A stretch of DNA of 64,000 nucleotides. Origin: Deltaproteobacteria bacterium. GTDB lineage: Bacteria > Desulfobacterota > Syntrophia > Syntrophales > UBA2185. Numbering within the stretch: the first letter of the stretch is position 1; the number at the start of each line of letters is the position of its first letter. The translations under genes were made by a program, and so were the position numbers. Location: contig JAPLJS010000053.1 in assembly GCA_026388545.1 (NCBI GenBank), forward strand, positions 1 through 64,000, in the 5' to 3' direction. The notes under the pieces were generated by a model that did not search any database, was not told the origin of the DNA, and saw only the letters and a program-made list of their open reading frames with translations. Shown one piece after another: positions 1 through 64,000 of the stretch.

Positions 1-1245
1 GAAAAGATTGTGCAGGAGGGCTTCGAAGACCTCTACTATCAGGTAGAGATGCCTCTCATTTCTGTTCTTGCGGCGATGGAGAAAAAAGGCGTCCTCTTGG
101 ATACAAAGCTGCTAAAGGAGATGTCCGCAGAAATTGAGCAACTGATGACCCTTACCGAGGAAAAGATCTACCAGTTGGCAGGGGGAAAATTCAACGTTAA
201 TTCACCGAAACAACTCCAGGTGGTTCTCTTCGAAAAGCTGGGGCTTCCCAGGGGCAGGAAGACGAAAGAGGGATATTCGACCGATGTCGACGTCTTAACC
301 TACCTGGCCCGGAGCCACGAACTGCCCGCGGAGATCCTGTCATACCGGAGCATGGCAAAGCTGAAATCAACCTACATCGATGCGCTGCCGTTGATTATCA
401 ACCCGGAAACGGGCCGTGTACATACATCCTACAACCAGACAGTAACCGCTACGGGACGTCTTTCCAGCAGCACTCCTAATTTGCAGAATATCCCCATCAG
501 GACACCGGAGGGGAAACGAATCAGACAGGCCTTCATTGCTCATGACGGCTGGGAAATCGTCTCTGCCGATTATTCCCAGATTGAACTCCGGATACTTGCC
601 CATCTCTCCGATGACACAGCGTTGATCGATGCTTTCATGGCAGGCGAAGACATCCACACCGCGACGGCCTCCAATGTCTTCGGGGTATTCCCCGAAATGG
701 TAAATGCGGACATGAGGCGGCAGGCGAAAGTTATCAATTTCGGCATCCTCTACGGCATGAGCGCCTTCGGCTTATCCAAGGAACTGAACGTATCCCCAAA
801 ACTGGCCCAAGCCTATATCGACGAATATTTCAACAAATACCGCGGTGTAAGATCATTTCTGGATGGAATCCTGGAAAGCGCACGGAATAACGGGTTTGTC
901 ACCACCCTCCTGAATCGACGCAGGTATCTCCCTGAAATCAACAGCAGCAATGCTCCCGTCAGACAGTTTACCGAGCGCATGGCCATCAATACTCCGATCC
1001 AGGGTACGGCGGCCGATCTTATCAAAGTGGCCATGATCAATATCTCAAAGCTTTTGGCGAAACGGCATCTCTCCGCAGCAATGATCATGCAGGTTCATGA
1101 TGAACTGGTCTTTGAAGTTCCTCTCGCCGAAAAGGAGGAAATCATGATTCTGGTCAAAGAAGAGATGGAAGAGGTAATAAAACTGAAAGTCCCTCTCAAG
1201 GTGGATATCGCCTCCGGCAGAAACTGGGACGAGGCTCATGGGTAA
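1..1245 (+). CDS. polA: DNA polymerase I, C-terminal part (partial at window edge)
   Basis: This is the polymerase half of DNA polymerase I, which fills gaps and removes primers in replication and repair. The frame is open from base 1, so the N-terminal 5' nuclease and exonuclease regions lie outside the window; about 414 codons remain of a protein usually near 900. Polymerase motif A (SADYSQIELRI) is near codon 189. The O-helix motif (RRQAKVINFGILYG) follows, and motif C (QVHDELVFE) is near codon 366. The catalytic Asp of motif A and the Asp of HDE are both present, so the domain looks active. The next plus-strand gene starts 325 bases later and looks unrelated. Confidence 0.97.
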   Translation, partial: EKIVQEGFEDLYYQVEMPLISVLAAMEKKGVLLDTKLLKEMSAEIEQLMTLTEEKIYQLAGGKFNVNSPKQLQVVLFEKLGLPRGRKTKEGYSTDVDVLTYLARSHELPAEILSYRSMAKLKSTYIDALPLIINPETGRVHTSYNQTVTATGRLSSSTPNLQNIPIRTPEGKRIRQAFIAHDGWEIVSADYSQIELRILAHLSDDTALIDAFMAGEDIHTATASNVFGVFPEMVNADMRRQAKVINFGILYGMSAFGLSKELNVSPKLAQAYIDEYFNKYRGVRSFLDGILESARNNGFVTTLLNRRRYLPEINSSNAPVRQFTERMAINTPIQGTAADLIKVAMINISKLLAKRHLSAAMIMQVHDELVFEVPLAEKEEIMILVKEEMEEVIKLKVPLKVDIASGRNWDEAHG

Positions 1246-1570
1246 GATTATTTTGTTTTTTAATTGGTACAGTGTCCCCAAAATTCCGAATTTTTAAGTA
1301 GTGAAGAAACACCCTCTCTTGTTTTGTTTGAACAATAGCCCCTCCTTATTCTTCCCCTTATAATGCTGGTTTTATCCTCGTATTTCTCCTATATTTTTCC
1401 AATATTGTTTTTTTGGATATTCACTATATAGTCCTTCCAGATTTCATCGAACTTCCCCACAGCATGCTGCGGAGAATCTTCGATCCTTTAGGATATTGCC
1501 GAATCGAATCCTTAAGATACGGCAAGCTTTTTTCACAGATAAGGGTTGGTAATAGGAGGGAGATTAAACA
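1246..1570. other. Intergenic region with a GTGTCCCC/AATTCC motif
   Basis: This 325-base AT-rich gap has no convincing gene. Near 1273-1286 it carries TGTCCCC followed by AAAATTCC. The same pairing recurs in the palindromes at 43413-43490 and 46914-46962, so this may be a decayed half copy of that repeat. A clear ribosome binding site (AGGAGGG) for the next gene lies at about 1555-1561. Confidence 0.4.
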
Positions 1571-2044
1571 ATGGGAGATCCTGTCGCCTACATGTTTTAT
1601 GTGCTGCGACTTGCACAAGAACAGCAAACAGCTACATCGATCTTTAACACAATTACATTTTGGCTAATAATCGGCATCATGGCCCCAATACTTATTAAGT
1701 TCCTCCTCGCTGCAGCAGAATTTTCCAGAGTCAAAAAGGGCCTAATTGCAGATAAAGATAAATTTAAACAAAGCCCCCTTGGGCCATTCGGTATGTTTTT
1801 TGGAATACCGGCTTTCATCCCAAGGAGCAAGTCTGAGATAGAAAGTGAAAAGCAGTATGCGTATAAGAAATGGGGCACAACTTTTAGCGCCACCTGTATT
1901 GTTTGTGGATTATTTCTGTTTATAATCGCAGTGATAGGAAACGCAGATAGTAATGTAAGTGCAATCGGCAAAATCAAGAATGTTACGCCGGGAACGATTC
2001 TGTTTATTATAGGCTTTTTATTTCGGAAGACTTTGCAACGGTAA
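1571..2044 (+). CDS. Hypothetical inner-membrane protein
   Basis: I do not recognise this 157-residue protein. It has three hydrophobic stretches long enough to span the membrane: about residues 25-50, 98-118 and 135-152. A basic, hydrophilic segment lies between the first two. The start ATG is supported by a good AGGAGGG site about ten bases upstream. It stands alone between polA and a minus-strand gene pair, so the context gives no functional hint. Confidence 0.7.
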   Translation: MGDPVAYMFYVLRLAQEQQTATSIFNTITFWLIIGIMAPILIKFLLAAAEFSRVKKGLIADKDKFKQSPLGPFGMFFGIPAFIPRSKSEIESEKQYAYKKWGTTFSATCIVCGLFLFIIAVIGNADSNVSAIGKIKNVTPGTILFIIGFLFRKTLQR

Positions 2045-2167
2045 AAATTAAGGTTCGGCTAACAACCCCATGAACCAGGATGTTGGTAAGGAATGGAACT
2101 TATTGATTGTATTCGGTCGCTAACCCCGATGCAAGCTTCGGGGAATGTGCTCGCTGCGGATTCATGG

Positions 2168-2599
2168 TTAATCTGAACTATCCTTTAAAAAGGGAATCTC
2201 CTCGTCTTTGATATAGACCAGCGCCTGGCAGACCGCAATGAGATTGCTGTCATCCCTTACCGTAATCTGGTAGGAAGCCGTCCTTCGTGTTCGATTGATT
2301 TCCTTTGATTCCGCCGTCAATACGGTATTCTTCTTCGGCGGCCTCATGTAGGTCACATTGATATTGAGGGCAACGGCAATGTTGCTGTGGCTGTTGGATG
2401 ATATCTCGAATGCCTCATCGATTAATGAAAATATCGCACCGCCATGGGCCATTCCATATATATTATCCATCTGCTCTGTGTATTCCATTTCGCAGAACGC
2501 ATAGCCTTCTCCCACATCCTTCAATTTAATATTGAGAAGGTTGGCAAAGGGTTCCTCGGCAACTTTTTTAAAATACACTGCTCTCTTCCGGTCTTTCAT
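2168..2599 (-). CDS. PaaI-type hotdog thioesterase
   Basis: Predicted acyl-CoA thioesterase of the PaaI/YdiI hotdog family, which hydrolyses aryl- or acyl-CoA thioesters in the cytoplasm. The typical central helix motif is visible (YGMAHGGAIFSLIDEAFE), with the HGG and the Asp/Glu used for catalysis in the family. It is followed by strands ending in VTYMRPPKKNTVLTAESKEI. I chose the ATG at 2599, 12 bases after an AGGAG; a TTG at 2611 is the longer alternative. It lies 27 bases downstream of the acetolactate decarboxylase gene on the same strand and may be co-transcribed with it. The substrate cannot be read from the sequence. Confidence 0.85.
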   Translation of the reverse strand: MKDRKRAVYFKKVAEEPFANLLNIKLKDVGEGYAFCEMEYTEQMDNIYGMAHGGAIFSLIDEAFEISSNSHSNIAVALNINVTYMRPPKKNTVLTAESKEINRTRRTASYQITVRDDSNLIAVCQALVYIKDEEIPFLKDSSD

Positions 2600-2625
2600 A
2601 TCGGCTATCAACTCCTAAAATAACA

Positions 2626-3435
2626 TTACCGGCCAGTGGGCGCCCTGGACTTTTCGACCTTATCCAGATCCTTCCTTTTTTCTTTGGTCAGGTCTGTAGT
2701 ATAAAAAGACTCGCTTCGCGGCAAAACCATACGGAATTCATGCACAGCTTCGACCCCTATATTCACGGAGTCTGTCTGAAAGCCAAGCACATGTCCCCCC
2801 GACATCTTGTCTTCCGTTATAAAATGCAGGTGATATCCCGGAACATTGACACCGCCAACGTAGGCGGGACAACGGAAGCCAACCAATGTTCCCCTGATAT
2901 TACGCAATTCAAATTCAGGCTGATTCGCAAGCGCGTCCACGAGGCGGGGGTAAGGTTTTTGCTGTTTGTAGACGGATCGCGTTTTCACCTGCTTGAACAT
3001 TCCGTCAACCCGTATGGCATAGAAGATGTTTTTTGTCGGAATTAATTCGTCGAGATAATTGGTCAACCCCTGAAAATCCAGCGACGATTCCGGAGGAACG
3101 ACACTCACAGCATCGAAAAAGGTAACCACGGCGAATGGCGTTTTCATCGATCCTTGAATACGGTACGCTTTGCCGTCGGCCCGAATCTGATAGAAAATGC
3201 CATCGAGTGCAATCATCTCACCATCGAGGCCGTCGAATGTACCGATGCCAAAATCACCGTGCCGTGACAATTCGCCAACTGTCATACCTGAATCATAAAC
3301 ACCCTCCAAAAGGGCATTGATTGCAGAGTACTGGAATATGGCGCTGCGCTCTTTCGGCAGACTTGCACAGCCGCCGGAAATACCCAGCACAACCGCCAAT
3401 CCCACAATAATAACCCTACGGATCATAGAACACAT
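2626..3435 (-). CDS. Alpha-acetolactate decarboxylase, exported (probable lipoprotein)
   Basis: Alpha-acetolactate decarboxylase converts 2-acetolactate to acetoin and CO2. Family features are visible: VGELSRHGDFGIGTFDGLDGEM near the N-terminus of the mature part, the GTLVGFRCP segment with the conserved Arg, and the zinc-binding GYHLHF with a further His in GGHVLGF. A hydrophobic signal (MIRRVIIVGLAVVLGIS) ends in GGC, suggesting export as a lipoprotein, although the -3 position of the lipobox is Ser and so not canonical. The start at 3435 has an AGG nine bases upstream; ATGs at 3459 and 3426 are alternatives. No acetolactate synthase or butanediol dehydrogenase gene lies nearby. Confidence 0.85.
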   Translation of the reverse strand: MCSMIRRVIIVGLAVVLGISGGCASLPKERSAIFQYSAINALLEGVYDSGMTVGELSRHGDFGIGTFDGLDGEMIALDGIFYQIRADGKAYRIQGSMKTPFAVVTFFDAVSVVPPESSLDFQGLTNYLDELIPTKNIFYAIRVDGMFKQVKTRSVYKQQKPYPRLVDALANQPEFELRNIRGTLVGFRCPAYVGGVNVPGYHLHFITEDKMSGGHVLGFQTDSVNIGVEAVHEFRMVLPRSESFYTTDLTKEKRKDLDKVEKSRAPTGR

Positions 3436-3471
3436 ACCATGGCGCCTCGTTATATGCATTAATTCTCTATG

Positions 3472-5718
3472 TTACAATCCAATCAATAGAGCAAGGCGAT
3501 AGGCAATGAGGCCTCCTGAAAAAGAAACCACAAGCATAAGCAGTAAAGACGATGCAAACCACTTCCAGTTGCCCAATTCCCGTTTCATTACGGCAACAGT
3601 CGCAGCACAGGGAACAAAAAGCATCAGAACAACCATGAAAGCAAGTCCTGAGGCATTACTTACAACTGTCGGCAAGATGTGAAGCAACCCCTGTTCTCCG
3701 ACGCCGTAAAGGACACTGAGCGTTGCTATTGCATTCTCTTTTGCCACAAAACTTGTAATCAAGGCAGTCAGCATTTTCCAGTCAAGCCCCATTGGTTTCC
3801 CTATCGGTTCCAGGAGGCGGCCTATCCACGCCAGAATGCTCCCTTCCACATTTCCGTCCGGGAGATAGGATAAAACCCATATCAAGATCGAAACCGTCAT
3901 TATGACGGTGCCCGCCCTCTTCACAAATGCAACTGTCCTTGCCCACACGACAAGACCTATCGTTTTCGGATCAGGTTTATGATACAGGGGAAGTTCCATA
4001 ATGAACGGCATCGGCTCATCCTTCAAAACAAATTTATTGATCAGCATACCTATTACACCTAATACAAGGATGTTCATGGCCAGCAATGACCAGGAAACAA
4101 GAGCTGCCTTGTCCGCAAACAGAGCGGCGGCAACAACGGTGAGAACGGCAAGCCGTGCCGTGCACGGGACGAAGGGAATAAGGAATATTGTCAGTAACCG
4201 TTCCTTCTTGGATTCCACAATCCTGGTCCCCAAAATCGAGGGCACGTTACACCCAAAACCTAAACACATGGGGATAAAACTCTTCCCGTGGAGACCCACA
4301 AGGTGCATGAATCTGTCCATTACAAATGCCGCTCTGGCCATGTATCCCACATCTTCCAGAAACGCCATGACCGCGAAAAATATCAACAGTATGGGAAGCA
4401 AGGTAAAAACAGATCCCACGCCACCGATGATACCGTCGATGAGGATTCCTCTGATCCAGGGATGAAAAGAAACGAGTGCCGGTTCACTCCACCGGGCAAA
4501 AGCGCTTACCAGTTTTTCAAGCTGTTTCTGCAAGGGAAATCCTACTTTGTAGGTTACAAAGAAGACGCTTGCAAATACCGCAAGGAGGATCGGAATACCA
4601 AAAACGGGGCGGGTGAGGACATGATCAATTCTGTCAGTCATAACAACCTGCCCCATTTTAAATCTCAAAACGGCCGCCCGGGTAACCTTTTCGATCCAGT
4701 CATACCTGCCGTCAACCACAGCATGGAGTGAATCCTCGTGTTTAATAAGAAGTGATTGAATCTCGCTCCATGTGTGATCCGGCACAAGACCCTGTATCAT
4801 TTTCAATATTTCCGGATCGCCTTCCATGAGCTTCGTCGACGTCCAACGAATGGTGAATGGAGGCCGGACATAGTCTTTAATAAGTTCCATGAGACGGTCA
4901 AAAATAGCTCTATGATCCGGGGAGACATCCGGTATTCTTGGTTTGTATTCGGTTTCTCCCTTCGCAACAGCAATGACCGTTGACACAAGCTCCTTGATCC
5001 CCCTGTTTTTCGTCGCAACCATCGGAACAACGGGTATTCCCAGAGATTTCTGGAGGGCCTTCACATCAATCTGGATTCCCTGAGAGTCTGCAACATCTAT
5101 CATATTAACGGCTACAACAATAGGAGGGCCTAAAAGCAACAGCTCAGATAAAAGATAGAGACTTCTTTCGAGTGCGGATGCATTTACAAGAAGGATAATA
5201 ACGTCCGGATTCACGCTGATAATGAAATCCCTGGCAACTCTTTCCTCTTCTGAAAAGGCGGTCAGGCTATATATGCCGGGCAGGTCTATGATCTGCATCT
5301 CTACATCATTCGAAACATGGGCGCCTTCTTTTTTCTCTACTGTTTTTCCCGGCCAGTTGCCTACATGCTGAGATAATCCGGTGAGGATGTTAAATACCGT
5401 TGATTTTCCCACATTTGGCTGCCCTGCAAGTGCAACAAGAAGTTTTTTGCCGACTTTTACCGTGTCTGTTTCATCCCGTGACGCCGGAACCCTGTATACC
5501 AGTATTTTCGACGCCTCTCCGCTTCCCAGCGCTACCCTCGTATCTGTTACCTGTACAATAACCAATCCTCCGCTTTTACGAAGGACTTTGAGTTTCGCGT
5601 TGCACACAATCCCCATACTTGCAAGCCTGCTCGTCAGGGACTTTTCACCGGATATGGTTTGAATTATCCCTTCCTCACCCACTCCCATTGATGTAACGGG
5701 TATTAATTCAGCGCCCAT
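3472..5718 (-). CDS. feoB: FeoA-FeoB fusion, ferrous iron transporter
   Basis: Fe(II) uptake transporter of the inner membrane, with the small FeoA SH3-like domain fused to the N-terminus (about residues 1-77). The G domain follows: G1 GQPNVGKS near residue 97, G3 DLPG near 143 and G4 NMID near 205. From about residue 345 a membrane domain with paired gate repeats is visible (MAFLEDVGYMARAAFVMDRFMHLVGLHGKSFIP and CNVPSILGTR). At 748 residues it matches FeoB plus FeoA. The start has an AAGGGG site. A TATAAT-like -10 lies at 5765-5770 on this strand, but no clear -35 or Fur box was found. No separate feoC is seen. Confidence 0.96.
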   Translation of the reverse strand: MGAELIPVTSMGVGEEGIIQTISGEKSLTSRLASMGIVCNAKLKVLRKSGGLVIVQVTDTRVALGSGEASKILVYRVPASRDETDTVKVGKKLLVALAGQPNVGKSTVFNILTGLSQHVGNWPGKTVEKKEGAHVSNDVEMQIIDLPGIYSLTAFSEEERVARDFIISVNPDVIILLVNASALERSLYLLSELLLLGPPIVVAVNMIDVADSQGIQIDVKALQKSLGIPVVPMVATKNRGIKELVSTVIAVAKGETEYKPRIPDVSPDHRAIFDRLMELIKDYVRPPFTIRWTSTKLMEGDPEILKMIQGLVPDHTWSEIQSLLIKHEDSLHAVVDGRYDWIEKVTRAAVLRFKMGQVVMTDRIDHVLTRPVFGIPILLAVFASVFFVTYKVGFPLQKQLEKLVSAFARWSEPALVSFHPWIRGILIDGIIGGVGSVFTLLPILLIFFAVMAFLEDVGYMARAAFVMDRFMHLVGLHGKSFIPMCLGFGCNVPSILGTRIVESKKERLLTIFLIPFVPCTARLAVLTVVAAALFADKAALVSWSLLAMNILVLGVIGMLINKFVLKDEPMPFIMELPLYHKPDPKTIGLVVWARTVAFVKRAGTVIMTVSILIWVLSYLPDGNVEGSILAWIGRLLEPIGKPMGLDWKMLTALITSFVAKENAIATLSVLYGVGEQGLLHILPTVVSNASGLAFMVVLMLFVPCAATVAVMKRELGNWKWFASSLLLMLVVSFSGGLIAYRLALLIGL

Positions 5719-5876
5719 TTGCCCCTTTCATAATAGGAAAATCAACGAGCACGCTTATACCAAAATTATATCGGAAAATATACAAAAATGAAGTTCACCG
5801 ACTGGAGGGGTAGCTTCACGGAAAGGAAGATAGTGTGGAAGCGGAGTTTCGGGACGCGTCCCCGATCATTTGACAG

Positions 5877-6560
5877 CTAAATATCCAACAGATGCCCATT
5901 CTCCTTTAACCAGAGCCTCTGTTTCTTGTAATCGGGAGTGGTTTTCGCTACCAAATCCCAGAAGCGCACAGAATGATTTTTTTCTTTCATATGTGTTAAT
6001 TCATGGACAACCACGTAATCAATAACGGAACAGGGCGCCATGATAAGACGCCAGCTGAAAGACAGATGATTAAACGGAGAACAGGAACCCCAGCGGCATT
6101 GTGCGCTACTTATCCTGCTGCCATTCGGGTAAAGCTCAAGTTTCCGGCTGTAATAATCAATCCTTTCTCCGATATATTCCTGGGCTCTTTTTCTGTACCA
6201 TACAATGAAAAGCTCTCTTCCCCGATTTGCATTATCTCCGGTAAGGACAAATTGACTTGAGGAAAAGGTCAAGGAGTCACATACATCATTGTTATCCTCT
6301 ATTTTCAATCGGTAGGATATCCCCAGAAATAAAAAAAGTTCTCCCGTCACATATTCCTTTGGCTTGATTTCTTTCAGCCTTTTATCCCTTTCTCTGATCT
6401 TTCTTAACAACCACCTTTTTTTCGTATTGAAAAATTTATCTATTTCTCCCATCGGGGTGCGATGGGGCGCATAAACAACAGTGGTCCCGTCCGCTTTCAC
6501 CTGTAATGAGATCGTCTTTTTTCTTTTTTTGCTCCTTACTAATAGATAACTCATGTCCAT
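5877..6560 (-). CDS. YgjP/DUF45-type zinc metallopeptidase
   Basis: Putative cytoplasmic zinc metalloprotease of the YgjP (DUF45, M48-like) family. The HELTH zinc motif is at about residues 184-188 in VVHELTHMKEKNHSVRFWDLV, preceded by the family-typical RWGSCSPFNHLSFSWRLIMAP. The length of 227 residues is normal. The N-terminal part (VRSKKRKKTISLQVKADGTTVVYAP) also matches this family. The physiological substrate is unknown. It is flanked by an unrelated lipoprotein gene and feoB, so it is probably transcribed alone. Confidence 0.9.
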   Translation of the reverse strand: MDMSYLLVRSKKRKKTISLQVKADGTTVVYAPHRTPMGEIDKFFNTKKRWLLRKIRERDKRLKEIKPKEYVTGELFLFLGISYRLKIEDNNDVCDSLTFSSSQFVLTGDNANRGRELFIVWYRKRAQEYIGERIDYYSRKLELYPNGSRISSAQCRWGSCSPFNHLSFSWRLIMAPCSVIDYVVVHELTHMKEKNHSVRFWDLVAKTTPDYKKQRLWLKENGHLLDI

Positions 6561-6741
6561 TTTTTATCGTCCTACACGTTGCATTGCTTGCTGTGAGCAA
6601 ATATACCATTTATTAAGGGGAGAAAATAGAGTATGATGAGAATCTGAATAAATAAAGCTGAAGAGTGGAAGACAATATACTCCGCAAGCCTCTGGCAGAA
6701 TTTACAGAGTGCTGTTTGCAAGGATTAATCCCATTCATAAA

Positions 6742-6787
6742 AAAACAGCCGAGCACTATAATAAATAATGAGATGCTCGGCTGTTTT
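6742..6787 (-). terminator. Rho-independent terminator of the small lipoprotein gene
   Basis: A perfect 14-base stem pairs 6742-6755 with 6774-6787 around an 18-base loop. Read on the minus strand it ends in a run of U. It lies 24 bases after the stop of the lipoprotein gene. The T-rich flank on the other side could let it act in both directions. Confidence 0.85.
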
Positions 6788-6810
6788 CTTATTAGGTTTT
6801 AATAAAGATA

Positions 6811-7035
6811 TTACTTGTGCGCTGGCGCTGCCGGAGCTGGCGCTGCTGGAGCTGGTGCCCCAGGTGCAGGCGCTGGTGCTCCAGGTGCTCCCGGTGCTGG
6901 TGCCGGAGCCGCTGCTTCTTTCTTAGCTGGCTCTGCAGGTTTCTTTTCTGGTGCAGATGGACAGCCAACCAAAACAAGCGTAAATGCTATTAACATCAGC
7001 ACCGAAAGAATGAAAGCAAACACCTTCTTCATCAA
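6811..7035 (-). CDS. Small Pro/Ala-rich lipoprotein
   Basis: A 74-residue predicted lipoprotein. Residues 1-24 form a signal peptide ending in the lipobox LVGC. The mature part is a Lys/Glu/Ala/Pro segment followed by Ala-Pro-Gly repeats (APAPGAPG type), a low-complexity, probably extended chain. Similar tails occur in periplasm-spanning or cell-wall-associated lipoproteins, but no function can be assigned. Expression signals are strong: AAAGGAGGT ahead of the ATG, a sigma70-like promoter at 7097-7124 and a strong terminator. This suggests an abundant, monocistronic product. The mirror-image frame on the plus strand is a composition artefact. Confidence 0.85.
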   Translation of the reverse strand: MMKKVFAFILSVLMLIAFTLVLVGCPSAPEKKPAEPAKKEAAAPAPAPGAPGAPAPAPGAPAPAAPAPAAPAHK

Positions 7036-7096
7036 CTAGTACCTCCTTTCAAAAATTTTCAGACGCTGGGTGTTAAACCCATACCTTTAGCGTGGC

Positions 7097-7124
7097 AAAA
7101 TACTCCATTTTTTTTCCTTGTCAA
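7097..7124 (-). promoter_or_regulatory. Sigma70-like promoter for the Pro/Ala-rich lipoprotein
   Basis: On the minus strand, TTGACA (7119-7124) is followed after 16 bases by TATTTT (7097-7102). The expected start site is near 7090, giving a leader of about 55 bases before the strong AAAGGAGGT site. Confidence 0.6.
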
Positions 7125-7281
7125 GATAAATCTATCAAATATTTCATTTAAAAATGGGGCACTGCTTCTCTCATACCCTGATCCTTTATCTATGATGGCA
7201 TAAATCGTTTACAATTATAACTACATAGTGATTTGCTCTTTGTGAGGAATAAATGCGCAACAAGTCTTGACGAGGAGGTTT

Positions 7282-7650
7282 TCAAGCCCGGCCATAATCA
7301 TCTTCTGAGCGCTCAATGTCATCTTCACCGAAGTAATCGCCTGTTTGAGTTTCGATGAAGATCAGGTTTTCATCCCCGGAGTTCATAATCCGGTGCCAGG
7401 CTTCCTGCGGAATATCTATGGCCTGGCCAGCTTTCAGGGGTATCTCCTCATCATTTCGGGTTACGACGGCATGACCCTGCACAATATACCAGTGCTCCAT
7501 CCTGTGTCGGTGACGCTGCAGACTCAATCGCTGCTTCGGATACACAACAATCCGTTTCACTTTATGGTCAGGCTCATCATCGAGAACACGGTAATAACCC
7601 CATGGCCGGTGATCTTCAACAGATATTAGGGATGATTTTGAGGGCACCAT
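7282..7650 (-). CDS. Mannose-6-phosphate isomerase-type cupin
   Basis: A 122-residue single-domain cupin similar to the C-terminal isomerase half of AlgA/ManC-type bifunctional enzymes. The opening WGYYRVLDDEPDHKVKRIVVYPKQRLSLQRHRHRMEHWYIVQG carries the cupin motif 1 metal ligands (HRHRMEHW, with Glu and His). Motif 2 is seen as IDIPQEAWHRIMN. The family interconverts mannose-6-phosphate and fructose-6-phosphate or serves as a sugar-binding cupin. As a stand-alone cupin without the nucleotidyltransferase domain, its activity is uncertain. It lies just downstream of the tRNA cluster on the same strand. Confidence 0.85.
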   Translation of the reverse strand: MVPSKSSLISVEDHRPWGYYRVLDDEPDHKVKRIVVYPKQRLSLQRHRHRMEHWYIVQGHAVVTRNDEEIPLKAGQAIDIPQEAWHRIMNSGDENLIFIETQTGDYFGEDDIERSEDDYGRA

Positions 7651-7683
7651 ACTGATGTTAAGAAGTTATTCCTGCTTTTTATT

Positions 7684-7760
7684 TGGCACGCCCAGCAGGG
7701 GTCGAACCTGCGACCTTTGGATTCGTAGTCCAACGCTCTATCCATCTGAGCTATGGGCGC
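7684..7760 (-). tRNA. tRNA-Arg (anticodon ACG)
   Basis: The minus strand folds as a complete cloverleaf. The acceptor stem GCGCCCA pairs with TGGGCGT, and the anticodon stem TTGGA/TCCAA encloses the loop CTACGAA with anticodon ACG. GGTTCGACC forms the T arm. The 3' CCA is encoded. It is the last gene of a three-tRNA cluster downstream of serS. Confidence 0.95.
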
Positions 7761-7772
7761 TCCATAAATGTA

Positions 7773-7867
<95 letters not shown>

Positions 7868-7969
7868 GTTTATTTAGGGATCAGAGGGCAGGGGATAGGG
7901 ATCAGTAAAATCTTTATGACTCCTCGCTGATCCCTGTTCCCTAACCCCTAACCCCTAATTCTCTGTTCA

Positions 7970-8055
7970 TGGCGGAGGGAACAGGATTCGAACCTGCGAA
8001 CCTTTCGGTTAACGGTTTTCAAGACCGCCGCCATCGACCTCTCGGCCATCCCTCC
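7970..8055 (-). tRNA. tRNA-Ser (anticodon TGA)
   Basis: The minus-strand tRNA has acceptor stem GGAGGGA/TCCCTCC and an encoded CCA end. Its anticodon loop CTTGAAA gives anticodon TGA, and it has a long variable arm. It starts 33 bases after the stop codon of serS, so the serine tRNA and its synthetase may share a transcript. Confidence 0.95.
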
Positions 8056-8088
8056 GTGATGATGTCTCTTGCAGGAATGCAGTGCATA

Positions 8089-9369
8089 TTAACCCGGGGG
8101 TAGTATCCTGTCAATTCCTTTCACGTACGGTCTTAGTGCGTCGGGGATAATAACACTCCCATCAACCTGCTGGAAATTTTCCAGAACAGCAACGACGGTT
8201 CTCCCCACAGCCAGTCCGGACCCGTTGAGGGTGTGGACAAACTCCACCTTGCCGCTCACGTCGCGGCGGAACCTTATAGACGCTCTGCGGGCCTGAAAAT
8301 CCCCAAAATTACTGCAGGAGGATATTTCTCTGTACGTATCCTGACCGGGAAGCCATACCTCAATATCATAGGTCTTGGCGGAAGAAAACCCCAAATCCCC
8401 TGTGCACAGACTCACCGTCCTGAAATGAATGTCCAGCCTTTTCAAAATTTCTTCGGCATTGAGGGTTAATTTTTCCAGTTCATCGTAGGATGTCTCCGGT
8501 TGTGTGAATTTGACTAACTCCACCTTGTTGAACTGGTGCTGCCTGATCAATCCCCTTGTATCTTTTCCGTATGAACCCGCCTCAGAACGGAAACAGGGCG
8601 AATACGCCACATAATAGACCGGAAGATCGCGCTCATTTAAAATCTCATCACGATGGATGTTGGTGACCGGTACTTCCGCCGTGGGGATGAGGTAATAATC
8701 AAAGCTTTCAATCTTAAACAGGTCTTCTGCAAATTTCGGGAGTTGCCCCGTTCCTGTCATACTCTGACTGTTTACCATGAAGGGCGTTAATACTTCCGTG
8801 TAGCCATGCTCTGATGTGTGCAGGTCAAGCATAAGATTGATGATGGCCCGCTCCAGCATAGCCCCCAATCCACGATACAAGGTAAATCGTGCTCCCGTTA
8901 TTTTTGCACCCCTCGCAAAATCCAGGATATTCAGATCTTCACCGATTTCCCAGTGCGGTTTTGGTGTAAAATCAAACTGCGGCTTCTCCCCCCAAACCCG
9001 GATTACCGGATTATCCTCCGAACTTGTCCCGTATGTGACGGATTCATGAGGCACATTGGGTATGACCATAATAATATCATGGAGGTCCTCCTCGATTATT
9101 TTCAGGGACTCGTCCATATCTTTGATACGGTCAGACACCTCGCTCATCCTGGCAATAAGCTCAGAGGCGTCTTCTTTCTTTTTTTTCCTCTCGCCGATCT
9201 CCTTGGAGGCTGTGTTCCGCTCATTCCGCAGGGACTCAACTTCCTGGAGGATATCGCGCCTTTTCGCATCCAGAGAAACAAATGCATTGAGGTTAATATC
9301 CTGACCTCTCTCAAGCATTTTTTTCCTAACAAAATCAATATTCTGTCTCAGATACTTTATATCCAGCAT
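8089..9369 (-). CDS. serS: Seryl-tRNA synthetase
   Basis: Class II aminoacyl-tRNA synthetase that charges tRNA-Ser. Residues 1 to about 110 form the antiparallel coiled-coil arm that contacts the long variable arm of the tRNA. The catalytic domain shows motif 2 ([27 protein letters not shown]) and motif 3 ([20 protein letters not shown]). The length of 426 residues is normal. GGGAAGG precedes the ATG. Two serine tRNA genes and one arginine tRNA gene follow immediately on the same strand. Confidence 0.98.
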
Positions 9370-9478
9370 GATCTGACCTTCCCTTTATCATAGCCCCGTT
9401 AAAAAGATAAGCTTCCTATCACTTCAAACCCTTGAAGTCAATATTTTTTATCCGGGTATTGATTTGATCTCTCTGTTT

Positions 9479-11083
9479 TTATTGATCTTTAGCACTAACA
9501 ATCTTCCTTTTTACCATATCGATAATCATCCTCATTTCCGAACACTTAACTAAACAGGATGAGATCAAAAATACAGCCGTCCCGGCAAAAATGCACACGG
9601 TGAGGTACAGAAGTCTTTCGTTGAACGGTCCTTCACCCCTCCAGGGGAGAACTATTCCTATGAGGATGATAACCCCCCACATCACCAGGGATGACAGGAA
9701 CATCTTGAAAACAGAATGATAAAATTCCCGGTCTAAAAAAACCCCGATTCTCCTTTTAAGAACAACCGTGAGCATGATGACATTAACAGCGGTTGCGATA
9801 GATGTAGCCAGTGCAAGGCCGCCGTGTTTCAAGGGAAACATGAGAATAACACTACAGATAACATTAACAATCAATGCCACAATTGCTGCCTTCATGGGGG
9901 ATTTCGCATCCTGCAGGGAATAAAGAGCCGAGATAATCACCCTGATGACCGAAAAGGCCCACAAACCGACGGCATAATAGAAAAGGGCCTGGGCTGTGAG
10001 GAGGGTTGACTGGATATCAAATGCGCCTCTCTGGAAAAGTACGGAGATTATGGGAACACGCAGGGCTATCAAGGCAATCGTAGCCGGTATGGTAACAAAA
10101 AGTATCAACCTCAGGGAAAAATTGATTGTTCTTTTTAAATCATGAAAATCACCCTTCGCTACCTGTTCCGAAAAGCTGGGGAGCGCGGCAGTTCCTATCG
10201 CAATGGCAAATACACCTAAAGGAAGCTCAACGATCCTGTCGGCATAATAGAGGTAGGATACGCTGCCGGTCGGCAGAAGTGATGCCAGAATCGTAGCTAT
10301 GAAAATATTGATTTGATAAATTGATGCCCCAAAAGCAGCGGGAAGCATCAGGAGGCCTATTTTTTTAAGGCCCGGATGCCTGAAATTAAAATCAGGTTTC
10401 AGTCTTACCCCCAATTTAACAAGAAAAGGCCACTGCATGACGAGCTGCAGAATGCCCCCGATCATGACCCCCACGGCAAGCGCTGTGATCGGTTCCTGGA
10501 AAAAGTCCCTGAACAGCAGCGCCGCAATGATCATACAGATGTTCAGGATCACGGGGGAAAGCGCCGGGGCAGCGAAATGACGCAGTGAATTCAGGATACC
10601 CATACACAGCGCCACCAGTGCCATGAAGAAGATATAGGGGAACATCAGACGAGTGAGAAAAACCGTCAGGTGATAGTGGCCGGGATACTTAACATACCAC
10701 CCGGGCGCCATGAGTGTAACGATCAGGGGAGAGAAAATAACGCCTGCAAGGGAGACAACTACCAGGATAAGAGAAAGGGCGGTAAAGACGACATTGGCCA
10801 GTTCAAAGGCATCCTTCTTCGTCTTTTTGTTCAGGTATTCCGTGAAGACGGGCACAAAGGAGACGGTGAGTGATCCTTCACCGAGCAGGCGCCTCAGCAT
10901 ATTCGGGATTCTGAACGCAACAAAAAAAGCGTCCGTTGTAAGACCGGCGCCGAAAAAGGCGGCGACAACCATATCCCTGAGGAAACCGAATATTCGAGAG
11001 AGCATGGTAGAAAGACCGACCACCCCTGCCGCCCGTGCAACCTTTGAATTTTCAGTGCCTCTGATCGTATTTTCTTCTTCCAT
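9479..11083 (-). CDS. murJ: Lipid II flippase MurJ
   Basis: MurJ/MviN-family flippase that moves lipid-linked peptidoglycan precursors across the inner membrane. The 534-residue protein is strongly hydrophobic with about 14 predicted spans. It opens with the family signature AAGVVGLSTMLSRIFGFLRDMVVAAFFGAG, followed by TDAFFVAFRIPNMLRRLLGEGSLTVSFVPVF. The conserved charged residues of the central cavity lie in these segments. It lies downstream of yggU and yggT on the same strand, with a 45-base gap, and 109 bases upstream of serS. Confidence 0.97.
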   Translation of the reverse strand: MEEENTIRGTENSKVARAAGVVGLSTMLSRIFGFLRDMVVAAFFGAGLTTDAFFVAFRIPNMLRRLLGEGSLTVSFVPVFTEYLNKKTKKDAFELANVVFTALSLILVVVSLAGVIFSPLIVTLMAPGWYVKYPGHYHLTVFLTRLMFPYIFFMALVALCMGILNSLRHFAAPALSPVILNICMIIAALLFRDFFQEPITALAVGVMIGGILQLVMQWPFLVKLGVRLKPDFNFRHPGLKKIGLLMLPAAFGASIYQINIFIATILASLLPTGSVSYLYYADRIVELPLGVFAIAIGTAALPSFSEQVAKGDFHDLKRTINFSLRLILFVTIPATIALIALRVPIISVLFQRGAFDIQSTLLTAQALFYYAVGLWAFSVIRVIISALYSLQDAKSPMKAAIVALIVNVICSVILMFPLKHGGLALATSIATAVNVIMLTVVLKRRIGVFLDREFYHSVFKMFLSSLVMWGVIILIGIVLPWRGEGPFNERLLYLTVCIFAGTAVFLISSCLVKCSEMRMIIDMVKRKIVSAKDQ

Positions 11084-11128
11084 ACTCTACAAATAGCATC
11101 CGGGGGAAAGTTTCAGGCTAGGCGATAC

Positions 11129-11446
11129 TTAATCCTTGCTCATTTTCTGAAAAAGCGGCAATCCTGATATAATATCTTCAATATCTTTCCTTCTTATGCC
11201 CTCTATGGCAATCGTTTTCTTCTTTGATTTATGGCCGCTTACGATGGATACTTGTTTTTTCCCGATACCCAGAATATCAGACAGGAACCTGATACACTCC
11301 GTATTCGCCTGTCCTTCCACGGGTGGGGCTGTGATTTTAAGCTTCAACGCGTCATCCCGGACACCGGCAACCTCGCATTTTGATGACCTCGGAACAACAT
11401 GGATATGGAAAATGACTCCATGCTCCGTTTCTTTAATGTAAAGCAT
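11129..11446 (-). CDS. YggU/DUF167 family protein
   Basis: A 105-residue member of the small DUF167 (YggU) family. The family signature is clear: HVVPRSSKCEVAGV near the N-terminus, LKLKITAPPVEGQANTECIRFLSDILG in the middle, and VSIVSGHKSKKKTIAIEG. The molecular function of the family is unknown. It is 29 bases downstream of the yggT-like gene. yggT-yggU adjacency is common in bacteria, which supports a shared operon. Confidence 0.93.
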   Translation of the reverse strand: MLYIKETEHGVIFHIHVVPRSSKCEVAGVRDDALKLKITAPPVEGQANTECIRFLSDILGIGKKQVSIVSGHKSKKKTIAIEGIRRKDIEDIISGLPLFQKMSKD

Positions 11447-11475
11447 AGTCGCTGAAAACCCGTTTGGGCGAATCG

Positions 11476-11775
11476 TTACCTGAAGTATACAGCCAGTTCA
11501 ATCATGCTTTTGACGAGAAAACTCTGCAGGAAAATAATCGCCAGAATAATGACAATAGGTGAGAAGTCAATCCCCATGCCTCTCAGCGGGAGCCATCTTC
11601 TCACGGGCGCCATAACGGGTTCCGTCACCCGATAGAGAAACTGAACGATCTGATTATAAGGATCGGGGTTTACCCAGGAGATGATGGCTCTGGCGATAAT
11701 GATCCACATATAAATGGATAGTACGATGTCAATGATTTTTGCCAATCCAACAATAAAGTTTCCCAGTACAAACAT
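11476..11775 (-). CDS. YggT family membrane protein
   Basis: A 99-residue inner-membrane protein of the YggT family with hydrophobic spans at both ends. The signature RAIISWVNPDPYNQIVQFLYRVTEPVMAPVRRWLP lies between them, followed by GIDFSPIVIILAIIFLQ. I chose the ATG at 11775 because it has a strong AGAAGGAGAA site; the longer open frame to 11838 lacks one. Family members have been linked to division, polar growth or osmotic tolerance, but no defined activity is established. Confidence 0.92.
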   Translation of the reverse strand: MFVLGNFIVGLAKIIDIVLSIYMWIIIARAIISWVNPDPYNQIVQFLYRVTEPVMAPVRRWLPLRGMGIDFSPIVIILAIIFLQSFLVKSMIELAVYFR

Positions 11776-11869
11776 ATGTTCTCCTTCTCTATGGTGAAAA
11801 GTAAAGCAAACTACCTCACTTAAGCATGAAACCATCAATTTTGCAAGAATGATGAGCGTTGACGTGCGT

Positions 11870-13705
11870 TTAGTTACTTTTGAGGACAGCCTTGCGCCAC
11901 TTGCGCACCGAATTGATTACAAATATATGCTTGCTTCTTGTCAGATCTTCAACCTTCAAAATGCCCTCTGCAATTTTGCCGTCATCGATGAGCCGGGCGC
12001 GAAAGGTTCCCGGTAATAATCCGCACGAGACATTTGGTGTGACCATTTTACCATCAAGGAGAACGACGATGTTTCCGACACACGATTCCGTAATTTCACC
12101 TTTCTCGTTCCATAAAATAACATCGTCGCATTCGGAGCAGGCATTCCGGGCATCATCATATACCTGACGATTGGTCGTCTTATGATACAGAAAGGGGTTG
12201 GAAGAATCAACTGGCGCTGACGCCAGCCCAAGTCGCACCGGCCGGGGTTCGTTGCTGCCGTTGAGCGGTGACGACCGGCCGGAGACCTCGCCATCCTGCG
12301 CCACTAAGAGCCGTACCTTATGCGGACTATCCGAATGCGAGGCTGCCAGTTCCGCCAGTTTTTCCCGAACCTGCTCAAGGTCAAAAGCAATACTAAAATA
12401 GGCAGCAGAATCGCTTAAGCGCCGTAAATGATCATGGAGCAGAAAGTACCCATCATCCGGCGTCCACAGCATTGTTTCCAGAAGTGAAAAATGGGGCCGC
12501 CTTACTCCTAACACACGCGTTTTGATCTTACATTCCATGTATTCGTCTCCACTTTCTGACTCCCACAGAATTCCGCCGCCGACACCATACTCCGCATCAC
12601 CAGTATCCCTATCAATGAGTACGGTGCGGATGGCCACATTGAATTGCGAAATTCTCCCGGGGGCCATGAAGCCGATGCAACCGGTATAAATGCTTCGTGG
12701 CGTCGTCTCCAAATCGGCGATGATCTGCATGGTACGCGGCTTTGGTGCACCGGTAATGGAAGCGCAGGGAAAGAGAGCTGCCATGATGTTACAAAGAGAA
12801 GCATCTGTCGTTGCAGTGACGGTTGATGTCATCTGCCAGAGCGTCGGGTATCTTTCGATGTCAAAGAGTCTGGTTGCACGTACGCTGCCGATATCCGCGA
12901 TGCGACCCATATCATTCCGTATCATGTCAACGATCATGACGTTTTCTGCCCTGTTTTTCTCTGAATGATTCAGCCATCGAGCTATGGCGTTGTCTTCGTC
13001 CAGGGTACGGCCGCGCGCTGCCGTACCTTTCATCGGTCGTGCCAGCAGTTGGCGGCCATTTAGTTGAAAGAATAATTCCGGCGAAGCGGAGCAGACAATA
13101 TACCGTCCTGTGTCAATATACGCAGCATAATCTGCCTGTTGCGCCTGGATAAGAGTCAGAAAGAATTCCCATGGGTCGCCTGTGAACGGCCCGCGCAGGC
13201 GAAACGTATAATTCACCTGGTACGTTTCGCCATCGGCGATGAATGTTTTTATCTGAGAGATTGCCTGATCATATGCTCTCTGGCTGATCGATGGAACCCA
13301 TTGGAACGAAGCGTTAGCCCGGGCAGTATACGGTGATGGAAGCTCAATCACATCAGGCTTTGGATAAAGGCCAAACCAGAGAAGCGGAAACGATGATGGC
13401 GGCCGTGTACGGAAGGCATGGTCAAAAGCCGGTGCTGCTTCATAGCTGATGAAACCGGCCGCGTGGAACCCATGATGATGCACCATCGACTCAATCAAAC
13501 TCACCTTGGGGACGACTTCTTCAATACAGCTTACTTCAATTACCTGCTGAGGCTCCCGGAAACACAACCACTGCCTGTATACAGCATCATGAATGATAAC
13601 GGAATTTGTTATCTCAGGAATTATATGATTGAATTTTAATGAATTTTCCATAATGCGATGCCAATTTGTCATACATCGGTTGTCCAATAAACAATCCTCT
13701 AACAA
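11870..13705 (-). CDS. pabB: Aminodeoxychorismate synthase I fused to aminodeoxychorismate lyase (PabB-PabC)
   Basis: Bifunctional enzyme for p-aminobenzoate, the folate precursor. About residues 130-400 are the chorismate-binding PabB domain (SASPELFFQLNG, RPMKGTAARGRTLDED, NVMIVDMIRNDMGRI, ITGAPKPRTMQIIADLE). The PIKGT-type motif has a Lys, as expected of PabB rather than anthranilate synthase. From about residue 405 a class IV aminotransferase-like lyase domain follows (ETMLWTPDDGYFLLHDHLRRL, the PLP lysine candidate in YHKTTNR, and ESCVGNIVVLLDGK). No PabA glutamine amidotransferase lies in the window. The exact start is uncertain; the ATG opening MENSLKF at 13648 is an alternative. Confidence 0.93.
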   Translation of the reverse strand: MLEDCLLDNRCMTNWHRIMENSLKFNHIIPEITNSVIIHDAVYRQWLCFREPQQVIEVSCIEEVVPKVSLIESMVHHHGFHAAGFISYEAAPAFDHAFRTRPPSSFPLLWFGLYPKPDVIELPSPYTARANASFQWVPSISQRAYDQAISQIKTFIADGETYQVNYTFRLRGPFTGDPWEFFLTLIQAQQADYAAYIDTGRYIVCSASPELFFQLNGRQLLARPMKGTAARGRTLDEDNAIARWLNHSEKNRAENVMIVDMIRNDMGRIADIGSVRATRLFDIERYPTLWQMTSTVTATTDASLCNIMAALFPCASITGAPKPRTMQIIADLETTPRSIYTGCIGFMAPGRISQFNVAIRTVLIDRDTGDAEYGVGGGILWESESGDEYMECKIKTRVLGVRRPHFSLLETMLWTPDDGYFLLHDHLRRLSDSAAYFSIAFDLEQVREKLAELAASHSDSPHKVRLLVAQDGEVSGRSSPLNGSNEPRPVRLGLASAPVDSSNPFLYHKTTNRQVYDDARNACSECDDVILWNEKGEITESCVGNIVVLLDGKMVTPNVSCGLLPGTFRARLIDDGKIAEGILKVEDLTRSKHIFVINSVRKWRKAVLKSN

Positions 13706-13766
13706 CGAGTACGGGAGTAATGATGTTTACAATCACATTCCGAACTAATATCATGATGGGGTGGGA

Positions 13767-14549
13767 TTAGATTGACGGTAGAGATTCAACAAACTCTCTC
13801 AGTATCCTGTTGAAGGCCTCTGCATTTTCCAGCATCACCATGTGCCCCGCGTTTTCAACCAGAGACAGCTGCGCACCGGAAATGTTATCCTTAAGGAATT
13901 GTGACATCACCGGTGGGGTCATCTTATCATGAACGCCACACATGACAAGGGCAGGTATCCCGATCTGTGAAACCCGATCTGTGATATCGAGTCTGTTACA
14001 GGCAAAAAAATCACCATAGAGGACGTCGGGCCTGACACGTGACAGACCCTCAATCAAAGTATGCGACAAGCGTTCTCGGTTTTCCTTGGAAACAGCAAAC
14101 TTGGTAGTTAACTCTATAGCGAAATCGGGATCCGTTTTCAGACCCATGAGAATCATTTCATTGACCGGCATTTTAACTCCTCCGCCCACGGGAACAATGC
14201 CGGAAAGCACCCCTCCATATTTTATGGCAAATACCAGGCTTATAGCTGCACCCAGGGAATGACCGATTAAAACCGGTTTCTTCAAAGCGAGAGAATCAAG
14301 GAGCTTTCTTACCCATTTAACATACTGTGAAACATCTTTTTCACCCTGGCCTTCGGACAGTCCATGACCGGGTAAATCAACGCAAACAATATTAAAATCG
14401 TCTTTCAATTTTGCATACTGCCCTATCCAGATCTTGTGGTCTGCACCTGACCCATGAATGAAGACGAGACTTTTTCTTTCCTCGTTAAAGTTCGGGTTGT
14501 TTACCCAGCAGGCGATATTTACACTATCTATTTCATGAAAGACTATCAT
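13767..14549 (-). CDS. Alpha/beta hydrolase
   Basis: A 260-residue cytoplasmic alpha/beta hydrolase. The oxyanion-hole region is FIHGSGADHKIW, the nucleophile elbow is GHSLGA near residues 95-100, the acidic residue lies in GVHDKMTPP, and the catalytic His is in NAGHMVMLEN. It resembles esterases of the MhpC/BioH type, but the substrate cannot be inferred. It is transcribed divergently from proC, with 149 bases between the two starts. Confidence 0.9.
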   Translation of the reverse strand: MIVFHEIDSVNIACWVNNPNFNEERKSLVFIHGSGADHKIWIGQYAKLKDDFNIVCVDLPGHGLSEGQGEKDVSQYVKWVRKLLDSLALKKPVLIGHSLGAAISLVFAIKYGGVLSGIVPVGGGVKMPVNEMILMGLKTDPDFAIELTTKFAVSKENRERLSHTLIEGLSRVRPDVLYGDFFACNRLDITDRVSQIGIPALVMCGVHDKMTPPVMSQFLKDNISGAQLSLVENAGHMVMLENAEAFNRILREFVESLPSI

Positions 14550-14698
14550 GTGGACCTCCCAAATTAATTACATCCGGGCACTTGGTACCTACCATGTATG
14601 GTGAATATTGTACAAAAAAAGATTGATAATCTTGTAAAAAGTCGTACAGTGGTTCAAAATCGGCCCCGCAAAGGGCAAATCCGAGGGAGAAGAAAGAC

Positions 14699-15517
14699 AT
14701 GTTGAAGGGAAAAAAGATTGGTTTTATTGGTGGAGGCAAAATGGGCAGTGCCCTAATCAACGGTATTTTATCCCGCGACTTACTACCCGCAGGAAATATC
14801 ACTGTGTCTGATGCAGTAAAAGAGCGGCTGGAAGACATTAAAAAAACATGCGGAGTTCGTGTAAGCGAAGATAATAAAAAAACTGCAAAGGGTGCAGATA
14901 TCATTATCCTGGCTGTGAAACCTCAAAACATGGCAGAGGTGCTGGAAGAGATATCCGGGATCCTTGATAAGAATAAACTCATCATATCCATTGCAGCGGG
15001 CATTTCCACACAGTACATAGAAGGATATATCAAGAAGGGCGCTCGCGTCATCAGGGTTATGCCGAATACTCCCGCACTGATCGGTGAAGGAGCTACAGCC
15101 ATTACCAGGGGTTCACAGGCAACTGATGAAGATTTTACGGTTACCCGTTATATTTTTGAAGCCGTTGGAATTACCGTTTCCGTTAAAGAAGACCTCATGG
15201 ATGCAGTAACGGGCTTGAGCGGGAGCGGCCCCGCATATGGCTTTGTAATAATTGACGCACTTGCCGATGCCGGCGTCAACATGGGGATCAGCAGGGACAT
15301 TGCCTTGAAACTTGCGGCACAAACCCTTCTGGGCGCAGCGAAACTCTGCCTTAAGGGTGACAAACACCCTGCAGAGCTGAAAGATATGGTTACTTCTCCC
15401 GGAGGAACAACCATAGCCGGATTGAAGGCCATGGAAGAGGGAAAACTGCGGGCCACCCTGATGGCGGCTGTCGAGGCAGCTACCCTGCGGGCAAAGGAAC
15501 TGGGCAAGAAAAAATAA
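14699..15517 (+). CDS. proC: Pyrroline-5-carboxylate reductase
   Basis: Last enzyme of proline synthesis, reducing 1-pyrroline-5-carboxylate with NAD(P)H. The N-terminal Rossmann motif is IGFIGGGKMGSALINGIL. The family signature near the C-terminus includes AVTGLSGSGPAYGFVIIDALADAGV and SPGGTTIAGLKAME. The length of 272 residues is typical. A GGGAGAAG site precedes the ATG. It is convergent with rng, and a palindromic repeat element fills the gap between them. Confidence 0.97.
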   Translation: MLKGKKIGFIGGGKMGSALINGILSRDLLPAGNITVSDAVKERLEDIKKTCGVRVSEDNKKTAKGADIIILAVKPQNMAEVLEEISGILDKNKLIISIAAGISTQYIEGYIKKGARVIRVMPNTPALIGEGATAITRGSQATDEDFTVTRYIFEAVGITVSVKEDLMDAVTGLSGSGPAYGFVIIDALADAGVNMGISRDIALKLAAQTLLGAAKLCLKGDKHPAELKDMVTSPGGTTIAGLKAMEEGKLRATLMAAVEAATLRAKELGKKK

Positions 15518-15532
15518 TCCAATTAAAAAAGA

Positions 15533-15677
15533 ACGGCTTCGTAAAAAGCTCCAGAGGCAAGGTGCGTAAATCCTGAGGAACGAGTCGTACTTTTGGCGTA
15601 CGTCGCATAGCCTGCCCCGTACTTGATACGGGGAGGGATGCAGCGCAACGCAGCATATGGACTTTTTACGAAGCCGT
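15533..15677. repeat. MITE-like palindromic element between proC and rng
   Basis: A 145-base element is bounded by an inverted repeat: ACGGCTTCGTAAAAAG at 15533 and its complement CTTTTTACGAAGCCGT ending at 15677. Inner arms contain the CCCCGTACTTGATACGGGG hairpin and GCTGCGTTGCGCTGCAT on the complementary strand. From memory, closely similar dispersed elements occur in many Deltaproteobacteria genomes. Its position between convergent genes suggests it may also end transcription from both sides. Confidence 0.75.
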
Positions 15678-15683
15678 GAGACT

Positions 15684-17558
15684 CTACTCCTCCAGTTGTT
15701 CAAAAACCTTACGGAGCCTGCTTAAGAGATCTTTTTCATTCTCCCCTGTTACATTCGGCGACACCAGCGCAGGGGCTGCGCCGTCACGGGACTGTTCTAT
15801 CCTCTTATACGTGGTAATATCATCACTTCGCTCAGAAGGGGGCAGAGAATTCGGTTCAACGGATTTCTCATTCGTCTTCTTTTTTCTGTGTCTCGATCTC
15901 CGTCTGGGTTTCTTTTTAATTGGCTGCGGGCTTGTCTCACTCAGTTCATCAGTCTTTTGTGGTGACTCACCGGCCTCAGCGGCAATTGATGGAGTTTCAA
16001 AGAGTTCGGCGATTTCTTCTTCTTTTTTATCCATTTCCTCTTCCAGGCGGCTTTCCTCCTCAGGAGGAGCTTCCTCAACAACATCCTTACTGACGGATTC
16101 GATTTTCACTTCATCCCATTGCGTGTCAGCACTTCCGGAAATATTAATGGACACGCCATGGGCGCTTTCAAGTTTACTGATTTCGTTTCTCTTTCGGTTC
16201 AGAAGGAAGTCGGCGATTTCGTATGGCAGTTTTAATTTAAGAACAGAATAATCTCCCTTGACTACCTGAGATTCAATTTTTCTAAAGGCGCCCAGCGCCG
16301 TGTATTCCAGGGACGGCCTCGCACCGCGTCCCTTACAGTAAGGACAGACGGTATAACTGATCTCTTGAATGGTCGATTGTTTTTTCTGTCTCGAGAGTTC
16401 AAGAATTCCGAACTTGGATATGCGCGACATCTGTATCCTCGCCCTGTCGACATTAAGGGCCTTTTTGAAAGCCTTTTCCACTTCGGCTTCATTTTTTCGA
16501 TCACGCATATCGATGAAGTCAATGACGAGCAGTCCACCCAGGTCTCTCAGGCGAAGCTGCCTCGCTATCTCCTCTGCCGCTTCAAGGTTAGTTCTGAAGG
16601 CGGTTTCTTCAACATTTCTTTTGTTCGAAGCCCGGCCCGAATTAACATCAATCGTAATCATGGCTTCTGTAGGATTTATAATGATGGATCCTCCGGATTT
16701 CAATTCTACCCGATCCTGGTAAATGACACGAATCTGATCTTCAAGTCGATATTTATCAAAGAGAGGGGTCTTTTCCTTATAGAATTTGATCATTTTTAGA
16801 ATCCTTGGGAGAACAGCTTTGGAGTATTCTCTCATTTTTCTATATGTTTCGACGTCATCTATAAGGATCTCTTCGATTTCCGATGTATAGTAGTCACGAA
16901 GAGAACACACACCAAAATCACTTTCCTGATAAATGAGTGCCTGTGAAGAAACGGTCTGCGCTCTCTTCTGAATCTCCTTCCATAACCTTGACAGGAGTTG
17001 ATAATCCCGGGAGAGTTCCTGCTTCGTTCTGTTCATGCCTGCAGTTCGGATTATAAAACCAACCCCGTCGTCAATCTTGATTTGCTCCATTAATTTTTTA
17101 AGCCGCTTGCGATCTTCTTCATCGTCTATTTTTCGCGAAACACCGCTGCTTTGTTTGTTCGGCAGTAAGACCAAGTATCGTCCCGGTAGCGATATATAGG
17201 TCGTAAGAAGAGCCCCCTTACGTTCACTTTCTTCCCTTACCACCTGAACCAACACCCCCTGGCCGGCTTTCAGAGCAGTTTTCTGACTCGCCGGACTACC
17301 TCCCTTTTCACTGTGCTCTGTAAAATATTCCGAACTGACATCGTGCAGGGGGAGAAATCCATCCCTCTTGCCTCCGTAATTTACAAAGGCTGCCTGGAGA
17401 CCACGCTCTACCTTCATAACGATGCCCTTATAAATGTTACCCGTTATTGGTTCTTTGACGGCCATTTGTATGTTGTATTCAACCAGTTTACCGTCATCTA
17501 CTATGGCCATTCGCTTCTGTTCCGGATGAACAGCATTGATTAACATTGCTCTCTTCAT
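15684..17558 (-). CDS. rng: Ribonuclease E/G family endoribonuclease
   Basis: Single-strand-specific endoribonuclease in rRNA maturation and mRNA decay. An S1-like RNA-binding region lies at about residues 35-125. The catalytic segment contains the metal-binding Asp residues in TIDVNSGRASNKRNVEET and LLVIDFIDMRD. The zinc-link cysteines appear as CPYCKGRG. At 624 residues it is longer than RNase G but far shorter than E. coli RNase E. The extra C-terminal 100 or so residues are acidic and then basic (KKKPRRRSRHRKKK), a likely RNA- or partner-binding tail. It follows the Sua5-like gene after 15 bases, with an AAGGA site. Confidence 0.95.
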   Translation of the reverse strand: MKRAMLINAVHPEQKRMAIVDDGKLVEYNIQMAVKEPITGNIYKGIVMKVERGLQAAFVNYGGKRDGFLPLHDVSSEYFTEHSEKGGSPASQKTALKAGQGVLVQVVREESERKGALLTTYISLPGRYLVLLPNKQSSGVSRKIDDEEDRKRLKKLMEQIKIDDGVGFIIRTAGMNRTKQELSRDYQLLSRLWKEIQKRAQTVSSQALIYQESDFGVCSLRDYYTSEIEEILIDDVETYRKMREYSKAVLPRILKMIKFYKEKTPLFDKYRLEDQIRVIYQDRVELKSGGSIIINPTEAMITIDVNSGRASNKRNVEETAFRTNLEAAEEIARQLRLRDLGGLLVIDFIDMRDRKNEAEVEKAFKKALNVDRARIQMSRISKFGILELSRQKKQSTIQEISYTVCPYCKGRGARPSLEYTALGAFRKIESQVVKGDYSVLKLKLPYEIADFLLNRKRNEISKLESAHGVSINISGSADTQWDEVKIESVSKDVVEEAPPEEESRLEEEMDKKEEEIAELFETPSIAAEAGESPQKTDELSETSPQPIKKKPRRRSRHRKKKTNEKSVEPNSLPPSERSDDITTYKRIEQSRDGAAPALVSPNVTGENEKDLLSRLRKVFEQLEE

Positions 17559-17573
17559 AAATATCCTTGTTTT

Positions 17574-18182
17574 TTATATAAGAGTGGACACATCGCCCTT
17601 CCCTTCCCTGATAATCTCTATTGTGTCATCAACAAGACTGACAATACTTGATGGCTCGGAAACCAGAATGCCTCCATCTATGATTAAATCTACACAGTGG
17701 CCGAATTTATCCTTTATTTCAGATGGATTGCTGAATACGTCACCATCTTCAGTTGATACACTGGTGCTGATAATGGGTTGTCCCAGTTCACCGACGAGGG
17801 AAAGACATATTTGATTATCAGGCACTCTGATCCCTGTGGTTAGTCTTTTGGGGAGAATAATCTTCGGAACAAGCCGCGAAGCCTCCAGGATAAACGTGTA
17901 CGGTCCCGGCAAGAGGCGTTTCATGGTCTTATACGCAAAATCCGACACCCGGGCGTAACGGCTAATATCCTTAAGATTGGCGCAAACAAAACTTAACGGT
18001 TGTTTCCTGCTTCTCCTTTTTATCTCATAAATCTTATCGATCCCTTTTTTGTTAAAAAGGCTGCATCCCAGCCCGTAGACCGTATCGGTGGGATAGATGA
18101 TGACTCCCCCGTCCTGCAAGACATCAACGGCCTTTCTTATCAACCGCATCTGGGGATTTTGACTGTTAATGGACAGATACAT
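17574..18182 (-). CDS. L-threonylcarbamoyladenylate synthase (Sua5/YciO/YrdC family)
   Basis: Predicted enzyme that makes threonylcarbamoyl-AMP for the t6A modification of tRNAs reading ANN codons. Motifs of the YrdC fold are visible: GGVIIYPTDTVYGLGCSLFN, IYEIKRRSRKQPLSFVC, PGPYTFILEAS and GIRVPDN, then ISTSVSTEDGDVFSNPSEI. The length of 202 residues fits the YciO/YrdC type without the Sua5 C-terminal domain. YciO-like paralogues have lower activity, so this could be either. It lies between cimA and rng in an apparent operon. Confidence 0.9.
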   Translation of the reverse strand: MYLSINSQNPQMRLIRKAVDVLQDGGVIIYPTDTVYGLGCSLFNKKGIDKIYEIKRRSRKQPLSFVCANLKDISRYARVSDFAYKTMKRLLPGPYTFILEASRLVPKIILPKRLTTGIRVPDNQICLSLVGELGQPIISTSVSTEDGDVFSNPSEIKDKFGHCVDLIIDGGILVSEPSSIVSLVDDTIEIIREGKGDVSTLI

Positions 18183-18288
18183 ATCAATTTCCCAATATCA
18201 CCTTTATTCTTTTACTTTCCGGCATCATATAATCTTTGTTACATTATCAGAATCAAACGCCATTATCAATGAACTTGTCGAATTTCTA

Positions 18289-19881
18289 TCAGACATTGTT
18301 ATTTATATTCTCTTCATCCTTGTTCAATTTGTATTGGATACTATCTACGAGGGCCTGCCAACTCGCTTCAATGATGTTTGTAGATACACCTATAGTACTC
18401 CATATATCGCGCCCATCACTTGAATCTATAAGGACTCTCACCTTCGCGGCCGTTCCCTCACAGCCTTCCAGAATCCTTACTTTAAAATCCACCAGATGCA
18501 TCTCATTGATTTGAGGGTAAAATTTCGTCAATGCCTTTCTCAGGGCATTATCCAAGGCATTTACAGGACCATTCCCCTCAGCGGCAGTCAATTCCTCTTC
18601 ACTGCCTACCGATATCTTGATCGTGGCCTGCGATATGGGCGGATTGTTTCCTGTTTTTGCGTTAATTACCTGAAAGCTCTCAAGAACAAACGGCTCTACA
18701 ATCTCACCTTTTATTTTTTTCATCAATACCGAAAGGGAGCCGTCGGCCGAGTCAAAATGATATCCCTGGTCCTCCATTATCTTTATCTGTCGAACGATAT
18801 CTTTATTTATAGCCGTCTCTTTGCCTAAATCGACACCCAGTTCCCTTGCCTTATATGCGATATTACTTTTCCCCGAAAGGTCCGATACCAGCACCCGCTC
18901 ATGATTTCCCACCAGTTCCGGTTTAATATGTTCATATGCGACCGGATTTTTTAAAACGGCATCAACATGTACTCCACCCTTATGAGCAAATGCGCTTCGA
19001 CCAACAAACGGCCTTGAATTGAGCGGGGGGATATTCGCAACATCGCTCACATAATTAGAGAGGTTAGTCAATTGACTGATAGACGCCTCAGGCAGACATC
19101 TCTTATTCATTTTCAACTGGAGGTTGCCGATTATGGAAATAAGGTCGGCATTTCCGCACCTTTCCCCATACCCGTTAATCGTTCCATGAACCATCCTGAC
19201 ACCTGCAAGAACGGCTGCAAGTGAGTTTGCTACGCCAAGGCCACAATCGTTATGGGCATGGATACCGAGGAGATGGGGAGGAATATGAGATGTGACTTCC
19301 TTGATTATTGTGGTTAGATCATGAGTCATTGTCCCACCATTTGTATCACACAGAACAATCATATCAGACCCGGCAGAAAGGGCAGTCTCTATTACTGTGC
19401 GTGCATACCCGGGATTATTTTTATATCCGTCGAAAAAGTGCTCCGCATCAAAGATGACTTCCTTCCCCTTTGACTTTAAATATGCAACAGAATCGCGGAT
19501 CATGTCCAGATTTTCCTCAAGGGATACATTGAGAATATCTGAAAGATGAAGATCCCATGTCTTGCCGAAAATTGCCACTGTCGGCGTCTCGGATTGCAGC
19601 AGAGCCATTATATTAGGACACATTGAGGCATTAATATACGGCTTTCTGGTACTGCCGAATGCTGCAAGACGGGCATGCTTGAACGACATACCCTTCGCCA
19701 TTTCGAAAAAGCGCGCATCTTTTGGATTTGATCCCGGCCATCCGCCTTCAATGTAGTGAAAACCAATCTCGTCAAGACGTTGAGCGATGCGAAATTTTTC
19801 TTCAGCCGAAAAATTGATCTGCTCTCCCTGGGTCCCGTCTCTCAATGTCGTATCATAAAGCAAAACATCTCCTGAATCCAT
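18289..19881 (-). CDS. cimA: (R)-citramalate synthase
   Basis: Condenses pyruvate and acetyl-CoA to citramalate, the first step of the threonine-independent isoleucine route. It belongs to the DRE-TIM metallolyases. The catalytic YDTTLRDGTQGEQINFS is at the N-terminus and the metal-binding HAHNDCGLGVANSLAAV in the middle. GHAHKGG-like FAHKGGVHVDAVLKNP and a C-terminal LeuA-type allosteric domain (from about residue 385) follow. At 530 residues it fits the CimA (TIGR00977-like) branch rather than LeuA or homocitrate synthase. AAAGGGAGGGAG precedes the ATG. An isoleucine-rich leader peptide and terminator upstream support this assignment and indicate attenuation by isoleucine supply. Confidence 0.95.
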   Translation of the reverse strand: MDSGDVLLYDTTLRDGTQGEQINFSAEEKFRIAQRLDEIGFHYIEGGWPGSNPKDARFFEMAKGMSFKHARLAAFGSTRKPYINASMCPNIMALLQSETPTVAIFGKTWDLHLSDILNVSLEENLDMIRDSVAYLKSKGKEVIFDAEHFFDGYKNNPGYARTVIETALSAGSDMIVLCDTNGGTMTHDLTTIIKEVTSHIPPHLLGIHAHNDCGLGVANSLAAVLAGVRMVHGTINGYGERCGNADLISIIGNLQLKMNKRCLPEASISQLTNLSNYVSDVANIPPLNSRPFVGRSAFAHKGGVHVDAVLKNPVAYEHIKPELVGNHERVLVSDLSGKSNIAYKARELGVDLGKETAINKDIVRQIKIMEDQGYHFDSADGSLSVLMKKIKGEIVEPFVLESFQVINAKTGNNPPISQATIKISVGSEEELTAAEGNGPVNALDNALRKALTKFYPQINEMHLVDFKVRILEGCEGTAAKVRVLIDSSDGRDIWSTIGVSTNIIEASWQALVDSIQYKLNKDEENINNNV

Positions 19882-19898
19882 AACTCCCTCCCTTTTTT

Positions 19899-19932
19899 AA
19901 AAAAAAACCGCTATCAGATACCCTGATAACGG
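19899..19932 (-). terminator. Attenuator terminator upstream of cimA
   Basis: On the minus strand, CCGTTATCAG (19923-19932) pairs with CTGATAGCGG (19908-19917) around a 5-base loop, with one U-G pair. Nine U residues (19899-19907) follow. It ends only 18 bases before the cimA start and 54 bases after the leader peptide stop, the geometry expected of a transcription attenuator. Confidence 0.85.
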
Positions 19933-19985
19933 ATTCCTCTTACTTTCATGTTTTTTATCGAAACACTACACCACTACCAGGTCTC

Positions 19986-20054
19986 CTATGTCAGGAACCT
20001 AATTATGCCTGCGATGATTATAATGGGTTTTTTGGTGATCATGTTTCCAATCAT
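19986..20054 (-). CDS. Isoleucine-rich leader peptide of cimA
   Basis: A 22-codon open frame on the minus strand encodes a peptide with eight isoleucines, including a run of four (codons 11-14) and a pair (codons 17-18), followed by one leucine. A GGAG/GAGG Shine-Dalgarno-like stretch lies just upstream. It sits between a promoter (20096-20124) and a Rho-independent terminator (19899-19932) in front of citramalate synthase. By analogy with ilv and leu leaders, ribosome stalling at the Ile run when charged tRNA-Ile is scarce would allow an antiterminator and cimA expression. The peptide itself probably has no other function. Confidence 0.85.
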   Translation of the reverse strand: MIGNMITKKPIIIIAGIIRFLT

Positions 20055-20095
20055 GCTGCCTCGTTGCTCCAAAAGGTGAGACTCTATTTGTTCAT

Positions 20096-20124
20096 AATGT
20101 ATAAATATACATACCATTTGTCAA
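20096..20124 (-). promoter_or_regulatory. Sigma70-like promoter of the cimA leader
   Basis: On the minus strand, TTGACA (20119-20124) is followed after 17 bases by TACATT (20096-20101). Transcription would begin near 20089, about 35 bases before the leader peptide start. Confidence 0.6.
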
Positions 20125-20254
20125 CAGAAAAGATACTGTAAGCCATTTACCGCATGTTGCATGCAATAAATTGCAAAGAGAGAAGAATAAAAATTGACCT
20201 CTTCACCGTAGTTGTGTACTTAGGCGAATATTGGTTGATAAAAGGAGATGTACC

Positions 20255-20596
20255 ATGACCGGCAACGATCCGAATAATAGCCCTGAAATGAAGATAGACC
20301 AGGACAATCTTTATCATGAGGAGACTTTCTCCGATTTGAAGGTCGGGTGGATCCGGCGACTCACTCCCGTGAGAGCCGACGGTTCCAGGGATAATAGACG
20401 TAAACCCATTTTTATCGGGCAGACGCAACTGGTTTCACCGCAAGGACCTATCCCGATTCAATGCGAAATCCCGGCGAAGACTCTTCCGGATGCCATATCA
20501 AAATTTCCTGAAGCGATGGAACTGACGATAAAGAAGGTGATGGAACGGGCGATGGAAATGCAGCGGCAGGCCGAATCCCGGATTATCACGCCTTAA
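20255..20596 (+). CDS. Hypothetical small cytoplasmic protein
   Basis: A 113-residue protein with no signal peptide or membrane span; I do not recognise the family. The middle part (KVGWIRRLTPVRADGSRDNRRKPIFIGQTQLVSPQGPIPIQCEIPAKTLPDAISKFPEAMEL) looks like a small beta domain. The C-terminus (IKKVMERAMEMQRQAES) looks helical. The ATG at 20255 is chosen for its strong AAAGGAGAT site; the longer frame from 20231 has none. It is divergent from the cimA leader and convergent with purQ. Confidence 0.75.
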   Translation: MTGNDPNNSPEMKIDQDNLYHEETFSDLKVGWIRRLTPVRADGSRDNRRKPIFIGQTQLVSPQGPIPIQCEIPAKTLPDAISKFPEAMELTIKKVMERAMEMQRQAESRIITP

Positions 20597-20649
20597 TCCA
20601 CCTGAGAAAAAACAGGAATTGCATTGCGTTCTTCAAATACCATTGCAGC

Positions 20650-21477
20650 TCAGACATCCTCTTTTTTAAGAAAGTCAATGGCATTCCTGAAGATGGCCAG
20701 TCCCATCCCTTCTTCGGGAAGTGTCTCACGGGTCCAGCGGGGATGGTTGGTGTAGTGGAGATATGCTTCGGGATGAGGCATGAGGCCAAAAATCCTCCCC
20801 GTACTGTCGCAGATACCGGCGATGCCGTCTATAGAGCCGTTAGGATTAGCGGGATAGTCCATGGCGATATCCGTATAATTATGATGACTGTACTGAACAG
20901 GGACCTGGCGAGCATCGTGTAACCTTTCGAGAATATCCTCATCTTTCGTAATAAACTTTCCCTCCCCGTGTCTTACGGGGAGATACAGCACCCCTATATT
21001 TTTTGTGAAGATGCAGGGGGAATCATGATTCACCCGGAGATAAACCCATCGATCTTCAAAGCGGCCTGAATCGTTGAAAGTCAGAGTTACAGTCTGCGTC
21101 CGGTAATCTCCGTCAAAACCGGGGAGCATCCCCAGTTTGACCAATAGCTGGAATCCATTGCAGACGCCGAGGATCAGCTTACCCTGTGCGATGAACCTGA
21201 CAAATTGATCATACAATATCTCTGAAGTTCCTTTGACTTTTGCGTGCAGGATACGGTTCGCCCCGGCTTTCGCCGAGCCCAGATCATCGCCGTCAAGAAA
21301 CCCTCCGGGCAGGTTGAGGAAATGATAATCATCGAGGCTTTTTTCGCCATAGAGCAACGTGCTGATATGGACGATATCCACCTCATCGGCGCCCGCAAGC
21401 CTGCAGGCATGCGCCATTTCCATCTCACAGTTCGTTCCGTTTCCTGTAATGACGATTGTTTTAACCTTCTTGGGCAT
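20650..21477 (-). CDS. purQ: Phosphoribosylformylglycinamidine synthase, glutaminase subunit PurQ
   Basis: Glutamine amidotransferase subunit that supplies ammonia to PurL in the fourth step of purine synthesis. The nucleophilic Cys is in LGVCNGFQLL near residue 107, and the His and Glu of the triad are in MPHPEAYLHY near 234. The N-terminal TGNGTNCEMEMAHACRLAGADEVD matches the class I amidotransferases of this step. At 275 residues it is somewhat longer than the 220-230 residues of Bacillus-type PurQ. An AGAGGAA site precedes the start. It lies about 200 bases downstream of purL on the same strand. Confidence 0.95.
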   Translation of the reverse strand: MPKKVKTIVITGNGTNCEMEMAHACRLAGADEVDIVHISTLLYGEKSLDDYHFLNLPGGFLDGDDLGSAKAGANRILHAKVKGTSEILYDQFVRFIAQGKLILGVCNGFQLLVKLGMLPGFDGDYRTQTVTLTFNDSGRFEDRWVYLRVNHDSPCIFTKNIGVLYLPVRHGEGKFITKDEDILERLHDARQVPVQYSHHNYTDIAMDYPANPNGSIDGIAGICDSTGRIFGLMPHPEAYLHYTNHPRWTRETLPEEGMGLAIFRNAIDFLKKEDV

Positions 21478-21526
21478 ACGATGTTCCTCTGTATGAAAAT
21501 ATTAATAATTACCGTAGTTGCAAAAA

Positions 21527-21561
21527 GGATTCAAGGATTCAAGGGTTCAAGTGTTCAAGTG
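21527..21561. repeat. Short TTCAAG(N) direct repeats between purL and purQ
   Basis: The units GGATTCAA, GGATTCAA, GGGTTCAA and GTGTTCAA follow one another within the purL-purQ gap. Such simple repeats are common in intergenic DNA; no regulatory role is evident. Confidence 0.5.
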
Positions 21562-21674
21562 TTTATTTTCCAACCTTTCAATCCTTGTCCTTTTTCAACA
21601 TCTCGCTCGAATCCTTGACTCCTTGGCTCCTCAAATCCTGAAGATACAGGCAACTTTTCCAAGATGAAGCAACA

Positions 21675-24653
21675 TTAAAAGTCCAGCGGCTTTTGCCACA
21701 CCGCTTTTAATTCGTCGATATCTTCCTCGACGATACTGTTTCCCCTGATTCCATTTATTTTCAATAGCCCTTCCTCAAGAACTGTTCCCACCTGACTGAT
21801 GCTCATTCCCTTCATTATTTCTTCGAACGGCTCTTTTACAGCGGGAGAAATCGTGACAACAAATCTGCTCTGTGACTCCGAAAAAAGGAGTGTATCGTCA
21901 CGATCGACGCCGGGAGATGGGACGAGGTCAAGGTTGACCAGCATGCCCAACCCGCCTGCAAACGCTGTCTCGGCAAGGGCAACACCAACTCCTCCATCAG
22001 AACAGTCATGACAGGAAGCCACAAGGCCTTTCTGAATGGCTCCGCTCAACGCGATATACAGCGCTTTCGCTTTTTCCGCGTTGACCCTTGGAACCTCATT
22101 CCCAATGTAGCCATGCATGGCGTACCATTCGGAACCACCTAATTCAGGATAGGTCTCACCGACGATATAGACTAAATCACCGGGGCGCTTCGCATCCATC
22201 GTGACCGCTTGCCGCACATCCTCGATTTTTCCAATGGTAGAAAACAGGAGAGTCGGCGGGATCGATATTTTCACGTTTCCGATGTGATAGTCATTTTTCA
22301 TACTGTCCTTTCCCGAAATGCAGGGAACACCGAAAGCCCTCGTATAAAAATAAAGGGCCTTGTTCGCCCGGACGAGTTGCGCCAGTTTATACTCGCCGTC
22401 GGGGGTCTTTTCCGACTGGACCGGATCGCACCAGCAGAAGTTATCCAGCCCGGCCATCCGGTCAAGGCTTCCCCCCACAGCTATTGCATTCCTTATAGCC
22501 TCGTCAATAGCACATGCAGCCATGTGGTACGTATCAATATCACTGTAACGGGGGCAGATACCGTTCGCCACAACAACACCTTCAAAGGAAGTAAGGATGG
22601 GCCGGATAACCGCGGCATCACTGGGTCCGTCATTGGCAATACCGACCAGCGGCTTAATAACGCTGCCTCCCTGGACCTCATGATCGTACTGTCGTACGAC
22701 GGCCTCCTTGCTGCAGATATTCATCCTGGATAGCATGTTTTTCAAGGCCTGCCCCATATCGGCAGGTTCAGGAAAATCCGGCTCCGGATGCAAAGGGGGT
22801 AACCACTTTGCACGCAACTGCATCTGGGGAACTCCGCTGTGGAGGAAATCCATCTCCAGATAGGCAACCGTTTGGTCCCCATAGAGAACATGGAACATTC
22901 CAGAATCCGTGTATTTGCCGACAACGGTCGCCTCCACATCCATCTTCCGTGCAAGCTCAAGAAATGCATCGACTTTTTCCGGAGCTACCGCCAGCGTCAT
23001 CCTCTCCTGGGATTCGGAGATGAGAATCTCCCAGGGGTTCAAGCCGGCATACTTCAAGGGAGCCTTCTTCAGATCGATTTTACATCCACCGGATAAGCGG
23101 GCAGTCTCGCCTACAGAGGAAGAAAGGCCGCCCGCACCGTTATCGGTAATACACCGATAGATGCCGCGGTCTCTCGCAATCAGAAGAAAATCGGTCATCT
23201 TTTTCTGAGTGATGGGATCACCGATCTGTACAGCCGTCACGGGGGAACCCTCATGAAGTTCCTCGGAAGAAAATGTCGCCCCGTGAATCCCATCCTTCCC
23301 GATTCTACCCCCGGCCATAACAACAGCATCCCCGGGGTGAATTTCTTTCGTATGCGCAGGCTCACCATGGACAAAGGAAGGCATGATCCCCCCCGTCCCA
23401 CAGTACACAAGAGGTTTCCCCAGAAATCGCTCATCGAATACAATGCACCCGTTAATTGTGGGGATACCGCTCTTATTCCCACCATGCTCAACACCTTCCC
23501 GAACCCCTTCATAGATGCGTCTCGGGTGGAGGATCCGTTTCGGGAGTGGTTTATCATACGTGGGCGGTGCAAAACAGAAGACGTCTGTGTTGAAGATCAG
23601 TTTCGCGCCTCTGCCCGTGCCGAAAGGATCCCTGTTGACCCCGACAATTCCCGTAAGGGCGCCGCCATAGGGGTCAAGAGCCGAAGGAGAATTGTGCGTC
23701 TCTACCTTGAAAACCAGATTGTAGTCATCATTGAATTTTATTATTCCGGCATTGTCGACAAAAACGGACAGGCACCAGTCATCCTTTCCCAGATGTTCCC
23801 TGATCTCCTTCGTGGATCTCCTGATGAAGCTGTCAAAAAGGGAATCGATTTCCTGAAATATACCACGTTCGTCTTCGTAAATAATCCTGGCGTTGAATAT
23901 TTTGTGTTTGCAGTGCTCGGACCATGTCTGGGCAAGACATTCCAGTTCGGCATCGGTCATTGTTTCACCAAGGCCCACCTTTCTCCTCTCATCAAGAATC
24001 GCCTCATTTCTCAGATAATTCCGGAGAGCCTTCATCTCATCTAAATTCAGGGCCAGGACACGCTCGTTGCTCTTTTTAAGCAGCATCTCTTCGCTGACAT
24101 CAAGATCGATTTCTTCAACAGTCAGGTGGTTTTCACCGATAACACGCGGCACAGAGGAAGGCATCCCCTTCTTCCTGTCCCATGACTTTCCATCAACGAT
24201 CACGTATCGCTCGATGAGATCATTGGCCAAGAGGCTCGAAGCGATTCTTTCTGCGTCTTCCCTCCTGATCGGCCCTTCAATCACATATTGCCTTGATGTG
24301 TATACCCCGGAAAGCCGGTCCGATACTCTCCTTAAGAGCAATTCGATAGACTCCCTGGCAGTTTTTCCGACGTTATCGGTGACACCGGGCCTGAAACCCA
24401 CTTCAATCATCCAGTCGAATCGGTCAGCCAGGCCGGTGTTAATTGCAAAATTCTGGATGATCGAATCGGAAAGAGGGCCGCCGGCAACGATTTCCAGCTC
24501 CTCGCGTGTCAGGTTTCCATCAATGGTATGGACTTCGATGGTTTTCACTGAATCAACATTGATGTGCAAATGTTCGACAATTCTTTTTTTAATCTTTTCG
24601 CCGAGGGCGTCTCTTATCCCTTCCTTGAATCCTATTTCAATCCTGTCTGCCAT
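21675..24653 (-). CDS. purL: Phosphoribosylformylglycinamidine synthase, PurS-like repeats fused to PurL
   Basis: Synthetase subunit converting FGAR to FGAM with ATP and ammonia from PurQ. The first 165 or so residues are unusual: two PurS-like alpha/beta repeats (about 1-80 and 82-160, e.g. WMIEVGFRPGVTDNVGKTARESIELLL) precede the catalytic part. The PurL core starts near residue 175 (LTVEEIDLDVSEEML) and contains AQTWSEHCKHKIFNA, VFKVETHNSPSALDPYGGALTG, GAGGLSSSVGE and HDCSDGGVGVALAETAF. At 992 residues it is intermediate between small PurL (about 740) and the large form with a fused glutaminase (about 1300). This fits a PurS-PurL fusion working with the separate PurQ. Confidence 0.95.
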   Translation of the reverse strand: MADRIEIGFKEGIRDALGEKIKKRIVEHLHINVDSVKTIEVHTIDGNLTREELEIVAGGPLSDSIIQNFAINTGLADRFDWMIEVGFRPGVTDNVGKTARESIELLLRRVSDRLSGVYTSRQYVIEGPIRREDAERIASSLLANDLIERYVIVDGKSWDRKKGMPSSVPRVIGENHLTVEEIDLDVSEEMLLKKSNERVLALNLDEMKALRNYLRNEAILDERRKVGLGETMTDAELECLAQTWSEHCKHKIFNARIIYEDERGIFQEIDSLFDSFIRRSTKEIREHLGKDDWCLSVFVDNAGIIKFNDDYNLVFKVETHNSPSALDPYGGALTGIVGVNRDPFGTGRGAKLIFNTDVFCFAPPTYDKPLPKRILHPRRIYEGVREGVEHGGNKSGIPTINGCIVFDERFLGKPLVYCGTGGIMPSFVHGEPAHTKEIHPGDAVVMAGGRIGKDGIHGATFSSEELHEGSPVTAVQIGDPITQKKMTDFLLIARDRGIYRCITDNGAGGLSSSVGETARLSGGCKIDLKKAPLKYAGLNPWEILISESQERMTLAVAPEKVDAFLELARKMDVEATVVGKYTDSGMFHVLYGDQTVAYLEMDFLHSGVPQMQLRAKWLPPLHPEPDFPEPADMGQALKNMLSRMNICSKEAVVRQYDHEVQGGSVIKPLVGIANDGPSDAAVIRPILTSFEGVVVANGICPRYSDIDTYHMAACAIDEAIRNAIAVGGSLDRMAGLDNFCWCDPVQSEKTPDGEYKLAQLVRANKALYFYTRAFGVPCISGKDSMKNDYHIGNVKISIPPTLLFSTIGKIEDVRQAVTMDAKRPGDLVYIVGETYPELGGSEWYAMHGYIGNEVPRVNAEKAKALYIALSGAIQKGLVASCHDCSDGGVGVALAETAFAGGLGMLVNLDLVPSPGVDRDDTLLFSESQSRFVVTISPAVKEPFEEIMKGMSISQVGTVLEEGLLKINGIRGNSIVEEDIDELKAVWQKPLDF

Positions 24654-24945
24654 TTTTTGCTAAGACCTTTTCCCTGCCATGATAATTAAGATAAGTGCGC
24701 CGGTAAAATACCAAAAGGCATTTGATAAATCAACCTGGGATTGGGTTTTTCTCCATGCATTAACTTTTTGCGATAGTATCAAGAACTATCACCTGAAATT
24801 TTTTGCGATGAAACAATTGCATAAAATGGTTGAATATGCTAACAAATTCACCTAACAAGATAGATATAAACGGCCGGCTTAGGTAATAGAGAAACAGTAA
24901 TCTAAGTGTTTGCACTCTTGGACCTTTTTAAGAAAGGAGATCGCT

Positions 24946-25338
24946 ATGAAGATATTGGTAGGATATGACGGATCCAGTGCGGCACAGAATGCTTTGGATT
25001 TAGCAAGAAAACACGCAAAAGCCTTTGGCGCAGAAGTATATGTGCTGACCTCCATGGTAAAGGGTACCGAGAGGCAATTGGAAGATATCGAAAGGACCGA
25101 AAGCGATCTGGAAGGTATCAAGACTTTTTTTGATAAGGATAGTGTGCCCTGCAAGATTCACCTGCTGATTCGCGGACTGTCGCCTGGAGAAGACCTTGTT
25201 CAATTTGCAAAAGAAAATGAGATTGACGAAATTATTGTCGGTATTGAAAAAAAATCAAAAGTCGATAAATTCATCTTTGGCTCTAACGCCCAGTATGTGA
25301 TTCTCGAAGCCCATTGTCCGGTGGTTACAGTAAAGTGA
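24946..25338 (+). CDS. Universal stress protein, UspA family
   Basis: A 130-residue single-domain UspA-type protein. It opens with MKILVGYDGSSAAQNALDLARKHA, and the ATP-binding signature near the C-terminus is GIEKKSKVDKFIFGSNAQYVILEAHCPVVTVK. The G-2x-G-9x-G(S/T) pattern is only partly kept, so nucleotide binding is uncertain. The start at 24946 has an AGAAAGGAGAT site; an upstream ATG at 24910 is not supported. Its partner and trigger are unknown. It is divergent from purL. Confidence 0.92.
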   Translation: MKILVGYDGSSAAQNALDLARKHAKAFGAEVYVLTSMVKGTERQLEDIERTESDLEGIKTFFDKDSVPCKIHLLIRGLSPGEDLVQFAKENEIDEIIVGIEKKSKVDKFIFGSNAQYVILEAHCPVVTVK

Positions 25339-25456
25339 ATACGAGGATGAATCAAAATCACATGGTTACAAAGCATACTATTCAGTCCCGCAGCACGTTT
25401 ACAAAAGATGAAGGCGTTACTGTCATTCTGTAAATAAGACTAAGGAGATTTGTTTT

Positions 25457-26392
25457 ATGAAGACAAAGGTTGCTTGTGTCGTAATCAGTTTGCTCTTTTT
25501 CGTTTCGCCTGTTTTTTCCATAGCTGCTGATATGCAGATAAGCGGTCCTGTGGTGAATGAAAAAATAACGGAACCCGAGAACAGGGATTTCTTCAAGAGT
25601 GAAGAAAAATCCGAAGTTCGGAATATTTTTGCAAATCAGAGCTTTGAATTCGGCTTAATGTATCACAAATTCGACTATAAAGAAGACCTGGCTGCTCCCT
25701 ATAAGAGCACTGAAAACGGGTGGTTGCCTGGTTTCTATCTGGGATGGAACTATAATAAAAAAAGTGATGTCTACTCAAAGATATTTTTTGAATTCTCCTT
25801 CGGAGATGTCGAATACGACGGGACTACCCAAGCCGGGACACCGATAAAATTCTCAGAAGACAATTATCAGTTTCTTTTTCGAGGGGAATGGAACATAGGT
25901 TACAATATAGCCATTACAAAAAATATTTCCATCAAGCCGTATGCAGGATATGGTTATCGATACTGGTCCCGAGGACAGGAAAAAATCACGGCGACCTACA
26001 CCTCTTATAATGAAAAGTATTACTGGCATTACATTCCCGTAGGTATCGGGGCTGATTTTAACATCGGTGAAAGGCTGGTCATTGAACCCAATGTCGGTCT
26101 TCGTATAATGTTTTATGGCAAGATGACAGCATACTTCTCTGAACTAAACTCTGCCAATGACGATCCTGAGTTCAAATTGGGAAACAGAACCGGGTGGTAT
26201 GCAGAAATCCCTTTCAGGTACAAGTTCTCCCAATTCTGGTCGGCTGTCATCAAACCTTGGTATGAATACAGTGAAATCGGTCAAAGTGATTACGTAGAAT
26301 ATACATATAACGGTAGTCGTCACATCGCCTATGAACCAGCAAGCAGAACACACCAGTATGGACTGAACATTGGGACAGTCTTTTCTTTTTAA
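25457..26392 (+). CDS. Outer-membrane beta-barrel protein
   Basis: A 311-residue exported protein with a signal peptide (about residues 1-24, ending FSIAA). The rest alternates hydrophobic and polar residues with many Tyr, Trp and Phe and ends in a C-terminal Phe (GLNIGTVFSF), as expected for an outer-membrane barrel recognised by BAM. The segments FEFGLMYHKFDYKEDLAAPYKSTENGWLPGFYLGWNY and ISIKPYAGYGYRYWSRG suggest a barrel of roughly 10-12 strands. AAGGAGA precedes the start. The substrate or function is unknown. Confidence 0.8.
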   Translation: MKTKVACVVISLLFFVSPVFSIAADMQISGPVVNEKITEPENRDFFKSEEKSEVRNIFANQSFEFGLMYHKFDYKEDLAAPYKSTENGWLPGFYLGWNYNKKSDVYSKIFFEFSFGDVEYDGTTQAGTPIKFSEDNYQFLFRGEWNIGYNIAITKNISIKPYAGYGYRYWSRGQEKITATYTSYNEKYYWHYIPVGIGADFNIGERLVIEPNVGLRIMFYGKMTAYFSELNSANDDPEFKLGNRTGWYAEIPFRYKFSQFWSAVIKPWYEYSEIGQSDYVEYTYNGSRHIAYEPASRTHQYGLNIGTVFSF

Positions 26393-26440
26393 AAGAAAGT
26401 ATCCACAAAATTGAGAAGTTAAGCGGTCGATTACTCAGTA

Positions 26441-26842
26441 TCAGGAATGGTTGCCTCCGGTACTGCTCGCACCGGGGGGTGGGGATGCTGCCGTATTACG
26501 GCGAAGAATTTTCTTAAAGAGTGCTTTTATGGCGTACCTCATCAGGGGCCGCGCGTATTTGGCTCCGGCAAGCCAGGCACCGAAGAGAAAGACCAGGTGG
26601 GAAAAGCCGTAGGTAACCGGTCCACCAATGGCGACAATCAGAGGTTCCCGGAAATAGACCGACAGGATGCCCAGGGCCGCCACAGCTGGCCATCCGATGA
26701 TGTAACTGAATGCGACAAGGCAAAGCCCGATGATCATTCGGGCCGAGGGTTGCTTCCAGATATCCTTCAGGTCAACCGGGTCCTCCAGGGCCTCCCGAAT
26801 GAATTTCGTTTGGGCAAGGCGTTCGGCGGCTTTACGAATCAT
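26441..26842 (-). CDS. Hypothetical membrane protein
   Basis: A 133-residue protein with two or three hydrophobic segments (about residues 34-52, 55-72 and 78-95) and a basic C-terminus ending in a Pro/Gly/Ser tail. I do not recognise the family. It begins 35 bases after the stop of the large coiled-coil protein on the same strand and is probably co-transcribed with it. Confidence 0.65.
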   Translation of the reverse strand: MIRKAAERLAQTKFIREALEDPVDLKDIWKQPSARMIIGLCLVAFSYIIGWPAVAALGILSVYFREPLIVAIGGPVTYGFSHLVFLFGAWLAGAKYARPLMRYAIKALFKKILRRNTAASPPPGASSTGGNHS

Positions 26843-26877
26843 AGAATCAGGCTTTTCTCTCTGAAATGCGAGGGTAT

Positions 26878-28947
26878 CTACCGGCTTACGCGAAGAGTCT
26901 TGAATACCAGATCCTGCTCCTGCCAGGTCCAGAAAACCTTAGCCTTGCGCCAATAGACGAAGGGATGGAGCGTCAGTTTCTTGATCGTTTTCATATTAGA
27001 AGGGACTTTCTTGAATATGAGTTGCGCCGTCTGCATCATTCTCGCGTCTATCGGTACTCCACGATTCCCTGCGCTGTACATGGAGATCTTCTCTTCTCCA
27101 TTCCAGAACACAACCTGCGAGACTTCATGTTCTTTGTCAGCAGCGTCCGTCAGCCTCGATTTCGCCCAGCGATAGGCTTCGTCGTATATGGCTACATACC
27201 GGGTGGCGTCCTCCGTCATGTTCGTCACTTCCACTAAAACAGTGATCTCATCGCCCGATGACTTGACACTGATTACCTCGAACATGACGTCCTGCGTATT
27301 GGCAGTCCCTATGGCTTTGGGGTTCCGTTTCACCGGCTCCCTGGCCGGGACAACCTTTTCCGGTTCCGGCGCCCTGGAGGTTTTGCTGTCATCCTCATCC
27401 GCCGGAGGGGTGAAACGAGCCAACTTCTTCTTATCGGCAGGGGTTTTCTTTGTCGGCTTCGGCGTTTCCTTCGTCCCTTCCTCGCCTGTCTCATCCAGAA
27501 CGGTCCTCACCCGGAAGGCCATTTTCACCCGGACGCTGTCCCCCTCGTTGATGAAAGATATCAAGCGGACGGAGGTTATACGGGCGTCTGTGACGGCCTG
27601 CATGGAAGATTCCGACGTTACCTGGAAATTGGTCACCTCCGTAGTGGAACTGGAGTGCTGCGTCTTCGCATCGTTCTTCACTTCCGCCAGCTTGTCGATA
27701 ATTGCCTCTGCGGAAGCCTCAGCGGGGCTCTGGGAACCACGAGCAGTGGCCAGGGCGGTCTTGATGATAATGGTTTCCCGGACGCGCCGGATTTCATTAC
27801 GGGCTTTCTGGGCATCCTGGAAGGTCCGATCCGCCGTTTCCTTCTTCGATTCTACGGCAACCGTATCCTGCGCTGCCTTCTTGGACTGTTCCTCTTTCTT
27901 TCTCAGGAGGGATGATTGAGTTTCTTTATCCGACCGGGCAGACGCAACCTTTTCCTGCAGGGAAGTTATCCTGTCCTGGAACGAGCGGACCTGCTCCTGG
28001 AGACCATCTCCGGCGGCAGCGTTCATCTGCGTAGTCTCTTTGATCATACTGTAGGCCCGGTTCAAATCAAAATTAGCTGAGGAATAACCGTTCTGCGAAA
28101 GAAAGTCATCCAGTTCTTTCCTGGTAGCAATGACAACAGCTTGTATATTTCTTGAGCCGGACCCGGACCTGACATGCCCACTTTTTGGAGCCTGGAAGGG
28201 GTACAGTTCATAGCGTTTCAGACGCATATATGTTGTACCCTTGTTCCCCTTTTCCAGTTCGATCCGCATGGGTTCCTCATTGTTCCACTTGGCTGTTCCC
28301 TCCTCGATGGCACGGATGAAATCAACGGAAAGGACGGATTCGATGACCTTTGTAAATGACTGGATATAGGTGCCCATGTACTGGGCCATGAGAGGGGCCG
28401 AGACACGATCTGCTAAACTATCCAGGGTGTGCTTCTTGTCCTTAAATCCCAGGGTATAGACCACAGCCACGAGCGCCTCCCCCTGTTTTTCCGTCTGGAG
28501 CCATTTCTTAAGGGCTTCCTGCTGGGCTTGGATATCCTGGCTGTAGCGGGCGATCTGGCTGTCCAGATTTTCGATGCCAGATCTTATCGTTTTGATGTTT
28601 TTCTGCTGATCCTCCAGTTCCGTTGAGACTGCCTGGAACTGTGTCGTGACGTCATCACGCCGTTTTTTAGCCCGGATAAACTCCTTGTTTACATCTGAGA
28701 TGGCTTTCTTATATCCCGAATCTTCCGTCTCCTTTTCATCTTCCACGGCGTTCAGATTCGCCTTTTCTTCCTGGGATATGGAGAAGCCTTCCCTGCTGTC
28801 CACTTCGGAGCGGATGATCTCTTTGACTTGTTCCCTGGCATCGGAGCGGAGCGACACCCATCGGCTCAGGGGGACTTGGGCGGAATACCCTTGAAGGGTC
28901 AGGAGAAGAGCAAAGATAATAATTAGCGGTATCCGAAACTTATACAT
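26878..28947 (-). CDS. Exported coiled-coil protein of unknown function
   Basis: A 689-residue protein with an N-terminal signal peptide (MYKFRIPLIIIFALLLTLQGYSAQ). Two long heptad-rich coiled-coil regions follow, about residues 50-140 and 310-430, rich in Gln, Lys and Glu (for example KKKEEQSKKAAQDTVAVESKK-like runs). A Pro/Lys/Glu linker near 500-540 leads to a globular C-terminal domain. No family was recognised. The ATG at 28947 is preferred; an in-frame GTG lies at 28959. The small membrane protein gene downstream may encode its anchor. Confidence 0.75.
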   Translation of the reverse strand: MYKFRIPLIIIFALLLTLQGYSAQVPLSRWVSLRSDAREQVKEIIRSEVDSREGFSISQEEKANLNAVEDEKETEDSGYKKAISDVNKEFIRAKKRRDDVTTQFQAVSTELEDQQKNIKTIRSGIENLDSQIARYSQDIQAQQEALKKWLQTEKQGEALVAVVYTLGFKDKKHTLDSLADRVSAPLMAQYMGTYIQSFTKVIESVLSVDFIRAIEEGTAKWNNEEPMRIELEKGNKGTTYMRLKRYELYPFQAPKSGHVRSGSGSRNIQAVVIATRKELDDFLSQNGYSSANFDLNRAYSMIKETTQMNAAAGDGLQEQVRSFQDRITSLQEKVASARSDKETQSSLLRKKEEQSKKAAQDTVAVESKKETADRTFQDAQKARNEIRRVRETIIIKTALATARGSQSPAEASAEAIIDKLAEVKNDAKTQHSSSTTEVTNFQVTSESSMQAVTDARITSVRLISFINEGDSVRVKMAFRVRTVLDETGEEGTKETPKPTKKTPADKKKLARFTPPADEDDSKTSRAPEPEKVVPAREPVKRNPKAIGTANTQDVMFEVISVKSSGDEITVLVEVTNMTEDATRYVAIYDEAYRWAKSRLTDAADKEHEVSQVVFWNGEEKISMYSAGNRGVPIDARMMQTAQLIFKKVPSNMKTIKKLTLHPFVYWRKAKVFWTWQEQDLVFKTLRVSR

Positions 28948-29050
28948 GAAAGACCCCACTGGATAACATGGTTTTATGTGTTTTGTAATCTAATGAAAAG
29001 TCACTCTGTTGTCAAATTATTTTTCGCTTTTAGATATTGTGTAATTGATA

Positions 29051-29893
29051 TTATTTTTCTGTTGTCACAAGTTTTTCTGATTTAAGGAAAATCCAGGACA
29101 CGGTCAATCCACACATGACGGAATTTTTAGTTTTTACTAAAGGAGAGTCTTCATACACGCTTCCTTGGAGAAAATCCATGCTGACAAAAGCATTAAAGAT
29201 AAGTTGCTTAAATGCTTTATTCAAACCGACGGTGATTGCGGAGCCACTGTATCCGCCTCCGGCAGAATAAGAAGGACGCGATGCGGTGGCATAAACCGGT
29301 TCGACCGTATAATAATAACGATGGTAATCGCTATTGGCAAACATCGGCCCGGCTGATATTCCCAAATTCAAACCGGTATCGGGAATTATATCGTCTTTTT
29401 CGAAATTCAGTCTCGGATTAACTACCCAGCCTTCACGACGCACCGATGAAAAATCCGTCGAAAAAACGGCGCGCACCGGCAAGGCGAGATTCAATTTATA
29501 ACGATCCTGCTTGTTTTCCAGAAGCTTTATATTGAGAGAAGGGCCTATTTCGAAAGTAGGATCCAGATCCGGCATGCCGCTGCGGGCAGTATTTTTAGAA
29601 CTATCAACAGGCACGCTACCGAAAAGGCTGATATCCAACAGAAGTCTGTCGGTTTTAAAAATGCGTCCCGAAATGCGCTCCCTATCGACTTTAAAAATAT
29701 CGCCGCGGTAGATAATATACGGATAGGGCAGCAAATAAAGTCTGCTTTCGTCAGAACCACGGTAATCCGGCATTCGGAGAAGCGCCACTCCCGCACCCAA
29801 TTCCCAGAGAGGTTTTTCCGCACAGAAAGCGCTTGGAGGTAATAAAAACCCCAAGATCATTGAAACTACCATCAATCCCCTATAAATGCGCAT
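29051..29893 (-). CDS. MipA/OmpV family outer-membrane protein
   Basis: A 280-residue exported beta-barrel. The signal peptide ends near residue 24 (PPSAFCAEK). The family opening is clear: WELGAGVALLRMPDYRGSDESRLYLLPYPYIIYRGDIFKVDRE, with later GPSLNIKLLENKQDRYKLNLALPVRAVF and SAGPMFANSDYHRYYYTV. MipA was described as a scaffold for murein enzymes, and other members affect outer-membrane permeability. The function here is not defined. A GAGG site precedes the ATG. Confidence 0.9.
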   Translation of the reverse strand: MRIYRGLMVVSMILGFLLPPSAFCAEKPLWELGAGVALLRMPDYRGSDESRLYLLPYPYIIYRGDIFKVDRERISGRIFKTDRLLLDISLFGSVPVDSSKNTARSGMPDLDPTFEIGPSLNIKLLENKQDRYKLNLALPVRAVFSTDFSSVRREGWVVNPRLNFEKDDIIPDTGLNLGISAGPMFANSDYHRYYYTVEPVYATASRPSYSAGGGYSGSAITVGLNKAFKQLIFNAFVSMDFLQGSVYEDSPLVKTKNSVMCGLTVSWIFLKSEKLVTTEK

Positions 29894-29908
29894 ATATACC
29901 TCAAATTT

Positions 29909-31441
29909 TTAATTGCCGGGCTCAAACCGGCGCTTTGCCGACCAGAATGAAGGCAAATGACGAATTAAATACAGAAGACTTCTATGATGTTGCCAAAGAC
30001 GATGCCGGAATTTCCTGCGCCATTCAGGATCGGAATAAAAGCGTTTCACGTGCTCATTGTAAAGCAGATCCAACCTCTCTTTTGATGCGATCCCTCTGGG
30101 GACAAAAACAAAATTCAGGCAATTCATCAGCCGCCAATCTTCATGAAAAGCTCCTTCTTCCCTGATGGTTGACCAGAGCGGAGCACCGGGAAAGGGAGTG
30201 AATTTGGACATATTCATGTCGTCCAGCCCCAATGAAATAATAAAATCGGAAGTCCGTCGGATCGATTCTTCCGTCTCTCCCGGTAAACCCATCATAAAGA
30301 GCCCCTTTGCCCGCAGCCCTGCGGCCTGGATACGTTGTACGGTATCACGCACCTCATCGAGCGAAACCCCCGATTTGTGCCTTGCCAGCATTTGCGGGTC
30401 CGCCGATTCTATGCCCAGAGAAACCATAAGGCAACCCGCATCCTTAAGCATTGTGAGCAATTCATCATCCGTATAGCCCACCCTCACAGCACAGTTGAAG
30501 TTAATGCCCAACGGATGACGAGCAAGTTTTTCGCAGAGTTCAACAATACGCGCTCGGTCCGCTGTAAACAAGTCATCATAAATATTGATATGCCGCACAT
30601 GAAATCCTGTCCTCAAATATTTCATGTGTTCGTAAATATAAGAAGCCGAGTTATAACGGAATCCCTTTTTGAAAACGGAACGATCACAGTAAGAGCATTG
30701 ATACATGCAGCCCCGTGACGTAATCATTGTCGCCCCGGGCGTATTGATATAGCTGAACAAAGGCAGATGATAATCGCCGGGAAATCCTTTGAGCTTTTCA
30801 TAAGCGGGAAAGGGAAGATTGTCCAAATCGGCTATCTGGGGGCGTGGCTGATTGGTAAGTACCTGGGAATCCTGACGCCACATCAATCCTTTAATTTCCG
30901 CGGGGTCAATGCCTTCGGCAAGCTCCGCCATCGTGTGTTCGCCTTCGCCCGCGCAAAGAAAGTCAAAGGCCGGATAAGCATACAGCAGTTCGCCTTCCAA
31001 AGCGGATACATGCACGCCTCCGCAAACGGTTGTTATGTGCGCGGAGTGTTCCTTGATCTTTTTCGCGATATCCGCGGCGTCAGGAAATGAAGATGTTGTC
31101 GCCGAAAATCCGACAATCTGCGGCTGATAATCCAGAATCGCCTTAACCTGAGTGTTAAGTTCAAAGGAAACACCTGGGCCAAGGCAATCGTAAACAATAA
31201 CGTCATGCCCCTGTGTTAATAGATAAGAAGCAATGGAAAGCAGCCCCTGAGGAACCATGCGATTGGCAATATCGGTAATATCACGATGACCGGGAAACCA
31301 GTTAAATCCACGCGGATGGACAAGTACAACACGTCTTTTGCCGGAAATCCCTTTTTTCATGGGCCCAGTGTAAGTAAAATGTCCCTGTGTGTCAAAAGAA
31401 TTGTAACAAAAATACGGTTCATCCGGTCCATGCGTACTCAT
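29909..31441 (-). CDS. B12-binding radical SAM protein
   Basis: A 510-residue class B-type radical SAM enzyme. An N-terminal cobalamin-binding domain (about residues 35-175: VLVHPRGFNWFPGHRDITDI, IVGFSATTSSFPDAADIAKKI, TTVCGGVHVSALEGELL) precedes the radical SAM barrel. The cluster-binding Cys residues are in SRGCMYQCSYCD near residue 244. GLFMMGLPGETEES follows in the barrel. Such enzymes methylate or rearrange unactivated carbons, often in lipid or natural-product pathways; the substrate is unknown. It is 15 bases upstream of the MipA/OmpV gene on the same strand. Confidence 0.92.
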   Translation of the reverse strand: MSTHGPDEPYFCYNSFDTQGHFTYTGPMKKGISGKRRVVLVHPRGFNWFPGHRDITDIANRMVPQGLLSIASYLLTQGHDVIVYDCLGPGVSFELNTQVKAILDYQPQIVGFSATTSSFPDAADIAKKIKEHSAHITTVCGGVHVSALEGELLYAYPAFDFLCAGEGEHTMAELAEGIDPAEIKGLMWRQDSQVLTNQPRPQIADLDNLPFPAYEKLKGFPGDYHLPLFSYINTPGATMITSRGCMYQCSYCDRSVFKKGFRYNSASYIYEHMKYLRTGFHVRHINIYDDLFTADRARIVELCEKLARHPLGINFNCAVRVGYTDDELLTMLKDAGCLMVSLGIESADPQMLARHKSGVSLDEVRDTVQRIQAAGLRAKGLFMMGLPGETEESIRRTSDFIISLGLDDMNMSKFTPFPGAPLWSTIREEGAFHEDWRLMNCLNFVFVPRGIASKERLDLLYNEHVKRFYSDPEWRRKFRHRLWQHHRSLLYLIRHLPSFWSAKRRFEPGN

Positions 31442-31730
31442 GAGTTGATAATCTGTTAAATTGAGCCTTGACTGACTTTACCTACAAAGCCACACAGATG
31501 GGGAGCAAAATGTTCTGAGGATTTGCGATTGGAATGATTGGTCACAATACGAAGTTCACCGGGAGCCCAATTTCTGGGCGATTCGGTAGAACGGACTTGT
31601 TCACAGATGTCTTTCTACCAGGGTCGATCCCTCTTCTTTAAGTTGCATTTCACACACTCCCTTCCTGTCTTTCCAAAGCTACTTTTAGCGGCATCAACAA
31701 TATTTCCTCAATATTTCTAATACTTTTATA

Positions 31731-32336
31731 TTACCAAGCGAATCCAAGACTTCCGGTAACGCCCATGCGATTATCATATTGTACCTGTGCTGTAAAATGC
31801 CCCTGCATTGGGAAATAGCCAATGCCCCCTCCAAAAAGTCCATATGTCTTGGTTGTTTCTGATTCCGTATAATACCGTCTTGTAACATTCGATTGAGTCA
31901 GTTGTATCTCTTCACCCCACGTAAATCCACCCATTCCAAATATAAAAAACCCGGTATTTTTTATTGGTGCAATTCCAAATTTTCCATACAGTCCAATTTC
32001 TTCCCCTTTTTGTCTATTGCCTAAGTCTGTAAAGTCACTATGGGGACAAGGATAATCGTGCAAACTTGAAGGGGTATCATCTCTATTAAGCGTAAATGGT
32101 ATACCAAGGCCAAATAAAATATTTACAGCCTGTGTCGTCGTGTAAGATCCTCCTTCAATACGCATATTGGAAGATTTTGAGTCCCCCCCACCTCCACCTC
32201 CCATGACAAAGTAACCTTTTAGTGTCCTCGCTATTGGTTCCTGTGCAAAAACGACGGAAGGAAGCAATATAAGCATGATTGTGGATAAATGAACGATCAT
32301 TGTTTGCATATTACGTATTTTACAATACCTCTTCAT
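31731..32336 (-). CDS. Hypothetical outer-membrane protein
   Basis: A 201-residue exported protein with a signal peptide ending near VVFAQEP. The mature part has glycine-rich alternating segments typical of small beta-barrels (YFVMGGGGGGDSKSSNMRIEGG, AVNILFGLGIPFTLNRDD, VQYDNRMGVTGSLGFAW) and ends in an aromatic residue. The fold resembles OmpA/OmpW-like 8-stranded barrels, but I cannot name the family. GAGGGG precedes the start at 32336. Confidence 0.7.
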   Translation of the reverse strand: MKRYCKIRNMQTMIVHLSTIMLILLPSVVFAQEPIARTLKGYFVMGGGGGGDSKSSNMRIEGGSYTTTQAVNILFGLGIPFTLNRDDTPSSLHDYPCPHSDFTDLGNRQKGEEIGLYGKFGIAPIKNTGFFIFGMGGFTWGEEIQLTQSNVTRRYYTESETTKTYGLFGGGIGYFPMQGHFTAQVQYDNRMGVTGSLGFAW

Positions 32337-32819
32337 TGCAAAGTCCCCTCTCTCTCTTTCATCTGCCCTCTTTTTTTATTTTTATGACCCCACCTTGTTC
32401 GCGTTTAACCGTTCAAAAACATAAAACCCCTCTCTCTTTTGAGAAACGGGCTTTTTTAATATGTCCATGATACCCCTCGAAAATGTTAAAAGGGTTCTGA
32501 ACTGCATTTGGCATTCACAGTCCGTCAGGTTTTCTTCTATCAAAATTAACGTTAGAAATCTACTATGAATATCAGGTATTGTTGATGAACGCTTTCAGTA
32601 AGATATACATAGTTGTACTTAATCAGAAGAATACAGTAGCCTTTTCATGCCTTTGCCTATGTTTTGGGTAGGATCTATGAAATAATAACTTCTTCTCTGC
32701 TCCCGTCTTGACCAATATGGAAAGGATTCTCAAATATCGACCCTCTCCCAATATAGACGTCATATGGCTCTTTTCTCTTGTTGACTATTTGTGTTACATC
32801 CATATTTCATCAATCCCCT
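32337..32819. other. Intergenic region without a recognisable gene
   Basis: This 483-base AT-rich gap lies between two minus-strand genes. I see no gene with a ribosome binding site. A weak imperfect hairpin with a following T run (about 32426-32457) might be a terminator, but its stem has mismatches. Confidence 0.4.
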
Positions 32820-33188
32820 TTATTTTGATACAGGCAACTTTTCCATTTCGAATAAGTACTCTGGCTGATACCCAAGCGTCCATGGCCCGACAAATACCGG
32901 ACGTGTAACAAATCGCTGAACGACGACACCATGGCGGATATAGCAGTCTTTTTTAATTGTTACTTGTTGGCTTTTATATCCCTCTTTCTCCAGAACCAAC
33001 ACTACTGTTTCCCAAGAAAAATTCCGATCCCAATAGTAATACGGAGTAACACCCAATAAATTGCCTGCTCCCACTGAGACCTTCACGCCGTCTGGCAATG
33101 TTTTAATAGTTGTAGAACTCGCACACCCATTTAAAAAGAATGCAAATATAACCACAAACAAACATCCGCACATTCTCTTTTTCATCAC
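32820..33188 (-). CDS. Small lipoprotein, PEGA-like
   Basis: A 122-residue predicted lipoprotein. Its signal peptide ends in the lipobox FLNGC at about residue 22. The mature part (DGVKVSVGAGNLLGVTPYYYWDRNFSWETVVLVLEKEGYKSQQVTIKKD) has the G.TP...... KEGY pattern of PEGA-type surface beta domains. The C-terminal part resembles YgdI/YgdR-like or Bor-like surface lipoproteins only in general. The function is unknown. AGAG precedes the start. Confidence 0.75.
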   Translation of the reverse strand: MMKKRMCGCLFVVIFAFFLNGCASSTTIKTLPDGVKVSVGAGNLLGVTPYYYWDRNFSWETVVLVLEKEGYKSQQVTIKKDCYIRHGVVVQRFVTRPVFVGPWTLGYQPEYLFEMEKLPVSK

Positions 33189-33582
33189 ATCTCTTTCATA
33201 ACTTTAAAATTGATAAGGCATTGCTTTTTCACGGTGGGAGTATATGAAGAAGGGTTTTGTGTGTCAAGAGGAGTTTGACCACAACATATGGGGTGCGGTA
33301 TCGATGATTGAGAGAGAGTTATAATGAGGCGTCCATCCTTTTTGAGCATGAAGCATGTTTATTACCGATTGAAAGGTTGCACAGATGGATAAATTGAAGA
33401 AATCAACAGTACAGGAAGAGAAGTACGCATTAAACGGATGAACCAAAAATACTCTCACCCTGTTGATCCTAAGCGGCATTCGGGATTTCATGACTTCGCT
33501 TATTATTTTATGGACACCATATCAGTTATTTAAGCTTTTCTATCGGTATGGCGTCCCCTGACTTCTCAGTACGCCTTTCCTC
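33189..33582. other. Intergenic region upstream of the lipid/polyene locus
   Basis: About 390 bases separate the lipoprotein gene from the promoter of the biosynthetic locus. I see no convincing gene: the open frames present lack ribosome binding sites and have unnatural composition. Confidence 0.4.
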
Positions 33583-33611
33583 TTGACACACAATCGCCTT
33601 CTTCCTATACT
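33583..33611 (+). promoter_or_regulatory. Strong sigma70-like promoter of the biosynthetic locus
   Basis: TTGACA (33583-33588) and TATACT (33606-33611) are separated by exactly 17 bases, close to consensus. The start site is expected near 33618, about 63 bases before the first gene of the locus. Confidence 0.75.
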
Positions 33612-33615
33612 CACG

Positions 33616-33650
33616 TCTCCCCAGCGGTTCGCTGACGAGAAATGGGGAGA
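33616..33650 (+). promoter_or_regulatory. 5' hairpin of the biosynthetic transcript
   Basis: TCTCCCCA (33616-33623) pairs perfectly with TGGGGAGA (33643-33650) around a 19-base loop. It would form at or next to the 5' end of the transcript from the promoter at 33583-33611. It could protect the long mRNA from decay, or be part of a pausing or regulatory leader. Confidence 0.5.
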
Positions 33651-33680
33651 ACTTCTAATCGTTACGGAAGGATAGGCTAC

Positions 33681-34100
33681 ATGATCCAGACTCATCATCA
33701 TAGTTGCGAGATTATACACAAGGTGCCGTTTTATGACCTCGACCCCATGCAGATCGTGTGGCACGGTAATTATTTCCTGTACTTTGAGGATGCCAGGGTG
33801 GCCCTTTTTGCCCAATTGGGCATTGACCTCTATGAGTTTTATACGAGGACACAGTATCTTTTTCCCATCATCAAAACATCCACAAAACATATCTATCCCC
33901 TGAGGAACGGGGATGAGTTTATCTGTAAGGCCACTGTGGTAGAGGGAAGGTCGAAAATCGTCGTGGACTTCGAAATCAAACTGAAGGTCGACGGAAGAAT
34001 ATGTACCCGCGGCAGGACGGAACAGGTTGCCGTGAAAGCTCCGGAGATGGAAATCCTGTTCACCATCCCGGATGAAATCAGGAATGCCCTGGGGTTTTGA
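33681..34100 (+). CDS. Acyl-CoA/ACP thioesterase, hotdog (4HBT/YbgC type)
   Basis: A 139-residue 4HBT-type hotdog thioesterase. The family signature is present: KVPFYDLDPMQIVWHGNYFLYFEDARVALF, with the catalytic Asp in the DLDPM segment. It probably releases or edits acyl chains on the ACPs of this locus, as in aryl polyene clusters. The ATG at 33681 follows a GGAAGG site; the longer frame from 33642 would overlap the 5' hairpin. It is the first gene after the promoter, 29 bases before the KAS III gene. Confidence 0.88.
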   Translation: MIQTHHHSCEIIHKVPFYDLDPMQIVWHGNYFLYFEDARVALFAQLGIDLYEFYTRTQYLFPIIKTSTKHIYPLRNGDEFICKATVVEGRSKIVVDFEIKLKVDGRICTRGRTEQVAVKAPEMEILFTIPDEIRNALGF

Positions 34101-34129
34101 TTATAATGTGAGGTAGGTAGGTTATTAAA

Positions 34130-35110
34130 ATGCGAAATTCGGTTATTGTTTCGACGGGCAGCTACTTGCCGGAAACAGTCGTCAGCAATGAAAATCTGAC
34201 ACAATTTCCACGGGATGCGATTCGTCTGATCGGCGAGAAGACCGGCGTATTTTACCGAAGGATGGCCTCCGATACCGAATGCACGTCGGATCTGGCGGTG
34301 CGTGCGGCAATGAAGTGTCTTGATGCTATCAACTATTCCCCGGAAAAGGTTGAAGGGATTCTGCTTGCCACCTCCTCTCCGGATCGTATGCAACCCGCTA
34401 CGGCAACACGGGTGCAGCATATCATCGGCGCGAAAAATGCCTTTGCCTTCGATATCAATTCGGTCTGTTCAGGGAGCACTTTCGGTATAGCCATTGCGGA
34501 CGCCCTCATTAAATCGGGATTTTGTGAAAATATTCTTTTGATCGCTTCGGAGGTCTATTCCAAGATCATGAACCGAAAGGATTTTTCTTCGTATCCTTTT
34601 TTCGGAGACGGTTCCGGGGCTGTTCTGTTTCAAGCCGGAAACGACTCTACCGAAGGGGTTCTGCATTCCTGTTTGAGGACGGACGGGAGCGGCAGCGATA
34701 CCATCAGCGTTCCCGCGGGAGGGACGATGCTGCCCTATGCAAAAATGACAAATGACAGGCTGGCGTTCTTCACAATGAAAGGCATCGATGTATTCAACTT
34801 TGCCGTGGATAAAGGTTCTGAAATCATTCTTCAGCTTCTGAAGGAGGCGGACGTATCCATCAGCGATATCAAGTGTTTCATCTGTCATCAGGCGAATGTG
34901 AATATCATTCACACAATCGCAAATATACTCGGTGTGTCCACAGATCGGTTCTTTATGAACCTCTCCTCCTACGGCAATACAGCGGGCGCTTCCGTTCTGA
35001 TTGCGCTCGATGAGGCGATTTCCATGGACGTCATTGAAAAAGGAGATCTCGTTGTTACGGTTGCCTTCGGTGGCGGGCTTTCCTGGGGAGCGAATCTGAT
35101 ACGCATATGA
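34130..35110 (+). CDS. 3-oxoacyl-ACP synthase III family enzyme (FabH-like)
   Basis: A 326-residue KAS III-fold condensing enzyme. The catalytic Cys lies in DINSVCSGSTFG near residue 112. The His is in CFICHQANVNIIHTIANILG near 253 and the Asn in SSYGNTAGAS. These form the Cys-His-Asn triad of initiating synthases that condense an acyl-CoA starter with malonyl-ACP. GAVLFQAGNDSTEGVL and the GGGLSWGA C-terminus are typical. It is followed after 15 bases by an ACP gene, so it probably primes chain assembly in this pathway. The starter unit cannot be predicted. Confidence 0.93.
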   Translation: MRNSVIVSTGSYLPETVVSNENLTQFPRDAIRLIGEKTGVFYRRMASDTECTSDLAVRAAMKCLDAINYSPEKVEGILLATSSPDRMQPATATRVQHIIGAKNAFAFDINSVCSGSTFGIAIADALIKSGFCENILLIASEVYSKIMNRKDFSSYPFFGDGSGAVLFQAGNDSTEGVLHSCLRTDGSGSDTISVPAGGTMLPYAKMTNDRLAFFTMKGIDVFNFAVDKGSEIILQLLKEADVSISDIKCFICHQANVNIIHTIANILGVSTDRFFMNLSSYGNTAGASVLIALDEAISMDVIEKGDLVVTVAFGGGLSWGANLIRI

Positions 35111-35125
35111 AATGAGGAGTACGGA

Positions 35126-35401
35126 ATGAATGACGTTTGGCAGAAAATGAAAGCCGTTCTTGTGGATAATTTTTTCGAAATCGGCGATATAGTGATTACC
35201 CCGGAGACAAAACTGAGCGAAATTCCCGACTGGGATTCCATGGCTGCTGTCAATTTACAGATTATTTTGCATGATACTTTCCATGTGGATCTCCCGCTGG
35301 AACTTTTGCATGAGGATACAAAATTTTATGAACTGATCACGCTTATGGAACAGCCGGACACGATTCCCGAAGCGGTCAGAATATTCAGGGAAAGAAATTA
35401 A
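35126..35401 (+). CDS. Acyl carrier protein
   Basis: A 91-residue carrier protein with the phosphopantetheine attachment Ser in PDWDSMAAVNLQIIL (DSM in place of the usual DSL). It is acidic and helical and opens with MNDVWQKMKAVLVDNF. A GAGGAG site precedes the ATG. It lies between the KAS III and the glycosyltransferase and is one of four ACPs in the locus. Confidence 0.88.
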   Translation: MNDVWQKMKAVLVDNFFEIGDIVITPETKLSEIPDWDSMAAVNLQIILHDTFHVDLPLELLHEDTKFYELITLMEQPDTIPEAVRIFRERN

Positions 35402-35408
35402 TATCTCA

Positions 35409-36125
35409 ATGGATAAAGACCGTGTTGCTGTCGTGATTCCCGTATACAATCATGAGGGAAAGGTTGCACAGGTGGTCAGGGAAGCCCTGAAGCTTCATCT
35501 GCCCCTGTTTGTTGTCGACGACGGATCAACGGATTCCACCTATGACCGGATAAAGGATATATCGTCCATCACCATAATCCGTCACGGCATCAATAAAGGC
35601 AAAGGGGCTGCCATTCTGACCGGTTTTGCAGCAGCTCTCCCGGAAGCAGACTGGGTCGTCACCATGGATGCCGACGGACAGCATCATCCCGAAAATGCCT
35701 GGGATCTGATCAGGGACGTCCCCCCTGGCGAGAGACCCATCATCGTCGGAATGCGGGAGGGAATGGATCATCGGCATGTGCCGTGGACGAGCCGTTTCGG
35801 CAGGGTTTTTTCAAACTTCTGGGTGCGGGCATCCGGAGGTCCGAACATCGGGGACACGCAAAGCGGATTCAGGCTGTATCCTCTGCCGGAAGCCATGCGT
35901 CTCAATGTGAGGGCGCGGCGTTTCCAGTTTGAGGTTGAAATTCTGGTGAAGGCGAAATGGCAGGGAATACCCGTTCGGGAGACGCCCGTTCGGGTGATAT
36001 ATGAACCAGATGATGAGAGGGTGTCCCACTATCGCGGCTTTGTCGATTTTTGCAGGAATACGGGTACATTCAGCCGTTTGATTTTCACGAGATTATGTGT
36101 ATTGCCCTTTACGCGGGGAAAATAG
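35409..36125 (+). CDS. Family 2 glycosyltransferase
   Basis: A 238-residue GT2 enzyme. The nucleotide-sugar binding start is VAVVIPVYNHEGKVAQVV, followed by LFVVDDGSTDSTYD and the metal-binding WVVTMDADGQHHPENAW (DAD). The domain ends near residue 215 without membrane spans. It resembles dolichyl-phosphate mannose synthase-like and aryl polyene-locus transferases. It may attach a sugar to the lipid product. It starts seven bases after the ACP gene. Confidence 0.9.
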   Translation: MDKDRVAVVIPVYNHEGKVAQVVREALKLHLPLFVVDDGSTDSTYDRIKDISSITIIRHGINKGKGAAILTGFAAALPEADWVVTMDADGQHHPENAWDLIRDVPPGERPIIVGMREGMDHRHVPWTSRFGRVFSNFWVRASGGPNIGDTQSGFRLYPLPEAMRLNVRARRFQFEVEILVKAKWQGIPVRETPVRVIYEPDDERVSHYRGFVDFCRNTGTFSRLIFTRLCVLPFTRGK

Positions 36126-36189
36126 CATTCAATGTCATTGTTTTAAACTCCTTAAGCTTCCCTCCCCTGGTGGGAGGGATGGGACGAAC

Positions 36190-39100
36190 ATGCGCAAATA
36201 CTTCCTGAGATGGTCCATTGTGATCATCGTGATTTTAGTTGTCATTGGGCTTTTTACGCTCGGCATATACCGCCTTCAATTCGATACCGATATCCTGACA
36301 TCCCTCCCCCAGAACGATCCCGTCTTGGCCGATGCCCGTTACGTCATCATGCATCATCCGATTCATGACCGGGTGGTCGTCGATGTGGAACATCCCGGCG
36401 GGGATATGGACCTTCTCGTTGAAGGGGCAAACCTGGTTGAAGCGAGGATGCGCGACAGCGGCCTCTTCAAGGAAGTAGGATTCCGTCACATCGGTCAGCG
36501 GATACCGGAGCTGATGCAGTATATTGTCGATCATCTCCCCATCCTCTTCGATGAGAGGGAACTCGAAGAAAACATCAAACCTCTCCTGGCGCCTGAAAAG
36601 GTTCGACAGACCATGACGGACCACTTTTCTTCCCTGCATAACCTTCAAGGAATCGGCCAGACGGCGTTTCTCTCCGATGACCCCCTTGCATTGCGAAGTC
36701 TTGTCCTGTCGCGTTTGTCGCACCTTTCACCCGTAAAAGGCGCCCGGATCCATAACGGTCATCTCGTTTCATCGGACGGGAAACACATTCTGATCATTGC
36801 CTCGCCTCTGAGCTCCGGCATGGATACTCAATTTTCAAGGCGCGCCACGTCGCTGCTGGGAGATATCTCTGAAGAACTGCACGGAAAATATGGACCGCAG
36901 AATCCATTTACCCTGACCCCTGTTGGCGCATACCGCGCGGCCCTCGATAACGAGCTCAGCGCCAAGCGGAATGTTAAAAGGGCGGTCATTTTTTCAACCG
37001 TCGGCATCGCGCTCTTGCTTTTCGTCGGTTTTCCCAGACCGCTGATCGGTCTCTTATCCCTTCTGCCGGCCTTTGCCGGAACCATGATGGCGCTTTTTGT
37101 GTATTCCCTTTTTCACCCTTCCATTTCCATGATGTCCATCGGTTTTGGCGGGGCGATTATTTCCTTTACCGTTGATTACGGCATCACCTATCTTCTTTTT
37201 CTCGACCGTCCGTACGAAACACGAGGAATGGAAACCACGAAAGAGGTCTGGAATTTAGGTCTGCTTGCCATGCTGACAACGGCTGTCAGCTTTGCGTTTT
37301 TGTCCGTGAGCGGGTTTCCCGCCCTGATGCAGATCGGCCAGTTTGCCGCTCTGGGAGTCATATTCACGTTCATTTTTGTTCATACCTTCTTCCCGTTGAT
37401 ATTCCCCGTGGTGCCTCCCGCAAAACGCACCCCCACTGTTCCTCTGCAGCGTTTCATCAACAGAATCGCTTCTTCCGATCATACATGGAAGATGTATGCC
37501 GCATTGGCGTTCGGGATTTTTATGTTGTTTTTCGCAAAGCCCGAATTTCATATCGATCTTAATTCCATGAACGCGGTCAGCCGGGAGACACTCAGCGCCG
37601 AGAAAATCGTCCGGGATGTATGGGGCGATATCATGAGCAAGGTGTATGTCATGGTGGAGGGAAGCGATCAGCACGATCTGCAAAGAAAATGCGACCGTCT
37701 GGCCGAAATGCTCTCTCAGGAAGTAACGTCAGACAGGCTTTCCCAGGCATTCGTTCCTTCCATGATATTTCCGGGCGAGGAAATGGCGAGAAGAAATTTA
37801 GCGGCATGGCAGGGCTTCTGGAATCGGGATCGGATTGCCGGTCTCCGAAAGGCTATGGGAGAAGCGTCGCGGCCACTGGGTTTTTCACCGGCTGCTTTTG
37901 ATCCGTTTTACAGGACTCTGGATAAACGGGACATGCAAGGCACGGACATGCCGGAGAGGTTTTCGGGACTTCTCGGCATTTCGGTGAATCAGGATCGGTC
38001 TTCCTGGATACATGTTGCAACCCTGACGCCCGGACCGTCGTATGAGGGAGAGGATTTTTACCGGCGCTTCACGGCAACGGGTCTGGCGAAGGTGTTTGAC
38101 CCGACTCTTTTCGGCAATCGGCTTGAATCAACCCTCCTGTCCGCCTTCATCAAAATGGCGGTTATCGTGGGCATCATCACGATTTTGACCGCGTTTTTGT
38201 ATTTTTTCGACTGGAAGTTGACCTTGATCGGAATGGCGCCGACACTGTTTGCCCTGGTCTGCACCCTCGGCACATTGAAGCTTATGGAGCAGCCCCTTAC
38301 GATACCGACCCTTATGGTAACCGTCGTGGTCATCGGGATGGGAACGGACTACGCTCTCTATCTGGTGCGTTCCTATCAGCGTTATCTCGACGAATATAAT
38401 CCATCCCTGGGACTGATCCGCCTGTCCGTTTTCCTTTCATTTGCCACGACGTTTCTGGGGTTCGGCGTCCTTGCCCTGTCCGACAACGCCATGCTGAAAA
38501 GTGCGGGACTGGGCCTGGCCCTGGGTATTGGCTATTCTTTTCTGGGCGCCGTGACGATTACACCGCCCCTCCTGAAACGGATATTTGCCCCCGTGCCTTC
38601 AATAGATGAGGTGTTCGTGCCCGGTTCGAAAAGGCACTTTCAGCGCGCCATCGGGCGGTACCGGCATATGGAGAGTTATCCGCGGCTCTTTGCCCGCTTC
38701 AAGATCATCCTTGATCCCATGTTTCCGAAGATTGCCAATTTTGTCAAAGAACCGGAGACTATCATAGATATAGGAACCGGTTACGGTGTGCCGGCTGTCT
38801 GGCTCCTCGAATTGTTTCCTCACGCGCGGGTCTATGGGATCGAACCGGATAGCAAGCGTGTCCGGTTTGCGTCGCGGGCGATTGGATCAAGAGGCGCCGT
38901 TGAGATCGGGAAGGCCCCGGATATACCGAATTTTACGGGAGATGCCGATACGGCGCTTCTCCTCGATATGATCCATCTGATCAACGATGATGAACTCATG
39001 CTGACTCTGCAGCGTCTCCGCAGTAAGCTCCGCCCGGAAGGCTCTTTGATCATCAGGGCGACGGTGCCTTCTGATAAGCGAATTCCCTGGACACGATGGA

Positions 39101-39276
39101 TCGAGGAGACGCGGATCAAGGTTCGAAAGGGGACGCCGCACTTCCGTACAAGGGAAGATATTCTGGCAAGCATAGTCAAAGCGGGGTTCAGCATTACGCA
39201 CACGGAAATAAGCGCACCAGGTAAGGAAGAGTGGTGGTTTATCGCCAGGGTGAGCTTTCAGGACATGGTTGCATAG
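36190..39276 (+). CDS. MMPL/RND exporter fused to a SAM methyltransferase
   Basis: A 1028-residue fusion. Residues 1 to about 820 form an RND-superfamily exporter of the MMPL type: one N-terminal span, a periplasmic domain, five spans, then a second copy of the same layout (SMMSIGFGGAIISFTVDYGITYLLFLDRP in the first half and MVTVVVIGMGTDYALYLVRSYQRYL in the second). From about residue 840 a class I methyltransferase domain begins with the SAM motif IIDIGTGYGVPAVWLLELFP and IEPDSKRVRFA. The ATG at 36190 follows a GGGAGGGATGGGA site. MMPL proteins export lipids and polyenes; the fused methyltransferase probably modifies the cargo. Confidence 0.93.
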   Translation: MRKYFLRWSIVIIVILVVIGLFTLGIYRLQFDTDILTSLPQNDPVLADARYVIMHHPIHDRVVVDVEHPGGDMDLLVEGANLVEARMRDSGLFKEVGFRHIGQRIPELMQYIVDHLPILFDERELEENIKPLLAPEKVRQTMTDHFSSLHNLQGIGQTAFLSDDPLALRSLVLSRLSHLSPVKGARIHNGHLVSSDGKHILIIASPLSSGMDTQFSRRATSLLGDISEELHGKYGPQNPFTLTPVGAYRAALDNELSAKRNVKRAVIFSTVGIALLLFVGFPRPLIGLLSLLPAFAGTMMALFVYSLFHPSISMMSIGFGGAIISFTVDYGITYLLFLDRPYETRGMETTKEVWNLGLLAMLTTAVSFAFLSVSGFPALMQIGQFAALGVIFTFIFVHTFFPLIFPVVPPAKRTPTVPLQRFINRIASSDHTWKMYAALAFGIFMLFFAKPEFHIDLNSMNAVSRETLSAEKIVRDVWGDIMSKVYVMVEGSDQHDLQRKCDRLAEMLSQEVTSDRLSQAFVPSMIFPGEEMARRNLAAWQGFWNRDRIAGLRKAMGEASRPLGFSPAAFDPFYRTLDKRDMQGTDMPERFSGLLGISVNQDRSSWIHVATLTPGPSYEGEDFYRRFTATGLAKVFDPTLFGNRLESTLLSAFIKMAVIVGIITILTAFLYFFDWKLTLIGMAPTLFALVCTLGTLKLMEQPLTIPTLMVTVVVIGMGTDYALYLVRSYQRYLDEYNPSLGLIRLSVFLSFATTFLGFGVLALSDNAMLKSAGLGLALGIGYSFLGAVTITPPLLKRIFAPVPSIDEVFVPGSKRHFQRAIGRYRHMESYPRLFARFKIILDPMFPKIANFVKEPETIIDIGTGYGVPAVWLLELFPHARVYGIEPDSKRVRFASRAIGSRGAVEIGKAPDIPNFTGDADTALLLDMIHLINDDELMLTLQRLRSKLRPEGSLIIRATVPSDKRIPWTRWIEETRIKVRKGTPHFRTREDILASIVKAGFSITHTEISAPGKEEWWFIARVSFQDMVA

Positions 39277-39297
39277 GCATGATCAAATGAGGACAGG

Positions 39298-40200
39298 ATG
39301 AAGGATGCTTTCTACCAGATTTTAATCACCCTTTCAAATCGAATGGGTCTGTGGGTGTTTCGGTTCATGGCCTGGTTTATTGCCTCCGGATATTTTTTCC
39401 TTTTTCCGGGAAGGGTGGCAATAAGTCTTCGATTTTACAGGGCGCTCTTTCCGTCAAGGGGGCTGTTGCATCACCTCTGGTGCGCATGGAGGCAATATCA
39501 CAATTTCGTCAATGTCTATATGGACCGGTTTCTCATCTTCGATGAACATACTGTTGCCATCACCCATGAGGGGTGGGAACTCCTTGAGGATGCCGTAAAT
39601 AGAAAGGCGGGCGGCATTATTCTTATGTCCCATGTGGGAAACTGGGAAATTGCAGCTCATATGCTTAAAGTTCGGGGCCGGAACAATCAGGGGATGAAAC
39701 TGCTTCTTTACCTGGGTCAAAAACACAAGGACCAGATTGAGCGTACGCAGAAGGAGAGCCTTGTCCAGAGCGGCATTAAGATTATCGTTGCGGAAGAGGA
39801 TACCGTGTCGCCTGCCGATATCATCGAAGGCATCAACTTTCTGAAGGCAGGCGGATTGGTTTCTCTGACGGGCGACCGCATATGGCGCAAAGACCAGCGT
39901 TCCCTGCCGGTTCGATTCCTTGGGCATGAGGCATTCCTGCCGGAAACTCCCTTCATATTTGCCCTGCTTTCCGGAACGCCCCTTTACCTTTTTTTCGCGT
40001 TTCGAACGGGGAAACAGAAATACCACTTTCAAATCCTGCCGCCTCAATATGTCCATGCACAAGACCGTAACGACAGACAGGAAGCTATTGGAAGGGCAGC
40101 GCAGCTCTATGCCGACCGCCTTCTGGAAATGGTTCGTCAACATCCCTTTGAATGGTACCATTTTGAACCTTTTATAGGACAGAGACTTGATGAGCAATGA
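39298..40200 (+). CDS. LpxL/HtrB-type lysophospholipid acyltransferase
   Basis: A 300-residue inner-membrane acyltransferase of the LpxL/LpxM family. It has an N-terminal hydrophobic segment (about residues 12-40) and the H(X4)D/E catalytic motif as MSHVGNWEIAAHML near residue 115. LTGDRIWRKDQRSLPVRFLGHEAFLPETPFIFALLSG matches the second conserved block. It probably transfers the assembled acyl or polyene chain from ACP to a lipid head group. It overlaps the next gene by 11 bases. Confidence 0.92.
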   Translation: MKDAFYQILITLSNRMGLWVFRFMAWFIASGYFFLFPGRVAISLRFYRALFPSRGLLHHLWCAWRQYHNFVNVYMDRFLIFDEHTVAITHEGWELLEDAVNRKAGGIILMSHVGNWEIAAHMLKVRGRNNQGMKLLLYLGQKHKDQIERTQKESLVQSGIKIIVAEEDTVSPADIIEGINFLKAGGLVSLTGDRIWRKDQRSLPVRFLGHEAFLPETPFIFALLSGTPLYLFFAFRTGKQKYHFQILPPQYVHAQDRNDRQEAIGRAAQLYADRLLEMVRQHPFEWYHFEPFIGQRLDEQ

Positions 40201-41749
40201 TCGCACCGTGAAAAAAAGAAAAATATACTTCATCAATCCCAAAACTCCGGAACATTTTTGGGCAATGCGGGGCGCCCTTGACATTGTGGGAAAGCATAAA
40301 ACACTTATGCCCAATACCGCCCTGCTCACCTTAATTGCTCTGACCCCTGATGACGTGCCTGTCGAATACATTTTCTGCGATGAAAATATTGCACCTGTCG
40401 ATTGGAACATATCATGTGATCTCGTTGGGATTACCGGCTACACACTTCAATTTGAGCGAATGCAAGCGATAAGCGCGCGATTCAGAGAGCGCGGCATACC
40501 TGTTGTCGTAGGCGGCACGTATGCTACTCTTGACCCCGGCAAAGTAACCGATATTGCGGATATTCTCTTTATCGGCGAGGCGGAATATACCTGGCCTCAA
40601 TTTTTGCGGGACTGGACGGCAGGCACGGCCAATCCTGTCTATAAACAGGATGCATTTATTGACATGAAAGACAGCCCTGCGCCTGATCTATCGTACCTGT
40701 CGGCAAAGGACTACCTCTATTTCTCGGTGCAGACGAGCCGCGGATGCCCAAATAACTGCGACTTCTGCGACGTTATACGGATTATGGGAAGAAAGTACCG
40801 GAGCAAGTCCATTGATCAAATTATGTACGAGGTGAAAAATGCCCATGCATACGGCGCTGAAACCATATTTTTCTCCGACGACAATTTTCTTGTTAACAAA
40901 AAATTCACCACTGACCTCTTACAGGAAATTATCACATGGAATAGAACCCTTGATCGGCCCCTTTCCTTCAGCACGCAGGCAACCGTGATGATCGGTGCAG
41001 AAGACGATCTCCTGAAGCTCCTCGCCGATGCGCGATTCAGTGTCCTTTTCCTCGGGCTCGAAACGATCAGCAAGGAATGCCTTGAGGAAGTCAATAAGGG
41101 ACAGATGTCCCTCTATAATCCCTACGAGGTGATCCCCCGCATTTCACGGTATGGGATTGTCCCTTTTCTCGGAATGATCGTCGGATTCGATCATGACACC
41201 CCTGCCGTATTTGGAGAAATCGAGGAGTTCCTTGAAAAAACGGCAAGCCCTATCGCCTCGATCAGTGTTCTCAACGCACCGAAAAACACTGCGCTGTACG
41301 AAAGGATGAAGAAGGAAGGCCGTCTCATTGAAGACTTCAGGGGATTCTGGCACCTTACTACCAATTTCACTCCAAAACAAATGACCCTGCAGGAACTCTA
41401 TCTGGGACATAAGAATTTATTGAAAAAATTATATGAACCCGAGCATTTTGAACGGCGCATGATTCAATGGCTTGAAAATGTGCGCTATTTCTCCGATCTC
41501 TATTCCACAAAGAAGAAAGATTTTTACAGATTCTTCCGCATACTAAGAATCCTGCGGCATTTTCTTTTCCGGGCGCCTCCATCCGTACGGGCCATGTTCT
41601 GGAATATTCTGAAAGCAGCGTGGAAGATCAATCCACGCCTCATCTCGCGAGCCATGTCGGTGTTGGTCCAATACTGGCACTACTACGACTTCGGACACAA
41701 GGACTCAGGGCAGAAAGCAGGGCTTGTAGAAGAGGTAACTACCGACTAG
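40190..41749 (+). CDS. B12-binding radical SAM protein (DUF4070/HpnP-like)
   Basis: A 519-residue cobalamin-dependent radical SAM enzyme. The N-terminal cobalamin-binding region (KIYFINPKTPEHFWAMRGALDIVG, LVGITGYTLQFERMQAISARF, VVVGGTYATLDPGKV) precedes the cluster motif TSRGCPNNCDFCDV near residue 185. A C-terminal helical part matches the DUF4070 layout of the hopanoid methylase HpnP. It could methylate or rearrange an unactivated carbon of the lipid chain. The ATG at 40190 overlaps the acyltransferase stop, implying coupled translation. This is the last gene of the first half of the locus. Confidence 0.92.
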   Translation: MSNDRTVKKRKIYFINPKTPEHFWAMRGALDIVGKHKTLMPNTALLTLIALTPDDVPVEYIFCDENIAPVDWNISCDLVGITGYTLQFERMQAISARFRERGIPVVVGGTYATLDPGKVTDIADILFIGEAEYTWPQFLRDWTAGTANPVYKQDAFIDMKDSPAPDLSYLSAKDYLYFSVQTSRGCPNNCDFCDVIRIMGRKYRSKSIDQIMYEVKNAHAYGAETIFFSDDNFLVNKKFTTDLLQEIITWNRTLDRPLSFSTQATVMIGAEDDLLKLLADARFSVLFLGLETISKECLEEVNKGQMSLYNPYEVIPRISRYGIVPFLGMIVGFDHDTPAVFGEIEEFLEKTASPIASISVLNAPKNTALYERMKKEGRLIEDFRGFWHLTTNFTPKQMTLQELYLGHKNLLKKLYEPEHFERRMIQWLENVRYFSDLYSTKKKDFYRFFRILRILRHFLFRAPPSVRAMFWNILKAAWKINPRLISRAMSVLVQYWHYYDFGHKDSGQKAGLVEEVTTD

Positions 41750-42201
41750 GGGCATTATTTCAAAAATACGGTGTCATATCGACCAGGGGGAGATATCTTT
41801 TAAGATCGCATACCCATTAAGATTTCTCGCTTTGCTCGAAATGACAGTAGTGTATGTGCATTTATGAAATGATGTACTAAACTCAGGGCTTTTTTTTGAC
41901 TTTCCACTATAAAGATAGCAACACGTAAGAGCGGAATGGATCGCCGGCATGAAATATCCTCCGAATCCTAAATAACCTTAACAATGTCATGATATACGGA
42001 AAGATATAAATAGTTGTGAAATAATTGTCAAAAGATTATGTATCATTTCCAATGATTAAATAGGCTCTGGGGTGTCAGGAGATCATAGGTTATAAAGTCA
42101 ATAAAAAACAGATTGTCATTGTAGCGCTCTGAAGGAATCCCATAAGTTGTGGAGTTATCTGGAAACTATAGAATAACTTGTTAGACTGAGGTAAATAATT
42201 G
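41750..42201. other. Intergenic region with a palindromic element
   Basis: This 450-base gap marks the left edge of the accessory segment. Apart from the palindromic repeat at 41772-41846 it holds no recognisable gene. The sequence becomes clearly AT-richer than the biosynthetic genes. Confidence 0.45.
41772..41846. repeat. Short palindromic (REP/MITE-like) element
   Basis: TGTCATATCGA at 41772 and TCGAAATGACA ending at 41846 form terminal inverted repeats with one mismatch. They enclose GGGGGAGATATCTTTTAAGA and GATTTCTCGCTTTGC. From memory, closely related 75-100 base elements are scattered through many bacterial genomes. Confidence 0.6.
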
Positions 42202-42729
42202 ATGGATCGACTACTTACTTCGTCGTCCTTTTGGGGACTTGTCGGTGTTGTGATAGGTTTCGCGTTGGGGGAAGGTGCACGATACATCCGTTATCGGTGG
42301 CGCATTCATCGACTCAAAGCGGTGATAGATACTGAACTTAAGTCACTGCTTTACCAGATAGACCAAAAGAAAGACATCACTAGGCAGGCGATCGACCGTC
42401 TGAAGCAGAATAAGTATTTGCCCACACAGTCAATCCCAGCAATTACGACTGCCTATAGGGAGTTCTTTGGCGAGGTGTACGAACACTTGTGCCCCACTCA
42501 GCGTAACTGTGTTCATAATGTCTATGAGCGCCTTCATTTAGCAGACAAAGTATTGGATTCTTTTGAGCATGACTTCCTTACTGCAATAAAAGACAAGATC
42601 ATTAGCGATCCGTTTCAAGCATATTCTGATAGATTAGAAGAAGTTCAGCAATCCCTGAATGAAGCACAAGAATTGATTCGCGGATATCTTGAAGGAAATC
42701 CCAAAGATATCTATGGGCTGAAGAGTTGA
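42202..42729 (+). CDS. Hypothetical single-span membrane protein
   Basis: A 175-residue protein with one N-terminal membrane span (about residues 8-28, FWGLVGVVIGFALGEG). A helical, charged cytoplasmic part rich in Gln, Lys and Glu follows. I do not recognise the family. A GAGG lies upstream of the ATG at 42202. It is the first gene of the accessory segment. Confidence 0.65.
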   Translation: MDRLLTSSSFWGLVGVVIGFALGEGARYIRYRWRIHRLKAVIDTELKSLLYQIDQKKDITRQAIDRLKQNKYLPTQSIPAITTAYREFFGEVYEHLCPTQRNCVHNVYERLHLADKVLDSFEHDFLTAIKDKIISDPFQAYSDRLEEVQQSLNEAQELIRGYLEGNPKDIYGLKS

Positions 42730-42826
42730 CAGTCTAACAAGCAAATCCAGCCGATCGCTTACAGCGCCGGATGATTTGAGACGTTAAACCGTGAAAAATA
42801 AAAATAGAATAAAAAGGAGAACGCCC

Positions 42827-43321
42827 ATGAAGCGGATAGTTTTAAGTATCATACTTGTTCTTAGTGTCGGAACTGGTTTCGCATTTGGGCAAGACAAAAA
42901 AGACGAACCGACCGCGCGGTTTGTGTTGCCAACGAAACGGGCGCTGAACTGGAGCAAGCCGGTGAAATGCTTCGCCATAGCCTCGGCGGCCTTGTTCAAG
43001 GAAGATCGCGAGATGGAAGACTTCAAACATAGTAAACTGAGCATTTATGTTAAAAAGGGCACAGACAAACTGAGGCTGTGGCTTGAAGGCGAGACTCTAA
43101 CAGTTCAGAATGGCGATCAGAAGCCAGATCGTTATCAAGTCAGTGGGCACCGAAATAATTTTCTTGTCGCAGTTCATTATGGCGGCTTAGTGCCGGCTGT
43201 GAATTCTATCGCCGTGAACGAAGAAAACGGGTTCGCTGTCTGGTCATTAAGCGAGCCGATGTTAGTACCAGTGTCCGAATACCCATATGGGCAGAGCGTG
43301 TACATGCAGTGTACCAATTAA
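42827..43321 (+). CDS. Hypothetical exported protein
   Basis: A 164-residue protein with a signal peptide (MKRIVLSIILVLSVGTGFAFG). The mature part looks like a small beta-rich periplasmic domain (LRLWLEGETLTVQNGDQKPDRYQVSGHRNNFLVAVHYGG). No family was recognised. The ATG at 42827 has an AAAAAGGAGA site; the longer frame from 42791 does not. Confidence 0.7.
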   Translation: MKRIVLSIILVLSVGTGFAFGQDKKDEPTARFVLPTKRALNWSKPVKCFAIASAALFKEDREMEDFKHSKLSIYVKKGTDKLRLWLEGETLTVQNGDQKPDRYQVSGHRNNFLVAVHYGGLVPAVNSIAVNEENGFAVWSLSEPMLVPVSEYPYGQSVYMQCTN

Positions 43322-43412
43322 CGGCAACTGATTTACTTAATCCTGAATAATACGAAAACGGGAAATAAAAAAAGCTGTTTAACAAATCGTGCAACTCAAT
43401 AGGGAAAATTCC

Positions 43413-43490
43413 GGGGACATAATATAGATTAATTATGCAGATTAATTTTAACTTTTACCATCGTTTTGAAATAATGTGTATTATTCCCCC
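43413..43490. repeat. REP-like element, GGGGACATAATA type
   Basis: GGGGACATAATA at 43413-43424 faces GTATTATTCCCCC at 43478-43490 as an imperfect inverted repeat. The upstream flank reads AAAATTCC. The same end sequence forms the perfect palindrome at 46914-46962, so both belong to one dispersed family. Confidence 0.55.
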
Positions 43491-43586
43491 AGATTATGCT
43501 CCAGATTATGCTGTCGGGTAATTTCCCTTGAATTGCCCTGCTTTTTAGGTAAGGATAGGGTTATATTTTAAAAACAAGGGGGTACG

Positions 43587-45296
43587 ATGAAAAAGACGTT
43601 TTTCTTAATAACATTTACCTTTATCCTCTTTTTCTTTTTATTCACCACCCCATGCACTGCGAAACAGATGAACATACTGGTACACCCCTTTGAGAATACA
43701 GGGGATAAGGAATACTCCTGGATATCAGCAGGTATGACAGATACCGTCATAACTGACCTCACGCGTATTCAAAATATCAGTGTTGTCTCCAATCAAGACA
43801 GGAAGAAGATCCTTGAAGAGATGAAGTTCATCTTCTCCGGTCTTGTAGAAGAAGACAGGATGATGAAACTCGGCAAGCTCACGGGTGCCAATGTTATCTT
43901 CACGGGAAGCTATCTCGTATCAGGTAGCCGCATAAGGGTACATGCGAGACTTGTAAATGTAGAGACAGGCAAGGTAGAAAGCTCCACCAAGATAGACGGC
44001 ACCCTAAATGCTATCTTTGACGTACAGGATAAGGTGGTATTTACCTTGATGGGTGAGACAGAGAAAATCACCATAGCCGACATTAGACCTGTAAAACTTA
44101 CCGAACAAGACAGGATGAAGATAGAGGAGAAACCCAAACCCAAATTAACCGCCTATGAGTGGTATGCAAAAGGCTTAGAGGTTCAGGATACCAACCCTAA
44201 AGAGGCGCTTACCAATTTCAAGAAGGCTCTCGATATTGACCCTAACTACACCGATGCATTGATGGAAGCAGGTTTTACTGCGGGGAGTACACTAAACCTC
44301 TTCAGTGAAGCCCTCGGATATCTTGAGAGGGCCGGGAGAATCTTTAAGGGCCGCAATGAAACCAAATCTTCAGGTTATGCCTTGCTCATGATGAACATCG
44401 GCATTGTATACTGGAAGAAGGGCCATCTTGACCATGCGCTGGAATACTACCTGAACTCCCAAACCATAAGGGACGGGCTGGGGTTACAGAATACCGCCGA
44501 TTATGCCGGTCTCATGATGAATATCGGCAATGTTTACAAGGACAAGAGCCAACTTGACCGTGCACTGGAATACTACCTAAACTCCCAATCCATTTATGAC
44601 AGGCTGGGATTGAAGAATATCGCCAATTATGCCTTGCTCATGAATAACATCGGCACTGTTTACCAGGATAAGAGTCAACTTGATCGTGCGTTGGAATACT
44701 ACCTAAACTCCCAATCCATTTATGACAGGCTGGGACTGAAGAATATCGCCGATTATGCCGGTCTCATGAATAACATCGGCATTGTTTACAAGAGCAAGGG
44801 CCAGCTTGACCGTGCGCTGGAATACTACCTGAAAGACAAATCCCTTGAGGACAGGCTCGGGTTACAGAATACTGCCGGTTATGCCAGTCTTATGATGAGC
44901 ATCGGCAATGTTCACAAGAGCAAGGGCCAGCTTGACCGTGCGTTGGACTACTACCTAAATTCTCAAACCATAAGGGACAGGTTGGGGTTACAGAATACTG
45001 CCGGTTATGCCGGTCTCATGAATAACATGGCTACGCTATACGAAAAACAGGGTCAACGTGACCGTGCGCTGGAATACTACCTGAACACCCAAACCATAAG
45101 CGACGGGCTGGGGTTACAGAATACCGCCGATTATGCCGGTCTCATGATGAACATGGCTGTGCTATACGAAAAACAGGGTCAACGTGACATGGCAGGGAGG
45201 TATTACAGGATGGCATATGATACATTTGTGAGGTCTGACTATTCAGGGGAATGGAAAGACAAGGCTCTTAATAATGCAAAAAGGCTGGGGTACTGA
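43587..45296 (+). CDS. Exported protein with CsgG/FlgO-like domain and tandem TPR repeats
   Basis: A 569-residue protein with a signal peptide (about residues 1-25, ending TPCTAK). Residues about 27-165 resemble the nucleotide-fold domain of CsgG/FlgO/TolB-N type (MNILVHPFENTGDKEYSWISAGMTDTVITDL, then VVSNQDRKKILEEM and GANVIFTGSYLVSGSRIRVHARLVNVETGKV). After one isolated TPR (about 185-225), seven repeats of exactly 40 residues run from about 264 to 543. They have the consensus YAGLMMNIGxVYxxKGQLDRALEYYLNSQxIxDRLGLQNTAD, as in kinesin light chain-type TPRs. Such proteins act as periplasmic scaffolds. A strong AAGGGGG precedes the start. Confidence 0.85.
   Translation: MKKTFFLITFTFILFFFLFTTPCTAKQMNILVHPFENTGDKEYSWISAGMTDTVITDLTRIQNISVVSNQDRKKILEEMKFIFSGLVEEDRMMKLGKLTGANVIFTGSYLVSGSRIRVHARLVNVETGKVESSTKIDGTLNAIFDVQDKVVFTLMGETEKITIADIRPVKLTEQDRMKIEEKPKPKLTAYEWYAKGLEVQDTNPKEALTNFKKALDIDPNYTDALMEAGFTAGSTLNLFSEALGYLERAGRIFKGRNETKSSGYALLMMNIGIVYWKKGHLDHALEYYLNSQTIRDGLGLQNTADYAGLMMNIGNVYKDKSQLDRALEYYLNSQSIYDRLGLKNIANYALLMNNIGTVYQDKSQLDRALEYYLNSQSIYDRLGLKNIADYAGLMNNIGIVYKSKGQLDRALEYYLKDKSLEDRLGLQNTAGYASLMMSIGNVHKSKGQLDRALDYYLNSQTIRDRLGLQNTAGYAGLMNNMATLYEKQGQRDRALEYYLNTQTISDGLGLQNTADYAGLMMNMAVLYEKQGQRDMAGRYYRMAYDTFVRSDYSGEWKDKALNNAKRLGY
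44373..45212 (+). repeat. Seven tandem 120-base repeats inside the TPR gene
   Basis: The 40-residue TPR units are also strongly alike in DNA, for example the near-identical blocks around 44550-44640 and 44670-44760. Near-identity at synonymous positions implies recent duplication or gene conversion, so copy number may vary between strains. Confidence 0.85.
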
Positions 45297-45319
45297 AATT
45301 AAGGTAGAGGCAATGAACG

Positions 45320-45341
45320 ACCCCGCCGCAAGCAGCGGGGT
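45320..45341 (+). terminator. GC-rich hairpin after the TPR gene
   Basis: ACCCCGC (45320-45326) pairs with GCGGGGT (45335-45341). No U run follows, so termination efficiency is doubtful. A second CCGC/GCGG hairpin lies just downstream. Confidence 0.35.
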
Positions 45342-45389
45342 ATCTCCGGAAGTTATATTTCATTCGCCGCAAGCGGCGGGCATTGTACT

Positions 45390-45491
45390 GAGGATCATTT
45401 CGTTGACGTCAACAAAATGATCGAGACCAAACAGCGCAAGCGACTCGGCAAGGCTGAGACGCCTGCAAAGAAGAAAAGCGATGACAAATAA
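45390..45491 (+). pseudogene. Possible C-terminal gene remnant
   Basis: An in-frame stretch without a start encodes EDHFVDVNKMIETKQRKRLG and ends AKKKSDDK before a stop at 45489-45491. The basic Lys-rich end looks like a true protein terminus, perhaps from a lost restriction or antitoxin-type gene. The family cannot be named. Confidence 0.25.
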
Positions 45492-45512
45492 AGGAAACGG
45501 TCTCATAAAATA

Positions 45513-45580
45513 CGTTAATTGCCGCCTGTTTAGTTGTAAATTAACGATATATTGACAAATACCCGTTAATCATGTATGGT
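45513..45580 (+). promoter_or_regulatory. Promoter and CGTTAAT operator repeats of the fic gene
   Basis: TTGACA (45552-45557) and TATGGT (45575-45580) are 17 bases apart. The -35 box is enclosed by a perfect 7-base inverted repeat, ATTAACG (45540-45546) and CGTTAAT (45564-45570). A third CGTTAAT lies at 45513-45519. This suggests repressor binding. The predicted start site falls on or next to the ATG at 45587, so the mRNA may be leaderless. Confidence 0.5.
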
Positions 45581-45586
45581 TTATCT

Positions 45587-46468
45587 ATGGCAACAACGAA
45601 TCCCGCAAAAAACGTTCTCAAAGACCTTAAGGCCGAATACGACCGGCTTGCCCAGGGCAAAGAATCTTTACTGACAATTATTGATGAAGCCGAGCTTCCA
45701 GAAAGCGTTTTCAATTCCAACGCCATCGAGAATTCAACGCTGACGCTCAAGGAGACGGAGCGCATTCTGCTGGAGATGGAAGTTTCCCGTCGGGTATCGG
45801 TGCGGGAAGTTTTTGAAGCAAAAAACCTCGCCCGGGTGATGGAATATACCCGAAGCAAAGAGCAGACAGCGGAGCTTTCCTCGGAGATGATTCAGCTTCT
45901 GCACAGAATGCTGATCGGCAATATCAACGATGAGATTGCCGGGCGTTTCCGCACCACGGGCGAATATGTTCGTGTGGGAACCCATATTGCACCGGCGCCG
46001 GAACAGGTGGTACCCATGATGGAAACAATTCTGCGGGAATATGCCGCCGACCACACCAATTACTTTACCGATAAGATCGCCAAATTCCATCTTGATTTCG
46101 AAACGATCCATCCGTTTTGCGACGGCAACGGCAGAATAGGTCGCGTAATTATCAATTTCCAGCTCAGGCGCCTGGGTTTCCCCGACATCATCATCCGGGA
46201 TAAAGAGAAGCGGCTTTATTATGCCTCGTTCAATGAATATCGCGCTGCAAACAATGCCAAACCAATGGAGAAGATGGTTACTCTCGCTCTCATGGAATCG
46301 CTGCACAAAAGAATTACCTATCTACGCAGCGAAAAGATAACCACGCTTACCGATTGCGCGAAAAAAAGCCAGAAATCAATCAACACCTTGCTTAACGCCG
46401 CCCACCGACAGACGATTCCGGCTTTCCGTGAAAAAGGTGTTTGGAAAATTGGAGATTACAACCCATGA
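45587..46468 (+). CDS. Fic family protein (AMPylase-type)
   Basis: A 293-residue Fic-domain protein that would transfer AMP or another nucleotide moiety to target proteins. The active-site loop is HPFCDGNGRIGR near residue 182, complete with the catalytic His and the ATP-binding residues. The N-terminal helix contains SNAIEN, matching the inhibitory S/T-x-x-x-E-G/N motif, so the protein is probably self-inhibited (class II). A C-terminal winged-helix-like part (TLTDCAKKSQKSINTLLNAAHRQTIPAFREKGVWKIGDY) may bind DNA and the repeats in its own promoter. Its stop overlaps an ATG of a restriction-gene remnant. Confidence 0.9.
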   Translation: MATTNPAKNVLKDLKAEYDRLAQGKESLLTIIDEAELPESVFNSNAIENSTLTLKETERILLEMEVSRRVSVREVFEAKNLARVMEYTRSKEQTAELSSEMIQLLHRMLIGNINDEIAGRFRTTGEYVRVGTHIAPAPEQVVPMMETILREYAADHTNYFTDKIAKFHLDFETIHPFCDGNGRIGRVIINFQLRRLGFPDIIIRDKEKRLYYASFNEYRAANNAKPMEKMVTLALMESLHKRITYLRSEKITTLTDCAKKSQKSINTLLNAAHRQTIPAFREKGVWKIGDYNP

Positions 46469-46828
46469 ACGAAGCGGAAACCGGAGCGGAGCTGATCGAC
46501 CCGAAGCTGAAAGAAAGGACAAATAATGGCCGTGCATTTCAAGCTTGACTATGTGAACACGGACGGCGACATTTCCAACTACTACCCGGATTTTATGGTC
46601 AAGCTGTCCGATAAGCGGATTACCATTGTCGAAACCAAAGGGCGGGAAGATTTGGATGTGCCGCTGAAGATGGCGCGGCTGCGGCAATGGTGCGAAGACA
46701 TCAACCGGGTGCAGACAGACGTGGAGTACGACTTCGTTTACGTGGACGAAGAAAGTTTTGAAAAATACAAGCCAACTTCATTCCGGCAATTGCTGGCGGG
46801 ATTCAAGGAATACAAAGGGAAAATATAA
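46465..46828 (+). pseudogene. Deleted restriction endonuclease/helicase subunit gene
   Basis: The ATG overlaps the fic stop (ATGA) and begins MNEAETGAELIDPKLKE, the usual start of HsdR/Res-like DEAD-box restriction subunits. After about 19 codons the frame changes. A second frame from 46526 encodes the typical C-terminus of such enzymes (HFKLDYVNTDGDISNYYPDF, ITIVETKGREDLDVPLKMAR, VDEESFEKYKPTSFRQLL). Nearly the whole helicase and nuclease core is thus missing. The 100-residue tail could still be translated but would have no enzymatic activity. Confidence 0.75.
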
Positions 46829-46913
46829 GCGGGTAACCGGAAGATTTTCTCCCCCAGTCCCCACACCACCCGGCATGCGGGTCCGCACCGGGCGGGGTTC
46901 CGTGGGGTACCGC

Positions 46914-46962
46914 GGACATAATACCTATTCCCATTGACATGTAGATATTGTGTATTATGTCC
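46914..46962. repeat. REP-like palindrome, GGACATAATAC type
   Basis: GGACATAATAC (46914-46924) and GTATTATGTCC (46952-46962) are perfect 11-base inverted repeats. They enclose a TTGACA (46934-46939) with TTATGT 15 bases downstream. The right flank TGTCCCC-TGAATTCC matches ends seen near 1273 and 43406. The inner TTCCCATTGACATGTA recurs at 49394-49409. Confidence 0.65.
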
Positions 46963-47042
46963 CCTGAATTCCGTACAATCGGCTGGAGGCGTCGCGGACA
47001 GCCGTGCGCCTCGGCTCCCCGTTGGGTGAAGAATAAAGGAGA

Positions 47043-47603
47043 ATGATTTTGGGAGCAAAGCAAAAATCCAATAGTCAGGCTTGGTCAGATGTGAAGGCAG
47101 CAGTGGCCAGCCTGGGAGAGAAGCAATTAATCAAACTGGTCTCGGACCTTTATTTCTTATCCAAGGAAAACCAGGCATTTCTGCATGCCCGGTTCGCTGT
47201 TGGCGGCGACACGCTCACCCCATACAAGAAGACGATAAGTACCTGCATGTACCCGGACGTTTACACCAACAAACCAATTGAAGTCTCCAAAGCTAAGAAA
47301 GCTATCAGTAGCTATTCGAAGGCTGTGGGAGACCCCCTCGGCGAAGCGGAATTGATGACCTTCTTTGTAGAGTGCGGAAACAAGTTCACAGTGGATTTTG
47401 GCGACATAAATGAGGTCTTTTATGACGCCCTGAACCGAATGTACCGACGGGCTATAGACAAAGTCCTCAGCCTTACGGAAGAGCAACAGGGCGAATTCAA
47501 AGGCAGGCTGGAAGCAATCATGACTTCATCTTCAAAAATTGGGTGGGGCTATCACGACATGCTCTGCGACGACTATTATAATGCCTTCCCCGAGGATGAG
47601 TAG
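47043..47603 (+). CDS. Hypothetical protein, possibly DUF6155-like
   Basis: A 186-residue cytoplasmic protein. The opening (WSDVKAAVASLGEKQLIKLVSDLYFLSKENQAFLHARF) resembles the DUF6155 family, in which short helical proteins start with a KELI.L..DLY pattern; I hold this loosely. A GGAG lies only a base or two before the ATG, so translation may begin at the TTG at 47049 instead. No catalytic motif is evident. Confidence 0.7.
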   Translation: MILGAKQKSNSQAWSDVKAAVASLGEKQLIKLVSDLYFLSKENQAFLHARFAVGGDTLTPYKKTISTCMYPDVYTNKPIEVSKAKKAISSYSKAVGDPLGEAELMTFFVECGNKFTVDFGDINEVFYDALNRMYRRAIDKVLSLTEEQQGEFKGRLEAIMTSSSKIGWGYHDMLCDDYYNAFPEDE

Positions 47604-47690
47604 TCACCGACCAGGCGACGAACTGACCCGCGCAACTGACTTCAATTGTTATGCATTGAAAAATAGATTAATCTATAGTAAATAATCAAT

Positions 47691-47891
47691 ATGAATACAA
47701 AAATATCTCACAATCGCGATGATGAATCTATTGAAGCCAAGGTCGAATGGTTCCGATCATTATCCATAGAGGAAAGGATGGAATTGCTGTGCTGTTTTAC
47801 AGATTTAGCCTTGGCATTGAATCCTGATATTTTGGAAAAGAAAGATGATCAACCGTTTAATAGACGTATTCGAGTCCTTTCAAAAATTTGA
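47691..47891 (+). CDS. Small protein paired with a nucleotidyltransferase
   Basis: A 66-residue acidic helical protein (SIEAKVEWFRSLSIEERMELLCCFTDLALALNPDI). Its end overlaps the nucleotidyltransferase gene by 47 bases, the arrangement of small partner genes of MNT/AbiEii-like proteins. It is a likely cognate partner, but no family was recognised. Confidence 0.65.
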   Translation: MNTKISHNRDDESIEAKVEWFRSLSIEERMELLCCFTDLALALNPDILEKKDDQPFNRRIRVLSKI

Positions 47892-48300
47892 TGTGAAATA
47901 CCTCGTGATAGGAGGTATCGCAGCCGTTTTATACGGAGTCCCAAGAGCCACATTTGATTTAGATATCCTCATTGAAGCCAGCGAAGAAAATGCCCGCCGT
48001 TTACTAGACGCCCTTTTGGATGCCGGTCTGGGTACAGCCTCACTAACGAATAAAGACGAAATCCTTTCGAACGAAATAACCATCTTCAAAGATCGAGTGC
48101 GTATCGACGTACAAATAAAGACCCCAGGGTTAATTTTCGAGGATGCATGGAAGCGTAAGCAAATAATAAATTATCAGGGACAGGAGTTTTATATTGTTTG
48201 CCTGGAGGATTTAGTGGCATCAAAAAAAGCAGCAGGTAGAACCACCGATCTTGAAGATGTCCGCTTGTTAGAACTTCCGGACAACAAATACAAAGCATAA
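47845..48300 (+). CDS. MNT/AbiEii-like nucleotidyltransferase
   Basis: A 151-residue nucleotidyltransferase-fold protein. The opening KYLVIGGIAAVLYGVPRATFDLDILIEASEENARRLLDAL carries the GG and the D-x-D metal motif (FDLDILI), and a third acidic residue lies in RVRIDVQI. LEDLVASKKAAGRTTDLEDVRLLE closes the domain. Such small NTases occur in toxin-antitoxin and phage-defence pairs. It overlaps the small gene upstream, so the two are probably translated together. Confidence 0.82.
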   Translation: MINRLIDVFESFQKFDVKYLVIGGIAAVLYGVPRATFDLDILIEASEENARRLLDALLDAGLGTASLTNKDEILSNEITIFKDRVRIDVQIKTPGLIFEDAWKRKQIINYQGQEFYIVCLEDLVASKKAAGRTTDLEDVRLLELPDNKYKA

Positions 48301-48368
48301 TAAGGCTCTTTCAGCCGGACGCGGATAAATCCGTGCCGCTGAAGATCTTCGATCCGAAAGATGAAGAG

Positions 48369-48701
48369 ATGAATAAGCGACTCCGCAAGAAGAAACATTA
48401 TGGCGAGTTCACTGAATGGGGGCGGCAACTCATCGTTACCCGAAATCGAAAGGACGAATTCGACGAGTTTTTTGAGGACTTTATCGTACAAGCCGTTGAA
48501 GCGGCCGGATGCTACTGTGGAGGCGGCGGCAGTAATGACAGGCTTGACGTGGTTGTTGAGCTTGGCCGTCGTTCGGGCGATCCTGACGCAAGGCTGAAGA
48601 AAATTACGGCATGGCTTGATGCTCGCCCCGACGTACAGAGCTGGAGGGTGGGCGAGGAGTTCAACGTCTGGCACGGGAATTTCGAGGATATTGGGGAGTA
48701 G
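48369..48701 (+). CDS. YggL family (50S ribosome-binding) protein
   Basis: A 110-residue protein resembling YggL (DUF469). It begins MNKRLRKKKHYGEFTEWGRQL, has the FDEFFEDFIVQAVEAAGCYCGGGG segment, and ends with WLDARPDVQSWRVGEEFNVWHG. E. coli YggL has been reported to associate with the 50S subunit. An upstream in-frame GTG at 48333 would add 12 residues. It lies within a run of toxin-antitoxin genes. Confidence 0.8.
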   Translation: MNKRLRKKKHYGEFTEWGRQLIVTRNRKDEFDEFFEDFIVQAVEAAGCYCGGGGSNDRLDVVVELGRRSGDPDARLKKITAWLDARPDVQSWRVGEEFNVWHGNFEDIGE

Positions 48702-48827
48702 ATCGGGAAATGCAGATGCCGGCTCTCCGGGACGGAGGCGGCACGTGCTAAAGGAATTTTTTTGACGCCTCGTTTAAAATAACCTATATTGAGCATCAAA
48801 TAATGGTTTTATATTGGAGGCACATAC

Positions 48828-49073
48828 ATGGATTATCTCCTGGCAAAATCGTCTGTCAGTATCACGGACCTGAAAAAAAACCCTTCGGCAATTATCAGGG
48901 AGGCTGAGGGGGCGCCTGTGGCTATACTGAATCACAACAGGCCTTCCGCATATATTGTTCCGGCGGATACGTTTGAGGCAATGCTGGAAAAACTGGACGA
49001 TCTGGAAATCGCAAGGATTGTCAAGGAGCGGAAAAAGGAAAAGACCATCCGGGTGCCTCTCAATGAGTTATAA
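48828..49073 (+). CDS. Phd/YefM-type antitoxin
   Basis: An 81-residue antitoxin of the Phd/YefM/StbD family. The DNA-binding N-terminus reads SVSITDLKKNPSAIIREAEGAPVAILNHNRPSAYIVPADTFE. The charged C-terminal tail should wrap the toxin. TTGGAGG precedes the ATG. Its stop overlaps the start of the RelE toxin gene by 11 bases. It should repress its own operon and neutralise the toxin. Confidence 0.93.
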   Translation: MDYLLAKSSVSITDLKKNPSAIIREAEGAPVAILNHNRPSAYIVPADTFEAMLEKLDDLEIARIVKERKKEKTIRVPLNEL

Positions 49074-49347
49074 CCTTGAATTCAAGGAATCCGCTCTCAA
49101 GGAATGGGGTAAGCTGGACAGGCCGATAAGGGAACAATTCAAAAAGAAACTTTCTAAACGTCTTGAAAATCCGAAGGTTGAGGTGGACAAGGTCAGTGAG
49201 TTGGTAAATACGTACAAGATTAAGCTCCGTGCCGTGGGGCTGCGTCTGGTCTATGCCGTTGACGATGAAACAAACACCCTCACTGTTTATGCCGTGGGGA
49301 AAAGAGATAAAATGACGGCCTGTCGAAAGGCCAAGGAACGAGCATAA
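49063..49347 (+). CDS. RelE/ParE-superfamily toxin
   Basis: A 94-residue RelE-type mRNA interferase. The layout is typical: LEFKESALKEWGKLDRPIREQFKKKLSKRLENP, then YKIKLRAVGLRLVYAVDDETNTLTVYAVGKRDK. The Arg and Lys residues used by RelE to cut mRNA in the ribosomal A site are present in RAVGLRLVY and GKRDK. It overlaps the antitoxin gene and appears complete. Confidence 0.93.
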   Translation: MSYNLEFKESALKEWGKLDRPIREQFKKKLSKRLENPKVEVDKVSELVNTYKIKLRAVGLRLVYAVDDETNTLTVYAVGKRDKMTACRKAKERA

Positions 49348-49399
49348 CAGGGGGGATTATTATGAGAGGGTTCAGGGTAGAAAATAGGGACACTTCCCA

Positions 49400-49430
49400 T
49401 TGACATGTATGCATGGCTTATGCATACATG
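49400..49430 (+). promoter_or_regulatory. VapB promoter with palindromic operator
   Basis: A perfect 11-base inverted repeat, CATGTATGCAT (49404-49414) and ATGCATACATG (49420-49430), overlaps the end of a TTGACA box (49400-49405). This is the usual design of an operator bound by its own antitoxin complex. The -10 is weak (CATACA, 49423-49428). The gene starts at 49463. Confidence 0.65.
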
Positions 49431-49462
49431 GGCATATGAACTCTCTCCCAGGGGGTGAAAAT

Positions 49463-49657
49463 ATGAGAACAACATTAAACATCGAAGACCACTTGGTTGA
49501 TAAAGCGTCCAAGCTAACGGGAATTAAGGAGAAAACCATGTTGGTCAAGCTCGGTTTGGAGGCATTGATCGCCAGAGAAAGCGCTAAAAGACTCGCAAAA
49601 TTGGGCGGCACGGAGAAAGGGTTGAAAGCGATACCGCGAAGGAAGGTCACAGTTTAA
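49463..49657 (+). CDS. VapB-type antitoxin
   Basis: A 64-residue antitoxin: MRTTLNIEDHLVDKASKLTGIKEKTMLVKLGLEALI is the ribbon-helix-helix-like DNA-binding part of the VapB/DUF2191 family. The Arg/Lys-rich tail contacts VapC. The start is preceded by GGGGGTG. Its toxin partner, two bases downstream, is truncated, so the antitoxin is probably an orphan. Confidence 0.88.
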   Translation: MRTTLNIEDHLVDKASKLTGIKEKTMLVKLGLEALIARESAKRLAKLGGTEKGLKAIPRRKVTV

Positions 49658-49659
49658 AA

Positions 49660-49857
49660 ATGGTCATTGTCGATACATACGTGTGGGTCTCCCATTTTCG
49701 AGAGGGGAACACCGAGCTTGCGAATCTGCTCAATAACGGGGAGGTGGTATGCCATCCTTTTATAGTTGGTGAGCTTGCATGCGGAAATCTAAAGAACCGG
49801 AATGAAATACTTTCACTTCTTCAATCCCGTCTCCTGTCCCCTTTTTCCCTTCCGTAG
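49660..49857 (+). pseudogene. Truncated VapC (PIN) toxin
   Basis: Only the N-terminal half of a VapC ribonuclease remains, 65 codons of about 130. The first metal Asp is present (MVIVDTYVWVSHF), as are the second acidic site (FIVGELACGNLKNRNEILSLLQ) and flanking helices. The C-terminal half with the other Asp residues is replaced by SRLLSPFSLP and a stop. The break near 49830 marks the right edge of the accessory segment. Confidence 0.85.
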
Positions 49858-49863
49858 GAATGA

Positions 49864-50028
49864 CCAATCAATTATTTTCTTACCCGTCAGGATATTTCCA
49901 GAAAAACCATTGCGGTTGGATGTTATCTTCGTGTATATACGAAACAGCCGACGGCATGGGTTATAACCGGTTTATATCTCATTCTGATCAGTTACGTCAT
50001 CAACTGGCCTGCCCTCGGTTTTCCATAA
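49864..50028 (+). pseudogene. C-terminal membrane-protein remnant
   Basis: A start-less frame of 54 codons reads YFLTRQDISRKTIAVGCYLR and then a membrane span (TAWVITGLYLILISYVINW), ending GFP. It looks like the natural end of an integral membrane protein. Loosely, it resembles the C-terminus of the COG4648 membrane proteins found in aryl polyene loci. It would thus be the stump of a gene cut by the accessory segment. Confidence 0.35.
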
Positions 50029-50048
50029 TCAAGCCATAAGGAAATGAA

Positions 50049-50315
50049 ATGAATGAATTGATAAATGAACTGAAAGTAAAAATCATCGAGACACTGAACC
50101 TCATTGACGTTTCTCCGGCAGATATCGACGAGAATGCCCAGCTCGTCGGAGGCGATCTTGGGCTTGATTCCATCGATGTCCTGGAACTGGTCATGATGCT
50201 TGAAAAAGATTATGGCGTAAAAATTGACAGCAGAGATATCGGCGTTAAGGTCTTTGCAACGCTTGCGGCCTTGGCGGATTATGTCCACCATTACCGGTCG
50301 GAGAAAAATAATTGA
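50049..50315 (+). CDS. Acyl carrier protein
   Basis: An 88-residue ACP. The attachment Ser is in LVGGDLGLDSIDVLELVMMLEKDYGVKI, a standard DSI motif. It is acidic and opens with MNELINELKVKIIETLNL. A weak AAGGAAA precedes the ATG. Its TGA overlaps the TTG start of the next condensing enzyme, so the carrier and its synthase are translationally coupled. Confidence 0.93.
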   Translation: MNELINELKVKIIETLNLIDVSPADIDENAQLVGGDLGLDSIDVLELVMMLEKDYGVKIDSRDIGVKVFATLAALADYVHHYRSEKNN

Positions 50316-52492
50316 ATGGCACACGTATTTTTATTACATCGATGGGTATCATAAGCCCTGTCGGTCAGGGTATATGCGATACGATCGACGCCATCAGAAA
50401 AGCCGCACGGGGAATCAAACCGCTTAGCCTTTTCCCGACGGGTCAACTGCCGCCTTTGCCTGTCGGTGAGATCGATTCTCTTTCATTCGCAGAGAATGTA
50501 CCACGAACCCATGCACTTGCCCTTATTGCCGCCGAAGAGACGATGAAAAACGCAAACAGGGCGCCGGATGCCATTGTTATCGGCGTGACAACGGGAGGGA
50601 TGCCCGTCACGGAGGAACTCCTAAAGAGAGGCGATGTCGATCCAAAACAGTACGGTTACCACTCAACCGGTTCCGTTGCGGAGTATATCGCCCGTCATGT
50701 GGGGTGCCGGGGACCGGTTATGACGGTATCGACGGCATGCTCTTCGGGCGCCGTGGCCCTGAAAATCGCCCTTGAAATGCTTCGAAGCGGCAAGGCGAAG
50801 CATGTCCTGGCAGGCGGCGCCGATGCCCTCTGCCGATTGACCTATTACGGTTTTCACGCCCTTCAACTGGTTGATGAAACGGGCGCACATCCTTTCGACA
50901 GAAACAGACGCGGAATGTCTGTAGGTGAAGGGGCGGCCATGCTGCTCTTGACTGCCGCCACAGCCCCGCCTGATAATGCTATTGCCGAGCTGATCGGGGT
51001 CGGTTTATCCTGCGACGCCTATCATCCCGCTACACCCCATCCCGAAGGCGAAGGCGCCTTGCGAGCCATGAACAGCGCGCTTGCAGACGCCTGCATTTCA
51101 CCTTCGGATATCGATTATATCCATCTCCATGGTACGGGAACCGTCGATAACGATCTTGCCGAAGCAAGGGCCATACACGCCCTGTTCGGTGATCGGCCTA
51201 TCCCGCCCGTGTCTTCCATGAAGGGCTCCGTGGGTCATTCCCTTGCGGCAGCCGGGGCGATGGGCGCCGTTGTGTCTGTTTTAAGCATATTGAACGGCAT
51301 CATACCCGCCAATACCGGCTTTCATGATCCCGATCCCGCATTGAACCTGACCCCTGTCAGTGAACCAATGGAGGTGGATGTAAACGTGGCCCTTGCCAAT
51401 TCGTTCGGTTTCGGCGGTAACAATGCCGTCGTCGCCGTAGGCCATCCGAAACGGAGAAAAGACGCCCAGACGTCGATTCGTGACGTTTGGCCTGTGTCGT
51501 TTACCGTTTTGGGAAGCGCCTGTGTCACCGGGGCCGGTGATGCAAAACGGACTATTGAACGCATGGGTAATAGCTCGGAAATAAAAGGAGTTGCCCCTTC
51601 TTCCGATATAATGAGTCATCTCTCCGAGAAATACGTCCGCCGCCTGAAACGTCTTCCCCGAATGGTCATGTCGCTGGCCATTTCAGCCTGCAAAGATACA
51701 ACAGCAGGCCCCCCGGCATCTGTTTTTCTCGGAACCGGCTGGGGCGGTCTTTCTGAGACCTATGACTTTCTGACAAAACTCTTCGAGTCGGATGAGCGAT
51801 TTACCAGCCCGACAGATTTCATCGGATCCGTCCACAACGCCTCCGCGGGTCATGTCGCCATCCATTTCAATGCCACAGGACCGAACATAACCACCACGGG
51901 CAGCGATTGTGCCTTCGAGCAGGCACTGATCAGTGCAAGCCTTCTCATCCATCAGGGCGATGATCCGATTCTTGTGATCGGTGCTGATGAATATCATGAA
52001 ACTTTGTCTCCTCTCTTCGACGCGTCTGTGGCGCTGGCCGGAATGCCTTCAGACGGGGGAGGCGCCCTGTATCTCAAACCGGCGATGTCACCATCACCAT
52101 TACAGATATACCCTTCATTTATGGCTTATTCCGGCGACAGCGGGCAGATCATCCCGTCACTGATTCGTGAACTGGGGGGAGACAAAAGGATCAGAGATCA
52201 ATTCGGGGCCATCCTCGCGGGGATTCCCGCCGCACAGAAGGAAAAAGGAAAGGGGCAACTGGATGAGTTCCTGTCCATGACGGGATACCCCCATCCCGTT
52301 ATCGATTATCGGCAGTTCATAGGTGAGTATGCCTCGGCCTCGGCGGTCGCGACGGTTCTGGCGGTATCGTTCGTACAAGCCGGTGAAATACCCCCGAATG
52401 TCTGCTACCGGGACTCATTGCCATTGCGGGGGCGAGGGATTCTTGTCATGGGATTCGGCAATTATATCACGGCGGTGGAGATAAGGCCATGA
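50312..52492 (+). CDS. Beta-ketoacyl-ACP synthase fused to a chain-length-factor-like domain
   Basis: A 726-residue didomain protein. Residues 1 to about 385 are a complete KAS II-type synthase: Cys in TVSTACSSGAVALK (near 143), His in HLHGTGTVDN (near 273) and His in GSVGHSLAAAG (near 309). From about residue 395 a second thiolase-fold half (SFTVLGSACVTGAGDAKRTIERM, TTGSDCAFEQALISAS, VIGADEYHETLSPLF) lacks the paired His motifs and has Asp at the aligned Cys site, as in chain-length factors. In most KS/CLF systems the two are separate proteins. The TTG start overlaps the ACP stop. It probably builds a poly-unsaturated or polyketide-like chain. Confidence 0.9.
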   Translation: MNGTRIFITSMGIISPVGQGICDTIDAIRKAARGIKPLSLFPTGQLPPLPVGEIDSLSFAENVPRTHALALIAAEETMKNANRAPDAIVIGVTTGGMPVTEELLKRGDVDPKQYGYHSTGSVAEYIARHVGCRGPVMTVSTACSSGAVALKIALEMLRSGKAKHVLAGGADALCRLTYYGFHALQLVDETGAHPFDRNRRGMSVGEGAAMLLLTAATAPPDNAIAELIGVGLSCDAYHPATPHPEGEGALRAMNSALADACISPSDIDYIHLHGTGTVDNDLAEARAIHALFGDRPIPPVSSMKGSVGHSLAAAGAMGAVVSVLSILNGIIPANTGFHDPDPALNLTPVSEPMEVDVNVALANSFGFGGNNAVVAVGHPKRRKDAQTSIRDVWPVSFTVLGSACVTGAGDAKRTIERMGNSSEIKGVAPSSDIMSHLSEKYVRRLKRLPRMVMSLAISACKDTTAGPPASVFLGTGWGGLSETYDFLTKLFESDERFTSPTDFIGSVHNASAGHVAIHFNATGPNITTTGSDCAFEQALISASLLIHQGDDPILVIGADEYHETLSPLFDASVALAGMPSDGGGALYLKPAMSPSPLQIYPSFMAYSGDSGQIIPSLIRELGGDKRIRDQFGAILAGIPAAQKEKGKGQLDEFLSMTGYPHPVIDYRQFIGEYASASAVATVLAVSFVQAGEIPPNVCYRDSLPLRGRGILVMGFGNYITAVEIRP

Positions 52493-53970
52493 TGCAGGAA
52501 AATCAGGGAGCGGGAAATGTCCTGATCATCGGTTCCGGCGTCGGAGGTTTGACTGCCGGCATCATTCTGTCGAAACTTCATCACCGGGTCACGGTCGTGG
52601 AAAGAAATGCGCTGCCGGGCGGATTGATGCGCAGCTATGTCCGATCGGGCATTGAGTGCCCTGTGGGCGTGCATTACATGGGATCGCTTGACAGGGGGCA
52701 GCCCCTCCGAAGGCTGTGGGATTATCTCGGTGTCACCCCTTTGATACCTATCGAACGTATGGGTATAAACGGTGTCATAGATCGTTATATTTTCGATGAG
52801 TTTGCCTTCGATCTTCCTCCCGGCATCGATGCCTTCGAAGACAACCTGAGGCAGGCCTTTCCCCTGGATCACAGCCGGATTACGACGATCATGGCCGATC
52901 TGAGGCAAATATCCCGTTCCTTGTCCTCGCTCGATATGCTGATGTCCCCGGAGACGACGTTTCTTTCGCCGGAGAGCTTTGGTTCTATGGGGGAATACCT
53001 CCTGCGTATGGGTTGTTCCGCCCGCCTGCTCTCTGTCCTGGCTGTTCCTTCAACCCTGATCGGGGTTCCTTTGCTTGAATGTCCTGTTTTTTATTATTAT
53101 ATGACCCTGGCATCCTATCTCCTGTCCTCCTGGCGCTTGGCCTGCAGCGGTTCCGAAATGGCAGATGCGTTTGTATCCCGTCTCAAATCACTGGGCGGTA
53201 ATGTCATAACGGGAGACGGCGTTGAAAGGATTCTGGTCGAATCGGGACTGGTGAAAGGCGTCGTTTTACGGTCAGGCCGCGTCCTTGAGGCGGCGGACGT
53301 CATCGCCGCCGTTCATCCACGGACACTCTTAGCCATGCTGCCGGGCGACGCTCTCCGGCCTGCATTTGCCGAGAGAGTCACGCAACTCGAAAATACGAAA
53401 GGCATCTTTGCCGTCAATGTTGCCGTCGATGCCGATGCACATAAGGCTTTACCCTACAACATCTACCGGCTCTATGCGGGAGAAGACGGTACACTATCCC
53501 ACGGGATATTCCATCAATTGCTGAACAGCGGACAACCGGGAATAAATATTTTATCCATGATGACGACAAGCGGCATTGAGGAATGGCGGAAGTGGGAAGG
53601 AACAACATCGGGACGCCGAGGCCGTGATTATGTGGAGGCAAAGGAAGAGAAAGCCCAACAATTCATCGGCTGCGCTGCACAGTTATTCGGACCTCTCAGG
53701 GGGATGAAAATACTGGATATCTATACTCCGCTGACCATCAGAGACCGTGTTAACTCTCCGGACGGTTCGGCCTACGGGATACTCCGTTCAGCAAAACAAC
53801 TGATGAAGACGGCTTCTTTGAAACGCACGTCCATCGGGGGATTGTTTCTTGCCGGTCAGAACAGCCTGGCGCCGGGGATTATGGGAACAATGCTGGGATC
53901 ATTTCAAACCGTCAGAAACCTTATCGGTCACGAACAATTCGGCCGGGAGGTTATGGGGGATTTCCTGTGA
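52489..53970 (+). CDS. CrtI-like FAD-dependent oxidoreductase
   Basis: A 493-residue phytoene-desaturase-type flavoprotein. The dinucleotide-binding motif is VLIIGSGVGGLTAGIILSKLHHRVTVVERNALPGGLMRS. The C-terminal FAD-binding motif is GGLFLAGQNSLAPGIMGTMLGSFQTVRNLIG. Family members desaturate, saturate or isomerise long polyene chains. Here it may act on the ACP-bound or released chain. It overlaps the preceding synthase and following radical SAM genes by four bases each, so the three are tightly coupled. Confidence 0.9.
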   Translation: MMQENQGAGNVLIIGSGVGGLTAGIILSKLHHRVTVVERNALPGGLMRSYVRSGIECPVGVHYMGSLDRGQPLRRLWDYLGVTPLIPIERMGINGVIDRYIFDEFAFDLPPGIDAFEDNLRQAFPLDHSRITTIMADLRQISRSLSSLDMLMSPETTFLSPESFGSMGEYLLRMGCSARLLSVLAVPSTLIGVPLLECPVFYYYMTLASYLLSSWRLACSGSEMADAFVSRLKSLGGNVITGDGVERILVESGLVKGVVLRSGRVLEAADVIAAVHPRTLLAMLPGDALRPAFAERVTQLENTKGIFAVNVAVDADAHKALPYNIYRLYAGEDGTLSHGIFHQLLNSGQPGINILSMMTTSGIEEWRKWEGTTSGRRGRDYVEAKEEKAQQFIGCAAQLFGPLRGMKILDIYTPLTIRDRVNSPDGSAYGILRSAKQLMKTASLKRTSIGGLFLAGQNSLAPGIMGTMLGSFQTVRNLIGHEQFGREVMGDFL

Positions 53971-55316
53971 AAGTATTGCTCGTATCGACAAACACCATGA
54001 CCGAACCCTATCCGGTGTATCCCATCGGCCTTGATTATGTGATGAATGCCATATCACCGCCGCATCAGGTAAAAATAATCGACATGAATGAACTTAAGGA
54101 CGGAAATGCTCTGGCCGTGGTTCTTTCACAGTATCAACCCGATATTATAGGGCTGTCCATCAGAAACATCGATAATACCGATCAGACCAATGTGAAAACA
54201 TTTATAGGGGAAATCCGGGAATTAATCGGTACCATTCGGCAAAATTCAGAGGGATTGATCGTCCTGGGGGGGAGTGGATTTACCATCCTTCCCGATGAAT
54301 TTATGAACAGGCTTGATGCCGATTTTGGCATCATGGGCGAGGGGGAGCGGCTCCAACTTCTCCTGCAAGCCCTTGAAAAGAATGAAGATGTTTCCGGTAT
54401 CCCCGGTATTGTTACTAAAACCAGTCCTGTTACGCTTACGGAGCCCTGGTCCCGGTCATTCGGGCGCGGCGTTTTTCCCGATCATTCCTATACGTCTTTC
54501 TACCTGAAAAGGGGCGGCATGCTCAACCTGCAGACGAAAAGGGGTTGTCCTTTCAAGTGTATCTATTGTACCTATCCCCATATAGAGGGTAAGCGGTTCC
54601 GCTTCGCGGAGCCGGGAGAAGTCGCCGATACAGCGAGAATGCTTCAGGATGCAGGCGCCAGATATCTCTATATGACGGATTCGACGTTTAACGGCAGTTA
54701 TGAACACAGCCTGGCAGTTGCAGCGGCGCTCAAGAAAGCGGGCGTTTCCATTCCCTGGGGCGGCTTTTTTACCCCCACGGCTCCCCCTCCGGATTATTAT
54801 TGTATTCTTGCCGATGCGGGGCTGATGCATGTGGAATTCGGCACGGAAGCCCTCTCAGATCCGGTACTCGATTCATACGGAAAACCTTTTCACACTGACG
54901 ATGTCTTTGCCTCACACAGAATGGCCCTCGCCGCAGGTCTGCATGTAGCCCATTATCTCATGCCGGGAGGTCCGGGAGAAAATGAAGACACGCTGAAGGA
55001 AACCCTAACCAAAACAGACGGCCTGGACAAAGCTGTTTTCTTCGTCTTTAACGGAATAAGAATTTATCCTCACACTGCCCTGTATGACCTTGCCCTTGAG
55101 GAAGGACAGATCGAACCACACTGCAATCTTCTTGAACCGGTATTTTACTGGTCGCCGGCTCTGCATAGAAAGAAGGCTATGGATATTGTGGAAGACCATG
55201 TCAGTGGTCGAACCAACTGGGTTATCGGCTCCGGGTCTCAGCAGATGTTTAAAATTATCACGAGGCTACATGCACGGGGTCATGTAGGCCCCCTGTGGGA
55301 GCGATTAATCCGATGA
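53967..55316 (+). CDS. B12-binding radical SAM protein (lipid-locus type)
   Basis: A 449-residue cobalamin-dependent radical SAM enzyme. The N-terminal domain (KVLLVSTNTMTEPYPVYPIGLDYVMNAI, IIGLSIRNIDNTDQ, VLGGSGFTILPDEFM) is B12-binding. The cluster motif is TKRGCPFKCIYCTYP near residue 194. The barrel continues with YLMTDSTFNGSYEHSLAVAA and LMPGGPGENEDTLKETL. I recall this subtype being annotated as a lipid-biosynthesis B12/radical SAM protein. It likely methylates, cyclises or rearranges the chain. It shares an ATGA overlap with the deacetylase gene. Confidence 0.92.
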   Translation: MKVLLVSTNTMTEPYPVYPIGLDYVMNAISPPHQVKIIDMNELKDGNALAVVLSQYQPDIIGLSIRNIDNTDQTNVKTFIGEIRELIGTIRQNSEGLIVLGGSGFTILPDEFMNRLDADFGIMGEGERLQLLLQALEKNEDVSGIPGIVTKTSPVTLTEPWSRSFGRGVFPDHSYTSFYLKRGGMLNLQTKRGCPFKCIYCTYPHIEGKRFRFAEPGEVADTARMLQDAGARYLYMTDSTFNGSYEHSLAVAAALKKAGVSIPWGGFFTPTAPPPDYYCILADAGLMHVEFGTEALSDPVLDSYGKPFHTDDVFASHRMALAAGLHVAHYLMPGGPGENEDTLKETLTKTDGLDKAVFFVFNGIRIYPHTALYDLALEEGQIEPHCNLLEPVFYWSPALHRKKAMDIVEDHVSGRTNWVIGSGSQQMFKIITRLHARGHVGPLWERLIR

Positions 55317-56161
55317 AGTATGATGGCCAAAGGTCGGGATATGTCTCTCCGGCGACGGTGACCGGATATGTCGCCATCGCGCTTGCGTTCACACTGTCCT
55401 TTGTTCATGTCAGGTTGGCCGTTATTCCCCTTTCTTTCTTTGTTATTCTCTGCGCGGCGGCCCCGCTCTTCCCTTCCTGGGGTTTCTTTTTGCCTGTCGT
55501 CAGTCGAGGACATACAGGAAAACCCCTGGTGTCCCTGACATTCGACGACGGGCCCGATCCCGCAACAACCCGGCCGCTTTTGGAACTGCTTGCACGACAC
55601 ACCGCACAAGCCACCTTCTTCGTTACCGGGGAGAGGGCCGCCGAATATGGCAACCTCATCTCGGATATACTTGAACACGGCCATGAGATCGGCAATCATT
55701 CATACAGCCATGATCCTTTTTTGATGCTGCGCCGTTCGGATACACTGTATCGGGAAATCGAATCAACACAAAGATTGTTGAAACGCTTCGGCATTTCCCC
55801 TGTTGCTTTCAGGCCGCCCGTGGGCATCACCAACCCGAAACTGGCCAACGTTCTTTCTCAACAGGGGCTCACCTGTGTGACCTTCACCTGTCGGGCCTTT
55901 GACTGCGGAAACAGGTGTATTAGCGGTTTGTCCGGGAAAATACTGAAAAAGGCAAAACCGGATGACATCATTCTTCTTCACGATGTCCGGCCGAAAGGAT
56001 CGATAGACACGGAAGGCTTTCTGCATGAGATTGATTTGATTCTGTCCGGTTTGAAAAACAAAGGTTTAAAGGTGATCCCCCTTGCCGAACTTCTGGGAAG
56101 ACCGGTGATGGTCCGGATCAATGGTGATGACCTCACGAAAACACGTCCCCGCAGTCTTTAG
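55313..56161 (+). CDS. NodB-type polysaccharide deacetylase, membrane-anchored
   Basis: A 282-residue protein. Two N-terminal membrane spans (about residues 15-55) precede a NodB domain with LTFDDGPDPATTRPLLELLARH (metal-binding Asp) and HEIGNHSYSHDPF (HxxxH). The catalytic site therefore appears intact; substrates of the family are N- or O-acetylated sugars. In this locus it may process a sugar added by the GT2 enzyme. The ATG overlaps the stop of the radical SAM gene. It is the last gene before an 89-base gap. Confidence 0.9.
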   Translation: MKYDGQRSGYVSPATVTGYVAIALAFTLSFVHVRLAVIPLSFFVILCAAAPLFPSWGFFLPVVSRGHTGKPLVSLTFDDGPDPATTRPLLELLARHTAQATFFVTGERAAEYGNLISDILEHGHEIGNHSYSHDPFLMLRRSDTLYREIESTQRLLKRFGISPVAFRPPVGITNPKLANVLSQQGLTCVTFTCRAFDCGNRCISGLSGKILKKAKPDDIILLHDVRPKGSIDTEGFLHEIDLILSGLKNKGLKVIPLAELLGRPVMVRINGDDLTKTRPRSL

Positions 56162-56250
56162 GCGGGAAGACGTAAAAATAATTTTTAGTACAATACGATT
56201 CCCGTGACCATTCGGGATGTTAAAAATATTTTTGACATGCTGATGGATCA

Positions 56251-56709
56251 ATGATAGTTAAAAAAATTAAACATACGGCAAATGATCACGGATTGCCCCG
56301 ATGCTTATGGGATGGTGATAGCAGCGGCATGGATGAAACATGGCACAGCATAGCGCACAAAAGGGATAATTCAAATCGTGAGGTTTGGGCGGAGGCATGC
56401 GCAGCGACAGGATCACCATGGTTTTCCGGCCATTTTCCCAATGACCCGATTCTGCCCGGTATTGCAATTTTGTCCATGGTGAAGGATGCCATCACACATC
56501 ATGAATCCGAAAAAGGGAGAAAGATCAGGATAATGGGCATCAGGAGGGTCAGGTTCAGGCTGCCGGTCAGGCCGGACGAATCGTTGACCATATCCCTGCC
56601 TTTGTCCCATCAGGAGAACAATCTTTCCTACCATTTTCTGGTTACGGTGAACGGAAAAACGGCATGCACGGGTGTCGTTGTGGCTGAACCGCTGCAGGAG
56701 GAAAGTTAG
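56251..56709 (+). CDS. FabZ-like 3-hydroxyacyl-ACP dehydratase
   Basis: A 152-residue hotdog protein. WFSGHFPNDPILPGIAILSMVKDAITHH carries the catalytic His of FabZ-type dehydratases (HFP..P..PG). The acidic partner is less clear. VRFRLPVRPDESLTISL follows. It should remove water from 3-hydroxyacyl-ACP to make a double bond. No ketoreductase is present to supply the hydroxyl, so one is probably outside the window. An internal ATG at 56329 is an alternative start, because a TTGACA-like box at 56232 would place the 5' end inside the longer frame. Confidence 0.85.
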   Translation: MIVKKIKHTANDHGLPRCLWDGDSSGMDETWHSIAHKRDNSNREVWAEACAATGSPWFSGHFPNDPILPGIAILSMVKDAITHHESEKGRKIRIMGIRRVRFRLPVRPDESLTISLPLSHQENNLSYHFLVTVNGKTACTGVVVAEPLQEES

Positions 56710-56814
56710 GGTCACGGCTGATTCCACGTACGCCGCGGTTTGCCGTAATAATGATGTTCAAAAAGCCTAAAGATATGGTTGTGACGATTTATTCTATGTG
56801 GGGGAGGATAGCGA

Positions 56815-57081
56815 ATGCTCATGAGCACGGATAAAAAGGCGCTGATAATTCGTATTGCCGAAATTATCATCCTCGAGCTTAAGCTGGAAGAAATTACGCC
56901 GGAAACATTCGATCCCGATCTTGATCTGGTGGATGAACTTGGCGTTGACAGCATGGACCTGGCCACGGTGGTTCTTGTGCTTCAGGACGAATACGGTATA
57001 ACCATCGACGAGGATGATTATCCCAAACTCAGAAATATACGCATGATTGCCGAATATATAGAGCAAAAACAGACTGCGTGA
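56815..57081 (+). CDS. Acyl carrier protein
   Basis: An 88-residue ACP with the attachment Ser in DLVDELGVDSMDLATVVLVLQDEYGI (DSM). A strong GGGGGAGG site precedes the ATG. The gene lies between the dehydratase and the first of two radical SAM genes. The D-SM motif is shared with the ACP at 35126, whereas the ones at 50049 and 62371 have DSI. Confidence 0.93.
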   Translation: MLMSTDKKALIIRIAEIIILELKLEEITPETFDPDLDLVDELGVDSMDLATVVLVLQDEYGITIDEDDYPKLRNIRMIAEYIEQKQTA

Positions 57082-57109
57082 ACCCAAAAGAACCCTTCTT
57101 GAAAGATTC

Positions 57110-58195
57110 ATGGATACTACGAACGTCATAATGATTCCTGGATGCGATGACGAAAGAAGAAAATGGAAATTTTCCGAGCTGCTGGCCGACGATGAGGTAC
57201 GCCTGCGCTGGGAAAAGGTGAGGAAATATTTTTTCCTCCGGGAATCGACGTATGATATGACCAACCGCTGCAATATCCGGTGCGACGGGTGTTACTATTA
57301 TGAAGGGGATAAGCAGTTCGCCGAAGAAAACTCCGATCCGGAGGCGTGGCGGAAGCTGATGAAAGAGGAAAAGGCGAGAGGCATCACCTATGTCGTTCTG
57401 GCCGGCGCCGAGCCATCCATGGTCCCGCAGCTTCTGGAGGTATGCTACGATGAAATGCCCCTGGGGTGCATAGCCACGAATGGCTTCAAGCGCATTTCTG
57501 ATGCAGTCGGCTATAAGATTCATATCTCTGTCTGGGGAAATGATGAAACGAGCCTGCGAGTGAGAAGGGCAAAAAACCTGCTGTTGAAACAGATCGACAA
57601 TTATCGGGATGATCCGAGGGCCGTGTTCGTCTATACCTTTACGCGGGATAATATAGACGAAATCTATGAGGTCATGAACACCATTGTTGCGCATGATTGC
57701 AAAATCACTTTTAACGTATTTTCATCTCCTGTCGGCTATGCCGGTTCGCTCCGGCATAATGGGGAGTCCCTTAACCGGACAGGCGAAGTCATGCTTGATC
57801 TTCTGACCGGATCTCCGGAAAATGTGCTTTTTTCCCCCTACAATGTTGTTGCTCATACCCATCAATACGGCCTCCATGAGCTTTATGGATGTTCATATCC
57901 GAGAAAGAATCCTTCGACGGACATCGGTCTCGGGCGATCTTTCAGACAATACCGGGCGGATCTATCCTGGGATCGGGACGTGGCCTGCTGTGTTCCCGAC
58001 ACGGATTGCGGCGAATGCAGGCATTATGCCGCCGGCAGCGCCGTTGTTACGGCACGCCTGTATCGTCATGTAACCGACCCGGATACGTTTAAATCATGGC
58101 TTGACTATGTTGATACCTACCTTGCCATATGGGTGAAGGGTTATGACAAGGGCGATAATCTCTGCCATGAGATGATCGAGCCACCCCGACAGTGA
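57110..58195 (+). CDS. Radical SAM protein A of a paralogous pair
   Basis: A 361-residue radical SAM enzyme. The cluster motif is CNIRCDGC at residues 54-61 within STYDMTNRCNIRCDGCYYY. The C-terminal part has a second cysteine group, ACCVPDTDCGEC (about residues 294-304). No B12 domain is present. Sequence blocks align with the gene at 58273 (S.YD.TN.CN.RC.GC, A.EPS, CIATNGF), so the two are paralogues. It probably generates a substrate radical for cyclisation or cross-linking of the ACP-bound chain. The second cluster is reminiscent of SPASM/twitch auxiliary sites but is too short for either. Confidence 0.92.
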   Translation: MDTTNVIMIPGCDDERRKWKFSELLADDEVRLRWEKVRKYFFLRESTYDMTNRCNIRCDGCYYYEGDKQFAEENSDPEAWRKLMKEEKARGITYVVLAGAEPSMVPQLLEVCYDEMPLGCIATNGFKRISDAVGYKIHISVWGNDETSLRVRRAKNLLLKQIDNYRDDPRAVFVYTFTRDNIDEIYEVMNTIVAHDCKITFNVFSSPVGYAGSLRHNGESLNRTGEVMLDLLTGSPENVLFSPYNVVAHTHQYGLHELYGCSYPRKNPSTDIGLGRSFRQYRADLSWDRDVACCVPDTDCGECRHYAAGSAVVTARLYRHVTDPDTFKSWLDYVDTYLAIWVKGYDKGDNLCHEMIEPPRQ

Positions 58196-58272
58196 TTGTG
58201 ACGAACGGAGGGAGTGAATTCCCATCCCCATTTTTTCGTCAATCGACATGTGTGTGAAACAGGGAAAATTCT

Positions 58273-59271
58273 ATGAAAACCGTCAGCTCCTTACTGGATA
58301 AAACATGGCATGAACGTTACAGGAAGATATCCAGTCTGAATATCCGCAGCTCCATCTATGATGTGACCAATCAATGCAACTTGCGCTGCAAGGGTTGTTT
58401 TTTCTTTTCTTCCAACGAAGATCAGGCTGCCCCCGAGGAAATGGATGCGGAAAAATGGCCCCAGTTTGTTCGAAGGGAAAAGGAACGGGGCGTCAATCTT
58501 GCCATATTAATCGGCGGAGAACCGACACTGTTCCTCGATCGGGTCGAGGCCTTTTACACACAACTGCCGACGTATTGCGCAACCAACGGGTTGATCAGGA
58601 TTCCCAAAGACCGCTTCCCCGATATGATGGTGGGTATCTCGCTATGGGGAGATGCGGAAGACGAAAAGATGCTCAGGGGGAAAGATACATTTGCCGTATC
58701 CAGTAAAAATTATGAAGGCGATCCGAATACTTATTACCTCTATACGATTACACCGAAACAGGTTGGACGGATAGAACACGTAATCAGAAAGATTTCCGAT
58801 GTCGGGTTGAAGGTTCATTTACAGTTATTGACGAATGATGAAAACGTGAATGGTTACTTTTGGACGGAGGAGAAACTGAGAGACGTTCGGGCTGAAATGG
58901 ACGATATGCTTGATAAATACCCGAATGCCGTCATTTCCTGCAGATACTACCACGAAATTATCACCACGGGGATGATGATGAAGCGGACATTCGGATGGAA
59001 GGAATGCCCTTCTGTTACGGAACCGTTGGATGACAGGAATCCTCAGCCCAAAAGGCTCATCCGGTTTATCCGATGGGCTTCGGATCTTAAAACAATGCAC
59101 CGATGCTGCACCTCTGCGACGAGGGATTGTTCGACCTGCAAGGACGGCGCTGCGCATATGAGCTGGGTTATGGTCAATAAAAGAGAGCATCTGAATTCGA
59201 CGAAGGATCTCCAAAACTGGATTGAAGTGTATGAAATGTTCGCCAAACTTTACCGTTTCATACCATGGTAG
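58273..59271 (+). CDS. Radical SAM protein B of a paralogous pair
   Basis: A 332-residue radical SAM enzyme, paralogue of the previous gene. The cluster motif is CNLRCKGC at residues 35-42 (SIYDVTNQCNLRCKGCFFF), and the auxiliary-type cysteines are CCTSATRDCSTC (278-289). ILIGGEPTLFLDRVE corresponds to the GGEP motif. GGAAAAT precedes the ATG. Its stop overlaps the start of the next KAS gene. Conservation of both cysteine groups in two diverged paralogues implies a second iron-sulfur centre. Confidence 0.92.
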   Translation: MKTVSSLLDKTWHERYRKISSLNIRSSIYDVTNQCNLRCKGCFFFSSNEDQAAPEEMDAEKWPQFVRREKERGVNLAILIGGEPTLFLDRVEAFYTQLPTYCATNGLIRIPKDRFPDMMVGISLWGDAEDEKMLRGKDTFAVSSKNYEGDPNTYYLYTITPKQVGRIEHVIRKISDVGLKVHLQLLTNDENVNGYFWTEEKLRDVRAEMDDMLDKYPNAVISCRYYHEIITTGMMMKRTFGWKECPSVTEPLDDRNPQPKRLIRFIRWASDLKTMHRCCTSATRDCSTCKDGAAHMSWVMVNKREHLNSTKDLQNWIEVYEMFAKLYRFIPW

Positions 59272-60563
59272 CGTCACTGACGTCTCCTATGACCAAAACC
59301 AGGCAGCGCATGATGAAAAGAATTCGACCGGTAATATTGGGTTATGACGCAGTATCGCCCCTGGGTGTCGATATGGAGACCCAATGGGATCAAGCATCAC
59401 GCGGCTTAAGTGGCATCGGTGTCCTGACCCGTTTTCCCCTTCGTGAAGGGTTCCCCGTAAGAATAGCCGGCCAAGTTAAGGAAATCGATACCACTGACTA
59501 TCCTTTTTTAAAATCCCGTGATATGGCTCTGTGGTCATCGCCCGTCTTCAGTCATGCCATGCTGGTTGTCCACCGTGCGCTCGTAAAAAGCGGGATCGAA
59601 ATTACGGATGACATTTCTCCCAGGGTGGCCATTACCTTCAGTTCTGCCGTCGGCGGCCTCGATGCCATGATCCGTGCAGACAGAATGTTGGTTTCAGGAG
59701 GGAAACTCCCTCATCCTTTTACCAATGCAAACTCCTGTATCAATATGGTTGGGGGAAAGATATCCATCATGACCGGAGCGACAGGTCCGATAACGTCAAC
59801 CATTACCGCCTGTGCAACGGGTTCTACCTCCATGATTATCGGGGCCATGTTCATAGAACAGGGTATGGCCGATGTGGTCATCTGCGGCGCTGTGGATTTC
59901 CCCCTTGTTGAACCCATTCTGGGCGGTTTTGCCACAATGAACGGCGCGTACAGACCGAAGGAAGGTCAACCGGAAGAACCGCCGGAGAAGGCAAGTCGCC
60001 CCTTCTCCCTTAACAGGAGGGGCTTTGTCGTATCGGAAGGCGCAGGCTGTATCGTTATCGCCGGGGAGGCATTCGCGAAGACCCATGGCCTTACCCCCAG
60101 AATCGAAATGGCCGGTTGGGCGATGACATCCGACGCCCATCACTTTGTAGCCCCGAACCTTGAAACGGTCAGACGATGCATTGCAGAGAGCATTGTTCAT
60201 TCCGGCCTGCAACCGGGGGATATTGACGCGGTCAATGCCCATGGGACATCGACGAAGATCGGTGACAGGATTGAAGGGAATGCGTTGAAAGATATCTTCG
60301 GCAGTGATATACCGCCGGTATCGGCCAACAAATCCCAGACAGGTCATGCCATGGGGGCGTCTTCTGCCATTGAGACCGTCCTCGCGATGGAAGGCATGCT
60401 GAATGACACGGTTCTCCCCACGATTAATTACATGCCTGATCCGGAAATCGCCATCGATTGCGTACCGGAAGGCGCGAGAAGGGTTGCTCAGGAGCACGTG
60501 TTAAAAAATGCCTTTGGATTCGGCGGCTGTAATTCCTGCATTGTCCTTCGCAGGATAGGGTGA
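59265..60563 (+). CDS. Beta-ketoacyl-ACP synthase (KAS II-like)
   Basis: A condensing enzyme with a complete Cys-His-His set: TITACATGSTSMI (Cys near 183), NAHGTSTKIGD and KSQTGHAMGAS. The N-terminal core begins RPVILGYDAVSPLGVDMETQWD. The first 15 or so residues may not be translated, as ATGs at 59289 and 59310 are alternatives; none has a clear ribosome binding site. It is probably translated by coupling to the radical SAM gene it overlaps. It is one of three separate KAS enzymes at this end of the locus. Confidence 0.9.
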   Translation: MVASLTSPMTKTRQRMMKRIRPVILGYDAVSPLGVDMETQWDQASRGLSGIGVLTRFPLREGFPVRIAGQVKEIDTTDYPFLKSRDMALWSSPVFSHAMLVVHRALVKSGIEITDDISPRVAITFSSAVGGLDAMIRADRMLVSGGKLPHPFTNANSCINMVGGKISIMTGATGPITSTITACATGSTSMIIGAMFIEQGMADVVICGAVDFPLVEPILGGFATMNGAYRPKEGQPEEPPEKASRPFSLNRRGFVVSEGAGCIVIAGEAFAKTHGLTPRIEMAGWAMTSDAHHFVAPNLETVRRCIAESIVHSGLQPGDIDAVNAHGTSTKIGDRIEGNALKDIFGSDIPPVSANKSQTGHAMGASSAIETVLAMEGMLNDTVLPTINYMPDPEIAIDCVPEGARRVAQEHVLKNAFGFGGCNSCIVLRRIG

Positions 60564-60572
60564 TGTGAACGT

Positions 60573-61838
60573 ATGAAAGCACCAAAAAACAGACGGGTTT
60601 TTGTCATCGGATACGGCGCGGCGACGCCCCTGGGAAAGACATTTAGGCAGACCTGGGAACGGGCTGTAAGTGGTGAGGCCGGATTCCGTAAAGTGACCCG
60701 ATGTCATGTTAAATCCCTCAGCAATGTCGTGGGTGAGATCCCGGATTGGAATCCCAGGGACTACGACTTCTCGAGTGAAAAAGAAGTTTACAACTGGAAT
60801 GCTTCCTTTGTCATTCTGACTATGGCCGTCTGCAAGGAAGCCCTGGAGAATTCCGGGCTCCAAATGAACAAGGAAACGGGTCCCCGAACGGCCTGTCTTA
60901 TTGGTTCAGCTATAAACGGGACGGACTCTTTCCGTATCGCCATGGAAAATATGAGGAAAGGAGGGTCGTTGAAAGTAAGCCCCTACCTGCTTCCCAATCT
61001 CTGCGCCAACCTGCCGTCGGGCAAGGCGGGAATGCTTCTGGGCTTTACCGGTCCGATATTCTCTCCCCAGGGGGCATGCGCTTCGGGGAACCATGCCGTT
61101 GCCATCGGCGCACGGATGATACGGGACGGAGACTGCGACTTTGTACTTGCCGGCGGCGTGGAGATGCCTATTATACCCGAGATTATTCATGGCTTTGCCA
61201 ATATGAATGCCACCATCAAGATACATTCCCATGATCGGGCCCATGACGATCCTTCCCAGGCGTCCCGACCATTCAGCATCGACCGCAAGGGTTTTGTCGT
61301 TTCTGAAGGGGCAGCAGTGATCGTTCTGGCCGCGGATGAGACCATTTCGGCTTACGGACTCACGGCAAAGGCTGAGGTCATGGGCATAGGTTGGACGTCC
61401 GATGCCCATCATTTTACAAGACCGAACAAACCTACCGCCATCCGGGCGATCCTGGAAACCATTGACGATGCCGGATTAAAGCCGAATGATGTGGAGTATA
61501 TCAATGCGCATGGAACATCCACGACCACGGGAGACAGTACGGAAATCGAATGTCTGCGCGCCGTTTTCGGCGACAGATTGAAGCATATTCCCATATCGTC
61601 AAACAAATCCCAGATCGGTCATTCCCTTGGCGCCACCGCCGCCATTGAAAACGCACTGACCATCGAGGGAATGCAGCAAGGAGTGATCCTCCCTACGATT
61701 AATTATATCCCTGATCCTTATTTTGACGATTTGGACTTCGTTCCCAACGAGGCACGAAGAAGACGGCATGAAATCGCCCTGTCAAACGCCTTCGGGTTCG
61801 GAGGTACAAACTGTTGCATACTATTCAGGGGAGTGTAA
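60573..61838 (+). CDS. Beta-ketoacyl-ACP synthase (KAS II-like)
   Basis: A 421-residue condensing enzyme paralogous to its neighbour at 59265. The Cys lies in SPQGACASGNHAVAIGA (near 169), and the His residues are in NAHGTSTTTGDSTEIE and KSQIGHSLGATAAIE. All catalytic residues are kept. The two tandem KAS genes share the segment (SDAHHF, GLKPNDVEYINAHGTS) that marks them as a duplicated pair, possibly with different chain-length specificity. Confidence 0.9.
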   Translation: MKAPKNRRVFVIGYGAATPLGKTFRQTWERAVSGEAGFRKVTRCHVKSLSNVVGEIPDWNPRDYDFSSEKEVYNWNASFVILTMAVCKEALENSGLQMNKETGPRTACLIGSAINGTDSFRIAMENMRKGGSLKVSPYLLPNLCANLPSGKAGMLLGFTGPIFSPQGACASGNHAVAIGARMIRDGDCDFVLAGGVEMPIIPEIIHGFANMNATIKIHSHDRAHDDPSQASRPFSIDRKGFVVSEGAAVIVLAADETISAYGLTAKAEVMGIGWTSDAHHFTRPNKPTAIRAILETIDDAGLKPNDVEYINAHGTSTTTGDSTEIECLRAVFGDRLKHIPISSNKSQIGHSLGATAAIENALTIEGMQQGVILPTINYIPDPYFDDLDFVPNEARRRRHEIALSNAFGFGGTNCCILFRGV

Positions 61839-61839
61839 C

Positions 61840-62319
61840 ATGAAGCCGAGACCGTTCAGACCAGAAAAATCGGGAAATGATGCCCGTTATGTCCGGGATA
61901 ACGAGACCGGTCTTGTCTGGCATCAATGCCAAATGCGGACGCTGTACGCAGATACGGATCGTTCGGCGGTAGTTTATCATGCCAATTATCTTCGTTACTT
62001 CGAATTCGGTCGCACCTCGCTGATGCGTGATGCGGCATATCCATACCGGGAAATAGAAGAGAGCGGATATTTTTACCCCATTATCGAACTGGGAATACAG
62101 TTCCACGGGCCTCTCTATTATGACGATCCCATGTTTATTTATACCCGTCCGACTGAGCTTGAGCGGGTGAAGCTCCGTTTCGATTATGTAATCACCCATT
62201 GTGAAACCGGGGGGATTATCTGCACGGGATTTACAAAGCATTGCGCCCTTAATTCATCGGGAAAGCCCGTGGCTGTTGATCCGAAGACGGCACATCTTTG
62301 GAAAACATTCCCTCAATGA
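61840..62319 (+). CDS. Acyl thioesterase, hotdog (4HBT/YbgC type)
   Basis: A 159-residue 4HBT-type thioesterase. The signature WHQCQMRTLYADTDRSAVVYHANYLRYFEFGRTSLMRD is typical of the YbgC branch, with the catalytic Asp in YADTD. It begins one base after the KAS stop, with AGGGGAG upstream. Together with the thioesterase at 33681 it gives the locus two hydrolases, which may act on different intermediates. Confidence 0.9.
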   Translation: MKPRPFRPEKSGNDARYVRDNETGLVWHQCQMRTLYADTDRSAVVYHANYLRYFEFGRTSLMRDAAYPYREIEESGYFYPIIELGIQFHGPLYYDDPMFIYTRPTELERVKLRFDYVITHCETGGIICTGFTKHCALNSSGKPVAVDPKTAHLWKTFPQ

Positions 62320-62370
62320 CCGGCTTTTATACAGCAGAAATTCAATATTTTTGAGTGCCTGGAAACACAT

Positions 62371-62655
62371 ATGACACGTGATGAGATCATAACGCAAATT
62401 CTCACCTTTTTCCGAAAGGAATTTGAGATTGAAAATCCGGGATTGGATGATAACCTCAGAGAAAAGCACGGATTTGACAGTATCGATGCCATTGAGCTGC
62501 TCCTTAAGATCGAAAAAATGCTCGATTCCGAACTGACCCAGGAGGAAAAGAAACGGGCCATGGATATCCGGACAATCAATCAGATCTGTGATTACATTGA
62601 GTCGCTGGCCAAGACAAGACCGGCATTTTCAAGCGGTGAAACCAGTATTACATAA
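62371..62655 (+). CDS. Acyl carrier protein
   Basis: A 94-residue ACP with the attachment Ser in LREKHGFDSIDAIELLLKIEKML. It opens with MTRDEIITQILTFFRKEFEIENPGLDDN and ends in a charged helix. It is the fourth ACP of the locus and sits directly before the last KAS gene. Confidence 0.93.
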   Translation: MTRDEIITQILTFFRKEFEIENPGLDDNLREKHGFDSIDAIELLLKIEKMLDSELTQEEKKRAMDIRTINQICDYIESLAKTRPAFSSGETSIT

Positions 62656-62666
62656 ACGGGAGCCTT

Positions 62667-63902
62667 ATGGAAAGAAGGGTAGTCATTACAGCGTGTTCCT
62701 CAATCACCCCTATCGGCCGCACCAAAGCGGAGATTCTTCACAGTCTGGTTAACGGAATTTCCGGTGTCAAGACTTTGCGGGAGGACGGGCTGTTGTCTCC
62801 CTACATCCACTCCAAGGTTTTTGGAACCGTTGATTACCCTGTTGAATACGATTTTAAGCGTCAATACCGGAAAACCATGGGACCTGTCGCCTATTACGCG
62901 TGTCAGGTGGCAAAGGAAGTGATCGAGAGTGCCGGTCTGGATCAGTCCTTTGTCACATCCGGCCGAATGGGCGTCGCCTTTGGTTCAACCCATGGAAGCC
63001 CCACCGTTCAGCGGGATATATACAGGACTTTCTTCGGCGCCTCAAAAACCGGATATTCTTCCATCGGCGCCGTCGATTACCTGAAATCCATGGTTCATAC
63101 CACAGCCGTCAATATCACAAAGATGTTCGGTATTACAGGCCGCGTCATTTCGTCATCCACGGCATGCACGACGAGCAGTCAATCCATCGGCTACGGTTAT
63201 GAATCAGTCAAGTTCGGGATGCAGGACGCCATGATTTGCGGCGGGGCTGACGAATATGATACGACCACCGTCGCGGTGTTCGATAATCTGCTCGCATGTT
63301 CTACGGCCTTCAATGACACACCCCATCTGACACCACGTCCCTTCGATGTAAAGAGGGACGGACTGGTCGTGGGAGAGGGAGCGGGGGCTGTCCTGCTTGA
63401 AGAGTATGAGTTTGCCAGGAAGAGGGGCGCACCGATACTCGCGGAGGTGATGGGATTTGCCTGCAACAATAACGGCGGCGACCTCATCCTGCCGAACCTG
63501 GGCGGCATCAGAGAGACTATCCGGATCGCACTGAAAGAGGCAAAGATCAATGCGGATGAGGTGGATTTCATCAGCGCCCACGCGACGGGAACCAAAATGG
63601 GTGATGTGATCGAATCACAGGCTATTTACGATGTCTATGGGAGTGTGCCCGGCGTTGTCGGGTTGAAAAGTTATATGGGGCACACCATGGGTTCGTGCGG
63701 CGCCATTGAGACGATTATTGCGATTTATCTTATGCAAGAAGGGTTTATCGCACCGACCCTGAACCTGGACGAGATCGACGAAAGGTGCGCCATGATCAAT
63801 CACATCGTGAAGCTCAGGGAATATCCGGTCCGGATCGCCACTATCCAGAATTTTGCATTCGGCGGCGTGAACACCAGTCTCATCATAAAAAAAATGCCAT
63901 AA
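62667..63902 (+). CDS. Beta-ketoacyl-ACP synthase (KAS II-like)
   Basis: A 411-residue condensing enzyme with intact active site: Cys in SSSTACTTSSQSIGYG (near 167), His in SAHATGTKMGD and KSYMGHTMGSCGAIE. It begins MERRVVITACSSITPIGRTKAEI with GGGAG upstream. It resembles the aryl polyene synthase ApeO/ApeR type in general architecture, but I cannot decide which. The operon appears to stop here at a strong hairpin. Confidence 0.92.
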   Translation: MERRVVITACSSITPIGRTKAEILHSLVNGISGVKTLREDGLLSPYIHSKVFGTVDYPVEYDFKRQYRKTMGPVAYYACQVAKEVIESAGLDQSFVTSGRMGVAFGSTHGSPTVQRDIYRTFFGASKTGYSSIGAVDYLKSMVHTTAVNITKMFGITGRVISSSTACTTSSQSIGYGYESVKFGMQDAMICGGADEYDTTTVAVFDNLLACSTAFNDTPHLTPRPFDVKRDGLVVGEGAGAVLLEEYEFARKRGAPILAEVMGFACNNNGGDLILPNLGGIRETIRIALKEAKINADEVDFISAHATGTKMGDVIESQAIYDVYGSVPGVVGLKSYMGHTMGSCGAIETIIAIYLMQEGFIAPTLNLDEIDERCAMINHIVKLREYPVRIATIQNFAFGGVNTSLIIKKMP

Positions 63903-63903
63903 A

Positions 63904-63948
63904 AATCCCCCCACCCCCCCTTTGATAAAGGGGGGCGAAGGGGGGATT
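63904..63948 (+). terminator. Long GC-rich palindrome after the last KAS gene
   Basis: AATCCCCCC (63904-63912) through CCTTTGATAAAGG to GGGGGGATT (ending 63948) forms a long, nearly perfect hairpin followed by an AT-rich tail. Similar C-tract/G-tract palindromes recur as intergenic elements in many bacteria. It probably ends the operon. Confidence 0.65.
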
Positions 63949-63980
63949 ATATAGCCGTTCAAATAATTCAAAAGTATCGT

Positions 63981-64000
63981 CATGACAATAGACAGCACAA
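63981..64000 (+). other. Possible start of the next gene
   Basis: After the hairpin an ATG opens a frame MTIDST that runs out of the window. The coding call is weak, because only seven codons are visible. Confidence 0.2.

Follow-up and report, generated by a model that had tools for sequence, protein, structure and literature searches.

In the window analysed here, a stretch of 64,000 nucleotides from a genome of the order Syntrophales, the 225 bases in front of cimA very probably form a ribosome-mediated transcription attenuator of the trp/ilv type, which senses charged tRNA-Ile and controls cimA, the gene for (R)-citramalate synthase. We observed the sequence parts of this attenuator, their conservation, and the covariation of two mutually exclusive helices, here called 2:3 and 3:4. 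The leader region is bounded by a divergently oriented ORF at 20231 and the cimA start at 19881, and its parts, together with the regulated gene and its likely operon, are as follows:

20119..20124, minus strand: -35 box TTGACA, from the sequence, with TTGAC also ahead of the leader in relatives
20096..20101, minus strand: -10 box TACATT, separated from the -35 box by a 17-nt spacer
20059..20062, minus strand: GAGG, putative Shine-Dalgarno-like sequence ahead of the leader ATG
19986..20054, minus strand: leader peptide ORF MIGNMITKKPIIIIAGIIRFLT, 22 codons, 8 of them Ile, the Ile enrichment being kept in relatives
20001..20006, minus strand: Ile codons 17-18 (ATA ATT), predicted control codons, from conservation and ribosome-mask folding
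19993..20003, minus strand: region 1, 5' arm of the 1:2 hairpin, starting at Ile codon 18, from folding
19971..19981, minus strand: region 2 CCTGGTAGTGG, antiterminator 5' arm, shared in part with the 1:2 hairpin, from folding, covariation and a swap test
19922..19932, minus strand: region 3 CCGTTATCAGG, antiterminator 3' arm and terminator 5' arm, from covariation
19908..19917, minus strand: region 4 CTGATAGCGG, terminator 3' arm, from sequence and covariation
19899..19907, minus strand: T-run of the intrinsic terminator, from the sequence
18289..19881, minus strand: cimA, (R)-citramalate synthase, the regulated gene (TIGR00977, 729 bits against a cut-off of 450)
17574..18182, minus strand: tsaC (threonylcarbamoyladenylate synthase), probably co-transcribed, found within 260 bases after cimA in 23 of 38 loci
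15684..17558, minus strand: Rne/Rng-family ribonuclease gene, third in the likely operon by gene identification and order

The leader ORF reads ATG ATT GGA AAC ATG ATC ACC AAA AAA CCC ATT ATA ATC ATC GCA GGC ATA ATT AGG TTC CTG ACA TAG. Between it and cimA sits the intrinsic terminator (19932-19899), consisting of CCGTTATCAG-GGTAT-CTGATAGCGG at 19932-19908 followed by nine T down to 19899. The original prediction had placed a TTGACA/TACATT promoter, a 22-codon leader with eight Ile codons (four of them consecutive) and a terminator in this order before cimA, and its coordinates proved exact.

Of 5000 dinucleotide shuffles made from the 5' region, just 3 produced an ORF of 10-40 amino acids with eight or more Ile, and the 64 kb contain 1351 ORFs in this length range, of which a single further one has that many Ile. 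Ile enrichment, here 8 of 22 codons, is kept in 73 cimA leaders. The promoter match by itself was not above chance (2 sites in 4 kb versus 6.0 expected), and the promoter alone was dropped as evidence because such matches are to be expected; in 32 of 34 relatives, TTGAC occurs in the 110 bases that precede the leader ORF.

Folding of the leader RNA gave 1:2, 2:3 and 3:4 hairpins, which is the standard attenuator set. The terminator 3:4 has a folding energy of -14.3 kcal/mol, and the antiterminator 2:3 joins region 2 (19981-19971) to region 3 (19932-19922) through 11 pairs at -13.9 kcal/mol; as region 3 is common to both, the two helices are mutually exclusive. The 1:2 hairpin (20003-19976, -11.0 kcal/mol) has its 5' arm starting at Ile codon 18, overlaps the control codons and on energy grounds is the candidate protector; its energy was better than that of shuffles in 60 of 70 relatives, which is an energy comparison only. 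The original prediction had asked for an alternative pairing that could disrupt the terminator, and the 11-pair 2:3 helix, backed by covariation, is such a pairing.

Over 70 relatives 91.9% of the 2:3 cells were paired, and 45 cells had changed on both sides against a shuffle mean of 8.4; the observed covariation score was reached in 0 of 500 shuffles, and controls with a slid register were paired at 48.5% at most. For 3:4 the corresponding values were 96.0% paired and 46 double-change cells, again with 0 of 500 shuffles reaching the covariation score and with slid registers pairing far less. As 3:4, unlike 2:3, had guided the alignment, the 2:3 covariation is the cleaner result, and the shared ancestry of the sequences means that the shuffle counts should not be read as probabilities. 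The same picture came from a MAFFT alignment of 35 relatives. Region 3 belongs to a GC type (CCGCTGCCAGG or CCGCTGTCAGG) in 18 relatives, where region 2 shows matching changes. When regions 2 and 3 were swapped between types, the matched combinations bound at -14.9 and -13.2 kcal/mol, and the mismatched ones at -8.7 and -10.7 kcal/mol.

The effect of ribosome position was modelled by masking the bases that a ribosome was assumed to cover, from 17 upstream to 15 downstream of the first base of the A-site codon, in RNA extending no further than region 3. Complete 2:3 pairing resulted when the ribosome stalled at Ile codon 17 or 18, and neither stalls at codons 2, 6 or 11-14 nor a ribosome at the stop codon gave full 2:3 pairing. 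Codons 17-18 are also the best conserved codons of the leader, with their first two bases at least 90% conserved and among the nearly invariant positions in relatives, and we predict from these models that the decisive stall occurs there. A ribosome stalled at the run of four Ile codons (11-14) would be too far upstream to mask region 1 in full, and the run may be a second, weaker sensor. When region 4 was present the terminator formed, and the full-length equilibrium fold contained it in every case, so switching requires 2:3 to form ahead of the synthesis of region 4; known attenuators likewise depend on this order of events. For RNA ending at region 3 and carrying no ribosome, 2:3 was favoured at equilibrium, which means that basal termination needs 1:2 to fold during transcription.

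From these features we infer the transcription start, leader translation, stalling, read-through and switching as follows. RNA polymerase would make the leader while a ribosome follows and translates the Ile-rich peptide. If Ile-tRNA were scarce, the ribosome would stall at codons 17-18, the last Ile codons and the ones that overlap region 1, leaving region 2 free to pair with region 3; the terminator would then be blocked and cimA transcribed, probably with tsaC and the ribonuclease gene. If Ile-tRNA were plentiful, the ribosome would reach the stop codon and cover the start of region 2, or leave so that 1:2 forms. With region 2 occupied, region 3 would pair with region 4 and transcription would end before cimA.

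To assess conservation, cimA loci were gathered from the order and beyond and their upstream regions compared. Within the order they have TTGAC followed by a leader rich in Ile, together with the same four regions. A covariance model detected the element in 134 of the order's 155 genomes (a count that includes genomes whose match is an ilvB copy alone) and in 87 of 92 good ones; a class-level search gave the same 155 genomes as the order-level search. Leaders were located with a finder giving Ile, Leu and Val the same weight; the 73 cimA leaders are 32.7% Ile, 5.3% Leu and 3.3% Val, and 19 ilvB leaders 32.2% Ile, 2.3% Leu and 5.6% Val, which points to Ile as the main signal in both cases. The Ile codons are spread over ATT, ATC and ATA, so that what is kept is the amino acid and not one DNA word. 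Conservation of the Ile codons and terminator in near and far relatives, which had been proposed as a check on the attenuator, was thus found, and together with the covarying 2:3 pairing it supports the interpretation first put forward for this region.

These comparisons also bear on a reading in which the leader formerly worked and only the terminator now matters, its basal read-through fixing a constant low level of cimA. Parts of the element can decay, as in one relative (G034, L025 1339-1477) where the leader and regions 1-2 are gone and a TTGACA promoter runs directly into a terminator before an intact cimA. In the window, however, all parts are intact, and 2:3 complementarity has been kept across relatives by compensatory change, which makes such a loss of function here very improbable.

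Citramalate synthase is the start of isoleucine synthesis in many anaerobes, and cimA is the first committed step of this synthesis in the window's genome. Threonine deaminase (ilvA) was not found in that genome; three weak matches turned out to be two cysteine synthase-type proteins and a tryptophan synthase beta subunit. The metabolic argument originally offered for an isoleucine signal, a citramalate route in an organism that has no threonine route, therefore holds. Separately, a single ORF (L149 1432-3588, G000:C114) fuses a cysteine synthase-like domain to an apparent cysteinyl-tRNA synthetase. The genes cimA, tsaC and the Rne/Rng ribonuclease gene lie on the same strand with no obvious intervening terminator (18182-15684). 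TsaC contributes to the t6A modification of ANN-decoding tRNAs, including tRNA-Ile, and with this role in view the Ile attenuator may also control tsaC.

A second copy of the element is present in the window's genome (C55:6468-6595), directly ahead of ilvB, with the leader MYSLSIANIAIIIGIIIPCHRGAG and a 2:3 duplex of -20.1 kcal/mol. Counting this copy, ilvB is downstream of 18 of the 20 secondary loci read in the order. One relative (G028, 89% complete) has no cimA above the cut-off, and its copies of the element precede ilvA (608 bits, cut-off 421) and ilvB. At its ilvA locus (L256 1242-2670), a single case, the same element is found with an Ile leader, which suggests that the control is tied to the step in the pathway and not to the particular enzyme. 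The element is absent before ilvA in other relatives that carry this gene (L252-L255), which leaves the ilvA case with a single genome behind it.

Outside the order, weaker matches were obtained in 30 of 46 positive genomes of a phylum sample. The 20 loci read there precede cimA, ilvD, leuA or ilvB, and in one instance an acyl-CoA dehydrogenase-like gene (cimA and ilvB were named by tblastn, the others by reading protein starts), and their leaders are richer in Leu and Val, with mixed Ile/Leu/Val composition. In six of them (L235, L236, L238, L240, L243 and L246) the cimA leader has Ile codons followed by a Leu run partly within a hairpin, hinting at joint sensing of Ile and Leu on cimA. Related attenuators with Ile/Leu/Val leaders stand before ilvD-like genes in other phylum members (L232, L233, L239, L242, L244, L245, L247, L249 and L251). 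The acyl-CoA dehydrogenase-like gene, which is not a synthesis gene, has such an element ahead of it as well (L241, G456), with a leader rich in Ile.

Could the short ORF instead encode a functional small hydrophobic membrane peptide, with the terminator incidental or regulating something else? The peptide is indeed hydrophobic and its position is conserved across the order. However, its Ile content is 6- to 14-fold that of Leu and Val, which a membrane helix does not require, and leader length and the positions of start and stop differ among relatives. The codons moreover track the downstream gene, being near Ile-only at cimA and ilvB in the order and Ile/Leu/Val at ilvD, leuA and the genes outside it, and the covarying RNA helices lie after the leader. 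We rejected a membrane micropeptide on the Ile bias and the covarying helices, and give it even less credence than a decayed leader. Control of the same terminator by a metabolite- or tRNA-binding RNA (riboswitch or T-box), acting independently of a translated leader, shares the terminator/antiterminator architecture and has a precedent in the T-boxes associated with leuA-family genes in Bacillota (PMC12452182), but it was likewise rejected and is just as improbable, since no Rfam family, T-box included, matched at threshold and no conserved aptamer was seen, what is conserved being the Ile codons, regions 1-4 and the promoter.

Taking the window's element again as an Ile attenuator, we advance only tentatively the wider idea that it belongs to a module shared by descent across Desulfobacterota, placed at different branched-chain genes (cimA, ilvB, ilvD, leuA) and retuned through its leader codons. 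The module would be Ile-only in this order, would follow the first committed step even when cimA is replaced by ilvA, and may also put tsaC under the control of Ile-tRNA. In practical terms, the element defines a sequence-based regulon (cimA and ilvB) for a whole order known mostly from metagenomes, and the covariance model can be used to annotate it.

Ribosome-mediated attenuation is known for ilv and leu operons. While the mechanism is textbook, its use on cimA, conserved across a whole order, appears undescribed: no description of a cimA attenuator or of leader-peptide control was found in the largely non-subscription literature searched, in keeping with the comment in the original prediction that leaders of this kind are seldom reported for cimA. 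A paper on delta-proteobacterial regulons (PMC545781) does not mention isoleucine, ilv or citramalate. Rfam gave no relevant match to the window's element at the gathering threshold or at E<=10, and the T-box covariance model likewise gave none at either setting. The best relevant Rfam match was Thr_leader (RF00506), at 15.8 bits and E 1.2 against a gathering score of 55.

The closest likeness is to the enteric ilvGMEDA and ilvBN attenuators, in which a leader rich in codons for the end product and three overlapping hairpins are followed by an intrinsic terminator before the structural genes. The window's element has the same type of leader, set of hairpins and terminator placement, but its target is cimA, its leaders are almost purely Ile and not mixed, and the Rfam models detect no similarity. 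The Thr operon leader is an attenuator with Thr and Ile codons; it is alike in being an attenuator, but the match is weak and no homology can be claimed. In Corynebacterium, the ilvBNC attenuator and the uORF of the ilvB-II motif provide uORF-dependent attenuation of branched-chain amino acid synthesis (PMC10272879, PMC11857589); this dependence is shared, whereas the phylum and gene set differ and cimA is not a target. Finally, the leuA-family T-boxes of Bacillota work by direct tRNA binding and have no leader peptide, and the window's element has no T-box match, but in both systems amino acid starvation would relieve termination ahead of the target gene, and the target genes come from the same enzyme superfamily.
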